A stretch of DNA of 64,000 nt from Phaeodactylum tricornutum CCAP 1055/1 (lineage: Eukaryota; Bacillariophyta; Bacillariophyceae; Surirellales; Neidiaceae), in contig NC_011690.1 in assembly GCF_000150955.2 (NCBI RefSeq), positions 452,579 to 516,578 of the forward strand. The letters run 5' to 3'. The notes below the pieces were generated by a model, which saw only the letters and a program-made list of their open reading frames with translations, was not told the origin of the DNA and ran no database searches. Position 1 is the stretch's first letter; the number at the start of each line of letters is the position of its first letter. This document shows positions 1 to 64,000 of the stretch, piece after piece. The translations under genes and the position numbers were made by a program.

Positions 1-3000
1 CTACCGCTGCCGCCCTCTCGACCGGCAAAAATTCCACAAACAGTACCTCCAAAGACTTGTGTCAGTCTGTGAAGGTGACTGCTGTGGAATCTTTGGAGAA
101 ATGTTTATTGGAGCACTCTTCCGACGAACCGACCCTGACGGACGATGCCAACGACAGTGATCAGCTGACTCGTCGCCACGAATCGGCAGTTGCCATTCTT
201 CGGGGCCTTCTACCTTCCATGATAATGAAGGATGTGCTGCCCAAAGGCGAACAGGGAAAATTTGCCGCTGCTGCGATCGCTTCGGATACGCTCGAGGGTT
301 TTTTGGAGCGCATCGTGGAAGATATCTCGGTACATCCGCATCGTTGGCCGGCAAGAATGTCTGCAGATTACCGAGCAGCAACTCGTTCTGAAACCCGCAC
401 AACACCATCCAACTCAGCCAAAGATTGCTCACTTATGAACACACCTACTACAGCTCGGCGTTCTCTGGGAGAAAGTAACGGAGGTGAAAGGAGCAATCGG
501 CGTTCCAGTCATGGATTGACTCCCCCTAGACTCAAGACACCCGCCGCGGCGGCTCAGAATCATCGAGGAATCTGTACTAGCAGCAATGGACGCCCTCGAC
601 CCGTAATCAGCGCAATCCTTGGTATTCTTCAACGCCTCGCCACGGATAAAGGTTTGGACAAAGCGTCGTCTCGTACCGTCGCCACCGATATCTTGTATCG
701 CTGCGTACGCCACTTGCCGCATCTGGAACGTGCCCACTTTCTAAAGTTTCTCATCCGGTGCTGCTATTCCAAAATTTCGGCCCATCGACTGGTAGCTTGC
801 GAAGTTATTGGTCAAGCACTATCAGAGACTTGGTTATGGAGCGATCACGTCACCACAGAGTTCCAGATCTCTTCGGATCCTACCACTCCCAATTCCGTCC
901 GACGTCAATCCCTCTCGCCTCTCGTGACGCAATCTTCCGCCGATATGCCTGCTGCCTTGTTAGCCGCATTGCAGGGACGTCTGATGGATCGAGTTCCGGC
1001 TATTCGTACGGTGGCAGCCCAATCTTTTACATTGAACTTTCGAAAGGTTAGCGCTGAGCATGAAACCCCCTCAACCGGTGCTCGCGGCGTTTCTATTTCG
1101 GCAATGGGATTGGCCCAGTCCTTCGCCGACGAGGCTTACACAATTGCGAACAGTCTGCGTCAACGTGCAGCATGTGACGAAAAGGCCACCGTTCGCCGTG
1201 CAGCCGTCGGGGCTTTGGTCGAGCTTTTAATCATGAGCAATCATTTCCCGGATTTTTCCTGTTTACTGCATGCAGAAGACATTGATATCCTCAGAGAATT
1301 ATGCCGGGATTCTTCGATGCTGACACGGAAATCTTCCAGTGAAGCCTTGACGCGTTTACTAGAGCACTGTCTCTCGGCTGAAGCATCCACGAGTTTGAAA
1401 AGTACGTCGATTGTAATCGATCTAGAACAAGCATGGGTATCGTCCGTCTTGACGATGGTGCTCGACTCGGAGCAAGGCTGTATCGGTAAGGCTATGGAAC
1501 TTGTTGATCGTGTATTATTCTGTCCTATCATGAGGTCAAGCGACGACGATGCTGAGTCAGAATCTCTTGTTTCCGTGTGGCGAATGTTGGCGGCAATTGG
1601 GGCTGGCCCGGGCAAACAAGGTGCATCCCGTAGTGAGATTGAGGCACTGCGCGTGGCTCTTGCAAAGACGATCGAAGGTGCTCCCTCACGGCCGAAAATG
1701 CTCGAATCGTTGTTGCGCAAAATTCATTCCGTAGCTGTCTCTACTCTCGACGAAACCCAGCACCAACATGACTTGATCGGTAATGCGATCGATTCCCGCC
1801 GTGCTGGTGTCTGGTCTCTTTTCGAAGCACTAATGGGCTACTCCAAGGATTTGTCCGAGATTTCACAAATGGTCAAATCCAGCAACTTAGATCTGGATTT
1901 TTTGGGCACATCTTGGAAGAGGATGTTGGAGTGGACTAGGTCCAAAGATCTTTCTAAGGAATCAGCTGCTCTCCTTCTAGGATGCATGCGCAAGTGCCTG
2001 CGCATCTTGTCCAAGCTCGCAACCTCTATTGACCGTGCATTGGTGCGACGCACGGCCGAGAATCTTCAAGAGCTGCTTATTACCTTCTCCTTGCCTCCAG
2101 AAATTGTTGGCTCGGCGATTACTGCGCTTGCAGCGACCACGATCTCGGCAAACCCCGAATCCAGCGATAAGGAGCACCGCAAAAGGTGTGCGAACTGGAT
2201 ACATTCAGTCTTTGAAGCATGTGAACAAGAAATCGCCGCGTGCGTCAATGAAACCAGCACAGTCACAGCGCCAGCTAAACTGACCAGGATTCTATTTACA
2301 CTTGGTGAGGTCTCAATGATCGGCTTTCATGCGAGCGGTGACGAAGGCTCGTCTGAAATGCTGAGTAGTGGCGAACGACAGGATAGCACCGAAGTATCAG
2401 TACTTAGGGGTTTGAAGGAGCGCCCCAACTCCAAGCTAGTTCAGCTTCTTCACGCTTTTCTTCCTGAGCGATTACCTGGCTTTTCTGGCGAGAGAACTCC
2501 CGAGGAGCTTCGTGCACATGCATTTACAGCTCTCGGTAAACTCTGTCTCCGGGACGACAAACTCGCCAAGACTTCCTTGAACATTCTCGCAAGAGAGCTA
2601 TACGAGAATATGAATAACGGTAGCCCGTCAGTCCAGAACAACGCATTACTCGTCTTGGGAGATCTCTGCGTAAAATATACGAATATGGTAGACCGCTTCC
2701 TCCCGGTCATGGCAGCATGTATGCAATCTGGGGTTACAGATCTCGCAACAAACGTTTTAGGTTCTTCTTTGTCCTCTTCAGCAATGGTTCGAAAGAATGC
2801 GGTCCTCCTTTTGTCGAGCCTAATCCTCCAGGACTACATAAAGTGGCGCGGCCTTTTGTTCCATAGATTCCTGGTCGCTTCCGCTGACGAAGACGAAGAG
2901 GTTGCCAATTTGTCTGAAATGATCGTCTGCGGTCCTTTGATTACGAAGCAACCTAAGCTGTTTTTCAATCATTTTGTTGAATCTATATTTGTTCTGAATC

Positions 3001-3689
3001 GATGCACAGCCCACCCCATATATGTTGCCGCGGCAACAATGGGTGACTCAGGCTCTGGGATTGCAGTCGGGTTTGAAGGAATCAGCCTTTCTGGAGAAGT
3101 CGGTCGCATTCGTCGTCATAAGATGTACGAGATGATGCTAGCAAAGCTGACTGACGAAGATAAAATCGGTGTCACGGCTCGTATCGCCAAAGATGTTTTG
3201 GGTAGTGCCCTGCAAAGCGGCAGTGACTTACACTGCGCATGTGCTCTAGACATTCCTTCTTCTAGAAGCACAGGACAAGAAAGTGCTTTCAATGTCTTGA
3301 GCGACGCCTTGGTGGTTCTCTCGAGCCCTATGATTCGCGTCGGTAAGACAGCCAAGGAAGACGACGACATTGAAGACCCGAACGTTCCAAATGCGTCTCG
3401 TCGTGTACTAGTCGCCAAGGGCAAATTGTTGTCCAAGATTAGTCGCAAGCATTTGATCGAAATCATTCTCCCCATTCTTTGCAATCTCAAAAGCATTCTG
3501 CAGAAGAACTGTTCACGTTTGCTCAAAGATTTGATGGCCTTCTTGGTAGATGTCTTCCGCCGCTACAACACTGAAGTCAAAGAGTTTCTTGCTAGCGATC
3601 CCGATTTGCTACAAGAAATCGAGTACGATGCCAAACAATTCCAAAAGAAAAATCAATCGGAAACACCTCGTAATGTCGCCTCGAAGTGA
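1..3689 (+). CDS. NCAPD3: Condensin II complex subunit D3 (CAP-D3), 5' end missing
   Basis: This is a HEAT-repeat, non-SMC subunit of condensin II, which compacts mitotic chromosomes. The frame is open from the window edge to the stop at 3687-3689 (about 1228 codons visible) and has no ATG at its left end, so the gene starts upstream. The diagnostic part is the C-terminal Cnd1-type block around 2500-3000: GKLCLRDDKLAK, LGDLCVKYTNMVDRF, and DYIKWRGLLFHRF match the CAP-D3 pattern (KLCL..LAKK, LCVRYT.MVDRY, FVKWRG.LFFRF) better than CAP-D2. Further on, RRHKMYEMMLAKLTDEDK matches the CAP-D3 region after the Cnd1 domain. No intron is needed in the visible part. The gene is convergent with the ferrochelatase gene, whose stop lies 111 bp away. 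Assignment to D3 is from recalled family sequence. Confidence 0.9.
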   Translation, partial: TAAALSTGKNSTNSTSKDLCQSVKVTAVESLEKCLLEHSSDEPTLTDDANDSDQLTRRHESAVAILRGLLPSMIMKDVLPKGEQGKFAAAAIASDTLEGFLERIVEDISVHPHRWPARMSADYRAATRSETRTTPSNSAKDCSLMNTPTTARRSLGESNGGERSNRRSSHGLTPPRLKTPAAAAQNHRGICTSSNGRPRPVISAILGILQRLATDKGLDKASSRTVATDILYRCVRHLPHLERAHFLKFLIRCCYSKISAHRLVACEVIGQALSETWLWSDHVTTEFQISSDPTTPNSVRRQSLSPLVTQSSADMPAALLAALQGRLMDRVPAIRTVAAQSFTLNFRKVSAEHETPSTGARGVSISAMGLAQSFADEAYTIANSLRQRAACDEKATVRRAAVGALVELLIMSNHFPDFSCLLHAEDIDILRELCRDSSMLTRKSSSEALTRLLEHCLSAEASTSLKSTSIVIDLEQAWVSSVLTMVLDSEQGCIGKAMELVDRVLFCPIMRSSDDDAESESLVSVWRMLAAIGAGPGKQGASRSEIEALRVALAKTIEGAPSRPKMLESLLRKIHSVAVSTLDETQHQHDLIGNAIDSRRAGVWSLFEALMGYSKDLSEISQMVKSSNLDLDFLGTSWKRMLEWTRSKDLSKESAALLLGCMRKCLRILSKLATSIDRALVRRTAENLQELLITFSLPPEIVGSAITALAATTISANPESSDKEHRKRCANWIHSVFEACEQEIAACVNETSTVTAPAKLTRILFTLGEVSMIGFHASGDEGSSEMLSSGERQDSTEVSVLRGLKERPNSKLVQLLHAFLPERLPGFSGERTPEELRAHAFTALGKLCLRDDKLAKTSLNILARELYENMNNGSPSVQNNALLVLGDLCVKYTNMVDRFLPVMAACMQSGVTDLATNVLGSSLSSSAMVRKNAVLLLSSLILQDYIKWRGLLFHRFLVASADEDEEVANLSEMIVCGPLITKQPKLFFNHFVESIFVLNRCTAHPIYVAAATMGDSGSGIAVGFEGISLSGEVGRIRRHKMYEMMLAKLTDEDKIGVTARIAKDVLGSALQSGSDLHCACALDIPSSRSTGQESAFNVLSDALVVLSSPMIRVGKTAKEDDDIEDPNVPNASRRVLVAKGKLLSKISRKHLIEIILPILCNLKSILQKNCSRLLKDLMAFLVDVFRRYNTEVKEFLASDPDLLQEIEYDAKQFQKKNQSETPRNVASK

Positions 3690-3800
3690 TCGTCATGGAC
3701 GACACCTTATCTTATTTTACAAATGAATATAAGGGAATAAAAAGGAGACACTAATCATCTTCAGAAAAGCCTTCGCAGCGATAGAAAATAATTGCATACA

Positions 3801-4754
3801 TTAGGTCCTTTTGAGCGACGCGGATGCTTCTTGCACCAGTCCATTCATTGCCGTTATCATCAAGTCTGTATTCGAGCCGGTTGGAGGTGTTGTCACAATC
3901 GGAATTTCAGTTTTCAAATCATCTATCGCGGCTTGTACAATTTGAGGAATGTCTTCTTGGACGTGCCGTCCTGGACTAAGAAAGTAAGGATGGCAAATAA
4001 TTTCATCCACTCCCGCTTCCAATAAAGACACAATCCCATCGGCAATGGACGGAGTCGCAATTTCCATGTGCGCAGCCGTCACGATTGTATTCGAATCAGC
4101 AACGGTTTCTTGATAGCGTTCGGCCAAGGCGTGCAGACGCTTGTTGGAAGATTCTTTGCGAGAGCCATGATCGATCAGTAGGACACCAAGTTTACGTGAA
4201 TTTCTAGTCGTAGTTGTCGCAGAGATCGTGTTTGACGACGACTCGATGTAAACGGTGCCCTCGTCTCCCACCACAACGTCCGGTGTCCCGTTGGCGTACG
4301 CGTGTGGTGAAATCGTCGGATCAAAAACTACCGAAGTGTCTACAGCTGGTCGATCTTTGAAAGCTTCTGTTTCCCGAAAGTTCTTTTCCCTGTCCAATTT
4401 TGTGGCGCTCTCTGATGTCGTTCTCTTCGTCGTCGATCCGTTCAGATTGAAACCTACTGGGTTGCCAATTTTTGGCAAAGGTCTAGGAGCCGCAGCCTTG
4501 GGATCCAGCGGCTTTTCGTCCGGCGAGATTCCGTTCGGATAGGCGTGAGGGCTGAGCAAAGGATCAAAGTATTCAAAAAGATCTGGCTCATCCTCTTCCT
4601 GATTCGAAGCTTTCTGTATGACGGACGAAAAGCAGCGCTGGTCTGTCATTACTAATTGACGCTCGTGTCGACGATGCCGGACTACAAACGCTGCAGCGAA
4701 TTCCGTTACCGATGCCGACAAAATTGCCAGAAACCCAGCAGAGACGAAACGCAT
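3801..4754 (-). CDS. sirB: Plastid sirohydrochlorin ferrochelatase (SirB/CbiX type)
   Basis: It inserts Fe2+ into sirohydrochlorin to make siroheme, the cofactor of sulfite and nitrite reductases. I start it at the ATG at 4754, giving 317 residues. That start begins a hydrophobic signal (MRFVSAGFLAILSASV) followed by AAFVV, the A-F cleavage pattern of diatom plastid proteins; the frame is open further upstream but the added residues bury the signal. The CbiX domain is the last ~125 residues: VLLIDHGSR with the metal-binding His, TAAHMEIATP, and ICHPYFLSPGRHVQED. Between presequence and enzyme lies a ~150-residue linker rich in Lys, Ser and Thr containing two copies of FDPxxSPHAYxNG (see findings). 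Single exon. The plastid location is inferred. Confidence 0.88.
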   Translation of the reverse strand: MRFVSAGFLAILSASVTEFAAAFVVRHRRHERQLVMTDQRCFSSVIQKASNQEEDEPDLFEYFDPLLSPHAYPNGISPDEKPLDPKAAAPRPLPKIGNPVGFNLNGSTTKRTTSESATKLDREKNFRETEAFKDRPAVDTSVVFDPTISPHAYANGTPDVVVGDEGTVYIESSSNTISATTTTRNSRKLGVLLIDHGSRKESSNKRLHALAERYQETVADSNTIVTAAHMEIATPSIADGIVSLLEAGVDEIICHPYFLSPGRHVQEDIPQIVQAAIDDLKTEIPIVTTPPTGSNTDLMITAMNGLVQEASASLKRT

Positions 4755-5473
4755 ATTGGAACGGACGGCAACTGGATCTGCAACTAAGTATGAGTACGGT
4801 AAGCAAAGGAGCGGACGCTTTGCCTGCACCGTACCAGCATTTACAATCTCACCTTTCTCCAAAGGAAGGATGCGGAGGTTTCACAGTTTACTCACAATGA
4901 TTGTGTCATGTCCTTTCTTTCGTCAAAACCAGCACAGCAGGCTACATTGAGCAAATCCAGTGGTAGTGGATCTGGTGATGTGACATAGGTATTATGTCAC
5001 AGCCCCTATAATTTAATCTTTTGTTGCGTATCATCACGTCCTGTATGGAATGTACTGTAAATATGGACCTACGTATCTACCACGGTGAGATTAACAGAAT
5101 ATAGGGTTCGGTCTTACCCGGACGTGAAATCGTCCTTCCACTTACAGTTATTCCCGTGTCGTTTTCACAGCTATGTCAGCTAACTGTAAGTTTAACTGTT
5201 GTACCATACATGGTTCTGTGCTTTTCAAGTACCTCATCTGTTACCTTTACTCGACGTATTTGTTTGATCTTGAAAACCTCCGAAAATGAACCTTCTGGAC
5301 CTAGTTAACGGTCTGATCCCGCTCTCAAAACTCGAATCAAAATTTGGAGTGAATTCCACCCTTCCCCAATCTGCTTCCTAACTCGCACACATGGCTGTTT
5401 TGCAGCCAGCGATTGAAAAGCGGACAACATATCACGAACAACACACAATTAAAACAGGACAAGAGCGAAAGCC
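4755..5473. other. Intergenic region, head-to-head promoters
   Basis: No gene seen. It separates the divergent ferrochelatase gene and the small gene at 5474. It carries several AACTGTAA/TTACAGTTA words (5051-5060, 5141-5150, 5181-5190), the last followed by TTTAACTGTT, which contain a MYB-core-like CNGTTA. Confidence 0.5.
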
Positions 5474-5988
5474 ATGCATTGGGGTGTGTACTCAACCGCG
5501 GAGACCGTGTTGGATCAGGCAGCTCCCAATCATACAGACGCAATCTATGGGGGTACATCACTAGCCGATCTAGTCCTGGCTTACAACAAAGATAAAAACG
5601 ACAAAGATGACGATTCCATACCGTTTGACGAAGAGCCAACAACCCCCCTGTTTCCCAAGAGCCCTTTTACGAACATTGACTGGAACCCAGTGATTTTAAC
5701 GGAAAAGCGGCTGTGGAGCGCGACGAGCACCTTCCGCCTGAGGTTCCAATCTTCATCCGGTGCGAAAGGCAAGCTGATGTATCCAACTTTCAACTCTTGG
5801 CCAACACGGCTTGGTGCGAAGACAAGAATTTGGATTGGATGGCGGCGGTATGGCAAGAGGTATCTAGTTGGTGGGAGGCGCACGCGTCCTGCGGAAGCGT
5901 TTCTAATCTTTCACGCGAATTCGAAACGCACGCTCGAGCGTTTGAAACGCGACGGAAGCGTGTCAGTTTATACGAAACGCGTTCGTAG
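5474..5988 (+). pseudogene. Small unrecognised gene with an apparent internal frameshift
   Basis: I do not recognise this protein. From the ATG at 5474 a frame reads MHWGVYSTAETVLDQ, then an acidic stretch (KDKNDKDDDS) and FPKSPFTNIDWNP, about position 5690. After that the original frame continues to 5998 but becomes Arg-rich and loses the purine-first codon pattern. The next frame opens just after a stop at 5677 and reads SDFNGKAAVERDEHLPPEVP, then a Trp-rich segment (LDWMAAVWQEVSSWW) to a TAG at 5986-5988, with codons dominated by G-first triplets. A switch near 5685-5695 would join NIDWNP to SDFNGK. No GT-AG intron fits there, so this is either a decayed gene, a base-call error, or two overlapping spurious frames. 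Confidence 0.4.
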
Positions 5989-5998
5989 GAGTAGATAG

Positions 5999-6456
5999 TT
6001 ACTTTCTGTTTGTTGTGTGTTAGTGACTGCGGGCATAGACGGCGCAGCTTCCGCTTGTGCCGTGACTATCCGTATCGTGGATGGACTGTGAATCTTTATT
6101 GAGGTATTCATGCGCTTCTATCCGCACAAATAGAATTGGGCATATACAGTGTCATTTCTTACGCCATAAAATATGCTCTCGATTCATGCCATGAGTGATT
6201 GTTCTAGCCAGTACTGTTTCTCTATCTAGTAGGCTGCTCTATTCGTAGAGACGGGACTTTGATGGGCGGTATCATAAGCCCTATTTGGTATAACCCTAAT
6301 CTGTCATTCCACGCGGCAGCCGGCTGCAACGGTCCTCTCCATAGGCTCAAACTCGTTGGCGTTCCATACTTTATGTTATCCGTATCAGTGTCTACACAGC
6401 TCGTTCTCGCTGGTTAGACCAATTGTTCGTGCAATAGCTTTCGTTTCTACCACACT
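5999..6456. other. Intergenic region
   Basis: No gene seen. It is the upstream region of the Hsp70-like gene; just before that gene's ATG at 6457 it becomes pyrimidine-rich (gctttcgtttctaccacact). Confidence 0.4.
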
Positions 6457-8945
6457 ATGTCGTTGGCAACTACGGGTGGTGGCGGTATGGGATCCGCCGG
6501 GGGAGGCGGGGGTCTCATGATGGCACATTCGACTGGAGGAACGATGAGTGCTGCGACGGGTCCCCCACCTCCACCACAGGCGAGTTTCGACGGAGGTCCG
6601 GCCCCTCCCCCGTCCGCTGCAGCGCTCGGAGCCGATCTTATCGACAAACAGCTCGGGCTTATCGACTAAACAGGTCAAGAGTGTCGCTCATTTACCCTTG
6701 GTAGCGATTGATTTGCACGAAACACAGCCACACATCGCGTTGTTTCCACCAAAAGGCGAAGACCCAGCGGCGGGTGACGTCTTGCCCGTACTTGTGGGGA
6801 AAATGAAAGGAAACGTAGTGCTCAAGGCAAACGAATCATCCCACAAGACACTGCGAAAGTGGTTGACCAAATCCAAAGGGTACAGCTCACTCCAAGCCGA
6901 CAGTCTGGCGACAGCAAACGAAACATCCAGCGTAGTGGTGTTGGAAAAACCCTATCGATGGCTGGGTTTGCGCCGCTTGAATGACGCTCCCACCTTTTTA
7001 CGCGACTCCGTAGATTCTGAACAAACCAATTCCCATGCCATTGCCGAAGAATCCTCCACCGAGCCCGGGGTGACTTTTGGAATTGGTACTCTGGACGGAT
7101 CACAGCCTGCCGGAGATGATTTTGACCGGGTCGTTTGCAAAGTACGACTGTCCTCCGCTAAAAAGACGCTTACAGTTTTACCAGAAGAAGCTACACAACT
7201 CTTAATTCATCAAGCGCAGTATCATGTGGCGCACAAACATCAACAGCTGCAGGCGTCAACGTCGGAATCGTCAGACCACGATGAAGAAACGGTATTGGAG
7301 TATCCCGTGTCGATTGCCCTACCAAGTTGGGCCACTCATGATGCTGCGGTCGAAGCCTTGACGGATTCGGTTGGTGTGGGAAATACGGTCATTTTGGCAC
7401 GCTCGGTCTGCGCATTGGCTGGCGCCCTGTTGCCACATCCGGAAGGTAAGGCCAATCCCGTCCTCGATCGTTTGCAAAAGGTCCGAACTGCCTTGCACAA
7501 GGAGTTTTCCCGTCTACAGGTCCAAGATCCCACAGCCACCTTTAAGGACGATATGCTCGTCCTATTGGTGGGCATTGCCAGTGACGGCATTGAGGCGACG
7601 GCTGTACAGATATCCAATCTTCAAACCTCCCAAATGAGCTGTTTGTTTGGTGACTTTGATATCTTGTCCAACGTTGCTTATCAAACCAACAACCCCGTCT
7701 CGAAAGTAGCCTTGTGCCTGTCCGAATTGGAGGCCAATCTCGATGCCATTGCTCCGGACTCTGACGGTCCCGCCGTCATTCTCACTTACGGATTCACGGG
7801 GTCGCAAGACGTGCTGAAGCAAAAATGGGACGAAATCAAAAGCCAGCAAAACGAATGGTCCAAGGTGCCGTTGATTGCGACCAAATCCGAAGCGGTCGCC
7901 TTGGGTGCAGCCGTGCTGGGAGCCGTCAGTCACGGACGGATATCCGTGCTGGTGACAAAAGGCAAGAAGACCAAGGCGGATCTGGCCTTGACGGTGCACA
8001 ACGTCGCACCTGTCGCTGTCGGTGTGCAGCTCAACTACTTTGGAGGCAGCGAGAACGACTGGACACCGGTTAAAACTATTTTTGATTTTGATCGACGCGT
8101 TCCGGCGGGACCGTACCCGATCGATCTTAAAGCAGCCGAATGTGTGGTTCAACGCGAGACGAAAAACGTGGAATCCCTGTCGGATGAGGACTATCTCAAA
8201 GCAATCAAGGACAACGAGGGCGCGAAGGGTATTCCCAAACGCGAAGAATCCGCTTTGAATTTGCAAGTTCAAATCGTGCAAAAATGGACGCGAGATGGAG
8301 AGTGGAAAAAAGTTGGAAGTCCCATGGAACCTCTCGTCAAATTGGACGCTGATGAAAATCGGGTCGCGTGCGAAAGTGTTGCTCTAGAAATCAGTCTCGG
8401 GGCGACGGGTATGATCATGACCAATCTCAACGGCGAACGGTACGTCTCTCCTTACAAGTGTCAGTCGTTGATTGCGGTTGTGACTGGGCATTGTTCCTCA
8501 CTTGTTGTTGCGCCCGATCTTTGCCAGTGAGTCTGTTGTACAAGCAACAAAGTCTGCTCGTAATAATGCAATTCGATACTACGTGGGAATTCTGCTCGCG
8601 ATCCTGGTCTTTGGTGGACTCCTGGTCAAGTCATACTGGGAGGACCACGTTTTCAAGCGCGATACCGCCCGGCTGTTGGCCTACTACAAACATATAATTC
8701 CGGGCAGTATTCAGGACGGTGACTACGACACGGCACGGTATTTGGTGTGGAAGTATCGGGGCAAGAGCGACAAATTGTGGAAGAATCTCGAAAAGAAATA
8801 CGGCGAGCCCGTATTGGATACTCACGAATGGCCGGATACTGCTGTTGACGATGACGCACGAAGACCACTGAATGAAGAGCATGAAACTGTCGAGTTGGAC
8901 GAAGAGGATGAGAAGGAGACCAAACAGGAAGAACCCGACCTGTAG
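6457..8945 (+). CDS. Divergent Hsp70-like protein with C-terminal membrane anchor
   Basis: The long frame (about 6680-8439) has the order of an Hsp70 actin-fold ATPase: LVAIDLHETQ near the start, a central IALPSWATHDAAVEAL (cf. ITVPAYF), a GDFDIL-like segment, VILTYGFTGSQDV (cf. VLVGGSTR), and a beta-like region. The phosphate loop DLGTT is replaced by DLHET and the GG of the adenosine motif is lost, so ATPase activity is doubtful. A GT-AG intron at 8440-8527 (88 nt, phase 2) joins it to RESVVQATKS, then a membrane span (YYVGILLAILVFGGLLV) and an acidic tail to the stop at 8943-8945. The 5' end is unsettled: the likely ATG at 6457 gives a Gly/Pro-rich leader in another frame, and a first intron ending at 6704 (pyrimidine-rich, TAG) would restore phase with donor 6596 or 6485. 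Confidence 0.7.
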
Positions 8946-9347
8946 TTGTGAGATTGCTCTCCATGAAACCATGTGGTGGAGACCGGTTCGCATACACACA
9001 GGAAATTGCTTTGCGTGGCGGAAGTGGTTTCACATACTACGATACATGAGCTTGTCCATAAAGAGAGGAAAGATTGCGGTGACTTAAAGGATTAAATATT
9101 TTCAATGCTACCACGAAAAGATGGAGCCGTTCGTATTCCCATAAGTTTGAGTGGGGTAATAGGTACATGCGGGGTAATATTTGCAGGGATGTGGTATGAT
9201 ATAGCAATCAAAGCACGAAACGCGTTCTCGGGATTATTCCCGGTCATCGTGGCGTCAAACACCATTTGATTCGTGGCACCGAGCAATAGCAGGTACCGTT
9301 CCGCTGCCACAGACCGATCAAGCAAAGCGGTAGTAACGTTCGGTTCT
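8946..9347. other. Convergent intergenic region
   Basis: 3' regions of the Hsp70-like gene (+) and of the gene at 9348-9794 (-). No gene, repeat or RNA recognised. Confidence 0.4.
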
Positions 9348-9794
9348 TTACAGCGGCACGGTGGGGAATGCCGTCAGGGCTTCGCGATTCTTGTCTTGCA
9401 AGCCTTGAAAGACGAGATTCGGCAAGGGCGCGGATGCGGATACCGGGACAGATGTCGGCATGGATGGTGTCGTTGCTGATATGTGTTGCTTGCCGGAAGA
9501 GCGTGAATGATACATCTCTGGTGTGGGCGGTGTTGTATTGATGTACCAGCCCCAGAGCGGACTTTCCACTCCACTATTGCTGGGGAGCGGTTCGCCATGC
9601 GACGGCAAAGGCCGTTCTAAATTGCGATGCGCTCGTTCCATGCCTTTCGGCAAGTAGCTCTTTTCTGCAGGAGCATGAGGCTCTTCGAGTTGCGAACGAA
9701 TGGATCGTGATCGTTGAAGCGAATGGCTGTGAGTGGGGCCAACTCGCGTGCGAGTGAGGGATGACTCGTACGGAAAGCTCTGTTGATTTCCCAT
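9348..9794 (-). CDS. Small protein with WGWYxxTTPPTPEMY motif; possible N-myristoylation
   Basis: From the ATG at 9794 it reads MGNQQSFPYE, a good N-myristoylation start (MGxxxS), then a Ser/Arg-rich basic stretch and, near residue 86, the motif WGWYINTTPPTPEMYHSRSS, before a Ser/Pro-rich tail. The total is 148 residues. I recall the WGWY...TPPTPEMY pattern from uncharacterised diatom proteins, where it tends to follow an SWSDESGQSL motif; that motif occurs here in the next upstream gene on the same strand (10.4 kb). The two may therefore be exons of one gene, because an acceptor at CAG|AGC (9780/9779) is in phase with the donor at 10355/10354. The frame is also open upstream of 9794 through a hydrophobic but His/Cys-rich stretch, which I regard as untranslated or intronic. 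Function unknown. Confidence 0.55.
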   Translation of the reverse strand: MGNQQSFPYESSLTRTRVGPTHSHSLQRSRSIRSQLEEPHAPAEKSYLPKGMERAHRNLERPLPSHGEPLPSNSGVESPLWGWYINTTPPTPEMYHSRSSGKQHISATTPSMPTSVPVSASAPLPNLVFQGLQDKNREALTAFPTVPL

Positions 9795-10285
9795 AATGAT
9801 GGTGATGATAAAGATGAGTAGGTGCCAAAAAAGATCAAGTGTTGAGAATGTGCGCATGAACAGATACAGGTTTATGCAGAAGCAAGCGCAAGGGTCATGA
9901 TGGGGATGACAAGGCAACGAATAATCGAATCAACCCGTCCAGGCTGTGAGACTGGAATAAGTGGAGTCGGTGGTGCCAATGAAAATGAAAATGACGCAAC
10001 GAAGGGAACCCAAACTGATGGCAGATGTCAAGTTGTCCGGCACTCGGACATTGTGTCCGCATGACGCTCTGCTTTCCTCCGGAGTCCGGACAAACGAAGA
10101 GTACCCGGAAACAAACCGGTCCCGTAGGACTGAGTTTCCAGATTCCCCTTGGCGGACAGATAGTTCCAGGTCATCCATCGTCCAGGTAGTTAGGTAGTAG
10201 GTAGGTACCTCCATGCAACTATCTAGCAAACGACGGAAAGTTGCGGGACTCTCTTTGCGACCAACGCAAAAATGTACTGAAACAA
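9795..10285. other. Gap between two same-strand small genes, possibly an intron
   Basis: If the flanking reverse-strand frames form one gene, this is most of a ~574-nt intron (10354 down to 9780). No other coding frame in it is convincing. Confidence 0.35.
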
Positions 10286-10780
10286 TCAACACGGCTCGAC
10301 GATCGAGAAGAGAACGGCTCGGAGAGTACTATTGGACGACACGAATGAACCTACCTTGTCGTTTTTCTCGGCTCGGGTGCCGTCTTGGCCAACAATCTCC
10401 ACCAAGCTCTGCCCGGATTCATCGGACCAGGACAACTCTTTCTTCCCGTGCTTCAGTGGTCGATTTGGAGTAATCAGATGCATTCCATCCAAAACTTCGG
10501 AACAAGATCCGATATCCGATATATCGGATCCGGCCAAACTTGGAGATGACTTTTTCAAAGCCGACTTCCGGGGTCTACGGGATTGGTTCCGAAGTAGCGA
10601 CGAGTGACTCTGCGTTGGGTCTCCGTCGCTTTCCATATTTCTCCTTCGCTCTTCCTCCTCCTCCTTGGCTTGATCACCCCCAAGGATCCACATGAGTGTC
10701 CCCACGATTGGGGCTCGGATAAAGGCGCCGAACAAGCTCATCTCCACCCGATCAGCTTCGAGTGGCTGGTCAAACGCCAT
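10286..10780 (-). CDS. Diatom protein with LSWSDESGQSL motif; exon or separate gene
   Basis: The ATG at 10780 opens MAFDQPLEADRV, then a hydrophobic patch (FGAFIRAPIVGTLMWILGG), a Glu/Arg-rich charged run, a basic Ser-rich segment (RRPRKSALKK), and KKELSWSDESGQSLVEIVG near residues 112-130. The codons GAC AAG are followed by GTAGGT at 10354, a good phase-0 donor; unspliced, the frame ends at 10286. Splicing to the acceptor at about 10265 would add only some 18 residues, whereas splicing to 9779 joins the WGWY motif exon. SWSDESG proteins are a recurrent diatom family of unknown role, known to me only as a sequence pattern. Transcript data would settle the model. Confidence 0.5.
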   Translation of the reverse strand: MAFDQPLEADRVEMSLFGAFIRAPIVGTLMWILGGDQAKEEEEERRRNMESDGDPTQSHSSLLRNQSRRPRKSALKKSSPSLAGSDISDIGSCSEVLDGMHLITPNRPLKHGKKELSWSDESGQSLVEIVGQDGTRAEKNDKVGSFVSSNSTLRAVLFSIVEPC

Positions 10781-11461
10781 GATTACTATGTGTGTATGTG
10801 TGTATGAGTGTGTGTGAGTATCGGTGGAAGGATGGGAGAATATGTGTCACAAAATTTGCGGACGACACAAAGGACTGGATTGTTTGTGGCGGCCGGCTGC
10901 TGTCAGACTCTCTTTGTCTACGATCGGGACAACGAGAAACGTTTCCAAAATTGCAGTTGGCGCCGAATGCTTAGCTGGCGAGTTCACCAATCACAAGCGC
11001 AGCCATCGGTTTCAACCGCAACTGGAAGAACAAGGTGTCACGATGTCGTTATGTCCTCTTTGGTGTCCTTGAAGTTTCGGCACCGTAGCGTTCTACGAGA
11101 ATGTGGAACTCCTCCGAACTACGACATTAATCAGTAAGAGTGTCTTTGGTCTTCTTTGGAAATTCTATTGCGAAAAATCTCGCAACATGTCATCGACCTC
11201 ATGAGACACATTTCAATCTCGATTGGTTGTTGGCGATTGGTTGTGTGGGAGTGTTTCGAAATGCAAAATATTGTCTTTTCAATATTAAAAGTAAACCCGG
11301 AATTCCTTTCACAGTCAGCCTGTCGTCAATTTGCTCTGTATGCCCTCTCTCACTGTCGATACTGCTTGGGACTTTGATGTCGGCGTTGGCCATGAACAGT
11401 AGTGGCACCGAAGAAAACCAACCAAGGTGCCGTTTCAGTACTTAATCGAAGAAAGGCGAAA
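10781..11461. other. Divergent intergenic region upstream of the first CDIN1-like gene
   Basis: Starts with a TG-rich run (10788-10824). Short frames here have no recognisable product. A possible upstream exon of the nuclease gene (ATG at 11392) ends in the wrong frame without a credible intron. Confidence 0.4.
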
Positions 11462-12757
11462 ATGCAAAAGACGATGAAACCATCTCCGGTCCCGTTAGTG
11501 GGGAAAAGCACGGCTGCCAAAGGTCCAGGTCCGCTACCAAGTCGCAAGCGAAACCGTAGCAACCGGCAGCCGATAAGAGCAGCACTTCCTCATACAAAGA
11601 CCGTAGAACAGCCGAACAAGAATTTTCGTCCATCTCAACGTGCTCAATCACAAAAGGGAACCTCCGGAAAACGGGCTCATGGTCCCAAGATCTTGGTACC
11701 CGATGACAGTCCGATAGTGGACGCACCCGCTCTCCCCGTCAAAGACGATCCGTGTCACCATTCCCAATCAGACCGGAAGCGGTATCAGAAACTCGCACGG
11801 CGCGTACCACGTGATGCAGCCGTGCAAGACAAAGCCGTTCGAAAAGCGGCGCGAAAACCTCTTTACAAGGCGGGGTTAGCCAAAGCTCGATCGAACGCAA
11901 ACGAACGTCGGGCACGAAGTGCGCGAGCGCCACAACCGGAGCAGTGGATCCCAAACTCGGTGACTCTACTACAGGCGGAACCAGTGTCGTCCAAACGGGT
12001 CTTGCAGTGGCCCTGTCTTCCGCCCGTTCCGCTTTCGGTGGAACAAGATGCTCTGACCGTGTTGATGCAACGGGGTCGTCGTGAACGAGGCATGGCCAAA
12101 GATCTTCCCGCTCTTCGTCTAGAAAATATTCAACGCTGCTGTCACCATTCGGGACATCTCCAACTTCCCCAAGCCTTGTCGTTGCGCCGGCATCACATTC
12201 AAAAACTGAATCGCGTCAACATCAAAGAGGTGGGACTGGGTACGGAAGGTCAAGTCCGCGATGCGGCCGAATGTTTCGAACAGGCTGTGGAAGATTGCTT
12301 GCGCAAACTAAATGTTCCCGTGTGGACCGAAGCTCAGCAAAAGGCACACTTTATTCAACAACCAGATCTGACCAGGCAGCCACCAACACCCGACTTTATC
12401 CTACGCGAGCAAATGCTGTTGAAGAAAACTTCTGGCCACCCCACTGACGGACGCATCGTCGAAGAACGGGTGATACATTGGATTGAAGTCAAAATGTTTT
12501 ACGGAGCGTCAACAATACCCAACGACGACAATCGGAGTGCCGTGGGTAACCTCCGCCGGACAGCCCGCAAGTATTACAAAACATATGGCCCTGGTGTCAT
12601 TGTCTTTATGTACGGTTGCGGGGAGAAGCTGGCATCAATGCTGGCAGGGGAAGGGGTTGGTGTGGTGGATTGTTGCGGGGACATGGTGGATTTGGAACGC
12701 GTCTACACACAACAACGGACCTGGTGTGCCAATCGAAACGGCACCATTTTACCGTAA
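11462..12757 (+). CDS. CDIN1-like nuclease (TPD domain, PD-(D/E)XK fold), copy A
   Basis: The C-terminal ~250 residues match the family of human C15orf41/CDIN1, the codanin-1-interacting nuclease: PPTPDFILRE, VIHWIEVKMFYGA, YYKTYGPGVIVFMYG, and a closing GVGVVDC segment parallel TPDFIL, IIHWIESKASFGD and FGPGLVIYWYG. The Asp of TPD and the E-x-K of IEVK are the expected metal-site residues of the PD-(D/E)XK fold. The N-terminal ~150 residues are highly basic and Pro/Gln-rich with no recognised domain, suggesting nuclear location or nucleic-acid binding. The first ATG in frame is at 11462; the frame is open slightly upstream but lacks ATG. Protein length is 431. A second, clearly paralogous copy is at 32953-34134. 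The gene's 3' end is duplicated at 14609. Confidence 0.8.
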   Translation: MQKTMKPSPVPLVGKSTAAKGPGPLPSRKRNRSNRQPIRAALPHTKTVEQPNKNFRPSQRAQSQKGTSGKRAHGPKILVPDDSPIVDAPALPVKDDPCHHSQSDRKRYQKLARRVPRDAAVQDKAVRKAARKPLYKAGLAKARSNANERRARSARAPQPEQWIPNSVTLLQAEPVSSKRVLQWPCLPPVPLSVEQDALTVLMQRGRRERGMAKDLPALRLENIQRCCHHSGHLQLPQALSLRRHHIQKLNRVNIKEVGLGTEGQVRDAAECFEQAVEDCLRKLNVPVWTEAQQKAHFIQQPDLTRQPPTPDFILREQMLLKKTSGHPTDGRIVEERVIHWIEVKMFYGASTIPNDDNRSAVGNLRRTARKYYKTYGPGVIVFMYGCGEKLASMLAGEGVGVVDCCGDMVDLERVYTQQRTWCANRNGTILP

Positions 12758-13148
12758 TCCTCGAAAATAGTTAGACTGATATTGTGTTTGGATATTGTGA
12801 ATTATCTACGTCGCAATGCAAAACTCATGCCTATGGCTTTTACTGCGTGTCAACTTACTTTGGAGGCGATTGCCAATGGAAAACACTGTAAACGTTCTCT
12901 CTAGGCACCACAGTAGCGAGCGAGCTACCATTAATAATAATCATTACAATTAGTCCGGGGAACACCGAACGTCAAAGGTACGAGTCATCGAAACCACGGA
13001 ACCTTTCCTCGAGAGCTAAAACTTCTGGCCGTCGTTCAAGAATCCCAACGCACTGTCACAGTCAAGACATCCACATTCTTTCACATCTGCCCATGACTGC
13101 ATCTTTTTCCCCGTCTTCCGTCAAAAATTGAAGAGTCGCTCATCAACG
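12681..13148 (+). repeat. Direct duplication, copy 1
   Basis: This segment covers the last ~25 codons of the copy-A nuclease gene and its downstream DNA, and recurs at 14609-15066 in the same orientation. Shared stretches include the words around cctcgaaaatagttagactg, caatgcaaaactcatgccta, tacgagtcatcgaaaccacgga and the final cttccgtcaaaaa. Differences are scattered substitutions and small gaps, so the duplication is not brand-new. Confidence 0.9.
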
Positions 13149-13581
13149 TAACTGGAAGTTTGCATGGGAAATCCTGGGCAGAAAGGACTGGCCTGTTCTT
13201 CAAAGTTCTTAGCCCTTGGACACTGTCAGACCAATCAAAGCACCTGGATCTTCAAAATTACTTATGCAAGAGAGGGCGTCACTGGGCAGAACATTGTGCC
13301 TCACATCTCGTCTTCTGAAGTAAGATCGTTCGGTCGTTTTGCGCGAGATAATGCATTGGCAAATCAAATGTCACTTTTTGTTGCACTCCACGGTTCGTTA
13401 GAAAAGGTTCGATACGGTCTTCACTCGAGGCTACAAATCCAAGATATTTTTCAATTAGCTCAAACCACCCACCCGTACGGGCTTCCGTCTGGGATTGCAA
13501 CGAAAAACAAGGTAGCAAAAAAAAGGCGGAGAGGTTTTTGAAAAAATGGTAAAGCGACCAGAAATCGGGTGGCCAGCAAGA
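13149..13581. other. Gap between duplication copy 1 and the cysteine-rich gene
   Basis: No gene recognised. A frame at 13164-13541 exists but shows no domain and no codon bias I trust. An A-rich stretch lies at 13500-13520 just before the downstream gene. Confidence 0.35.
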
Positions 13582-14472
13582 ATGTGGGATGTAGTAGTGT
13601 TGTGTTGCACATTCATAGCAACGGCCGCACACGGGTACAAAGAATCATTGCCAATAGCTGACTGTGAAACAGAAGCTTGCTTGGAACCAGCGTGGCTGAA
13701 GTCCCGGACTTTGGACCGCAGCGTGATGATTAGGAAGGCGGTATTAGACATGGTCAGACTGACAGGGTTAAGGTACCACAAAATATGCACAAATCCGCTT
13801 ATGTGGGCAGTAGAGAGTTTCTGCGATGAGGGAACCATCGTGCCATCAGGGGCAATCGTAGCGCTGGGCTTTAAAACGTGCAGTACGGCCCAGACAGATC
13901 TTTGGAGAGGGGTTGAGAGATGTGTACCCGAACACAGCAGGAGACTAGCGTCTGACGTCACAGTAAGCGTCCTGGGGAAAACTACTTGTGCGACAGCAAG
14001 CTTGGAGAACAACGTAGGGAACTTCGAAGACCTGATATGCTCTAGCCTCATACCCGTAGGATCTAATTACAGAGAGGAATGCGAGCTAGAATATCGGCTA
14101 GGTAAGTTTACGATAGACTCGAAAGCCGCAGACTTCAACGCGAACAGGTGCTTTCCGGACCGCGGACACGCAACAAACGGACTTTGCAGGCGTGGATGTT
14201 CGCGCGGAGTGGAAGAGCTTAACGAAAATCATCCTAACGTGGATCAGACAACGGTTAACATAGGAGGAGGTGTATACGCTCTCGCACAGGCATGCGGGAA
14301 CGAATACTATGACCGATTTACCCACTTCTCATATCAGAGTAATGATAACCGAGCTCTGGCGAATAAAGTTCCCGATCCTGTCTTGCCCCGATGCCGGACA
14401 TGCAACGACTGTTTGGTAGACTGTTCCTTCAGTGACAGCTGTATAAGATTTGAATGCAACCATTTGTGCTGA
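13582..14472 (+). CDS. Secreted cysteine-rich protein of unknown function
   Basis: I do not recognise this family. From the ATG at 13582 the protein (296 residues; 308 if the in-frame ATG at 13546 is used) starts with a signal-like hydrophobic segment MWDVVVLCCTFIATAAHG. The rest holds about 20 cysteines, clustered at the C terminus (CRTCNDCLVDCSFSDSC, then FECNHLC at the very end), which suggests a disulfide-rich extracellular or vacuolar protein. There is no second membrane span. By hand count about half of its arginines are AGA/AGG and ATA is used freely, unlike neighbouring genes that prefer CGN, so its origin may differ. It sits between two direct copies of a ~460-bp segment. Single exon, TGA at 14470. 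Confidence 0.6.
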   Translation: MWDVVVLCCTFIATAAHGYKESLPIADCETEACLEPAWLKSRTLDRSVMIRKAVLDMVRLTGLRYHKICTNPLMWAVESFCDEGTIVPSGAIVALGFKTCSTAQTDLWRGVERCVPEHSRRLASDVTVSVLGKTTCATASLENNVGNFEDLICSSLIPVGSNYREECELEYRLGKFTIDSKAADFNANRCFPDRGHATNGLCRRGCSRGVEELNENHPNVDQTTVNIGGGVYALAQACGNEYYDRFTHFSYQSNDNRALANKVPDPVLPRCRTCNDCLVDCSFSDSCIRFECNHLC

Positions 14473-14608
14473 ACAAATGTAAGGCGTGGCGCAGAGTCGA
14501 GCACAGGAATAGCAGAAGAGTACCTTGAGACGTCTTGAAGTGTGCCGGGCAATGACAGGTACGGCCATTACAGCAAAAGCGACTAGACAACCAAATAGAA
14601 AACGTTCA
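14473..14608. other. Short gap between the cysteine-rich gene and duplication copy 2
   Basis: 136 bp with no feature recognised; it holds the 3' region of the cysteine-rich gene and the left junction of the second copy. Confidence 0.35.
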
Positions 14609-15066
14609 ACATGGTGAATTTGCAACGCGTCTACAACGGACCTGGTGTGCCAATCGAAACGGCACCATTTTACGGTAATCCTCGAAAATAGTTAGACTGA
14701 TATTGTGTTTGGATATTGTCAACTATTTACGTCGCAATGCAAAACTCATGCCTATGGCTTTTGCTGCGTGTCAATTCACTTTGATTGCGAATTGAAAACG
14801 CTATAAACGGTCTCTCTAGGCACTAGACTAGCGAGCCAGCTAATATGAAAATGTATGATTACTGTTAGTCCAGGGAACACTGGACGTCACAGGTACGAGT
14901 CATCGAAACCACGGATTCCTGGAGAGCTACGAATTCTGGCCGTCGATCGTGAGTCCCAACGCATTCTCACAATCAAGACATCCATATTCTTTCGCATCTG
15001 CCCATAATTGCACTCCGTATCGTTTCCCCCATCTTCCGTCAAAAAGTGAGGAAGTCGCTCATCACG
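14609..15066 (+). repeat. Direct duplication, copy 2, with 3' remnant of the nuclease gene
   Basis: This is homologous to 12681-13148. It begins acatggtgaatttgcaacgc, corresponding to acatggtggatttggaacgc in the nuclease gene, loses 6-7 bases in the run that follows, then matches through the former stop codon and ~370 bp of downstream DNA. The coding part is a dead fragment without its own start. The distance between copy starts is 1928 bp. It ends about 200 bp before the xanthine dehydrogenase ATG, so it now forms part of that gene's upstream region. Confidence 0.88.
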
Positions 15067-15266
15067 AGATACAACATACCGACGGTGACAACATACGTTA
15101 ACCTGGTTCATACATACAGAGTACTTCCTCCAAAGCTTCAACTGTGAGCCTTTTCTTCCGTATATTTTGTTGGTCTTTACATCTCTCTCGTTCCTTGACA
15201 GCGTTCTCTTGAAAAATAGAAACACCTGTGATTCCTGCGATTGCTCCTGGTCTTAATCCATTCGTC

Positions 15267-18200
15267 ATGGCGCCAAATCAAAGCAACTTGTTGCAGTACG
15301 AGAACGAGGACGTCGAAAAGCTTTCCTTGTTTGAAAAGAAAGGTATGGGCAATTTACTTCTGTTGATGGTACTGAGTATTTGTTGGCAAGGCCTTGTGTA
15401 GGTCACTTCCTCGTTATTTCTGACGCCTCCTGTTCTCTTCGTGTTTTCAGGCTACCGCACGACACCGGTTTTATTCGTGAATGGTGAGCGTGTGTCGGAA
15501 GCAAAAGCGACACTGGCTCGACCGAATCAAACGCTATTGTCGTTCTTGCGAGATGTTTTGAGACTGACTGGATCCAAATTGGGTTGTGCCGAGGGAGGAT
15601 GCGGAGCTTGTACCGTTATGCTTTCCAAAAAGAATGTGGATACTGGCAAGATAAAGTACGTTGTAGTGCAGGTGTTCGATGCTTGTGTCGCATCGTCGTG
15701 GCCTTGCCAATGAATAACTTGTATACTGACCCCAAAGGGTTGTTGTACTTGGACTCGTTCTCATATTGCGACAGACACTTTTCGGTCAATGCATGTCTCA
15801 TGCCCGTGTTGGCTGCCGACGGGTGCCACGTGACAACTGTGGAGGGGATTGGAACCGTCAAAAACGACAATTTGCACCCCGTGCAGAATGCCATGGTTGA
15901 TATGCACGGATCACAGTGTGGTTTCTGTACACCCGGAATAATTGTGTCGATCTATGCTCTCCTGGCCAACAATCCTACCACCGCATACCTCGAAGAACAT
16001 TTGGATGGCAATTTATGTCGTTGTACCGGTACGTTGGAGGTCGGTCGGTTGGTTGGAGAATTATTATTTTTGCCATCGAACGGTATTGATACAAGTTCCT
16101 TACCTCTTTGCTACCGATCTTTACCAATAGGATACCGCCCAATTTGGGACGCGGCGCGTTCCTTGTGCGACGACGGCGAAGAACTTGTCAAAGGTCCTTG
16201 CGGAACAGCGTGCCGCGAATGCCCGGAACGCGAGGCTTGCGATCAAGACTGCAACGTCCAAGACAAGGCGACGTCCGCCGACAACATGTGCTGCTCATCG
16301 TCCAAGGATAAAATGAGTACTTACAAGGAGACTTTCCTAACAAACAAGGATTCTTGGAGAGCGCAACCGAATGTTATGTTTCCCAAGGTATTGATGGACA
16401 CAGCCTCGGTCGAAAGTACCCTCTTAACGAAACCACTCATGATTGTGGACCGTTCTGAATATCACACTGGAGGCACCTGGTTTAAACCTACGACTTTTGC
16501 TGGACTTTTGGCACTTTTGCAGGAGTTTGGCGGTACTGGGACAGGAGCTTGCAAAATTGTGGTTGGAAATACGGAAGTCGGCATTGAAACAAGGTTCAAA
16601 TACGCGGTCTACCCTCGCTTGATTAGCCCATCGGAGTCTATCAGGGAGTTGTTTGGCTTTGAAGTCTCCGGTGCTAATCTGATAATTGGCTCGTGCTGTC
16701 CCTTGAGCACGATTCAGCATCATTGCAATGCACTCGGCGAGCAAGATCTCCTCGTCCGCACCGTCATGCCCATACACGATATGCTTCGCTGGTTTGCTTC
16801 GACTCAGATTCGTAACGTGGCATGTTTGGGTGGAAATCTTGTGACAGCGAGTCCGATCTCGGACATGAATCCGATGTTGGCTAGCATGGGAGCCAAACTG
16901 GTCATTGCCTCTTTGGACGCAACGGACAAAACGACGATTTGCCGTCGTTATGTCGACGTGTCGGACTTTTTTGTCAAGTATCGTACGGTCGATCTCAAGC
17001 CCACGGAAATTTTGGAACGCATCGAAGTTCCTGTTCTTCGGAACCCGTTCGAATACCTCAAGCCTTTTAAGCAAGCCCGCCGTCGTGAGGACGATATAAG
17101 TATCGTGACTTCGGGCATGCGCCTAAAACTCACAGTTGTGGATCACGAATATATCATTGAAGAAGCATCTCTGGCTTTTGGAGGTATGGCTCCGACTACC
17201 GTTCTGGCGACCGAAACTGTCAAGATCTTGATTGGATCCGCATTTTGTGCTAAATCTTTCGAAAGCGCGACGGAAGCCCTCCTCCAGGAGTTGAGTTTAC
17301 CCGAAGCCGTTCCAGGAGGTCAAGCAGCGTTCCGAATGACACTTGCTACATCGTTCTTGTACAAGTTCTTTCTCTCTGTTGTGGCTGATCTCAAGGCAGA
17401 CATATCCGCTATACGAGCAAACCCATCGGCTTACCCCGGAATGGAAGTAGATCTTCCCGACCCTCCTTCAGTTGATACAATGGAAGAAAGCGGAACGGTG
17501 AACTTCTTGAGCGCAAAGAAACCGAATTATTCGGGAGTGCAAGTTTATCCCGCTGCTAAGGTGGCCAGCGGCCTAGAAGACAAGCTTTATCCTGCTGTTA
17601 AAAGCGCACGTGCAGCGGCAGAGACCACTGTTGTTGGAAAGGCTTCGGCCCACCAATCTGGTCCTTTGCACTGCACTGGAGAAGCAGCGTACTGCGACGA
17701 CATCCCAATGCCTGCTGGAACGCTGCAGGCATGTTTGGTGTTGGCAAGGGAGTGTGGGGGAGTGTTTGAAGCCATGGATGTTGCAGAAGCTTTAGCTATT
17801 CCTGGAGTTATAGGTATTTACAACTACGATAGTCTCGTCGGGCTTGGTGGTAGCAATGAGCTAGGACCTATCATTCATGACGAGACGGTCTTTCTTCGTC
17901 CCGGTGACATTGTTCGAACGGTTGGGCAAGTGCTTGGAATCGCGGTGGCGGAGACTTTGGAAGCAGCCGAGTTCGCCGCGCGTACTGTACATGTGACTTG
18001 TAGTCAGCCGAAAGAAAAAGTTGTTGTTACGGTTGAAGATGCTATTGAAACCGGGAGTTTTTACGAATTTTCCCGTCATAGTATGGAACGCGGTGACATT
18101 GCAATAATCGACAGCCTTGCGACGATCGCCGACTCGACGGGCACACCTTCTTTAGGAGATGTTGTAAAGATTTCGGGAACATTCCGATCCGGAGCTCAAG

Positions 18201-20282
18201 AACACTTTTATCTCGAGACTAATGCGGCATTGGTAATTCCTTCCGAGTCGGATACAAACTTGACGATATACGCCTCAACGCAAGCGCCTACCGAAACGCA
18301 AGCTTATTGTGCCTCAGCGACGGGGACGCCAGCTTCGAAGGTTGTTGTCCGTATGAAACGAATGGGTGGGGGTTTCGGGGGGAAAGAAACTCGCAGCGTT
18401 TTTGCTGCTTGCGCGGCGGCTGTGGCTGCCAAATGCGCGAGCCGACCCATTCGCCTTACTTTATCGCGTGACGTCGATATGAAGATCACGGGTACACGCC
18501 ATGTCTTTCTTTCCAAGTACCATGCTAGCGCCCAGATCACTGAAAACGGCGCTAAACTGGTAGCCTTTGACGTCAAATTGTTTGCGAATGGCGGTAGTAG
18601 CTTTGATTTGTCCGGTATGTCCCCTACCTACACACAAAATCCAAATTTCAAAATTGACGTTGTTGTGCTAATGTCGTTTGCCTCTTTTGTGGACGTAGGA
18701 CCCGTGGTCGATAGAGCACTGTTTCATGTGGATGGTGTCTACATGTTTCCGAGCTTTCGTGCGGAAGGTGTGCCTTGCAAAACCGTGCAGGCCCCTCATA
18801 CTGCGTTCCGTGGCTTTGGAGGTCCCCAAGGAATGGCTGTTGTTGAGCACGTAATGGACCACTTGGCACTCGCCACCAATGTTGATGCTGATAAGTTGCG
18901 TCGCATGAATATGTATAACGATGGTGAAGCCACCCCATTCGGTATGATTGTGGGTGGACATCATAGTGGGAACTGGAATGTTCCCGTCATGTGGGATCGT
19001 TTGGTACAAGAACTTGACGTTCCTCACCGTCGAGAGCGTATTGCCCAGTTCAACGCCAAACACAAATGGTTGAAGCGAGGCTTGTGTCTCATTCCGACCC
19101 GGTTTGGTATTGCGTTCACAACAAAGTTTATGAACCAAGGTGGTGCATTGGTACATTTGTATGTCGACGGAACGGTGCTAGTGACGCATGGAGGGACGGA
19201 GATGGGCCAAGGCCTTCACACGAAGGTTTGTCAGGTCGCCGCACAATCATTTGGTATTCCTCTGAACGACGTCTATGTAAATGATACGAGTACGGATAAA
19301 GTTGCCAACAGCCTACCGACTGCTGCGAGCATGTCTACGGACACGTACGGAATGGCTACGCTGGATGCTTGTCGTCAGATATTGAAACGGCTGGAGCCAT
19401 TTCGAGAAAAACTTGGCGCCGATGCTCCGTTGAAAGATGTAGCCCATGCTGCGTTTTTTGCCCGCGTCGACTTGACCGCGCACGGTTTCTTTACCGTCGA
19501 CGACAAGCGTTGTGGTTTCGACTGGAAGAAGGAGAGACCGGAGGGGTTTCCCGACGACAAGCCGGCCAACTCCTGGAGAGGGAATCCGTTCAACTATTTT
19601 ACGCAAGGAGTTGTTTGTACGGAAGTGGAAATTGACGTGTTGAGTGGGAACCACCGCACTTTGCAATCCGATTTACTCGTTGATGTTGGTGCGAGTATCA
19701 ATCCGGCAATTGACATTGGACAGATTGAGGGTGCATTTGTCCAGGGCATGGGTTGGAGTACAATCGAGGAAGTGACGTACGCTGACGACGATCATACCTG
19801 GATCCGTCCTCGTGGCTCATTGTTTACCTCTGGACCAGGCACGTACAAGATACCAGCGTTTAACGACGTTCCCGAGACTTTTAACGTGAGTTTGATGGAC
19901 AATGTGGATAATCCGTTTGCGGTACACAGTAGCAAGGCCATTGGCGAGCCTCCTTTCTTTTTGGGAGCATCGGTAAGTATACACACGATATCTATGTTCT
20001 GGACGATAGCCAAGTGGTGGGTAGTGTATTTGGTTCCACTGGATGACAGAAAGTCTCACGATTCCACTTTTTATGTGGTAGGTATTTTACGCCATTAAGG
20101 ATGCGGTGACGGCCGCCCGTAGCCAGAACTTGGGCCAAACGTCGTACTTTGAGATGCGAATGCCAGCGACTAGTGAACGTATCCGTATGTACTGTGCCGA
20201 TCCACTGGCGAGTCAGGCAGTGTCGAGGATGCGTAGCCAAGAAAACTCCATTGAATCTTTCCAGCCGCAAGGGAGCTATTAA
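15267..20282 (+). CDS. XDH: Xanthine dehydrogenase (molybdenum/FAD/2Fe-2S)
   Basis: It oxidises hypoxanthine to xanthine and xanthine to urate. Exons by splice signals and phase: 15267-15342, 15451-15655, 15775-18614, 18699-19972, 20082-20282, giving 1531 residues. Visible domains: ferredoxin-type cluster C71, C76, C79; second 2Fe-2S cluster with C142, C145, C175, C177 (CGFCTP, CRCTG); FAD domain with [15 protein letters not shown]; molybdopterin domain with [27 protein letters not shown] and GGTEMGQG; and, at the end of exon 4, the base-catalyst motif [14 protein letters not shown] Cys-rich linker ([14 protein letters not shown]) precedes the FAD domain. Intron 3 (84 nt) is a stop-free multiple of three, but removing it restores [13 protein letters not shown], the family sequence. 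The enzyme acts in purine breakdown together with the bifunctional gene at 49.3-50.3 kb. NAD- versus O2-dependence cannot be told from the sequence. Confidence 0.96.
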
Positions 20283-21134
20283 TGCAATGGACACCGGGAA
20301 GTTTTGCGGAACGTTGTCGTATTTTTCTTTTGGAAAAGGCGTACAACCGTAGACTCTCGAACTTTACGTATGAACTACATGAATCTCTGAACGAATGGGA
20401 CTATATATGTGTTTATATTCGCAGTCGTCCGAACGGTCTATGACTAGAGGGCCTACGGTAGAGAGTGGTGGACTAGGTGGATGCATTGGTACCGTTCCCG
20501 TAGCATGCATAACAGTTCCATCTGTGACAATTGTGCTCGGCTTGACGGCCAATTCAAAGGCATGCATTCATGTCGGTAGTTGTACAGCAACAATAATAAT
20601 AACAACTGCTACGAATAGCATTTCCACTACTAGCACAACCAATAACAGTAAAACTCCTCAGTAGATACGAGAAACAGCCCATGATACGAACGTTGCTAGA
20701 TTTTTCGCGAAAACCTTCCGACCCTAACGAACGTAACGGTAGAATGCCAGGTAGGCTAAATATTCAAGGAACGGTGCAAATTCGGACGTCGTAGGTACTT
20801 GGTATCATGGCGGTCCAAATAAATAGAAGGGGAGACCTGAACTGTAAGCGCGTAAAGGGTTGTCAGTGCGTTCCGACGCGCCAGCTCGCGGAGTACAAGT
20901 ATATGGCAGGAATGGGGTATCGTTCGGGATTCCTTCGCCTTGTTCCCAGTCAGAGCAACGGCTCTATCCCTTGCGCGCGCCTCGCCAGTCACAGCACAGG
21001 CATACACACACACAAACACGAAGTCTCGACGGTACCGCGTAGTGGGATCCTTGCATTGACCACAATTACAGCACAGACACTGCACAACAGAGTACCCTAC
21101 CGTCCGTCCAGACTGTATTCTTTGCATTGCCATC
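20283..21134. other. Intergenic region
   Basis: 852 bp between xanthine dehydrogenase and the rhamnose gene. It contains an AAT/ACA-rich low-complexity stretch (20586-20660) and a short CA run (21000-21016). Frames here show no recognisable product. Confidence 0.45.
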
Positions 21135-22409
21135 ATGACGGAAGCCAAGGAAATGACGTGCGTCCTCATCTTTGGAGGAATCACGGGATGGATCGGACAA
21201 ATGATGAATCAACTCTGCCAAGACAAGGGTGAGTTTGGTTGTGCACACCATTGCTTACTCCCCCCGCCTTAACTGGATCCTTTTTGTCCTTTGGGGTCAC
21301 TCACGTACGAATTTGCTGATGCAATTACAGGAATTGCGGTGCACAACGCCGAATCCCGCATCGAGAACCGTGGAGACGTCGAGGCCGAGCTCGACCGTAT
21401 CAAGCCTTCGCACGTCCTCATGTCCGCCGGTATTACGGGACGTCCCAACATTGACTGGTGTGAAGACCATAAACCGGAAACCATGCGTGTGAACGTCATT
21501 GGGACCTTGAACGTGGCCGATGTCTGCTACACCCGGGGCATTCACTGTACCGTATACGCGACGGGGTGTATTTTCAAGTACGACGACGCACACCCGCTGG
21601 GTTCCGGCATTGGCTTTACCGAAGAAGACGTACCCAATTTTGACGGGTCCTTTTACAGTAAGACCAAGGGATTCATGGAGGTACGTACGTACACGATGGC
21701 CAGTGTGTGAGCATTGACTAACAAAGGGGGAAGCCAACGACCGAGCTCTTGGTGTCGTGACGCACTCGATCCGTGTGTGGGCGTTGTCTCCAAAGGACTG
21801 ACTCACCAATATATGCACACACACACATACACTCATTTTCTCTCTCTTACACACACATATTTTCTCAAAATATAGCCCATGCTCAAGGAGTACCCCAACT
21901 GTCTGATTCTCCGCGTACGCATGCCCGTCTCGGACGATCTCTTCCACCGTAACTTTGTCACCAAGATTGCCAAGTACGAAAAGGTTGTGGACGTTCCCAA
22001 CTCCATGACTATTCTGCACGAAATGCTTCCGGCAAGTCTCGCCATGGCGCAAAAGGGTCTCACCGGGGTCTATAACTTTACCAATCCCGGTGTCATTTCA
22101 CACAATCAGGTCCTGGACCTCTTCAAGAAGTACATCGACCCCAACTTTACCTACAGCAATTTTTCGGTGGAGGAGCAGGCCAAGATCCTCAAGGCTGCAC
22201 GTTCCAACAACGAGCTTGACACCACCAAACTTATGCGTGATGTGCCCGAAGGTGTCGAAATTAACGACATTCTGACAGCCTTTGATAAATGTTTTCAGCG
22301 AATGAAGGTTAATTTGGAAGCCATGGGATGGTTGCCCGACAACCTCCCGGCCGAGTTTACTCACAAGGTCAATGGTGGAACCGGCAAACCGATTGAAAAG
22401 AAGGAGTAA
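21135..22409 (+). CDS. UER1: Nucleotide-4-keto-6-deoxyglucose 3,5-epimerase/4-reductase (UER1/NRS-ER type)
   Basis: It catalyses the last two steps to a nucleotide-linked L-rhamnose (UDP- or dTDP-), used in cell-surface polysaccharides. Exons: 21135-21228, 21331-21680, 21876-22409; 325 residues. It is an extended short-chain dehydrogenase: the NAD(P) motif GGITGWIGQ lies at residues 14-22 and the catalytic YSKTK at 140-144. Strongly conserved family blocks include GITGRPNIDWCEDHKPET, ATGCIF, FVTKIAKYEKVV and NFTNPGVISHNQ. Unlike plant RHM proteins there is no fused 4,6-dehydratase domain, so that step must be encoded elsewhere. Intron 2 (21681-21875) contains a CA/CT-rich tract. The gene is convergent with the MFS gene, 83 bp apart. 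Nucleotide preference is unknown. Confidence 0.93.
21811..21862 (+). repeat. CA/CT-rich simple repeat inside intron
   Basis: It reads as runs of CA and CT (gcacacacacacatacact, ctctctcttacacacacata) within intron 2 of the epimerase/reductase gene, close to its acceptor at 21875; it may serve as an extended polypyrimidine tract. Confidence 0.6.
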
Positions 22410-22492
22410 TACCTTACCCTAAAGGGAACCTCTTTCCAATTTATTATGCTTGTGTGCGCGTATTCGTATCACACTCTGGTAGGTTTTGTAGT

Positions 22493-24115
22493 TTACACTA
22501 CTACCCCCTGACGAGAGCCGTATGAACTCTGGTCGTCGTCACTGTCGGGTATGTAGCTTACGGAACGCGCCGAGAACATCCAACCCAACCAATGCACACC
22601 GTTGTTGTTGTAATTCGTTTCGGGCGAGGCCACGTCGTATCCAAACAGTGCCACGAGTGGGAGAGTAGCTAGTAGCTGTCCACAAGCTGTGACAATGAAC
22701 AACGGCAGTATCCCTCCCCAGCCAATCACCATGCCGCCCACAAAGGCCGATCCACTCCAACTGAACATGTTGACGGATTCCAGGGCACTCCACTTGCCGC
22801 GCTCGTGTGGGGGGACGTTGTCCATGAGCATACTGCGGGTCAAGGCACTGGTGGCGTTCATACAACTGGTTCGCAAAATATATAGAGTACAAACCAAAAA
22901 GGTCGGTAGATGCCAGTGGTACGAGGCAATCATGAGGAACATAAAGGCCACGCCTACGCATTTGAACGCGACGCTTACACGGCATCGCCCGAATTGGGTC
23001 GCCAGTGTTTGTGCCAGTCGCATCAGGTTGGCCTGTAGCAAAGGTGCCGTTATATAAAGCAATTGTACGTGGACGGGTCCGAGGCCGAGATTCTGGACGA
23101 AAAAGATGGGAAAGTATCGAATGGACATGCCCGATCCCAGACCGGAGAGAATGTCGGCCAGCGCTACCAGAATGGGAACAGCCCTGGTGGGTGGCAGAAA
23201 GCCGTAGACGTAAGGCACGGGAGTGTGCACGGTGTCTACGGCCAAAAGAGGCTGTGTGAGAGCCTGGTTCGTATCGACGGGATTGGCAGGAGTCCCGGCG
23301 GGGAGAAATGCGTCGCGAGCTGGCTCTGTTTCGTCGGGCGGATCCACCGCGTCGGATGCCGTCGGGATGTAGTCATCGCTAAGAAAGCAGAGCAAGACGA
23401 TGGCGGGAAAGCATACAATTTGTCCAACGGCCATGACGGCAGCGCAGTCTTGGATGGTCCAGTGGTCTCCCAGTAGCTTAAACAGTACGAGTGCCACAAT
23501 CGGACCAGTTGTATTCCCCAGGGTGATGAGTACGGAGCGCTGGGTAAAGTAGTAGGATCGTTCCCCGTCCCGAATCGAATCGGCAAAGAGTGCGCTGAGC
23601 GCGGTATTGGCGATTCCCCAGCAACATCCCCACACGGCCAGGGCTATGACAAGGCAGTGAAAGGTGCGCTGGTGACAGGCCAACAGAGTCGTTGCGATGG
23701 CGAGTAGGCCCACTGCCGAAGCGGTCCGCAGCAGAGTATCACGACGGTAGGTATCGGCCAAGAAACCGGCAGGTATCGAGACGACGAGTTGACTTATCCC
23801 CATAATGGCGGTAACGTAACCGACGTCTTGCAGTTTTCCCTGCAGCAAAAAGACCCAGGTTGCCAGAACGCTTTGTTGCCAGATGGAACGCCCCGCAAAG
23901 GCCCAGGCCGTATAAGCTAGCGTCAACGTGACGTTACGCGAAGGCGGTTCCCGTGTGATACTATTTACAGTGGCGTTGCCGATATCGTCAAGATCGGTTA
24001 CAGGATCATCGTCGTCAAGACAGTCGTCGCTGGTGTCGTGAGGCTGGCAAGGAACGGGAGGAGAAAGCGGGCAAGGTGGGGTCTCGGGTGCTTCAGTGGT
24101 TTCTTGGGGCGGCAT
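22493..24115 (-). CDS. Major facilitator superfamily transporter
   Basis: This is a polytopic membrane transporter of unknown substrate. I start it at the ATG at 24115 (540 residues); the frame is open 60 nt further but without ATG. An acidic Pro-rich cytosolic N terminus (~70 residues) precedes about 12 hydrophobic segments. The MFS loop 2-3 signature appears as GFLADTYRRDTLLR (cf. G-x-L-aD-rxGrkxxL), with a long hydrophilic central loop (SDDYIPTASDAVDPPDE onward) between the two halves, as usual. Repeat of the loop signature in the second half is weak. A cytosolic C-terminal tail is short and Ser/Asp-rich. Convergent with the epimerase/reductase gene. Confidence 0.85.
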   Translation of the reverse strand: MPPQETTEAPETPPCPLSPPVPCQPHDTSDDCLDDDDPVTDLDDIGNATVNSITREPPSRNVTLTLAYTAWAFAGRSIWQQSVLATWVFLLQGKLQDVGYVTAIMGISQLVVSIPAGFLADTYRRDTLLRTASAVGLLAIATTLLACHQRTFHCLVIALAVWGCCWGIANTALSALFADSIRDGERSYYFTQRSVLITLGNTTGPIVALVLFKLLGDHWTIQDCAAVMAVGQIVCFPAIVLLCFLSDDYIPTASDAVDPPDETEPARDAFLPAGTPANPVDTNQALTQPLLAVDTVHTPVPYVYGFLPPTRAVPILVALADILSGLGSGMSIRYFPIFFVQNLGLGPVHVQLLYITAPLLQANLMRLAQTLATQFGRCRVSVAFKCVGVAFMFLMIASYHWHLPTFLVCTLYILRTSCMNATSALTRSMLMDNVPPHERGKWSALESVNMFSWSGSAFVGGMVIGWGGILPLFIVTACGQLLATLPLVALFGYDVASPETNYNNNGVHWLGWMFSARSVSYIPDSDDDQSSYGSRQGVVV

Positions 24116-24863
24116 GTTCGCTATTCCTTGTAGCCATCCACTGGGGTGTGCTGGAGTGGTTCGGTAAAGTGGCAAACTACCGCTGGCAGTGTTCTATTCT
24201 AGCAAAGTAAATGCTTTGCTCCTTTCTGGAATAATAGTTTGAATCTATCGTGTACGTTTTGGTTTATTTTCCGTGGGACTTTCTCACTCTCCATGAGTAC
24301 CGAGCGTTTAGGCTGGTCCTCTCCGCTCACCTGTCTGTGTGCGGTGTGCGTTGCGCGTGTAGATATGTATTGGCGTTTTTTGGTACGGAAAAGTTTGTTG
24401 ACCAGTCAGTCGTTCGGTCAGTCAGTATGACCAATGAGCCAATCAGCAGTCGTTAAAACGTATGTACCCGGAATCGTCCGTTCCGTCAGGGGCCATTCCC
24501 CGCACTGTCGTCATGAGAGCGTGGACCCAATTTTTGACTGTGAGGAAAAAGGTCACGTTCGAATAAGTTAGGTTAGGTTTGGCTGGCTCAACCATAACTC
24601 CCCCTATTTGTCTCATGAATAGTAAGAACGCAACAACATGGGGTCAAATGTCGGAACGAATCCGAGATGGACGGATCGAGAGGAATGGATAGATAGATAG
24701 ACAGATCCGCACTTTCCCATTACGAAGCTCTTCGAAACAAATGCAAGTACAATCAGTATCTAACAGTAAATCATTGCAAGCCGAGACAATTAAGTTCATG
24801 CATTCCCGTACAACCCCACAAAAACGACCGAGATCGTCGTGGGGAATTTCCAGCACCCGCACG
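24116..24863. other. Divergent intergenic region with GATA microsatellite
   Basis: 748 bp between the MFS gene (-) and the plastid membrane protein gene (+). It holds a (GATA)n-like run at 24687-24702 and a CTAACAGTAAA word at 24760-24770. No gene recognised. Confidence 0.5.
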
Positions 24864-27138
24864 ATGAGGCTCGTCGTCGTCGTCTTCATCGCTACCACCA
24901 ACGGGTTGCGTGTTTCCGCATTCGCCCCCGTCGGGACGATGGGGAGTGTCTCCGTGTACCGGATTTCGCGTAGAAACCCAAGACGCGCTCGGCGAGCACC
25001 AGCAGTCGGATCCATCGATGTACTGTTCGCTGCTTACGATGCGGAATGGCAAGTCGGTGACGTGTATCGCGATTTGGAACTCCTCGAACAAGCCATCAAC
25101 ATCTCCAACGCCGACGTTAATCTACAGTACGCGCAACGAATCGAGACTCTCGATTACTTTGCAGCACAGCGACGTCCATTGGCTGCCGATCTGGCGCACT
25201 CCATTGGACCATCGCTCGGATTTTCCGTCACCCTCTGGCTTTGGTTCTACTGGTCCCCCTTTCCAAGGACCTGCCGCCGTTTCGTTCGAACTCTGAACCA
25301 TGCTTTGGCCGCACACTTTATGTGCGCAGCCGTTCTGGCACCGATACTGGCACTCCTCGTTCAACAATGGCGGCGCCATCCAGAACCCTTGCCAACAGAA
25401 TTGCAAGGGATCGACCCCGAATATTACCGGTTTACCACCACGACGTGGGAAGATCCCAAAACGTCCTGTCGTAATTTCATTTTGTGTTTGCTGGAGCAGT
25501 GGACATCGGTAGTGCTGGGTTTTGCACTTTGCGGACCTTTCCTCACGTCGACTACCGCACTTCCGGTTCGCATGATCACGCGGACGGCGATCGTGGCGTC
25601 TCTCCGTCAGTACCCGCAGCTATGGTTCGAATTTTCACGATCGCAACAACCACTTCCCCTTTCCGGATCGGTGTGGTTGCTACGGACATTATTGGCTGCC
25701 GCCGCTGTCGTGTACACCCCTTGGTTCCTCGCTGCAGAAGCGGCCTTGTGGATGCATGCGGTGCACCTCCCACTGGCTCGTGTGGCCCTCGTATACGGAA
25801 CCATGGCCATCTTGGCCTACGCTACGCGGTACCTTCCTCCGTCGGTCAAGATTCGAGACGTATCCACTTGGAACAAAGTTGTGTCCCTTCGGAAATACGT
25901 GCTCTTCGCCGGAGTTGTCGCCGTGTTCCTCCCAAAGGTCCTGCCAACATTGCAACGAGCCCGTTCGGCGGCCCAATGGATTGGTTTGCCGAACGTGCTG
26001 CGATACCAAGTACGTCAGATCTCGCGCACGTCCGTATTGGCAGTGGCTGGGATGGGACTCGTCTTGGCGGCTCCGTGTGTGCATCTCGCGGCGGTATGCC
26101 GATTGGTGTGGATCGGGTATACGCACGACTTTTCGCTCGCCACCGACGCCGATCAACTCCAAGCGCTACTCCGCGACGAATCCGACGCCACTCAATCCCG
26201 TTACCAATGGCGCTACCGGCTCCGGTGGCGTCCACCGGAAAGAATCGCAGCTACCCTGAACCAATGGCGCAAACGCTTCTGGTACTGGTTTTTCTTTGCT
26301 GGAAGCGTCCCCGACAAACTACGTCGCGAATATGGTGGCAAACGCCAGAGCGAAGCACACCGGCAAGGTCTAACCGTACTCCAACGAGTACAGGAAGAAC
26401 AACGCAAGGATCCGTACGCTCCAAAACCCGACAGCACGCGGTGGAAAAGTCGGGCCATGGAACGTTTGGCGGAGAAACACCAGAGAGATTACGATTCGGG
26501 ATCGTTCGAGGTACGTTTCCGGCTGACTTCGTTCTGCCGTTTGTGTTGCAACACCCAACCTTGCATTCGACGACCACCATGGCCAACATGTTGCATGCTC
26601 TTGCTTTACGTACCCACAGGATCCGCTTGGCGTGGCGGTGCACCAGACTCTAGGAATTGGTCTGGGTTTTAATTTTGACCACATGGGCAAACCGAACGCA
26701 GCCGACGTTCTTTCAACCCGACGGCTACAAGCCCGCGCCGCCAAGAGTGCCATTCGACGTGCCCAAGAATTATATAACGCCGAGACTGCCCGAGAAATTT
26801 TGGACCAAATTCCGGATCCTGTAGAACGCGATCGTAAGGCCGCCCAGCTCCGTCAGGATGCGGACGCCGAGATCCAATATCTGGCTCAGCGACTATCCGA
26901 CCTGATACCGACGGATAAGTCCCTGGAAGATCGCGAAAAGACAACCATGGAACAATACAGAGCCACCAATAAATTCAAACGAACATCCGAGAACGAGTAC
27001 TTGGTAGATTCACCAACGCTGGGCGAACCGAGCGTTGTGATTGACCAGCTTTTGCGAAGCCAGCAGAAGAGTCTACCGAGATTGGTCTCGATCCATCTGG
27101 GCGTCGGAGTGACGGTGACTTTCTCGAAGTGTACTTGA
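24864..27138 (+). CDS. Plastid-targeted polytopic membrane protein of unknown function
   Basis: From the ATG at 24864 it reads MRLVVVVFIATTNGLRVSAFAPVG: a signal peptide followed by SAFAP, the textbook diatom plastid cleavage motif. Exon 1 runs to 26510, a 109-nt intron follows (GTACGT...CACAG), and exon 2 starts at 26620 (DPLGVAVHQTLGIGLGF). There are about six to eight hydrophobic segments between 25200 and 26300, then a charged region (RRLQARAAKSAIRRAQELYNAE) that looks helical. I do not recognise the family. The 3' end is uncertain: the frame ends at 27138, but from 27060 another frame (PAEESTEIGLDPSGRRS, then FLEVYLKQSRNQTD) runs to a TAG at 27210-27212 and looks better; a 56-nt intron 27004-27059 or a base-call shift would join them. 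Confidence 0.7.
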
Positions 27139-27302
27139 AGCAATCGCGAAACCAGACCGACGCGGACAATGACAGTGACGCCAAAGATGGTTTCCCAACG
27201 ATTCTAGCCTAGCTTACCGATAATCGACGACCACTTTATTAGTGAATTCTCTAGAGGGGCAAAAGTGCGGCGACCCGTTACGACGAATATTTCCTGTGTG
27301 CT

Positions 27303-28802
27303 CTATACTTTGGCTTTACCGGTGTCTTGACGTTCGGCAACCCGCAAGGTGGCACTCCGTGCACGAGGATTACCGGCAATTTCTTCTTCCGTTGCCTTTT
27401 GTCGTTTCCCTAATGCCAGAAACGGCCTCGGAGCACCGCAATAGTTCCCGTACATGTCCTTTTCATCGCTATGGGTTTTCTTACGCGTCATCCCATCCCG
27501 CATTACCCGCTTGGTCGATCGATCCTCCATGCTTTGGTAACTCAAGACCACCAGTCGTCCTCCTGGTCGCAGCAGAGTTGGTGCCATGTCGACCAAGGCT
27601 TGTTCCAGCACCTTGTCTTCTTGATTGACAACAATGCGGAGACTCTGAAAGACCCGAGCTAGCGTGGACATGCGTCCGAGTCGTTTGCCTTTGCGGGCAA
27701 ATTGCGGGACAACGGCCGACACTGCCTCTACTAAATCGTTGGTGGTTTGCAGTGGCCGGGACTGCACAATCGAGTGGGCGATTGACTTGGCCCGAGGCTC
27801 GTCGCCGTACGTTTTCAGAATGCGTCTTAATTCGACTTCGTCAAATTCGTTGCAAATATCGGCTGCGGTCAAGCCAGTGTGCAGATTTTGTTGTCCCATG
27901 CGCATATCCAGGGGTCCGTCCTTCATAAAAGCAAAGCCGCGCTCGGCAGTGTCAATCTGGTGTGAACTGACGCCGAGGTCGAGTAGAATACCGTCGACAC
28001 CGGGACACGTGGGTGGAAGCACGAGATTCGTGGTCGCATCGTTACCGGTGCTGTTGTTAGTTGTACTGGGTGGGGCCGTGTGAGGATAACAAATGGTGGG
28101 TAGCTTGGCCGCTAGGGATGCAAAATTGGCTTGGACGGGAATAAATAGGGGTTTGGTGTCGGACACTTGCAAGTATTCCTGCAACCGCTCGGATGCCGTT
28201 GCGAGTGCGGCGGGATCGACGTCACACCCAAAGACCACATCACCCGGTTGCAAGCGTTGGAGCAAGGCAGCGGAGTGTCCACCTCCTCCCAGGGTACCAT
28301 CAATGAACAGAAGGGGCGTTCGATCATCCGTAGTGGTAATGGTGCTGGTACCGCGATTTTTCGATCGTGGACTAGATAAGAGGGCTTCGACACATTCGTT
28401 CCACATGACGGGAGCGTGATAGGACGTGGCGAATTCCGTGGTGACGGTTGCGGTAGCCATAGCAAAGTCAGCGTCATCGGTATCATCTTCGTGACGTTTG
28501 TGGGAACCCTGAAGGGAGACTGTCGCAACGAAGCGACGTGCCGACGTATCCCCCAAATAGCGTTCGGCAGTCCGACGAGTGAGAATCCATGCACTGGACG
28601 AGGTCACCAAAGCCGACATACAAAAGGCTTTACGAACTACTCTCATGTTTTGCTCTCTGTGTGATCCTGCTGCTGTCGTCGATACTGATACGGAGTGTGC
28701 GTTGCGAATGATGCAACGGGCGTTGGTTCGAATGCTGTAGCAAGAGGAAACGAGAGATCGGGGCGTATTCCAACAATGTTGCAGTGTGTAACGTGGAATC
28801 AT
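27303..28802 (-). CDS. rsmH: 16S rRNA (cytosine-N4) methyltransferase RsmH/MraW, organellar
   Basis: It methylates N4 of the P-site cytosine (C1402 in E. coli 16S rRNA). SAM-binding and family blocks: HAPVMWNECVEAL, FIDGTLGGGGHSAALL, VFGCDVDPAAL, DGILLDLGVSSHQID, RGFAFMKDGPLDMRM, YGDEPRAKSIA and LSYQSMEDRSTKR. Length is 499 residues from the ATG at 28802, far above the bacterial ~310 because of N-terminal targeting sequence and an internal Thr/Asn-rich insert. Two in-frame starts give different leaders: 28802 gives an Arg-rich, acid-free mitochondrial-like leader; 28646 gives a signal-like MRVVRKAFCMSALVTSSSAW, which could suit the plastid. Single exon. The mitochondrion and the plastid both have a bacterial-type small rRNA. 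Confidence 0.93.
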   Translation of the reverse strand: MIPRYTLQHCWNTPRSLVSSCYSIRTNARCIIRNAHSVSVSTTAAGSHREQNMRVVRKAFCMSALVTSSSAWILTRRTAERYLGDTSARRFVATVSLQGSHKRHEDDTDDADFAMATATVTTEFATSYHAPVMWNECVEALLSSPRSKNRGTSTITTTDDRTPLLFIDGTLGGGGHSAALLQRLQPGDVVFGCDVDPAALATASERLQEYLQVSDTKPLFIPVQANFASLAAKLPTICYPHTAPPSTTNNSTGNDATTNLVLPPTCPGVDGILLDLGVSSHQIDTAERGFAFMKDGPLDMRMGQQNLHTGLTAADICNEFDEVELRRILKTYGDEPRAKSIAHSIVQSRPLQTTNDLVEAVSAVVPQFARKGKRLGRMSTLARVFQSLRIVVNQEDKVLEQALVDMAPTLLRPGGRLVVLSYQSMEDRSTKRVMRDGMTRKKTHSDEKDMYGNYCGAPRPFLALGKRQKATEEEIAGNPRARSATLRVAERQDTGKAKV

Positions 28803-30162
28803 GCAACGAGTGAAAAATAGCAACAGAAAAGGAAAGAAAGGGTGTTGCTATGTAGAGTAAACTAGTCTCATGGATGCTTGGGTCAGAGGGTCGCTCTCAA
28901 AGTGTCTGCAGACTCCAATGTTCCATGGTGCCTTTGAGTTGGTTCGTTGTCACGGAATTGGATTTACAGTTACTTTATCGTTTGACGGTGAATGGTTTGG
29001 GGAGGGACTAATTGTAGCTGTAACTGCATATGTCCTCGTGTATACGTCGAACACGTGACTCCGAAAGATCCGACTCACTGTCACTAGCCGTTTTGATGGA
29101 CAGTGCCAAAAAGTGCCCTTTCCATGGATCAAACAAGTCTTCTGTGAAACACTCCACTTGTCAACAGCGCCTGTTGAACCTGATGGTGCTGTAACACAAC
29201 TTTGGGTTGCTCATTGTACAGCTCTGGAGCTAGAAATGATGTAAGAGTGTCCAGCAACAGTTCTTGTGTTATCTTGGTGGGGACGTTTTTAGAGCACAAT
29301 TTCTACCGCACCTATGGTATGTAAATTGGATAACATGAAAGATCTATCGGTAGGAATAGATTGTCAAAGTGTTTTAGTGTCTCAACCTTGATCAGAAGAG
29401 GCAGCACTTCTGCCTTGTCTTGCCTTTCTTTTTTTTCTTGTTGGAATGCAATGGAATTTGATTGGTTGGCCACTCCTAATTTGTTCTTCTTTTGGTAACA
29501 AATTTTGGCATTTTTGCAGCAGCTTTGGTAAGGCCCTCTCACTCTCATAGTGTATTCCGAAAGGTGTTTGATGAGGAGGTCAAAACTTTTATTGTAAATA
29601 GAAGCAAGCACTCTTGTTTTTTTGGTTGTTTCCATTCTATCCTTGCTATTTCCAATTTAGCTTGGAATGATCCATCTTGGAATTGCCATGCATAACTGTA
29701 GCAAAAAGCATCATTTTCACACTCATTCTGGATACAAGATGTAGTTTGGAGTCAGGTGTTCTATGTTTTGTGAAGCAGATTATGATACATGTGCTGCTAA
29801 GGGACCAGACCCTCCAAGGGTAGGTCTCATTCACAGCCAACGGTGCCTTTCTCTTTCCCCTATGCTCGACTGGTTCCCGTGCTCCGTGAATCAAGATTTC
29901 GGACGAGCTTTGGCCTCTCGCAGAGCCACACAAAAGAACATACCGCTTTTCGGTTTGGTTCGTTCACAGTGTGAATAACCACAATATTGACAACTACTGT
30001 AACAGTGCCTGCCTGTTTGGAAAGATTACCTTGAACCTTGTTGCCAGTGAGAGTTTTGGTACCACAAACCGTCCATGATAGAGATATGTACGTAAGGTGG
30101 GACTCTCACTGCTAGTACGCAGACCCAGAAGGTAGGAGGAAGTCGCGCAGTCTTGGTATTCC
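28803..30162. other. Gene-free 1.36-kb region
   Basis: The largest gene-poor stretch here, T-rich around 29380-29640. I see MYB-core-like words at 28962-28973 and 29993-30007. Reverse-strand frame 29312-29635 (107 codons) shows no recognisable feature and I do not call it. Confidence 0.45.
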
Positions 30163-30987
30163 ATGAGTTCCTCCATTCGCCGGACAGACTTGCTCGCATT
30201 GTCGAATCTTCGTAATGATGGTCGTAAACCACACGAAATTCGTCGTATGCGGGTTCAAATGAGTCCATTGAGTGTCTCGACGATTAGCGGTAGTGCCTTG
30301 GTCGAAATGGGCCTGACGGTGGTCCTCGCGACGGTCCGGGGCCCCGTGGATTGCTTGCGCCGAGCGGACGAGAATCCTGATCAGGCGGTATTGGACGTTA
30401 CGGTGCAGTCGGCGCCCTTTAGTTCTTCCGCCGATCGACGCGTTGCTAATCCAAAAACTGATCGTCGTCTCATTGAAGCATCCCACATGCTCAAACGCGC
30501 GATGGAAGCCGCTATTCTGCTCCATCTTTACCCTAAATCCCGCATTGAACTCGTCGTCTCGGTGCTCGCTGACGACGGGGGACGACTCTGTGCAGCTATC
30601 AACGCCGCCACTTTGGCTCTCATGGATGCAGGCATTCCGATGAAAGATTTTGTGTGCGCATGTTCTGCCGGATTGCCCGGAACCTCGGCCACACCGGATA
30701 GTCACGCGCTGACGCTAGTCGATTTGAACCGACAGGAAGAATCTTCTACTGGTGGACAGGCTGCCACTCACATGCCCGTCGCGCTCTTGCCGCAGCGAAA
30801 TACGCTCGTCTTGGCGCAGTGCGAAGCGCGTTTACCCAATCTGGATACACTGGAACGAGTACTCGACGCCGCCACGGAAGGATGTCGCGCCGTCTTTGAC
30901 ATACTGCAAGCCGCTGTCCGGGAGCACGCTGCGACCGTATTGGCGGCACGGAGTGGGACCACCCGCATTGTCAGCGCTTTTGATTGA
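30163..30987 (+). CDS. RRP41: Exosome subunit RRP41/EXOSC4 (RNase PH fold)
   Basis: It is a core-ring subunit of the RNA exosome, which trims and degrades RNA 3' to 5' in nucleus and cytosol. The 274-residue protein starts at ATG 30163. Matches to the RRP41 subgroup: LRNDGRKPHEIRRM (cf. R.DGR...E.R.I), GSALVEMGLTVVLATVRGP, QSAPFSSSADRR, AAILLHLYPKSRIELVVSVLADDGG, then CAAINAATLALMDAGIPMKDFVCACSAG, the strongest block. Eukaryotic RRP41 is usually structural. This fits the usual length (~245-270) and needs no intron. Confidence 0.95.
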   Translation: MSSSIRRTDLLALSNLRNDGRKPHEIRRMRVQMSPLSVSTISGSALVEMGLTVVLATVRGPVDCLRRADENPDQAVLDVTVQSAPFSSSADRRVANPKTDRRLIEASHMLKRAMEAAILLHLYPKSRIELVVSVLADDGGRLCAAINAATLALMDAGIPMKDFVCACSAGLPGTSATPDSHALTLVDLNRQEESSTGGQAATHMPVALLPQRNTLVLAQCEARLPNLDTLERVLDAATEGCRAVFDILQAAVREHAATVLAARSGTTRIVSAFD

Positions 30988-32058
30988 GGATGGATGTGTT
31001 GAAAAGGTACACACCCGCACAAATGTACTGGAGCGCAAAGGGTACGTGGTTTTGGAGTTGGTTGGACGACTGTGTTTCTATATTTGTTGGTGGGTGCGAG
31101 TGCAGTCTAGGCATGTTCGATTAGGGGTATGCGGCTGCTTGCTGCAATGTTGTCGTGTCAACGCGTGAGGAAAATACATACTTTTACTTTTCAATATCCA
31201 CTGAATTCAAAATATGTAGACACCTTTCCTGTGGTTCTGATGTTGGCACTCACGACGCAAACACCGGCTGACTGGTCCCGTTCGACCCACACCGACCAAT
31301 ACCTAACTGCACCGGGCCAAGACAATATGAGCGAGGCAATGACGACAAACTTAGCGTATATCTTGATTCTTTGCGTGGCATTCACGCAAAATGAAAGTTT
31401 TATCTTTGAGATCGGCAGCCAAGCGATTTTGTTTTCCTTTCGTTTGTTCGGTCCACTCTATGCCACTCGTCTCGCTCACCGCTCTGCTTTCTGTTCGGTT
31501 ACAGAGACTGCCCGAACTGCTATGACTCAGACGCCAGTAATAGCTATGTGCCTTCCTGCATCTGTCCTTTCGCCAACTTCATGAGACGACGGTAACTTAA
31601 AATAGCTTGCTCCCATTGAAAAAAGAATCAGTTGGAGTTGAGCTATCATCTCTACATGCAAGATTGGATATGCCATATTTGCCAAATTGAGCAAGTTCCC
31701 ATAAAATATGCAGAAAGTCGCAATATCGACATCACAACGCGTTTGCGATGATAAAGTGTGTATCAGCAACATCTAGACACGTCGCTAAATTTGACCAACC
31801 GCAAAGAAAGTGGGGCTGCCTTGCCCATTTCACGAGTATCGGATGCATAGTATTTGATGATGTTAACAGTACCATACCGTTTAGTGATTTTTCTTACGAT
31901 GCGACATACAAAATTGCGTGTAGGATACCTCGATGCTTTTATTTGAAGGTTCGTCTCGGAAAGCCTCTCACGGTTTATGAAAAACCGGAAATTTTTTTTT
32001 GCCAACCTCTTCTCTTTGCAAATACTTAAACTATTTAATTTAGAGCGGTCAAAACAGG
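30988..32058. other. Gene-free 1.07-kb region
   Basis: No convincing gene, RNA or repeat. A frame at 31129-31584 has mixed hydrophobic stretches but no family resemblance. Confidence 0.4.
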
Positions 32059-32535
32059 ATGAGGTCATCCGTTCGAGGAAGAGCCATGATGAGTGGATTC
32101 ATGGGTGCTACAGCCTCCTGTTTTGCGAAGTTGGCTTTTGAAGCGAACAACGCGGATTCGCCCGCGGGACGGAAGTGGATGCCGAACGTGTGTGCCGTTC
32201 AAGCCTCATCCGATACAACAGCAGCTGCCACAATATTGTGCTCGATCCTCCGCTTGATACCTCGAGGAATATGCTTGATTCTAATGATCGTCTGCAACGC
32301 TATCATGCTGGGGAGCTTTTTGGAAGGCATGGAAGAGTCGGGTAGTGTCGCCGGCACAGCGCTAGCGACGGCGTCGAATTTCGCAACTTCGGCTGCTTAC
32401 GGCTTTTTTCTATGGGAAGAAGATTTGTCCATGGAATGGATGGTTGGCTTTGGTATGGTGGTGGTCGGTGTTCTAATTCTGTCAACAGCGACGGCTTCCA
32501 AACCGACACAAGCAGATGCCTCGAAAATGGAATGA
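32059..32535 (+). CDS. Small EamA/TMEM42-like membrane protein
   Basis: 158 residues with about four hydrophobic segments, resembling a single EamA half-unit as in TMEM42: GFMGATASCFAKLAF near the start, LILMIVCNAIMLGSFLEGMEESGS in the middle, TALATASNFATSAAYGFFLWEEDLSMEWMVGFGMVVVGVLIL at the end split over two spans. The pairing of an ATASNFATSAAYG helix with an LWEEDLS loop is typical of the drug/metabolite transporter superfamily. Substrate unknown; half-size members usually act as dimers. ATG at 32059, single exon, TGA at 32533. Confidence 0.72.
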   Translation: MRSSVRGRAMMSGFMGATASCFAKLAFEANNADSPAGRKWMPNVCAVQASSDTTAAATILCSILRLIPRGICLILMIVCNAIMLGSFLEGMEESGSVAGTALATASNFATSAAYGFFLWEEDLSMEWMVGFGMVVVGVLILSTATASKPTQADASKME

Positions 32536-32952
32536 GAGTATATGTTTTCAATGTAAGCAGTTTGCACGGCTCCAATGGGTACCTTCATTACTTTGGCAAA
32601 AGGAGACACGGAATTAGAAAACCCCTACGTCAAGCGCTTGTTACCACCCCTCCATGAAAATTGTATTGGTGTGCTTGTGAAGGTATAATTCGTACTTGTA
32701 ACTGCTCTACGAGTGTCATACATTGTGCTATTCTTGTGCGTTTCTAGTCGGTTGTCAACGTGGTTTACTAGTATACCAGACCCGAACACAAAAGGCAGCA
32801 ACGGAAGCTTTGGTTGCGTGTGCCAAATTCGCACGAAAACGGTTTTACGGAGAGTAGATACCCTAGCTACACGTTCGGGACAAGAAGCCTTGCGAATACT
32901 ATTGGCGCAGAGTAATAGTGTTGCTTTGGTCTAGCTTTGATTTGTTTCACCA
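32536..32952. other. Convergent intergenic region
   Basis: 417 bp between the TMEM42-like gene and the end of the second CDIN1-like gene. Nothing recognised. Confidence 0.4.
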
Positions 32953-34134
32953 TTACGGAAGAATGTCGCCATTTTTATTGGCACACCACGTACGCAGTTG
33001 AGCATAAACGAGCTCAAGGTCAACCATGCCTCCACTGCAGTCGAGTACAATGACGCCTTCCTTTGCCAGATCGGCTGCAAGACGGTCACCGCAACCGTAC
33101 ATGAAAAGCAGAGCGCCTGGTCCGTAAGCGGTGTTGTATTTCTTGGCGGTTTTCAGGAGTTTCCCTACGGCACTGCGATTGTCGTTTGGAATTGTGGAAG
33201 CTCCGTAGAACATTTTGACCTCTATCCAATGAATGACTAGCTCATCCACAATATGTCGGTTCGCACCCGAACCACTCGATTTCCGTAGAATCACTTTGTT
33301 TCGAAAAATGAAGTCTGGAGTTGGTGGGGATGGACCTCTTATATTGAGATTTTTGAAGTGAAGCCTCTGCTCCTTTTCCGTCCATATCGGAATGTTCAAT
33401 TTCCGCAAAGTCGATTCAACAGCTTCTTCAAAGCAATCAGCTGCAGCTTTTACGTCATTTTCTGTACCCAAACCTAATTTTTCAATATTTAAGTAATGCA
33501 TCTTTTGCATGTGTTGTCGGCGCAATGAGAGCGCTTGTGAGAGCTGCATTCCATTTCGTCGGCACATCCGCGTGACCTGCTGCAAACGAAAGCTCGGCTG
33601 ATCTTTCATCATTCCTCGTTCGCTTTTCCCCCAATGTATTAGTATCTTGACTGCATCTTCTTCAGCCTGAAGTGGGACTGGTGTCAAAGCACACCAATGT
33701 AAAATTTGTTGCGGAGGTGCGACTGAAGTCCGTAGCCCTAAGTTCATGACCTGGTCTAGCGACAAAAACACCTGATCAGATCCTGGGTTTGGAGCCTTTG
33801 GGGATTCCAAATTTTTGGATTCTTTGTCTCGCTGTAATTCCTTGAATGCATCCTTTCTAGCGCGTCTCTCTTTCCTTGCATCACCACTTGCTCGCGTCGC
33901 GACCAAGTCTCGAGATGGCTGTTGATGTACGCCATCGCTGGAAAGAAGCTGCTGACTAGTACCACCGTGGGTCTTGCCCCGTTTACGTTTCGGCAATTTC
34001 GGTCGACGTTTTGGGGCAGATGAATGCTGACTGTCTCGGAAAGAAGAAGAATTATTTCCCTTTGCCGCTGTGTGGCCAATAGACATGGTCTGTATTGGTG
34101 CCCTACTTGGCTGAGACGAACCATCAGCTTCCAT
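32953..34134 (-). CDS. CDIN1-like nuclease (TPD domain), copy B
   Basis: Paralogue of the gene at 11462-12757, on the opposite strand 20 kb away. The C-terminal ~260 residues align along their length: LHWCALTPVPLQAEEDAV, LSQALSLRRQHMQKMHYLN, RKLNIPIWTE, PPTPDFIFRN, VIHWIEVKMFYGASTIPN, YGPGALLFMYGCGDRL and the ending TWCANKNGDILP (copy A ends TWCANRNGTILP). Asp of TPD and the E-x-K of IEVK are kept, so both copies look catalytically intact. The N-terminal ~130 residues are basic and Ser-rich (SAPKRRPKLPKRKRGKTHGG, a likely nuclear signal) and do not resemble copy A. 393 residues from ATG 34134, single exon. The assigned family (human CDIN1) binds codanin-1; whether a partner exists here is unknown. 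Confidence 0.82.
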   Translation of the reverse strand: MEADGSSQPSRAPIQTMSIGHTAAKGNNSSSFRDSQHSSAPKRRPKLPKRKRGKTHGGTSQQLLSSDGVHQQPSRDLVATRASGDARKERRARKDAFKELQRDKESKNLESPKAPNPGSDQVFLSLDQVMNLGLRTSVAPPQQILHWCALTPVPLQAEEDAVKILIHWGKSERGMMKDQPSFRLQQVTRMCRRNGMQLSQALSLRRQHMQKMHYLNIEKLGLGTENDVKAAADCFEEAVESTLRKLNIPIWTEKEQRLHFKNLNIRGPSPPTPDFIFRNKVILRKSSGSGANRHIVDELVIHWIEVKMFYGASTIPNDNRSAVGKLLKTAKKYNTAYGPGALLFMYGCGDRLAADLAKEGVIVLDCSGGMVDLELVYAQLRTWCANKNGDILP

Positions 34135-34801
34135 GTTTTGTCACTTGCGTGCAAGGTTTCCGTTAGATTGCGAGAAGAGGCGTGGTCGGGAACGTGGCTT
34201 CGGAGAAATTGAGGGATCTTGTGAAAGAGAACTTCATTTTGCTGAACGTGAAAATCAAGTTTTTGTACAATTTCTCTTTTGACGTCGTGCCCATTGCTTC
34301 TTCTTTCACGCTTGCGCTATTTATTTTAGCTGAGTGTACTTTTGAAAAGAGTAGGCGCCATTCCTTCGACCGTCAGTTAGGTTGGGCTTCATTACATTGA
34401 CAGTACATGTCGCCAACGGTTACCAACACCTGTGGCTTTGACAACCTCCATCCATATTGTATAGGCAACATACCTTCGGTGTGTCGTGGCAGTAAAACGT
34501 GTCTTGAAAAGGCCGAAGAAATCCTCCAAAGCGGCGTATGAAGAATGGATATGACATGGACTTTGACATCGAGTGCTAGCGTTGCATTGTGGACAGCAAC
34601 TTTGTACGAACTCCATTTGGTCTCGCCAAGACTCTTTTGCCATATTTTTGACTGCTTTAGTCGTATCTAGATTTCCAGTAAGACCTCGATACAAAACCTA
34701 GAAAAGTGGCGACGAAGCAGTGTTTGTAGCACCACTACGTCTCTGGTAAACTACAGCTATTGAATGGGGACTACCAAGGGTGCTGAACAGGTGTGCGGAT
34801 G
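34135..34801. other. Intergenic region
   Basis: 667 bp between copy B of the nuclease gene and the BUD23 stop. Nothing recognised on either strand. Confidence 0.4.
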
Positions 34802-35755
34802 CTAAAACTTTCCACGCCTTCGCCGCGCCGTGTACTTCGTGTCGGGGCGAACGTCTTTGCCCTTTGTACGTTGGGCATCCTTTTTGTGTAAAATCCATTC
34901 CTTTGTTTTGATGCCCTTCTTTTTTCGTGGGGGCTGTTTTTTACCCTTGTTCGATCCCAGAGCTTCACCCACCGTCACGTGTTGCTGCTTTTGGTCCTGT
35001 TCGGCTGTTCCGAGGGCACCCCGACGTGGAGCTAAACTACGGTCGAAGCTGAGCACAAGATAGTGCTTTTTAGCCTTGGCGGAGTTCGGATAATCGACAA
35101 CGACTCCTCCCGCAAAACCAACCTTGGTGGCCGTCTCGGAAATTAAAACTGCTTGCTCGGCGGTTTCGGGGTAAAATTGCAGGACAGCGCGGCCTCCGCG
35201 CTTCAAGACCGTATACAGAGACGAGAAGAAGCGAGTCAGACGCTTACGCGGATTCTGCGCGGCAGAATTCGAATAACAAAGCCACTGTAATGCCGAAATG
35301 GAAATGCAGGCGTCAAAGGTTGCTGGTCGAAACGGAAGGCCACTGCCCATATCGTGGTGCATCAAATCGCCCGTCGATTGCAGGACTTTAGTGTCTTCTT
35401 CATCTGAACTTCCGTCGATGTTTTTTTCGTCCCCATCAGTCATAGCATTGAGCTGCTCTCGAGCGTCACGGGCTTGCCGGTCCATACGTTCCTTGGCAAC
35501 AGTCAACATATCCCTCGAAACATCGCAACCTAGCCATACGTGTCCCCTTTCTTCCAACACTTGTCCCGATAAACCGGAACCACAACCAATGTCGAGAACA
35601 AGCGATGGCTTGCTGTCGTCCAAACGCAAGAGTTCAACCGCTCGTTCCGTAATCTCGCGTTGCACGCCGATCATACGCGACGATGAATCATACTTGCGGG
35701 CCTCTTTTTCGTTGTAAAAAAGCGACGCGTGTCCCGTTAATTCGGGGCGAGACAT
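34802..35755 (-). CDS. BUD23: 18S rRNA (guanine-N7) methyltransferase BUD23
   Basis: It makes m7G in the small-subunit rRNA (G1575 in yeast) with TRM112 and is needed for 40S export. From the ATG at 35755 it is 317 residues: MSRPELTGHASLFYNEKEARKYDSS is the conserved BUD23 start (cf. SRPE...P.EL.YN..EA.KY). SAM site: VLDIGCGSGLSG, then GCDVSRDML. Further blocks: DLMHHDMGSGLPFRPATFDACISISALQWLC, the LKRGGRAVLQFYPE segment and DYPNSAKAKKHYLVL. The tail is basic (KKKGIKTKEWILHKKDAQR, ending ARRRRGKF), as in the family. A ~20-residue acidic insert (DGDEKNIDGSSDEED) follows the SAM loop. Single exon. Confidence 0.96.
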   Translation of the reverse strand: MSRPELTGHASLFYNEKEARKYDSSSRMIGVQREITERAVELLRLDDSKPSLVLDIGCGSGLSGQVLEERGHVWLGCDVSRDMLTVAKERMDRQARDAREQLNAMTDGDEKNIDGSSDEEDTKVLQSTGDLMHHDMGSGLPFRPATFDACISISALQWLCYSNSAAQNPRKRLTRFFSSLYTVLKRGGRAVLQFYPETAEQAVLISETATKVGFAGGVVVDYPNSAKAKKHYLVLSFDRSLAPRRGALGTAEQDQKQQHVTVGEALGSNKGKKQPPRKKKGIKTKEWILHKKDAQRTKGKDVRPDTKYTARRRRGKF

Positions 35756-36245
35756 TTCAATGAAACCGACAGAGGAATGTAAACTTAGTGCGGTCCTTGC
35801 ACAGCGATTGTCAGCATTCACAGTCAAACAGATGAACGATGCGTCGACGAGAGAGTTTTTCTCTTTCAAGGAGAAAAAGGAAACGAACGAGTGGTGGCAG
35901 TCTCGGTGTGCGTACAGACATATCATTTACAGTTAGCACAAGTACCAACCTATTTATTTCTGGATGTTTGTTCACAATAATTGATTGGTCAGTACTTGTC
36001 ACAGATTCGTTGCACCACGTCGACAAGCACACGCTTCCTGTTAGGACAGCCGCACGACACATCACACAAACGGAACGAATCAATTCGAAACTACCTCTAC
36101 TATCTCTCGAGCTATCTTCTAGAAAATCGCCAAGTAGATTTTCCCATCGATTGCGAATGCATACAAAGTATAACTTCTGCCCTATAATCCTGTTACAAGT
36201 GTATCTACTACGTCCCGGGATTGATCAACCAATTGTAAAAGCACT
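35756..36245. other. Upstream region of BUD23
   Basis: 490 bp with an ATTTACAGTTAGC word (35924-35938 region). No gene recognised; the opposite-strand frame 35839-36600 mostly shadows the end of the cystathionine gamma-lyase gene. Confidence 0.4.
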
Positions 36246-37882
36246 TCATTTCAACCCGCCCATTGACTCAACCAAAACGACCAACGAATTGCGTAAATCG
36301 TCAATCAAGTCTCGGCAACTTTCAACACCAATGGACAGTCGAATGAGGGAATCGTCAATACCTAGCTTGGCGCGTTGTTCATCAGGTACCGAGGCGTGCG
36401 TCATGAGCGACGGACTTTCTGCCAAGGATTCGACAGCTCCCAGAGATTCCGCCAAAGCAAAGACACGCAGCTATCGATTAAAAAAATACATCTCTTATGT
36501 TAGCCACACCTTCCCTATACCACAAGTATTCTTTTCAATCGACTTACGTGTTTCAAAAATACGGCCGCCTCTTTTCGTCCACCTTTGCAATAGAACGTAA
36601 TCATGGCACCAAAGCCGTGCTGCTGGCGTTTCGCCAGCTCATGTTGAGGATGGGATGACAGGCCAGGATACACTACTTTCTGTACACCCTCGTGAGACTG
36701 TAGAAAGAGTGCAATAGCGTGGGCGTTCCTGTTGGCAAAACAACAAAAAGCAACCGTATGGTGTAAGGCAAATCGACTGGGCGCTCACAAGGGAATCTAC
36801 GGGGCTGCTGTCATCCTTACCGAGCTGCCGCTTCCATTCGCAGATGCAACGTTTTCAAACCTCGATGGGCCAAGAAACAATCAAAAGGCGACGGGACGGC
36901 ACCCACACCGTTTTGTGTAAAGCGTAGCTTTTGGTACAAATCCTCCCGATTGGTACAGACGACTCCCATAACAACATCGGAGTGTCCACCAATGTACTTC
37001 GTTACGGAGTGTACGACTAAATCGGCTCCGAGGCTCAAAGGATTCTGAAAGTATGGGGAGCAGAAGGTATTGTCGACCGCCAAGAGACAGTTTTGTTTTT
37101 TGGTGACGGCCGCAACCTTGGAAATATCCGTAATCTTCAGTGTCGGGTTGGTGGGTGTCTCAAGCCAGACCAGTTTTGTTTGGGGAGCGAACTCGAGTGA
37201 CAAAGGCGAGTCGGAGTTTTCGGACGATGATGTGGACATGTCGACGAACTCAATCGTCATGCCCATGGTAGGTGTCACAATGCGACGAAAATACCGCTGA
37301 GTCCCTCCGTAAACGTCGTCTACACAAACGATGTGACTACCGTGCTCTAGGCAGTGTACGACGGCGGAAGTGGCGGCACTACCGGACGAATAGGCTACGG
37401 AATACCTGGCGTGCTCGGCGGCTGCAATGGCCCGTTCCAAGGCGCCGCGTGTTGGATTTCCGGTGCGCGAATACTCGTATCCCAAGCCAAAGCTGTTGGG
37501 GTCTTCGGGAGCGGTGGCTTGACCCGGATGAGCTTGTTGAAAGGTGGTGGCTAAACTAATCGGTGGTACAACTGCACCCGTTGGATTCTCCATGAGTGTC
37601 CGTGAGTGCTGGTCTGGGTCCGACGATGTCGCCAGAGTACCATCCATGTGTAAATAGGTAGTACCCTGTCCACGATAAGGGTCTAGCGCGAGAGAAAGAA
37701 AAAAGGGTCCAATCGGTAAGGCACGTTCGGTTCCCGGTCACAGCGTTGCGCGACGACTTTTGTTTCTAAGGACAACGTCGCGACGACGGTCCTCCCATCA
37801 TTCCCATCAACGCTCTCAATCACTTACCCGCCGCCTCGATCGCATCAGTCAACGTCGTATCGTCAGCGTGTTGCTTCGACAT
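36246..37882 (-). CDS. CTH: Cystathionine gamma-lyase (PLP enzyme)
   Basis: It cleaves cystathionine to cysteine, ammonia and 2-oxobutyrate (reverse transsulfuration). Exons on the reverse strand: 37882-37828, 37682-36821, 36728-36548, 36470-36246; 422 residues. The blocks follow human CTH closely: AVVPPISLATTFQQ, EYSRTGNPTR, DDVYGGTQRYFRR, LVWLETPTNPT, DNTFCSPYFQNPL, the PLP-lysine motif SVTKYIGGHSDVVMG, GAVPSPFDCFLAHRGLKTL, VVYPGLSSHPQHELAKRQ, and the C-terminal LAESLGAVESLAESPSLMTHASVP and IRLSIGVE. The small first exon (MSKQHADDTTL) is supported by a GTAAGT donor and correct phase. No organelle presequence seen. Cystathionine gamma-synthase or beta-lyase activity is the alternative, but the C-terminal half favours CTH. 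Confidence 0.95.
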
Positions 37883-38347
37883 TGCAATTGTAGACGTGAT
37901 GAAAAACAAAATATAAAAGAATCGCGTTGGAACAATTGATCAAGGAATCGCAACTGTCAATCCCAATCAGTCATCGATCGCTTCCGAAACGTATACGGCA
38001 TGGAACGAACGGCCATGGTTCGGATGATCCTTCGACGATTGAGGATACCATATTACGGACTGTAAACTCGCATTTCGATTTTCAAAAATGGAAATTGTAT
38101 TACAGTTAGGCCGTTGTTATTGTACTAGTAGTGTAACTGTAAGTTCCAATGTAAGCATTCACGAGTTCACGGGACCTACTCGAGAACCATTCGTCGTTTT
38201 CCTCGAGACGGACAGAAACCACGGAATGAGGATGCCAAAAGCTCGGCCAGTCACACGCAACTTTGGTACATTAATTTCGTTACAGGCAATATTGTCTCTC
38301 TCTACTTTACAGTGAACGACGTTAGTTGCGACCGGTCGGTGGCGCTA
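37883..38347. other. Divergent intergenic region
   Basis: 465 bp between cystathionine gamma-lyase (-) and the helical-repeat gene (+). Two MYB-core-like words face each other at 38098-38109 (TATTACAGTTAG) and 38133-38143 (GTAACTGTAAG). Confidence 0.45.
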
Positions 38348-39646
38348 ATGAAAGGAAAGAAGCGATCTCGCCAATCGGCCAGTAACACGGTTGTTTGGTC
38401 GGGAGCCGATCACGCGGACCGCCAAGACAAGAAAATGTCGAAACTGCAAAAGCACGCGTCCGGAGAGTCGAAACGGGAGCATCGACGTGCCGTCTTGACG
38501 CACGAAACTGCGGAAAAACGCGACCACACCAAGCTACGCTTGCATCTTATCAAAACACAGCGCGAACTCGCTAAACTCAAAGCTCGACTCGAATCGTGGG
38601 ACCCGCACGAAGAAAAAGAACGCCGACGAATAGAACGGGCAGCCGCAGAACTAAACGTGGAGCAAGACAACGATCCTCCCAAAAAGAAAGGTCGCAAAGG
38701 ACCCGAAGCTTGGACGTTACGGGGTGCTGCACGATCGGCTTGGGAAGTTTACGACTTTGATACCCGCTACAAGGATCCGCATCTGGAAGCACACGCCCAG
38801 GCGAAGGAAAGAGCCCAGCGGTCACAGAATATTTTGGCACTGTGCAAGGGAACTTTTGCACAAGACGCTCCACCCGAAGGTCGTGACTATCTGAGCCTGC
38901 TCATGCAACTCGGACATTTGAGTCAAGAGGCCAAACAGTTCAAAGCTGCACGTGCCGCATGGTTGGAATGTATGGATCTGGAAGGCAACAAGCCGATTAC
39001 TACGGCACGCGAAAGCCTTATGCGAATGTATCTCGACCTGAAGCGAGATGAGGCCGCATTGCGATTAGGGGACCGCCTGGTGGATGACACATCCGTCTGG
39101 GTACGATACTCAACGGCACTACTGGCGGTGAAAACAAAATCAGCTGACAAGATGGAAACGCATTTGGTGGCCGCCATCAAGTCTAATATTTTCTGCGCAT
39201 ACTATCTCGCATTTTACGATACGTTTCGTACTGTTTTCGAATACACCGAAGACTTTCAAGACGCAGAAGATGAACCGCAAAGCTCGTTGGAAGAAGCCAT
39301 TGAGTACTGTACGAGCAATCAAACGGATTCTTGGATTGATAGCCAAGCAAACGTATCGTTGCGAAATCTTCTTCTGGCCGCCTCGAAAGGTCAACACCCG
39401 GCTCTCTTACCGTCTGATCTGCATTGGAGTGCACGGCTAGACAAAATTGAAGAGGTGTTTGAAGCGAGGCGGCAGCATGCGTACGAGGACGGCCAAGATG
39501 CCGAGCCTTCCCAGGGGCCAGAGAAGACCATTGATGACGCTCAAGAAAGCGACGAAGAGGACGCCGACACTCCCATTGACCTGGGAATGTTCATTGGCAT
39601 GTTTAGGACTGCAATGGAAATGGTGGAGGAGTCTGATATGGTATGA
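38348..39646 (+). CDS. Helical-repeat (TPR-like) protein, unknown function
   Basis: The first ATG in frame is 38348, giving 432 residues. The N-terminal ~130 residues are very basic and predicted coiled coil (KRDHTKLRLHLIKTQRELAKLKARLE), with a nuclear-type PPKKKGRKG. The centre resembles TPR-like repeats: YLSLLMQLGHLSQEAKQFKAARAAWLECMDLE, MRMYLDLKRDEAALRLGDRL, VRYSTALLAVK, then AAIKSNIFCAYYLAFYD and EEAIEYCTSNQTDSWID. That last order (repeat, NP/SN-x-Y-x-LA, EAIEY..W) recalls a helical module seen in ST7-like and bacterial SEC-C proteins, but I am not certain. The C terminus is acidic. Likely nuclear; convergent with GLDH (98 bp). Confidence 0.75.
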   Translation: MKGKKRSRQSASNTVVWSGADHADRQDKKMSKLQKHASGESKREHRRAVLTHETAEKRDHTKLRLHLIKTQRELAKLKARLESWDPHEEKERRRIERAAAELNVEQDNDPPKKKGRKGPEAWTLRGAARSAWEVYDFDTRYKDPHLEAHAQAKERAQRSQNILALCKGTFAQDAPPEGRDYLSLLMQLGHLSQEAKQFKAARAAWLECMDLEGNKPITTARESLMRMYLDLKRDEAALRLGDRLVDDTSVWVRYSTALLAVKTKSADKMETHLVAAIKSNIFCAYYLAFYDTFRTVFEYTEDFQDAEDEPQSSLEEAIEYCTSNQTDSWIDSQANVSLRNLLLAASKGQHPALLPSDLHWSARLDKIEEVFEARRQHAYEDGQDAEPSQGPEKTIDDAQESDEEDADTPIDLGMFIGMFRTAMEMVEESDMV

Positions 39647-39744
39647 TTGACATACGGTACCAGCAAAAGAATTTGGACAATTGCACGAATTTTGAAACAC
39701 GTAAATACAATCGTACTCTATGTTATTGACAAGTGTGATGAGTT

Positions 39745-41546
39745 TTACTTGGTTCCTGGTTTGCCCACAACCAGATTGAGTAGATCGTTTCCCAGAATAT
39801 TCTTGGGATCATAAATATCTCGAGCTTCGTTGAAGAGCCTCAACGGAAACCGTGTCTGCAAGAATAACTGTGTATCGACGAGCTGCCACATCGATTTCGG
39901 ACGCTCTAGCTTGGCCCAGTGACTAGTGGCACTCACAGCTTGCCCCACATTTCTCATCAAATTGCAGTACCTACCGGTAAAGAGTTCCGAAATGTCCCTG
40001 CGTTGACCTTCATCTTCGGACGGAAGGTAGTTGATGATACCTACCCAACTATGCAAGCCATCTTTGGGTCCGTACGCAGGTGACATGAGAGACGAGGACG
40101 ACGCACTCCAGCGCTGTTCGATAGGAGAGTGAGCGGGGATTTCCTCACGTTCGATTCCAGCCAACAACTCTGTCATAAAGTCCATATCATTGCCACTGCT
40201 CTTTTCCTGAGTCCCCGTTGGAAAGCAGACTTCCCATACCCATTGCTGTAAAGAAAGTAGCAAGGCTTCGGTGAGTACGTGCCAATGTGACAGGAATGTC
40301 AAACAAGCATCTCGAGGTGGAAACATACCTGCCCTCCGCAATCAAATTGTAGTAGTTCGTCACTAGGACGAACCTGATAGCCTTCGCTTCGTTTCCAAAA
40401 TTCTGCTTCGGCCTCGTTACATCGTTTGACGTGCTTGATTCCCAAAGGATCGATAGCCAGTAGCGCATCGCGGAGCTCTCCAAATCCGATACTTTGCAGC
40501 GATTCTTTCGTATACGGTTCGGGCCATTCGTTAGAAAGCTCCAACATTAAATCGCGCAGAGGGGCAAAGCGTTCGTCTTCGCTTATTTTTTTCAATTTAG
40601 GAATTTCTTTCACTTGATCTTCGGGATCGTTCGTCACAACCACAACCGAGTCAGTATATGGTATCCACATGTAACGCATATGTTTGTGTTCCGTAAGCAA
40701 CTCTTGCAATCGGGTAACGGCTTCTTCGCGTGTCAACACAAATGTATGTTCCACTAGTCTATGTGCCGGTACGCATTCCATGGTAACTTCTACTACCACT
40801 CCCAAACATCCCAAGCCCACCTTGGCGAGCTCAAATAGTTCACCATCATCTTTTGTAAGTGTAATGGTGCCTTTGGCTGGGGTAACAAGTTTGATTTCCG
40901 TGACGTAATGATCAACTGGAGCAATAGACCGTCCCGTTCCATGCGCGCCGACTTGAATGAAGCCACCCATTTGCTGCTCAGCGATACTTGCAAGATTCGG
41001 AAGTGTCAAGTGGTAGGGACGGAGAGCGTCGACCACCTGGCTAACACGAGCTCCGGCCTGGGCAGTGACTCTTTGATTCTTCACATCCACCTGAAGAATC
41101 CGATCGAGATTGGCCATGCTCATCATACCGTTCTGATGAAACGCAATCCCATTTGGACTTAGAGCCGATCCAATCGGCCGGACCGGCTGACCCCGTTTAT
41201 GGCAAGATCTAACAATATCCTCTACTTCTTGCACTGTTTCGGGTTCCCAGTATCGGTTGTTATCGACTTGTACCACATGAGTGCCACTCCAGTTCAACAA
41301 AGTCGTGGTAGTCTCTTCGGCGCTTAGTTCCAGCTTCGTTCTGCTGTATTCTTTGTACTGAAACACCGCCAAGGCTACTACCGCCGACGCAGAGAGGACG
41401 GTCAAATCAGATCGCTTTGCTTTGACCGCAAACTTGGGACCGTTCGAAAGGAATCTACCCGTGACATTGTAGGCTCCGAGATAGCTTCTGGAGGAACCAA
41501 GAATTCGTTGCAGACTTTTTCGGGATGTAACACTGCTGATGTGCAT
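39745..41546 (-). CDS. GLDH: L-galactono-1,4-lactone dehydrogenase, mitochondrial
   Basis: It performs the last step of ascorbate synthesis, passing electrons to cytochrome c at the inner mitochondrial membrane. Exons: 41546-40329 and 40245-39745, intron 83 nt, 572 residues. The N terminus is Arg/Ser-rich and acid-free (MHISSVTSRKSLQRILGSSRSYLG), then a membrane span (LTVLSASAVVALAVFQY), as in plant GLDH. FAD domain: RPIGSALSPNGIAF, VTAQAGARVSQVVDAL and GGFIQVGAHGTGR; the plant enzyme's non-covalent FAD binding goes with lack of the His found in aldonolactone oxidases. The C-terminal ALO domain spans the junction FDCGGQ|QWVWEVCFPTGT, followed by IPAHSPIEQRWSA, SWVGIINYLPS and DPKNILGNDLLN. 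This suggests the plant-type ascorbate route. Confidence 0.95.
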
Positions 41547-41893
41547 CTTTATTCAGCGAAATCAATCTTCCAGACACCAAGGAAACGTATGCAATGTACG
41601 GTGTTGCAGGAAAAAGGGTGAGAAATACCTTGGCATCATGGTGCTTTCAATCGATCACACAGGAAAAGGATGAAATTGGTCTCGCACATTCACTGTCAAA
41701 ATGATGGTTCGTGGAAACACGTGACTTGAGCGTCGGAACATGTACAGACTGTGGTTTATTTTTATCGGACTACATGCCGTCCCTTATTTACGCTTCTATG
41801 CCGAACAAATGTTCGCTTGCAATGCCGTACTAGACGAAGACACAAAGAGTAACAATGACTCAACCTCCTGGAGCAGAAACGCCTTCTTCCGTC
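41547..41893. other. Intergenic region
   Basis: 347 bp: promoter side of GLDH and 3' side of GUF1 (both reverse strand). Nothing recognised. Confidence 0.4.
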
Positions 41894-44322
41894 TCAAGAA
41901 GCTCTCGAAATGACGCTGTTGAACGCAGCCTGGCTTAGCTTCACTTTACCCGAGTCCTGCATGCGTTTCTTGCCCTTCTTTTGCTTTTCCAAAAGTTTCA
42001 TTTTTCGTGTTTGATCTCCACCTCCCACTGTTTTACCGCTTTTCGTCAACACGTCCTTCCGAACTTTGTGCCAAAAGGAAACAAACCAGTGTGTGACAGT
42101 GAGTCGCTAGTCTAAAAAGAGAGTACCAATTCACCAAGCCCGACTTACATGCTTTGATCCGTTCAGATGCAATTATTTTCCCATCGGCCTTGGCTTGAAT
42201 AGCGGTTACAAATTGCTGTCGAGGCAATACCCCTTGGAGTTTTTGCGCAACCTTCCGAGCTTCGCCTTGCGCGTTATCCCGGTGACAAACAAAGGCCAGG
42301 GGTTCGACAACTTCGCCGTTCAACATAATATCAACTTTGCTTAGAGCGCCTTCGGCCAGGGGTGGATCCGCTTCCGACGTATCCAAGCTACCATATCCAG
42401 CCGTTATATTCTTGAGCTGATCGTGAAAGTCAATCGCCACCTACCACATTAAAAATATTGAACAATGAGCTTACGAAAAAACTGGACTTCAAGTACGAAA
42501 AGGACGCGAATGTTACCTCTGCCCACGGTACTCTTGCGGTAAAAAGCCACTTTTCTTCGTCAATCGGCTTGGTTCGAAGTTCCGTGCCTCGTTTCCTTTG
42601 CACTAAATCCATTACTGTCGCCAAAAACAAATGAGTTCGCTTTACAATAAAACAGTGACCTCATCACTGACAACACCTACCTCCCCCAGCATCTTCCACT
42701 CTTGCAATGATGCGTACATCCACTATTGGCTCCATAATTTTGACCTTTACTCCTGGCTCTGGCCAATTTCGCAAATCTTCCACAACTTCTGTATAGCTCT
42801 CTTCTAGGTTGCTTCTTTTGTTTGCAAGGTACGTTATTGTGTACGGCACTTTAGGCGGTGTAACTATTGCCTCTATCCCGAATTCGTCCTGCAATCGTTG
42901 CTGAAATACTTCGACATGCAGCAAGCCTTGAAAGCCAACCCGCAGGCCAGGTCCGAGAAAAGGTCCACCGCCTTCGCCTCCTCCAACTGATGATGTCTTT
43001 TGAACTTCCAATCCGGTATCGTTTAAAGCCAAGCGATTAACGGCATTGCAAAGATCATCGAAACCCGACACGTCTTGTGGGTGCACAGAAGCGTACAAAA
43101 CGGATCTTGTCTCAGTCTCTTTGGGAATAGATGGTAGCAAAAGCTGCTTGTTGCAATCCTTGTTCAGAATCAACATTGTACCTGGCATGGCTTGTCGGGG
43201 ATCTCGTAGGCCAAATCGACAGTATCCCATCTGTCCGCGTTGTAGAGTGCCTGTCCGACAGGCCTTGGGAAGTAACAAACCAATTTCTTGTACTGAATAG
43301 GATAATGCTTGGGCCATGTTATCACCCACAATAGAAATGCGATCGCTTTCTTTCATTTCACCGGAAACTATCTGCACCAAACAGTTGACTCCACGAGAGT
43401 CGTACCATGAATCCACTACTTGCGCTCGCAGCGTATCATTGTCGTCATCGATAGGGGTGGGCGACGGCACTTTAGCACAGACGGCATCTAACACTTGTTG
43501 GATCCCAACACGGTTCCGGGCACTCGTCGGAATAATGGTATCGGGATCGTCCCAATTTAGCCAATCACATGCCGTTAACGCCACGTGCACCGGTCTTGCA
43601 TTTTCTAGATCAATCTTAGTCAATGCCAAGAGAATTTCTGGCGGATGCGGAAGACTTTGGGCCTTTTCGTAGACACTCCAAGTCTGCGCTTGAATTCCCT
43701 GTGTTGCGTCCAACAGTAAGACAGCACCTTGAACAAAGCACAAGGATCGTATTACTTCACGACCAAAGTCAACGTGGCCGGGTGTATCGTACATGTTCAG
43801 CAACAATGTTCCTCTTGGACCGACGGCAGAGTCATGCTGATACAACATAGTCGCCGTCGACGCCTTTACGGTGATTCCTCGCTGTTGTTCGACGGCGAGA
43901 GAATCCAGGAGTTCGATCTTTTCACGATTGGCCGCATCTGGATTGACCGGAGCGTCACCAGCGGCCAAACCTTGGGCAATCTTCCAGGCAAGGGCTTGAG
44001 CCTCTGGTCCTTGATTGCCTGTTAATTCAAGAATTCGCGAACTCAAACTGGACTTTCCGTGATCGACATGAGCAATAAAGCAGAAATTGCGCACATCTTG
44101 AAGCGGAATTTCTTTAAGGATCGCCAAATCTTCAAGGATGGATATAAAACGAGGCGTGGACCTCGAGCTTTTGGCTGTGCTACCGGATGAGGAAAACAAT
44201 TTTTGCGACCAAATCGGCTGTCGATTGTTGGGTATTTGACTACTGTTGTGTAGGTTGCGATATCTGTTAAAGCTAATAAAGCCGTTGACTGACCTTTGCC
44301 AAAAAGCGGTCCTCACAGCCAT
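41894..44322 (-). CDS. GUF1: Mitochondrial elongation factor 4 (GUF1/LepA)
   Basis: This translational GTPase remodels stalled or assembling organellar ribosomes. Exons: 44322-42681, 42614-42517, 42440-42149, 42063-41894; phases close and give 733 residues. N terminus: Arg/Ser/Asn-rich, acid-free for ~60 residues, mitochondrial in style. GTPase motifs: G1 [18 protein letters not shown] (G2), DTPGHVDF (G3), TKIDLENA (G4), TSARN (G5). Then the EF4 domains: [31 protein letters not shown], and the LepA-specific C-terminal domain made by exons 2-4 ([33 protein letters not shown], then [12 protein letters not shown] and [12 protein letters not shown]). A plastid LepA would be a separate gene; the leader here has no signal peptide. 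Confidence 0.95.
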
Positions 44323-44796
44323 GATGAAGACTCTAAGACAAAGAACACGACCACGGGTTTTGCCATTGTGAACCTCTCATTTTCGTCACCTTATTGTGCT
44401 TGCTCGAAGTGGATTTTGAGCTGCCTACAATTATGAAAGCATACCGATCGATAATATCTGCGACTACTTATTTCATGTCGTAATAGACTGTCTGAAGACT
44501 GAAATAGATAGCCAGCGTACTCTCATTTGCTGGATAGTCTCCCTAATATTGTTGTTTATTTTGTTATTTTGTAATAGTGCAATGAAATATCATTTGTGAA
44601 ACTTTTCGGTGGTTTTTTTGTGACTGCCTCGAAACCGCAGCGCCAATACTTTTCTTCTCTTGTCCATTAAGCTTCCAGGTGGCACAAAAATTAAATTTTC
44701 GTGAATTTGTGTGAAAAGAGACGAGTTGCCGACTCTGTGGACTCGACGGCCCATGTACTGTGTTAGTCACGTCTCCATACCGGGGTAGTTGCAAAA
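44323..44796. other. Divergent intergenic region
   Basis: 474 bp shared upstream region of GUF1 (-) and the plastid protein gene (+). AT-rich around 44530-44600. Nothing further recognised. Confidence 0.4.
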
Positions 44797-46388
44797 ATGT
44801 TTCTTTTGACAACTGCATGCTTCGTATGTGCAACAGCTGCTTTCCAATCGTCCTCGTCTCCCCGTAGGATACGAGGCAGATCTGCAATACTCCAATTTCC
44901 TCCTTCGCCATCGGCCCTGTATAGTAGCAGTAGCGATGGGACGGAAGATCAGTCGATCGAGGCTCTGCAGTCACTAGCAAAGTTTCACGAAGGTTCTTGG
45001 CAAGGTAGGGCCAAATCTTTTGCCGTAACAGCGGATGTGGCTGCTGGAATTGTTCAACGTAAGGACTCGCCCTCGTATCAGTGTTTCGTGAAGGTTGCGT
45101 TGGACGCCACTAACCGCGACTATCTGCTACAAGAGACTTTGGAATGGGAGGATAGTGTTTCATCTAGAAGCATATCTTTCAAGAATTCAAACGTTGATGT
45201 AGACGCTGTCGATGCGTCATACAGTTTGGACAGCACTTTGCCTGATTTTCCGAATGCACTTGCTGGCACCGACAAGCTCAAGCAGTTCCTTATTGAGCAT
45301 TGTGTGGCAGTTTCAGACGATGAACGCGCCCGTTGTTTGGTTTTCTATGGAGCCGACCAAAATTTAATTCGAATAGTTGTTTGCGAGGAAACACGGATTC
45401 CGACCGAAAACGAAGACGTTGTCATCGGTACAAGCGACAAAGACTCCAGCTTTTCTGCTGCTGATTTGCTTGAGATGCAGAGTGATGTAGATCGTTTGGT
45501 GGACAAAATGACTGGAGACTCAAAGGTAGGAAGCCAAGAGTCTGGCCACACTTCTGGCACTCCGCAAGAACAATTGAAAAAGCTACAAGACGTCGTCTCT
45601 ACGTCTGAATCGACGCCATCAGACGAAATTGATGGCACCGGATCGTCCTTTTCGAAACATTCAATTACCTTACTCGAGGTAAGCTCAGGTGTATGGTTAG
45701 GAGACTCGATCATTCGAGACGTTCCAATGGTGCCGATGTCAATGGAAGAACGCGGAAAAGGTTTTGGGCCGAAACAGATAGCCACCATCAGATCAAACAA
45801 CGCATTCGCCAAATGGTCTGTAGGGGTACAAAAGGTAGCCTGGCGATGGATGTGGAATTTTGGTGATGAAATTCGTCAAGTGAATGATATCGGGAAGTTT
45901 ATGGGAGCTCAACTCGAACCTACGCTTGCACAAAGCCTATCCGGAACGGTATGTATCAACGAAGGGCTCTCCCGAAAGATAAAACCAGACGATCGAATGG
46001 TGTACATTGATTGGAACGGCGAGAACGTGGGCTTTGTGCTGGGCTCTTATTCGGTACAAGTAAGTAGAATATGATTACACTGAGGCTTGCTGACATTTTG
46101 ATGCAAGGGCGAACTATAAACAGACTCATCCATCTCTTCTGTTTCTAGGTGCCACGGTATTTGAAGTTTGATAAGCGACAAGTCAGACCTTTCACCACTG
46201 AATTTACCGTATTTCAGAGCGCGCCCAAGCGCTCGAACGCAGAAGACGTTTCAAATGACGAGCCGGATCTGAAAGATATTATTTGCTCTAAAGTGTCTCG
46301 AGTTTACAACTACGAAGGACGCCTCAAGCAGGGGTGCACTTCTTTTTTCACTTTCAAGCGCTTCGGAACAGAGAAGCAGGATACATGA
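44797..46388 (+). CDS. Probable plastid protein of unknown function
   Basis: Exon 1 is 44797-46059, intron 89 nt (GTAAGT...TTCTAG), exon 2 46149-46388; 500 residues. It starts MFLLTTACFVCATAAFQSSSSPRR: a short signal peptide with the ATAAFQ cleavage motif, then a basic Ser-rich transit stretch. The mature part begins about residue 45 with an ALQSLAKFHEGSWQGRAKSF segment, in which the WxG pattern near a beta-barrel start suggests a lipocalin-like fold of the CpeS/DUF3598 type, though I am not sure. A Ser/Asp-rich linker follows, then a second conserved half (LLEVSSGVWLGDSIIRD, VAWRWMWNFGDEIRQV, then YIDWNGENVGFVLGSYSVQVPRYLKF across the splice) that looks like another beta-barrel unit. I do not know its role. 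Confidence 0.75.
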
Positions 46389-46666
46389 CAGTACTCAAAA
46401 CACTTGTCGACGTGGCCGTTTCCTGTACAGAAAACCACCTACATTAGAGAATTGGAAACAGGAGATCGATGAGAGAAGCTAGCTATTCGATTTGCTATAT
46501 TATTGTTTGCACCTTCTGTGATTTTCCGTCCATCACGAGATAGAAACGGCAACACACGCGTACGATACGTGGTCCTCCGATGTCGTTCCGGGGACGAGGA
46601 AGCCAACCGAAAGCGCATCGTTATTATAAAAGCGCTTTCCCCTCAACTATAGACATTCTACTTGAA
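46389..46666. other. Convergent intergenic region
   Basis: 278 bp, no feature recognised. Confidence 0.4.
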
Positions 46667-48476
46667 TTACACGGGTTGAAGCCTTAAATTCTCCTCTACC
46701 GCTTCCCGCAAAACCTGCACTAGCGTGTTGATGTCAGGCCGCTTTACGGGATCATACTCCCAGCAGAGGACCATAATTTCAGCGAGCTTTTTCTCTGCAA
46801 AGCTCCGTTCTAGGAATCTTTGATCAATGTACGGTTTCATTCCGGCCTTAACCTTTTTAATAACCCCGTCTGAATGGGCTTCTTCGTAAAAAGGCCCCAT
46901 ACCGGTCAGTAAGGCATAAAAGTTATTTCCGAGACTGTAAATATCAATTTTCTCGTCCAACGGCTTGTCGTAGTACTCCTCTGGCGAGCGCCACTGTTCC
47001 GTCAACCGATCAAGGTGTGTACAACGTATGCTTGGGTGTGAGAGACGCAAGTGTGGCAAAAGGCGAATTACGGACTGATACTTCCAAACCCAAACTTACA
47101 TCACCGTGTCCCGGGTTGTTGCGGTACTTGCAATATTCATTGTTCTCTTCGTCGAAGAGCATAACTTCGGCGCGATTGAAATCATTCAGCTTGATACGCT
47201 TGTCGGCAGTGAGCAAGAATTGCGGCATTTGTATATCATCGTGAACAATAACACCCCCGGGATAATTGTGCAGGTAGGAAACAGCGTCGGCCATTTGCAA
47301 CGCGTACTCCAACTTTTCCGTACCGGTCAAATTATTGAAAATGACCAATTCACCACCTTCCTTTATTGAGGGTGGATTGTGGCGATCAAAAATTGTTTGG
47401 GCCATAACTTCAGCGTCCCCGAACGGCATGAATTCACTAAACATGGAGAGTGCGCAAAACCCGTAAATATCAACAAAGCGCGGATTGGAGGTAAAGGATT
47501 CGCCGACCACCATGTCCTGGCGCATAAATTCGTACTCGTCGGTGTGAAAACCGGATTCGTGACCATTATCCCAGTTGGCCTCTTTAAAAATAACGTTTTC
47601 GGTCGGCAATTTGGCCAAGAATACTTGTCGGTAAGAGCCGTTCCTGTCGATACGGTGCAATTGAATGAGTATGATCCCGAGCATCACTGCTGTCCATACA
47701 ACTGTACGTACCCAATGTATTTGAACATTCCACCGAGCGCATAGCTGGAAATATCAAACTCGTGAAAGCTGTTACAGTTGAGTAACAGATTTCGATGCCA
47801 CGAGGTACGCCGACAATGCTTGCGATCCTGTATGGTGTCGTCTGACCAACCAATGTAAGGATTTCGTTTGATATCGTCATCAAATGCGTAATAGTAATCG
47901 TAGGTATCGTCCCCCTGGCCGAGATGCACACGACCACGATCCATGTAGGAATCATGGTAAATAACTCGGGCGGTACCGAAGTCCTCGAGTATGGAAAGCT
48001 GTAAATGGCCAAAGTCGGGATTGTATCCTTCCTCCACTTCGGTCGGTTGCAAAGGGAGAGTTGCGTGCACCTGTCCTTTTCCGAGACTGTTTGTGAGAAG
48101 GAGAGAGCGCGCGGACTGCTGCTCGTCGTGCGAGACGATGCAGGGAACGCGAAGATGATGATGTAATCGAGCGTGGGGACCCGTCGCGATGATTGCCGAA
48201 GCTACTCCGGAACCAACCGATGGTTCCCAGTACGGCAAGTATCAGTCCGACCCATTTGGAAAGACCCTTGTGCTTCGAGAGAGAAACGAGCAGTCTCGCT
48301 CGCAGTAAATTGCCGTGTTGTTTGTTGCTTCGAAACGTCCGGGATGATAAACCTCCGACACTTTTGCGCGAGGGACTATTCGTCAGACTACCGCTGCCGT
48401 TACTCTGCGCTTGCTGCACCGTCAAAGGCAGGGCGTCTTCCACTCCGCGGCGGGACGCCCTCGGACGTGCTCTCAT
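46667..48476 (-). CDS. Membrane-anchored pseudokinase of a diatom type
   Basis: The ATG at 48476 begins a basic N-terminal region and one membrane span (KWVGLILAVLGTIGWF). The ectodomain-like part lies in another frame from ~48190 (EEGYNPDFGHLQLSILEDF, CRRTSWHRNLLLNCNSFHEFD), so a small intron or frame change near 48130-48230 is needed that I could not place. It then runs to 47712, intron 47644-47711, exon 47643-47100, intron, exon 46993-46667. Kinase parts: IGNGSYRQVFLA (Gly loop), VIFKEA (Lys), VIVHDDIQMPQFLL in place of HRDLKPxN, KLNDFN in place of DFG, WRSPEEY (APE-like), DIYSLGNNFY and DPVKRPDI. Loss of the catalytic-loop Asn and the DFG Gly suggests weak or no activity. Many diatom genes share the HDD...DFN pattern. 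Confidence 0.78.
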
Positions 48477-49273
48477 GACGATCAAGGCAAGCACAACCAA
48501 AAGTTACGAATGGCACCGCCCGAGTTTACCGAGACCAAGTGGACTCGGTTTTTCGAACCAAAGTCACCTCGCACTCGATCGGCTTGCTTCGACAGAGGGA
48601 TGAACGAGACGACGCGCGCCGCCTGCCGGAAAGCGCAAAGGCTGCGAGACTAGTAGCGAACAGGAAGGTAACAGGAGAGTCGAGTACGAAGTGTCTTCTA
48701 CGTGCAGTCTCTGTGGGGCATTTTTCACGAGAGAAGAGGTGAGCGTGCGAATGGAAAGCACGGGTCCAAATTTACAGTTACTTCGCTGGGACAACGGAGT
48801 CTCTGTTTGTGGAGAACCGCAGCCGTCACGACTGCGAAGGAAATTGCCTCTGTCCGTCATCGATGTAGAGATAGGGTTTCGTCAGACTAACAATTAAGCA
48901 CCGACAAACGTTTAATACAGTTTGCAATAACACAGATATCGCTGGTACCACTCAAATAACAATGACAATTTGGTAATTATCAATTCAACGTCAATTAGTT
49001 CACATCAGGAATGTGACTTTTTGTCATAGAATAACGGAGTAAGGGTTTTTACACTGGTCGATTTGGAAGCAACTTTGTGACACAGAGGTGTGCATCCGAA
49101 CGACCTATCTAGCAAGCTAGCCTAGCTAATGTAAAATTCGGTGAAATCGGCCTATACTCACAAACAATTCCACTATCTTTGTATCCTGCAAAATTTGTTC
49201 CGGACTATATCCACAAAAAGAAAAATTATTTCCACGGTGATTGGCGGTAACAGTGTGTACCGTGAGGAGGTCT
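48477..49273. other. Gene-free region upstream of the pseudokinase
   Basis: 797 bp. Includes TTTACAGTTAC at 48771-48781. Short frames here overlap but none has a recognisable product. Confidence 0.4.
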
Positions 49274-50271
49274 CTACGACCCGCGGTAGGTGGAAAAGCT
49301 CCACGGGCTTACCAGCAAAGGAACGTGATAATGATCGTCCGGATTGTCGATTCCGAAGCGCAGCGGAATTGTGTCCAGAAAGGGTTGTCCGGATGTGAAG
49401 GTTCCTTTCGAAGCAAAGTATTCCCCACAAAAAAAGGTCCATTCGTACTGGCCAACCGTAAATTCCTTACCACCCTTGAGGGCCGGGCCTCCTTCTAAAC
49501 GTCCGTCATCATTCGTCACAAATTCACCCACGAGACCTGCCATTTCCGGAGGCGACAAACGATGCAGATGAATACGCATCTTTTCGGCTAAAAGAAGCGA
49601 CAACCAGAAACGGTTAGTGACCACATGCTGGCGAGCACCGATACCTCGATTCGGTTCGCCGGGGTAGAGCCGTCGCACTACGTACCAGGACAACCGTTCC
49701 CCGTGTCCAACACGTGGCAAGTCAAAAAGCCCTGCGCGTCGCTAGTATCGATTTTAGACAACAGTCGCATCCAGGCAATCTTGTGCACCTGCTCAAGCGC
49801 CACCATAAATTCTTGCTCGGGAGTGTGCTGGACGCGTCCGCCCAAAGCGGCCAATACGGTATGTTTGGTGGCGTTACGGACGGCTAAAATAAAAGGAAAG
49901 CCGCACTGATCACGGTAGGCACCATTGAGAGAGTTGAAGCGCTCTAATTCTGCGTCCGTCAAAGACTGCAATCCCGATCGGGATTGTTCTTCTTGGCTCT
50001 CGACCGTCAACATTTCGAGTTTGCCTACTTTTTCGCACAAGTCCGGATGTGCACAAAGCAATTCCAGTTTTTGATCTTTAGAAGACTTGTTGACAATGGC
50101 TTTCATGGCAGCCGCCAGCTGGGAAATTGTCTCGATCGATGCGAGCGATTCCGCATCTTTTACCAAGGCTTCCGCAACCCATGCCGAGTGCTCGTAAATT
50201 CCTCCCAAAAACGAGGCAATTTCAGCCGATGGCTTAGACAAGAGATCTTTCACGGTTACAGGAGCGGACAT
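49274..50271 (-). CDS. Bifunctional OHCU decarboxylase / 5-hydroxyisourate hydrolase
   Basis: One protein carries the two steps after urate oxidase: hydrolysis of 5-hydroxyisourate and decarboxylation of OHCU to S-allantoin. Exons: 50271-49686 and 49587-49274 (98-nt intron, phase 1), 299 residues from the ATG MSAPVTVKDLL. OHCU decarboxylase part (1-170): FLGGIYEHSAWVAE with the catalytic His, CAHPDLCEK, LTVESQEEQSRSGL, FNSLNGAYRDQCGFPFI. Transthyretin-like HIU hydrolase part: FLTCHVLDTGNGCPA across the splice, MRIHLHRL, and the C-terminal signature STYRGS. Order and fusion match the plant allantoin synthase (TTL). It lacks a C-terminal SKL-type peroxisome signal and I see no clear internal PTS2. 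The ATG at 50271 fits the family length; upstream in-frame codons add an unlikely leader. Confidence 0.95.
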
Positions 50272-50712
50272 TACGTACACAGGGCTGGAAAACGTAAGAG
50301 CGAGATAAAAAATTCTGGAACGAATGGTGCCCACCTTCGTCAACGAATGAATTTGATTGATTTTGGTAGGCCAGGCCCGAATTGCAATCTTCAGAATCGA
50401 ACAACGGAGGTTTACTCCTACCGCTAACTTTACATTACATGCCAACGTACGAAGATACGAGCGAAGGACAAACCGTTGTTGACAAAATGTTATGTAACTG
50501 CAAAGTAACTGCTTTACTATACATCGAACGACCAGCGCCTAAAAATTAGCTGTCCCCTCTCTCGGGGACAGAAACAAGGTGCGTTCACCAATGCACTCGT
50601 TTCCTGACCAAAAACCTTACACAAGGCAAGGAAAGTAAACTAATTTACTCTAACGTGGCTACTGACTTGCTTGTCGTCCCGAAATCACCTACATGAATCA
50701 AGCGTGACCGCT
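50272..50712. other. Intergenic region
   Basis: 441 bp: promoter side of the allantoin-synthase gene and 3' side of the prolyl hydroxylase gene. Contains TAACTGCAAAGTAACTGC around 50494-50511. Confidence 0.4.
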
Positions 50713-52724
50713 TCAAGTGCAACCAATGCTTTGGGGCGTCACGTAGTCGTACAAGTGAATCCATCCATTGGCAGCAAACTTGACACCGTCTTCCACCTCC
50801 AACGCCTGATGCATCATGCGTCCGTCCTTGGCCATGGGATCGGAATCGTACACACTGGGCCACAGCAATGCGCGACCGGCTTTGGGTTCAACGGTAATGT
50901 CGAGATCAGGAAAGTTGGTCCCACCGCCCGCCGTCACGTCACTTAAATACAGAAAGAAAGTAAGAATCCGCGGTCCACACTGCCGTTTCGTCTGGTGCTG
51001 AATGAAGTCATGGTGCGTTCGGTAAAACTGCCCTTTTTCGTACTTTAAAAGCTGAAAATCTTCACTATTCTGAGCAGGGATGCGCATGACCGTCGCCATG
51101 CGCTCGTGCAAGAGCTGCGGGAGAGCTTCGTCGCGACAGCCACTTTGATTGGAACACCAGGCGTTTTCGGAAGTACGTCGCGTGCTTTGCACCGCTTCGT
51201 GGGTGCCATCCACCTTGACTTTCCCAACATCCTTGGAGCGATTGTAGCCGTGCTTGTGTCCAATGTTGATGAGTTCGGTGCATTCCTCGAGCGTCAAGAA
51301 GTTGTCGAGAGTGATGACCCATGGTGGCAACGATTTGTCGAGGACGGTACTAACTTCAACCACGGGGTTCGCACTGGGACGAGAATGCACGTGCGCGGTG
51401 TACAAATGCATTTTTTGATCAATTAGTTCCTGTCGTTCGGCCTCGGTCAAGGTGCGGTTGCCGGGAGCCGTCCGCACAATGCGATCAAAGAGCTTGTTAA
51501 GATCACCCGGTACGAGAGCGGGTTCGGCGTGTTCGAGACGGGGACAGCGGTTTTCGATGTCGATAAGTTGGCAGGTTTGACAGGCGGGGGCACAGTTGGT
51601 ACGCATGTACGATTTGTTGGCGTCGCACTAAAAAACAGTGGGGTGTGAATAAAAAATATATAAAAAAAAGACAAAGGGATAGAGTGGTTGAGTTTCATAG
51701 GGTAACGGGGCAGCCGTATCGCCGAGCTGCTAACGTGCCGTACCTCTCCGATCAAGGCCCAGAAGGAACACAGATGGTGCTGATTGCGACAGGACGCCAC
51801 AATCGCCGATGGTAGTTGCTGGACGTCCTCACTATTCATGTAGTCTATCGAAGCTCGAACAATGTCAACTGTATCGGAGGTTTGGGATCCTTCTGCGGTT
51901 TGTGGCTCGCCAAAGGAGGCCGACGCTCGCAAAATCTCTTGGACTTCGGCCGGTTTCATCTGTGAGGCGCGCCGAGGTGTTTTGGGCTTGATTTCTTCAC
52001 ACGTTTGACACGATTTGGGACAGTTGGCTGTAACATTTTTCGTCAGGCAAGGAGTGAGTCGGTGGTGAAGGAGTTATTTCGCGCGAGTACAAGTGTTCGT
52101 TGGGAGGTGAGACTATCATATACAAGGGTACTATTACGAATAGTACATGTACTCGGAACTAAACTTACTGGTCATCCAAATCTTGTTGGTTTGGCATTCG
52201 CCATTTTTCGCCCAATAGGGACAATTTTTGTCCCCATCTTGACATTGGGGATCGTCGTCGTCGTCGGCCGTCTTGCTGTTGTTGTCTGGGTCCCCACGTT
52301 TCTCCTTTTCGTTGTTTTTTCCGTCGTTGTCGTCTTCGCACTGCTTACAGGATTTGGAACAGTACCGGTTCATATCGATGGGGTTCTTCTTGCATTCTCC
52401 CAAGCCAGCCCAGACGGGACAGCGTTCGTGGAGATCAATGCAGTCTATAGTTACGGCTTCCTGATGAATGTCCCGACAGGATACCGGGCAGTGTTCTTTC
52501 ATGTACTTGGCGTTCCGCATGCACTCGCCTTCTTCTTTCCACACGGGACAACGCGAGTGCTTATCGCACGTGGTGCCGTCGGTGGCACATTCCTGCGCGA
52601 GCACCGCGTCGCGAACGACGGCGAGCCAGACCAGCACGCCGCATCGTAACGCCGACGAGTAGCTACGAACGAGGCGACTACGCCTGGACGGGTTGGCAAG
52701 GAAGCAACCCGACGTATTCTTCAT
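50713..52724 (-). CDS. Secretory prolyl 4-hydroxylase with four ShK domains
   Basis: This Fe(II)/2-oxoglutarate dioxygenase hydroxylates proline in secreted or ER proteins. Exons: 52724-52169, 52027-51744, 51627-50713; 584 residues. After a signal-like N terminus (LRCGVLVWLAVVRDAVLA) come four ShKT-type six-Cys units: CATDGTTCDKHSRCPVW..., CIDLHERCPVWAGLGEC..., CQDGDKNCPYWAKNGEC... (completed over intron 1 by NCPKSCQTC), and CRNQHHLCSFWALIGEC... (completed over intron 2 by NCAPACQTC). The third and fourth units are separated by a Pro/Ser linker. The catalytic domain shows FLTLEECTELI, LLKYEKGQFYRTHHDF (H485, D487), TFFLYLSDVTAGGGTNFP, H553 and K563 in MMHQALEVEDGVKFAANGW. Introns falling inside ShK units confirm the joining. 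ShK domains C-terminal to P4H are common in algae; here they are N-terminal. Confidence 0.93.
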
Positions 52725-52774
52725 GGCGTTTTTGAGATGAATAATATGAGTACAGCGGATTATGAGCCGCAAGT

Positions 52775-52794
52775 GTTGTTGTTGTTGTTGTTGT
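52775..52794 (+). repeat. (GTT)n microsatellite
   Basis: Six to seven GTT units just upstream of the prolyl hydroxylase start. Similar runs occur at 62891-62912 and 63375-63391. Confidence 0.85.
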
Positions 52795-52929
52795 TTTTGT
52801 GTTGTTGGTCGACGGGGGTATCATTCATGGTCATGTCATTCTTCCAGCAATGTTATTTGGCGCTCTGGGATTGGTCCAACCATGTCGTCTGTCATAGGTC
52901 GATCCAGGAGAAAATTGGCTGTGAAAACC

Positions 52930-52957
52930 TAGCTAGCTCTACTAGAGTAGCTAGCTA
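52930..52957. repeat. Inverted repeat TAGCTAGCT / AGCTAGCTA
   Basis: Nine-base perfect arms (52930-52938 and 52949-52957) around a 10-base centre CTACTAGAGT that is itself nearly palindromic. No T-run follows, so not a bacterial-type terminator; function unknown. Confidence 0.6.
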
Positions 52958-53724
52958 CTAGACCTAACAGTAACATACTCGAAAGAAACTACAATCGGCA
53001 GTCGGCTCGAACAACCTTGACAAGCATGCTACGTCCATTATTTAGGTGCCTTTGCCCTGCTTGACAGTATCATTGTCTTTTGCCAGCGTCTGTTTCCAAA
53101 CGACTCCGTAGTGTTTTTGTGTGTGTACTCGTGTGTGGGTTTCCCAGAGCGCAACCATGTACACCGGCAGTGCAGTCAAACCCTATCTTTGCATTCGTGC
53201 TTTGTGCGTAGTTGGTTGCGCCGGCGTCAACCCTATACCCTAACGGAGTTCCCTGACGAAAATTTCGAGTGCGACTCACAGTCACTGTCAAATCCAGTCG
53301 GACGACGGACGAGACTGTCTGAGTGACTGCGGGTGATAGTACAAGTCCATACTTGTCACCGGGAAATTGCTTCGTTTTGGTGTGGAAGGGAATCGAAATG
53401 GGCGAACACCCTACCAACCCGCATAGGTCACACTGTTAGTGTTACTGTTCGTTCGTTAGTATTGCCAAGAGTTTCCTAGATTGGGAGAGATAGGCCGACA
53501 AGGAGGTAGGCCCAAAACATCCAACACGAAAAACCTGTCTGTCGTACAAGTAGATAGACCATCCACCTGCCATCCTACCATCCTACCAACAAACAAACAC
53601 AGGGAACGCAAAGGAAGAAGTACAGGGGGCTCTGGGGGGACTTCTGCCTTTGCAATTAGCTTTTGCTCACAAGTCATTACTTTTAGAAGCAACCTATCGA
53701 CAGAGCTACCAATCACTCGGCCAA

Positions 53725-56677
53725 ATGACCGATCCCCACGGCTTTGCTGTAGCTACCGACACCGCAGCAATAACAGCAGTATTAGCAGTACCGGCAGCAA
53801 CAACTACCGAAAAAACCGACACTTTACAATTAAACGTAGACTCAGCCACCAACACCACAACGTGTCGAAAGCCGCATCGTGACGGTAAAGACGACGAGAA
53901 CGATGACAAGCACGTCGATTTTATCGTTGCTTCCGTCGACTCGCCGACGATGGACTTGTCACATATTCCGAATCACGCGGCGCGGGTCGCGCACGGTAGG
54001 ACTGCCACTGCTGGAGCACGTATACACCACGGAGGCCATTCCGATCAGTTCTCGCACACCAACAGCGAAGGAGGACAGTCGTACCAAATTATGGAGTACG
54101 ATTTGGCCGACAACGAACACGGTTTCGGTCGACACGTTTACGACTACAGCGACAAAGCCGACGAACACAGTGGCACCGACGAAGACGACGATTTCGTCAA
54201 TAATCCCATGCTATTGGCGGCGACGGAACCGCAAATTGAGGACAACACACCCGCAGCCGCTGCACTACGGGCCAACGCCAACGTTAAGGTATCCACCGTT
54301 GGCAAGGCCGCTCGTGCCGTACACATGCAGTCGGTGCGCAAACTCATCAAACGAGCTACCGGTACAACCCACAGTGGATTCGTACGTGGAAAACCGCCCC
54401 GCTTGCCACCGGATGTTCAGGAGGAAGAGCAGTCACAAGGTGAGGAAGTATCGCTGGAAGCCCACGAGCAACATAATCGTCGAGCAATACACGGATCCTC
54501 CGCACTACATCCACCGTTTCACCATCCGCAACCACTACAACCACATCCACACGCACATAGTCTCGCACACCCTCCACTTCCAACACAAGCACCACAAGCC
54601 ATTCCACCGACATCACTGGAATCGACAGTCGTCCTGGGCGTCAGGGTACAACCACATGATGTGGACAGTGCCGATGTCATGCCGGATGCCGTGGTAAAAG
54701 GGACCGTCGAAGCAGGGAAAAAAGGTGAGCACAGCCAGCGCTCCTGTGTAGATTGCACCCACTCTGATCGTTCTCACAACATGTCTTTGCTCGACAACTA
54801 CAACAACAACCATAGTGCTGGTCTCCGTGGATCCCCACGACATGCTCAAATTCTTGCGATGGCGGCGCAAGAAAAAAGCCCACGGACAGCAACCTCCAGT
54901 TGCCAAGTCCTACGTAAAGGGCAAGGTCATCGACGGAGAACACGAACTTTATACACTGTCGATTGCCGTAATGATTGGAGTTAGGACGTCTATTTCCTCC
55001 ACGAACGCTGTGATTAACGGTACCACGGCACCACAAAATCAGCTATTTCCGGATGCCACCGCATCGCAGCCCAGTAAACGATGGGTCCAATCAACCGATT
55101 TCAGCGCATCCGAGAAGTACGAATTTCGTCCCAAAGGTGGCGCCACCCCACCGCATAGACTGGCGCATACCTTCAAATTCAAAGACTACTCGCCCATCGT
55201 ATTTGCCTACTTGCGACGCATGTACGGTGTCAACGAATTCGATTTCTTACTATCCGTATGCGGCAACGCCAATTTTATCGAATTCATTTCCAACGCCAAA
55301 TCTGGACAATTCTTTTTCTATTCTAGTGACGGAAAATACATGATCAAGACTATGACCAATGCCGAAAGCAAATTTTTGCGGAGAAGTACGTGTTGTTATG
55401 ACGAGTCTGTACTAGATTCTCTGAGGAGCGCGATGACAATGGTCTCACTTGTTTATCTTTCAACAGTCCTCCCAAGTTATTTTCGACACTGCTGCGAGAA
55501 TCCCAATACTCTCATTACGCGTTTTTTTGGAATGTACCGCGTCAAATTGTATCATTTGCGACGAAACGTCAAGTTTGTCATTATGAACTCGGTATATTAC
55601 ACGGACAAGTATTTGCAAAATTTTTACGACTTGAAAGGTTCCGTAGTCGGTCGAAACGCCAAACCTGGGCAAGCGGTCAAAAAGGACAACGATTTGCGCC
55701 AGGGACTACCGGAGTCTGCCTTGTCGTTGCGACCGCCGGTGCGAACCCACATGCGCGACCAAATTTCCGCTGATTGTGAGTTTTTGCGGCAGATGGAAAT
55801 TATGGATTACTCTATGTTGGTAGGAGTTCATCACGTGCCACCGGTGGAAGATCACAGTCTCGCCACGATTGGGTTTCGTGCGAGCGCACGGACGTCGGCC
55901 CAGCGCATGCGCAAGGGATCCTTGGAAATGGATTCCGGTTGGAAACCGCTGCCGCAGGACCCGGTCACGAATGGCGCCTTGGTAGACGGGAGCGGCTCGG
56001 AAGAAAAAATCACCGATTTTTCGGTTGTTTCTGATCGTCGGTATAATCGCAATGAGTCATTGGGAGGTTTCTTTTTGGACGATGGGCTTGAGGACGATGA
56101 AAGCAGCTACTTGATGGGCAGCAGTAGACGTTTCGAACCGCGTTCGCCTTCATTCCACGAAGAAACGGAACGAAAACGTCAAGCCACCATTGAGAAACTA
56201 TACTGGCCTTTTCATCGACTGTTCGATATTCATGGGTATCGCCTTTTGGAACCCGTACAATGCACCAAGTGCTTCGCTGCTCCTTGCAACTGCGATTCCG
56301 ACGCCTCTCTACTCGAAGGCTACAAGATCCCCATATTCGTCAAGCCTCTGTCCGAACGTAAGGACGGTGGTCTTGAAATGGATACGACCGGGCGCCAATT
56401 ACCTATGAAGCTGAAAGGTCCACACGGCGATCAGCTATACGAGGGTAAGATCTTTTACATGGGAATCATCGACGTGTTACAAGAATATACTTCTCGGAAA
56501 CGGGTTGAGTCCAGCTATCGGGCCTTGACCAGTAGTGGAAAATTTGAAGCCAGCTGCGTCCCGCCCGACGTTTACGGCGAACGCTTTGTACGATTCTTTG
56601 ACGAATATACTGTTGGCATGACACAGTCGAAGGAGGGTACGAAAGGATCTATAGAGAAGACTAAGAACACCCCCTGA
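53725..56677 (+). CDS. PIP5K: Phosphatidylinositol-4-phosphate 5-kinase
   Basis: It makes PI(4,5)P2 at membranes. Exons: 53725-54724, 54816-55385, 55467-56677; 926 residues. The first ~330 residues are low complexity (Thr/Asp early, a His/Pro-rich run near 54500-54620), with no membrane span, MORN or FYVE motif seen. The kinase core starts in exon 2 (HELYTLSIAVMIGVRTSIS) and includes FKDYSPIVFAYLRRMYGV, YSSDGKYMIKTM (catalytic Lys), ENPNTLITRFFGMYRVK, DLKGSVVGRNA, EIMDYSMLVGVH, FYMGIIDVLQEY and DVYGERFVRFF. An insert of ~150 residues (acidic and Ser-rich, with a CTKCFAAPCNCD cluster) lies between DYSMLVGVH and GIIDVLQ. Intron 2 (81 nt) is stop-free and a multiple of three, so gene finders may retain it. 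Type I versus II is not settled by eye. Confidence 0.94.
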
Positions 56678-57012
56678 AATAAAACAGGCTGAATCCCGAA
56701 TGGCTTTACCTGCGGGCATTGTGCAATCAGTCCCGGGGTCGGATGTAGTAAACTTTGCTAACAAATGAACAAAATTAAGGCAATTTTATTACAAGGAAGA
56801 AGATAAAAGCCGCCGTCATGAAATGAAATTCCATGACGGTGATTGTTTCGATTGTGTATTTGGTGCGAGATAATATGGGATGAAACGGGGGGAGCGTGAT
56901 GGCGGTTTCCCAGAACTTTCAAGAGTGAACACGTTACGCATGCGCGTGGGTACGTCGATACAACTTTTTGGCAGTATGCATCGTGGTGGTACAAACAGAG
57001 CCGTCCCGCTCT
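56678..57012. other. Convergent intergenic region
   Basis: 335 bp between the PIP kinase and MYB genes. A local inverted pair (cgtcatgaaatgaaattccatgacg, 56815-56839, arms CGTCATG/CATGACG) is present; otherwise nothing. Confidence 0.45.
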
Positions 57013-58636
57013 TTAGCTCGCTGCTAGAGCTGCTGTAACATCAATCGTGTCTTCTTCGAGGATGGCCGATACGAAGTCGTTCTCCTCCAAAGGACTGTCA
57101 AATACTTGTAGGTGTTCGTGTATGCCTTCACTGTCGTCGATTTCATCCGCCAAGTGAGAAGTACTGTTGGAAGGTACCATCCCTTCCGTGGTCTCAAGAT
57201 GCTCTCCCGAGTCGGGGGCTCCATCGAATATGGAGGGAAGTGGCGGCACAACGGATTCCACATTTGCGTTGGAATCGACATGTGGCAGAGACGTCACACT
57301 GGTACTGTGAAGTCCCTTTGAATGTCCCAGATCGGAGTACCTGTGAAAGGTCGTGTGCGGTTCTGGAGCGGCCATTGCTGTGTCCACGACGGGTGGTACA
57401 TATGACTCGTTCAAATCCCCCGTGTCGTCCAACCAGTCCAACGAATCCCCCATATCGAGCAATGCGTCAATGTCGGCGCCCTTGCTGTACCAAGAAGGTG
57501 GCTCTTTTGAGTCTGTCCACGAGGGGTAAAGCATCAAATCCGAAACTCCCGTGGGCGAGATTTCTCCTGCACCCACCGTTGGAATAGAGCTTGGGTTGTC
57601 GGTGGGGAGAGAAATGGGGTTGGCACCGGCTTGACGAGCTACTTCGTTGAGCGGTGGTTCCGATACCGGAAGCGGGGTTAAGAAGCGGAATCTGCGAAAG
57701 AAGAGAATGGAATGGGTCAGCTTTCCAACCCACGAAGACGAAAGGCTACCACGATGCGACGGTGGGGACGACTTACAATGAATCTTCTAGGGCCGGTCCT
57801 GAAAGATTGGTGGGCGAGACGTATTCTTCCTTCACTGCGGTGCCGTTTTTGGCCATCATCGCAGTACTGGGGAGAGTGTAATGCGCGAGTGCGGGGGCGA
57901 CCGTTGGTAGGGGCGGCGGCAAGGGATGGTGTCGAGTAGGATTCGTCTTTGCGGCGGCAAGTTTCTTGCCTTGCCGCTGGGCGGAAGCCACGACGGATTG
58001 AATGGCCTTGCGTTTTGTTCCGGTTGTCTGGCGACGTCGCTTGGGTAAAACAGCAGTTGTCGAGACGGAGGTAATGGAAGCCACGCCACCGCGACCTTCC
58101 ATGGCGACATCGCCTTCTTCCCCATTTTGGCGAGCCTTGGCCAATTTCTGAAAGTACTTCTGGGCGTGCGTCCGAATCTGTACGACGGTTCGCGACTTGA
58201 TGAGCGACGCGATTTTCTTCCATCCCTTGCCATGCTGTTCCAACCCCTGTAAGAACAAGCGGTGTTCTTCCGCGGTCCAGCGTCCCGTGTTTTCGCCGTG
58301 CGAGCCTTGACTGGCTGATCCGGACGCCGTTGCCATGTCTACCGGTGGAGTAGAATTCTGTTTGGATTTCGACGTGACGGAGTGAGCCGTAGACACCGAT
58401 GCCGAGCGTCGATGCGACACTTCGGACAACGCAGGAAATTTAGTGGGAGTCCTGTTGCTGTTGCTTTTGTTGGTCTCACTGTTTGAGGAATTACCGTCTC
58501 GTCCAGAGAATTGGACTGTCTCTGGAACTGTATTGGTAAGAGAATCCACGAGAGGCTTGCTATTGATTGTCGTTGTCGTCGTATTGGCAATAGTCAAGGG
58601 AGAAGATTGAGCTGCAGTGAGTGGCGCCGTGGTCAT
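57013..58636 (-). CDS. SHAQKYF-type MYB transcription factor
   Basis: A single-repeat MYB DNA-binding protein of the class that includes plant CCA1/LHY/RVE clock factors. Exons: 58636-57777 and 57691-57013 (85-nt intron), 512 residues. The MYB repeat is at about residues 118-165: GRWTAEEHRLFLQGLEQHGKGWKKIAS, ending in VQIRTHAQKYF, the [ST]HAQKYF signature, with the three spaced Trp/hydrophobic positions present. N-terminal ~115 residues are Ser/Thr/Asn-rich; after the domain comes a basic KRRRQTTGTKRK, a likely nuclear signal. The C-terminal half is acidic with short hydrophobic clusters (LLDMGDSLDWLDD, HLADEIDDSEG), suggesting an activation domain. A CTAACAGTAAC word sits 3 bp upstream of the ATG, which could allow autoregulation, an inference only. 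Confidence 0.93.
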
Positions 58637-59905
58637 CCCTAACAGTAACGAACAAGCAAGCAAAGAGGTGCTCTTGCGTGAGATATAGTGTCGGGTGGCA
58701 AACGTGCGCCGTGTACCAAATAGAACTACAGCAAAGCACGGCAGCACTGCGTGCAACCCTTGGTGCTTCCACCAAGCAACCGAACATTAGTTTGTACGAA
58801 TGCTCGGCATCTCTCTCTTTTTCTCACACATTCGAACTCTGGCGCTCCCTTTGACCCGTTCTTTGCGATGGAAGGCGCCTCCCTTGTGCTTACTTTCCTC
58901 TCCCTCCCCCCATACACACACTAACAAACACATACAAACACACATGCACATTCACACAGGACGAACACGAATTGCTTACTTGGGTAACGGAAGGAAGGTA
59001 TCGTTCGCAATACGCTGAATGCGTGGGAGTTTGCGTGTGCCTACTTGTATTTATTGTTGTGCCTACAAAAACCTAGTGAGGTAAGCAGGAGTAGGAAGGA
59101 ACGTATCGAAACACCCCAGGGAGCCGAGAGGAACACGCACCCGTGAAAGTCCCGGGAACCCAGTGTCATCGCCTTTTTTTGCCGTCGTACGCGGTAGGGA
59201 AAAGCCAGAGGTCAGTCAAAAACTTTAGCCATATACATACTGGAGTGGACTGTGTTTCCTAAGGAGGACAGCCTACCAACAGTAAGTATCACTTATGATG
59301 ATCCAAAGTCTTGGGACCCAGTAACTCTCGCATGTGTTCTATACGGTACTCGATATAATGTCCTTTCCCGTAATGCCAATTTCACCATTCAGAACAGTTG
59401 AAACTATTCTAGTCTCAATTTATAAATATAAAAGTTCGGTTTCCAACCTCGTCCCTCGGACCGATGTTAAGGAAATACCTATATATACTGTTCTGCCTTG
59501 ACGACTGTCGGAAGTTGTACCAACGAGGAGGGGTAGAATAAACAGGGTAACGAATCCCGATAAACTGGCGAGTCGACCATGGCCCCAATGTTTCGACCAC
59601 AACGGAAATTCGTCGCTGGTTACAGTTACGGCGATTCGCTAGTTCAACGGTTCGACACATCTGGGTATGTATACCAATGGGTGCGGAGATGGACGACACC
59701 CACACTTATCTTCTCCCTCGGCATTGGCGTGGGAGCCCGCATTGACGTCCCAGACTCACTGTAGACTTCTATAGCCTGCCTACCGTCCCTTGTTCTAGAA
59801 ATAAAGTACTGCACTTGACAATACTACTACAACAGCAACACTATGCAAAGGGGACAGCAGCTTCCTGATTAATACGTAGCCATTAGAATCCATGTACCCA
59901 ATTGT
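58637..59905. other. Gene-free 1.27-kb region
   Basis: Upstream of the MYB gene and downstream of WDHD1. CA-rich stretch at 58912-58958, CTAACAGTAAC at 58639-58649, GGTTACAGTTAC at 59619-59630. A 61-codon frame at 59579-59764 has no recognisable features. Confidence 0.45.
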
Positions 59906-62900
59906 TTAGGCAAACGTTGGTTTGCGACGCACGAGACGGCTTCGGACGTCCTCGTCCTCATCGTCAAGACTGCGTTTTGCCCCAGCCGAATCTGGAGAGA
60001 TGCGGGGGCGTTGATAGTTCGGGGATTCCGCTTTGGTCGTAAACTCGGCTTGGTGCGATCCCGGATCTCCAAACTTGCGATCCTTGGCCTCTTCGATCAA
60101 ATCGACAAGTTTGCGGTGCCGGTCGCCAATCGTCATGGCCAAGTCGTAGCTCTTTTCCAAATGCAAACGCTCCACCAAATCCAAAGCGCGCTCCAATTTA
60201 CCGGCTTCCGCGATTGCTGCAAACATTTTTAGCGTGACCTTGTCCTGTTGAAATCGCCAAAGCACACCGTACAAAGCTTATTAGAGACGGACAATCAGTG
60301 TAGCGTGGATGGCCTCTCCCCTGCACACCCTCGCACGTCATTCACACAAACACCCACAAAAACGATGATAACGTACCACTTGGGCCGAAAGGGAACGGTA
60401 TTCTTTTTCAAAGTCCTCGTCGTCCTCGTCGCCTTCCCGGCTAATCTCGTGAATTGCCTTTTTCTGCCCTAGCGCAATCGCGGCGCGCACCGCAAGCTCT
60501 TCCAACGTGTGCGTCTTGGTCAAAGGACCCCGGGCCAGGGGAAGACGAAAGCCGAGAGCGGCCGTGACGGGACGGCGCACCGCATCAGGATGCTTCATCC
60601 CACCCTTGAGCGGGACGCACACCAACTTTCCGTCATAAACTGTGACCGGCCAGAAGGAATCGTCCCGGGATTTACGTAACCCCACCGTGTCCAGCATTGG
60701 CATCCATTCCCAGTGTTTTTCCGTCGGTCCCTCCGCATCCAAGGATGATGCGCAAACCAACATTGACAGCATACCATCCGAATCCATGGCCAGCAGAGAT
60801 CCATCATTGCTGAACCCCAACCATGAAAGAGTCGATGCACCGCTAATACATGACACTGGCCCCTTGGCAACTACGCGATTCGCCATCGCATCCAACACCA
60901 AGTATCCGAGTTTTTGTGTTCCATCTGGTAACGGTGTACTTTCGTGATATACCACCGCGACGAACCGTCCCCGTCCAGCCATGGTGACGGGGTGGCCGTT
61001 CAGCCAAAGCACCTCTCCTTGATTGCCGCCCGAAGAAAAGAGCCGCAAGAAACGGCGACTCGTTACGACGGCGGCCCATCCTTCACCGGACGCACACCCC
61101 AAAGCCCGCTCCCCATCTGGGAGCGTCAAGTACCAATCCTTGTCGCGTAAGGATCCGAACGTTTCGAAGCGATGAAAGTAAATGCTCGACCCGGTCGGTT
61201 TGTTCGAAGGACCCTTGCGCGAACGTTTGACGGCGGCCTTGGTAGCAGCCGACACGTTCAAGCCGTCCATATCGTCGTCCTCCTCATCAATATCCTCGTC
61301 TTCCGCCAAGTCGGTGGCGAATATTCCGCCGTCTTCCCCCAGGGACCCCAGAATGAAGCCCATATTATCGGTGAAGGAAACGGGCCGACGAAATGCCGAG
61401 TCCGTAAAGTGAATGTCGATCGTGCTGCGGTTGATGCCGGCCTGTCCTCGAAGAAACGTAACGGACCCAATGTGATTCCAGCACAAAAAGCGGCGAGTCA
61501 ATTCAAGCGATGTGGAAGAAGGACCAAAGGCGGGTTGTGGTTCAGGCCACTGGATCGAATCGGAATGTCGCGTGGTGAGAGTCGGAATGTTGTGGAAGGA
61601 GTCGTCATCGTCACCGATGGAGTCGTCGTCTAGATCATTGTGGTGTTCTTCGAGAGCGCTGCTGTTAAGATTGGAGGCGCGCTTGTCCGTTGGTGAGGTC
61701 GTCTCCAGTTTTCCACGCGAGGCCGTATCGAGCGTATCGTCATCGTTGTCGTCCTCCGCCTCGTCGTCCACAAACGGATTCTTTTGGTGTGTGGAAGGTT
61801 TGTTCGAAGAAAAGTCATCAACGCTGTCGTCCGAGTCTGCGTCATGTTCCTTCTCTTTTTCCCGCACGGAATCGGCTGATTGGCGGTGTGGGAGGGAGAT
61901 CTCTTGGGTCACTGCAGTGGTTGGACAGGCCGGAGCAATCTGGTCGCGTCCTACCAGAGTAGTCCAGTGTCCGTCGGCGGTCACCATGTCGAGACGTTCC
62001 GTTTGCGTCGGTTGGTCCAGTGTCCACAACAAATGAGTTGGGGCGGAATCCGTCTGGAGGATTTGTTTTTGAAAGACAATGTGCCCGTCACCATTGTCGT
62101 TTGGATTGTTGTCGTTGTTGTTGTTGTCGTGATGAGAGTACTGTAGTTTCCAGAGGACGACTCGTCCGTCGCGTCCACTGGTGACGAGGTACGGATCTCG
62201 AGGGTTGGGTGCCGGGGCCATGGCGACAATGGCTTCAATGTGTCCCTGTACTTTGTCGGTAGTATTGGTGGCCCCGGTAGGGGACTGTAGGAGTTCCCAG
62301 GTGTGGTTGCGGTAGCGACGCGCCTGTACGTAGGTTTCTCCGGGCAAAAAGAGTATGCTTTCGTGGGAATGGGCGACGGGGATGGTGGATCGATCCCAGG
62401 CATCGGCACCGAGCATTTCGCCCAGGTCGGGCTTGGTAACGGTCGGTACTGTCTCGCGGTGCAGTAGTTTCCAGAGTGTGGGAGTGGGAGCAGAGACATC
62501 CCAGTGACAGAGACGCCCGTCCATGGCGAGTGAGGAGAGTATACGACAGTCCTTTGCTTGCCAGAGGGCGAGTCCGCGTATGCCGGATTCGTCGTGTGCC
62601 GTTTGGGCTTCCCGGTGGAGGTATTTGACGTTGTGGTGGTTGACGTTCTCGTTGTGGTTAGTGTCCAGACTGCCACCACCAATGCCGCTGTCGGTATCGG
62701 TGGAAACAACGGCCAATCCGGCTTCCGTGGCAATGGCGAGGAAATGCGAGTCGGGGAGAAAGAGGAGTTGCCGTACAGGAGCGTCAAAGACGGGTCCGTG
62801 ACGGACGACTTCCCCGGGACGTTGCTGTGGGACAAAGGCGAGGGCGTCGGGCTGCGATCCAAACAAGTCTGCCGAGGGTTTCTGGTGGGAGTTGTTGTTG

Positions 62901-63307
62901 TTGTTGTTGTTGTCGTCACTGTCGTGCGTGACAAATCCGTGTCGGGAGACGAGCCCCTTTCCAGGTGCGTCTACTACGTGTCCATCCAACTCGTAACGGT
63001 AGAAAAGAGTGGCACCGCTATCCGTTCCGACGGCAACGCGGGTTCCGTCGTCCGAGACTGCGACGGCACGTATGGCGTCTTCATCAAAGCGACGCACGGC
63101 CAAGGGTCGCGTGGACCCCGTGTCGGCATTTTGGGCGTTGCTCGTTGTGACGAAAGGTAAGCGTACCAGTGTGCCTTCGTCGCCGCCGTAGGCAATCACG
63201 TCGTCCCGCACACGCAACAAACGACGCGGGTGATCTTCGTCCGTGTCCAACCCGAGATCCGTCCACGACAACGTTCGGCTTTCGACTGGCGAATTGGTCG
63301 TTGGCAT
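59906..63307 (-). CDS. WDHD1: WDHD1/Ctf4/AND-1 replisome adaptor
   Basis: It links the CMG helicase to DNA polymerase alpha and other partners at replication forks. Exons: 63307-60377 and 60244-59906 (132-nt intron, phase 0), 1089 residues. The N-terminal ~400 residues form WD repeats (DDVIAYGGDEGTLVRL, DGTRVAVGTDSGATLF, SLAMDGRLCHWDVS, TSGRDGRVVLWKL). An acidic Asp/Ser-rich linker follows. The Ctf4-specific SepB beta-propeller contains RRFLCWNHIGSVTFLR, IDIHFTDSAFRRPVSFTDN and FGSLRDKDWYLTLPDGERALG, ending LCVPLKGGMKHPDAVRRPV and LPLARGPL. The C-terminal helical part crosses the intron (DKVTLKMFAAIAEAGKLERALDLVERL). The vertebrate HMG box is absent, as in fungi. Poly-Asn runs mark inserts between propeller blades. 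Confidence 0.95.
62891..62912 (+). repeat. (GTT)n run encoding poly-Asn in WDHD1
   Basis: Read on the reverse strand as AAC codons: seven Asn after SDD in a loop between propeller blades. A second Asn/Asp-rich loop lies at 62080-62135. Confidence 0.85.
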
Positions 63308-64000
63308 TGTGATGGGGGCGACTACGTGTGGTAGTAGTAGTAGTTGCGTATCCAACCAGCAATACAGATACAGCGTTGTTGTTGTTGTTGTGGTTAACGT
63401 TGGAAGGAATGGGAAGAGTCACCCAACAGAGAGAGGGATTTTTCGAACTCACGCCCGTCGGTCCGGTTCGCGCCCATCCCTACTACCACTACCACTACTA
63501 CTAGAGTATTGATTGGTACCAAGTTCCCTCTACCAATACTACGAACAGTCAAGTCTACATTCCAGACACGAACCACAATCGTGAGAGACCTACGTAGAGG
63601 ATAGGGTTATTCGAACGCAATTGTATGTATCTATTGCACTGTACCAATGCTACCCGAACTACCCGAACTAACAGTAACTGTATCACGAACAATATTATTC
63701 AGAACCGAGCAAGTTGTACCTGTCGTGTCGAGAATATTCTCGTTACTGTCAATTCCGTCAAGGAGTGTTGGATCATGGATCCGCCGCGTTTGCCGTCTTG
63801 GTCCCTCGTTCCAAGACAGTAGGAACTGTAGAGACTCGGTGACGAAAAAATCTGTCTCTGCGCTCCGACCCACTGTAGATACTATCGTGCCCATGGTGAG
63901 TCGAAGCGGACAGGCCGTAAACGAGTGCGTGTGTTTGTGCGAGAGATCCGATGCTTGGGCTTTCTATCGTTTGGTAAAGAACTGAAGAGTCGCCCCAGTA
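63308..64000. other. Upstream region of WDHD1 to window end
   Basis: Contains GTT (63375-63391) and CTA/ACT simple repeats (63480-63502) and CTAACAGTAACTG at 63668-63680. A frame running 63647-63985 shows no recognisable product; a gene may start beyond the edge. Confidence 0.45.

Follow-up and report, generated by a model that had tools for sequence, protein, structure and literature searches.

The 64,000-bp window analysed here, from Phaeodactylum tricornutum, contains a segment of about 460 bp in two direct copies (R1 and R2), which bracket 1463 bp with an open frame (X) for a cysteine-rich, putatively secreted protein, upstream of a xanthine dehydrogenase gene (XDH). The arrangement is tentatively attributed to one event, a tandem duplication in which a segment was copied or captured at the joint; this reading, given a probability of roughly 0.4, was ranked first because fewer steps are needed. 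The features concerned are the following:

11462-12757, + strand: CDIN1-like gene a, 431 aa, intact; TPD domain PF14811 at 39.9 bits against a cut-off of 27
12681-13145, + strand: R1, the 3' end of CDIN1-like gene a and the following 388 bp, placed by self-blastn and alignment
13146-14608, + strand: insert of 1463 bp, with no other window match at E < 0.05
13546-14472, + strand: frame X, 308 aa (296 from the second Met, at 13582), with an N-terminal hydrophobic stretch; putatively secreted
14609-15064, + strand: R2, the second repeat copy, with a dead CDIN1 3' end (7-bp deletion, three substitutions)
15065-15266, + strand: spacer of 202 bp between R2 and XDH, outside the repeat (the alignment ends at 15064)
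15267-20096, + strand: XDH gene, ATG and introns placed by eye, 3' end approximate
32953-34134, - strand: CDIN1-like gene b, 393 aa; Pfam TPD at 33.8 bits against a cut-off of 27

The direct repeat and the decay of its second copy

Comparison of the full window with itself by blastn (E ≤ 1e-5, self matches set aside) returned two non-self matches. The stronger one joined R1 (12681-13145) and R2 (14609-15064) in the same orientation, with 83.7% identity over 473 columns (E = 1.7e-143) or, without gap columns, 52 mismatches in 448 aligned bases (26 transitions and 26 transversions, K2P = 0.126), in addition to a few small gaps. This bears out the same-orientation repeat of about 460 bp described by the first-pass annotation, whose end points were correct to within about 3 bp. 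The second match (12447-12758 against 33260-32952, E = 7e-28) corresponded to the coding likeness of CDIN1-like genes a and b. When approximately the whole window was searched as 137 tiles of 465 bp, non-self matches at E ≤ 1e-5 were found only in R1/R2 or in both CDIN1-like genes, and the repeat is therefore neither due to chance nor a common dispersed repeat within the window. Exact pieces of 45 and 32 bases common to R1 and R2 had no match in viral or prokaryote contigs, and Rfam gave no match across positions 12400-15400.

The edges of both copies were sharp in self-blastn and in the alignment. At the outer edges, R1 continues CDIN1-like gene a on the left and R2 runs towards XDH on the right, and the bases immediately outside the two copies are unlike each other by eye.

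The TPD family (PF14811) is taken here to be CDIN1, presumably with nuclease activity. Genes a and b share 59% identity over 254 aa and both exceed the Pfam cut-off for this CDIN1/C15orf41 (TPD) family, which Pfam itself labels as of "unknown function"; R2 differs from both in carrying a 3' end alone. Gene a ends inside R1, which covers its final 24 codons plus stop; the counterpart of this stretch in R2 shows a frameshifting 7-bp deletion and three substitutions. Gene b, an outgroup for the coding portion alone, sides with R1 at 3/3 coding substitutions and lacks the 7-bp deletion, and this agreement identifies R1 as the maintained copy and R2 as the decayed one. The piece of the CDIN1-like gene in R2 is dead, as had been claimed, with the frameshift and all three substitutions on the R2 side.

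Divergence was uneven along the repeat. The 5' block (12681-12849, the coding end and the next 92 bp) held 7 mismatches in 162 positions, against 45/286 in the remainder (Fisher p = 1.8e-4 with a boundary picked after inspection; p = 0.004 in a permutation scan of all boundaries). Such a low count would have a probability of 5e-6 if both copies drifted at the rate of the remaining repeat, and of 0.054 if one copy were constrained and the other free. A single constrained copy is therefore compatible with the conservation of the 5' block, which it explains only about well enough. Gene conversion is a possible source of this conservation, as is constraint on both copies, for example if each serves as a 3' region. 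Folding of the conserved block was not significantly better than that of shuffled sequences in either copy (z = 0.69 for R1 and -1.29 for R2).

The bracketed insert and open frame X

The first-pass annotation had placed in the bracketed interval a complete gene for a protein of about 296 residues and about 20 cysteines. The frame itself was confirmed, with 296 residues from the second Met and 22 cysteines, 20 of them beyond residue 30; it ends 136 bp before R2 starts. Hydropathy in 15-residue windows peaked at residues 16-30 (1.94), against a best value of 1.49 beyond residue 30, and secretion of the X product is plausible. Among 2000 inserts simulated at the dinucleotide composition of the real one, the mean length of the longest ATG frame was 88 codons, and no frame was longer than 232; the 308 codons of X lie beyond all 2000 simulations, which makes a chance frame unlikely. 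X is plausibly a complete gene and putatively an expressed one.

Searches for relatives of X gave no match in phages or plasmids at E ≤ 1, none in the PDB up to E = 10 and none in NCBIfam, and the best Pfam match had an E of 0.25. A match to PHROG 4825 (E = 0.015 over 31 residues) was read as chance. A short peptide pattern from X occurred in two stretches of viral contigs and in 16 of bacterial or archaeal genomes, none of which was confirmed by tblastn, in a search that reaches close relatives of X only. Across the viral, plasmid and prokaryote collections, solved structures and curated families searched, X thus appears to be without a convincing relative; as the sequence collections are viral, plasmid and prokaryote, the failed searches say little about other algae. 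An AlphaFold2 prediction from the single X sequence reached a mean pLDDT of 31.8, too low to use. Literature searches yielded no paper on the R1-X-R2 locus; none of them was aimed at the exact locus, and its absence from print is unproven.

At the codon level, X had the lowest z-score (-7.2) of 114 slices of at most 924 bp, the next being -5.0, in a set of 19 frames plus X from which three short frames had been dropped. Its preferences were shifted for arginine (AGA/AGG, 52% vs 13%), isoleucine (ATA, 67% vs 17%) and valine (GTA, 50% vs 20%). When mean log-likelihood was used instead of z (22 frames plus X), at least 6 slices of the frame at 3-3686 were lower than X. The frames in both codon sets were delimited stop-to-stop or mechanically and may include non-coding stretches. 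Ordinary frames of the window read out of frame gave z-scores down to -8.0 (mean = -3.6; n = 122 slices), and X itself gave -7.7 and -6.1 in its two other reading frames. Since out-of-frame z-scores are as low as that of X, an untranslated frame could give the same signal, which fits imported or young DNA and proves neither.

Within the window, the only DNA with which it was compared, the best match to the insert was 21 bp long (E = 0.078). A DNA transposon was rejected as a candidate, as the insert has no terminal inverted repeats (best common word 4 bp, chance 0.37-0.89). At the junctions, no significant microhomology or target duplication was found, the longest word being the 5-bp TCAAC (chance 0.12-0.42 depending on the width considered). 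Six-frame translated local alignment of the insert revealed no relic of another CDIN1 body above shuffled sequences (n = 30 for each gene), with scores of 37 for gene a and 47 for gene b against shuffle means of 41.8 and 39.8 and maxima of 50 and 50.

Origin of the arrangement

In the reading ranked first, the ancestral order would have been CDIN1-like gene a, R, XDH. A single old event would have begun with replication or repair reaching the right end of R (13145); about 1.46 kb would then have been copied or captured from elsewhere, and rejoining where R begins (12681) would have led onward into XDH, leaving R1-insert-R2. Template switching (MMBIR/FoSTeS) or end-joining repair with fill-in could have provided the route. 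R1, as the 3' end of a live CDIN1-like gene, would have stayed constrained, the coding sequence in R2 would have decayed, and the insert would have carried, or would later have become, a small gene for the cysteine-rich secreted protein X, whose transcription may end in the R2 copy of the neighbour's 3' region.

Several results argue for this duplication with an inserted segment: the copies are direct and sharp-edged, and R1 retains its live left neighbour; the three coding substitutions and the 7-bp deletion are assigned to R2; the mismatch deficit of the 5' block is compatible with one constrained copy; and the insert lacks any trace of a second CDIN1 body. The codon z-score of X, the lowest obtained, also counts in its favour, as it fits DNA brought from elsewhere. 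Against it, no source copy for the insert was apparent in the window, the codon signal is ambiguous, and the junction words offer no significant microhomology.

Comparable events have been described in human genomes, where templated insertions accompany tandem duplications and are documented for template switching and replicative repair (PMC7025897, PMC5120786); PMC5120786 ascribes to replicative repair those that lie at chromosomal-insertion junctions. The present locus resembles such MMBIR/FoSTeS products and templated-insertion cycles in that a host segment is doubled directly with unrelated DNA between the copies, and differs from them in being old, diverged, and algal rather than human, with no significant junction microhomology. 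Break repair with fill-in also yields direct duplications (PMC5730883, PMC8355091), as in the patch-mediated repair of Vaughn and Bennetzen (2014), cited through the same two papers, where neighbouring opposite-strand nicks are filled and joined. Fill-in duplications are introduced in PMC8355091 as short (<100 bp) insertions, so that copies of 460 bp would be long for simple end filling, and here 1.46 kb lies between them.

The first-pass annotation had proposed tandem duplication with loss, or insertion of foreign DNA by recombination between repeats. Both fit the observed topology, and the one-event duplication with an inserted segment was ranked above them; the choice among the three rests on parsimony. 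The first, possible though less probable than the preferred reading, would have a 1.9-kb unit of R plus X duplicated in tandem and the second X then deleted, leaving R1-X-R2-XDH with X as an old resident. The interval 12681-14608 is a natural unit for it, the right edge of R2 would be the deletion edge, and outside DNA is unnecessary. It takes two events, including the loss of the X that would have stood between R2 and XDH, yet needs no coincidence either. The codon usage of X, unlike that of its neighbours, counts against it, as does the spacer at 15065-15266, where window-wide blastn and tblastn with the insert and X listed no remnant of either. The second, which we consider unlikely, would have a circular DNA with X and an R-like stretch integrate by a single homologous crossover at R. 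One homology-driven event would then yield the R-X-R order, and a diverged source for the circle's R would explain the divergence of the copies. However, R must have been joined to X elsewhere beforehand, no such circle or source locus is known, and the 3' flank of CDIN1-like gene b, the only other such gene seen, shows no likeness to R (best E = 0.39).

Duplication of the whole CDIN1-like gene in tandem, with the second gene body deleted and replaced by X, would account for what R2 retains, precisely the 3' end of gene a plus the sequence that follows it, and the dispersed paralogue b shows that the family duplicates. Nearly the entire gene body would have to be replaced, however, without leaving a relic in the insert, where the score of 47 for gene b exceeds the shuffle mean and stays below the maximum; this history is judged improbable. 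PMC7335047, in the portion available, concerns tandem duplicates in another diatom and has no bearing on the question. An artefact of assembly, for example the placing of two alleles in tandem, is conceivable in a possibly diploid alga, as haplotypes and duplications may be mistaken for each other in assemblies of this kind; PMC8147415 weighs haplotype resolution against the collapse of duplications. The mismatches and indels between the copies are nevertheless above expectation for alleles, the coding piece of R2 is broken, and the window contains no second copy of either flanking gene at comparable identity, which together make an artefact very improbable. Scarcely credible is a mobile element, for instance of LTR type with R1 and R2 as long terminal repeats: direct repeats of LTR-like size do flank a frame with unusual codons, but R1 takes up the 3' end of a live host gene and is continuous with the rest of that gene, no significant target duplication or terminal inverted repeat was found, and X contains no Pfam element domain. 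An LTR retrotransposon or TRIM was rejected on the grounds that R1 homology starts inside the host CDIN1-like frame and that the outer bases differ.

Xanthine dehydrogenase and the status of X

The XDH gene was recognised by the Pfam domains FAD_binding_5, CO_deh_flav_C, Ald_Xan_dh_C, MoCoBD_1 and MoCoBD_2 on positions 16274-20096. The rearrangement had been thought to have moved a new upstream region in front of it. This was not borne out, as R2 stops 202 bp before the XDH ATG; with a duplication unit ending at 15064, the R2-XDH junction would be the old one and XDH would keep its old neighbour. The junction would be new only if duplication had been followed by loss. PMC4588885, where xanthine dehydrogenase is mentioned in the available part solely on account of its cofactor, has no bearing here.

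Rearrangements of this type are well documented in eukaryotes and ordinary, and it is gene X itself that is unexplained. X may also derive from another lineage or from a rapidly evolving family of secreted proteins, the rearrangement having turned it into a functional gene in a single step; this is considered quite unlikely. Under this assumption, X would have landed behind one copy of its neighbour's 3' region and ahead of another, and duplication with insertion could equip a captured frame with a 3' end already in place, a route of gene birth distinct from transposon capture. The locus would be of interest mainly as an example, open to dating, of the emergence of an orphan secreted gene beside a conserved metabolic gene. 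The divergence between R1 and R2 provides the locus with a built-in clock.

Elsewhere in the window, the frame at 44767 has an apparent plastid-targeting start, the motif being presumed to be of this kind. Together with that start, the introns visible by eye and the GC content of the window (50%) suggest a diatom; the GC content of the Phaeodactylum tricornutum reference is given as 48.8% (PMC8147415).

Uneven divergence between the repeat copies

R1 and R2, the two direct copies of the ~460-bp repeat R, differed at 7/162 positions in the 12681-12849 block and at 45/286 in the remainder, the copies being much closer to each other in this block than elsewhere in R. The block, which is the initial portion of R, extends past the stop of the first CDIN1-like gene and takes in non-coding sequence. 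Constraint on one copy is almost enough to explain its low divergence (P = 0.054); gene conversion between the copies is a possible source of the similarity.

Second CDIN1-like gene

32953-34134, (-): second CDIN1-like (TPD) gene in the window

The two CDIN1-like genes are ~20 kb apart on opposite strands, and sequence comparison gave 59% identity across 254 residues between them. The 3' flank of the second showed no likeness to R (best E = 0.39).

Other genes and an open frame in the window

15267-20096, (+): xanthine dehydrogenase
49681-50538, (-): OHCU decarboxylase domain (urate breakdown)
44767-46071, (+): open frame

The first two, ~30 kb apart, place two purine-breakdown genes within one window, perhaps as a loose cluster. 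A Pfam search of the open frame returned no match at E<=0.001. Its start is similar to a diatom plastid-targeting sequence, and in codon-usage deviation it ranked second among whole frames (z = -4.7), behind X, the frame for a Cys-rich, putative secreted protein between R1 and R2.
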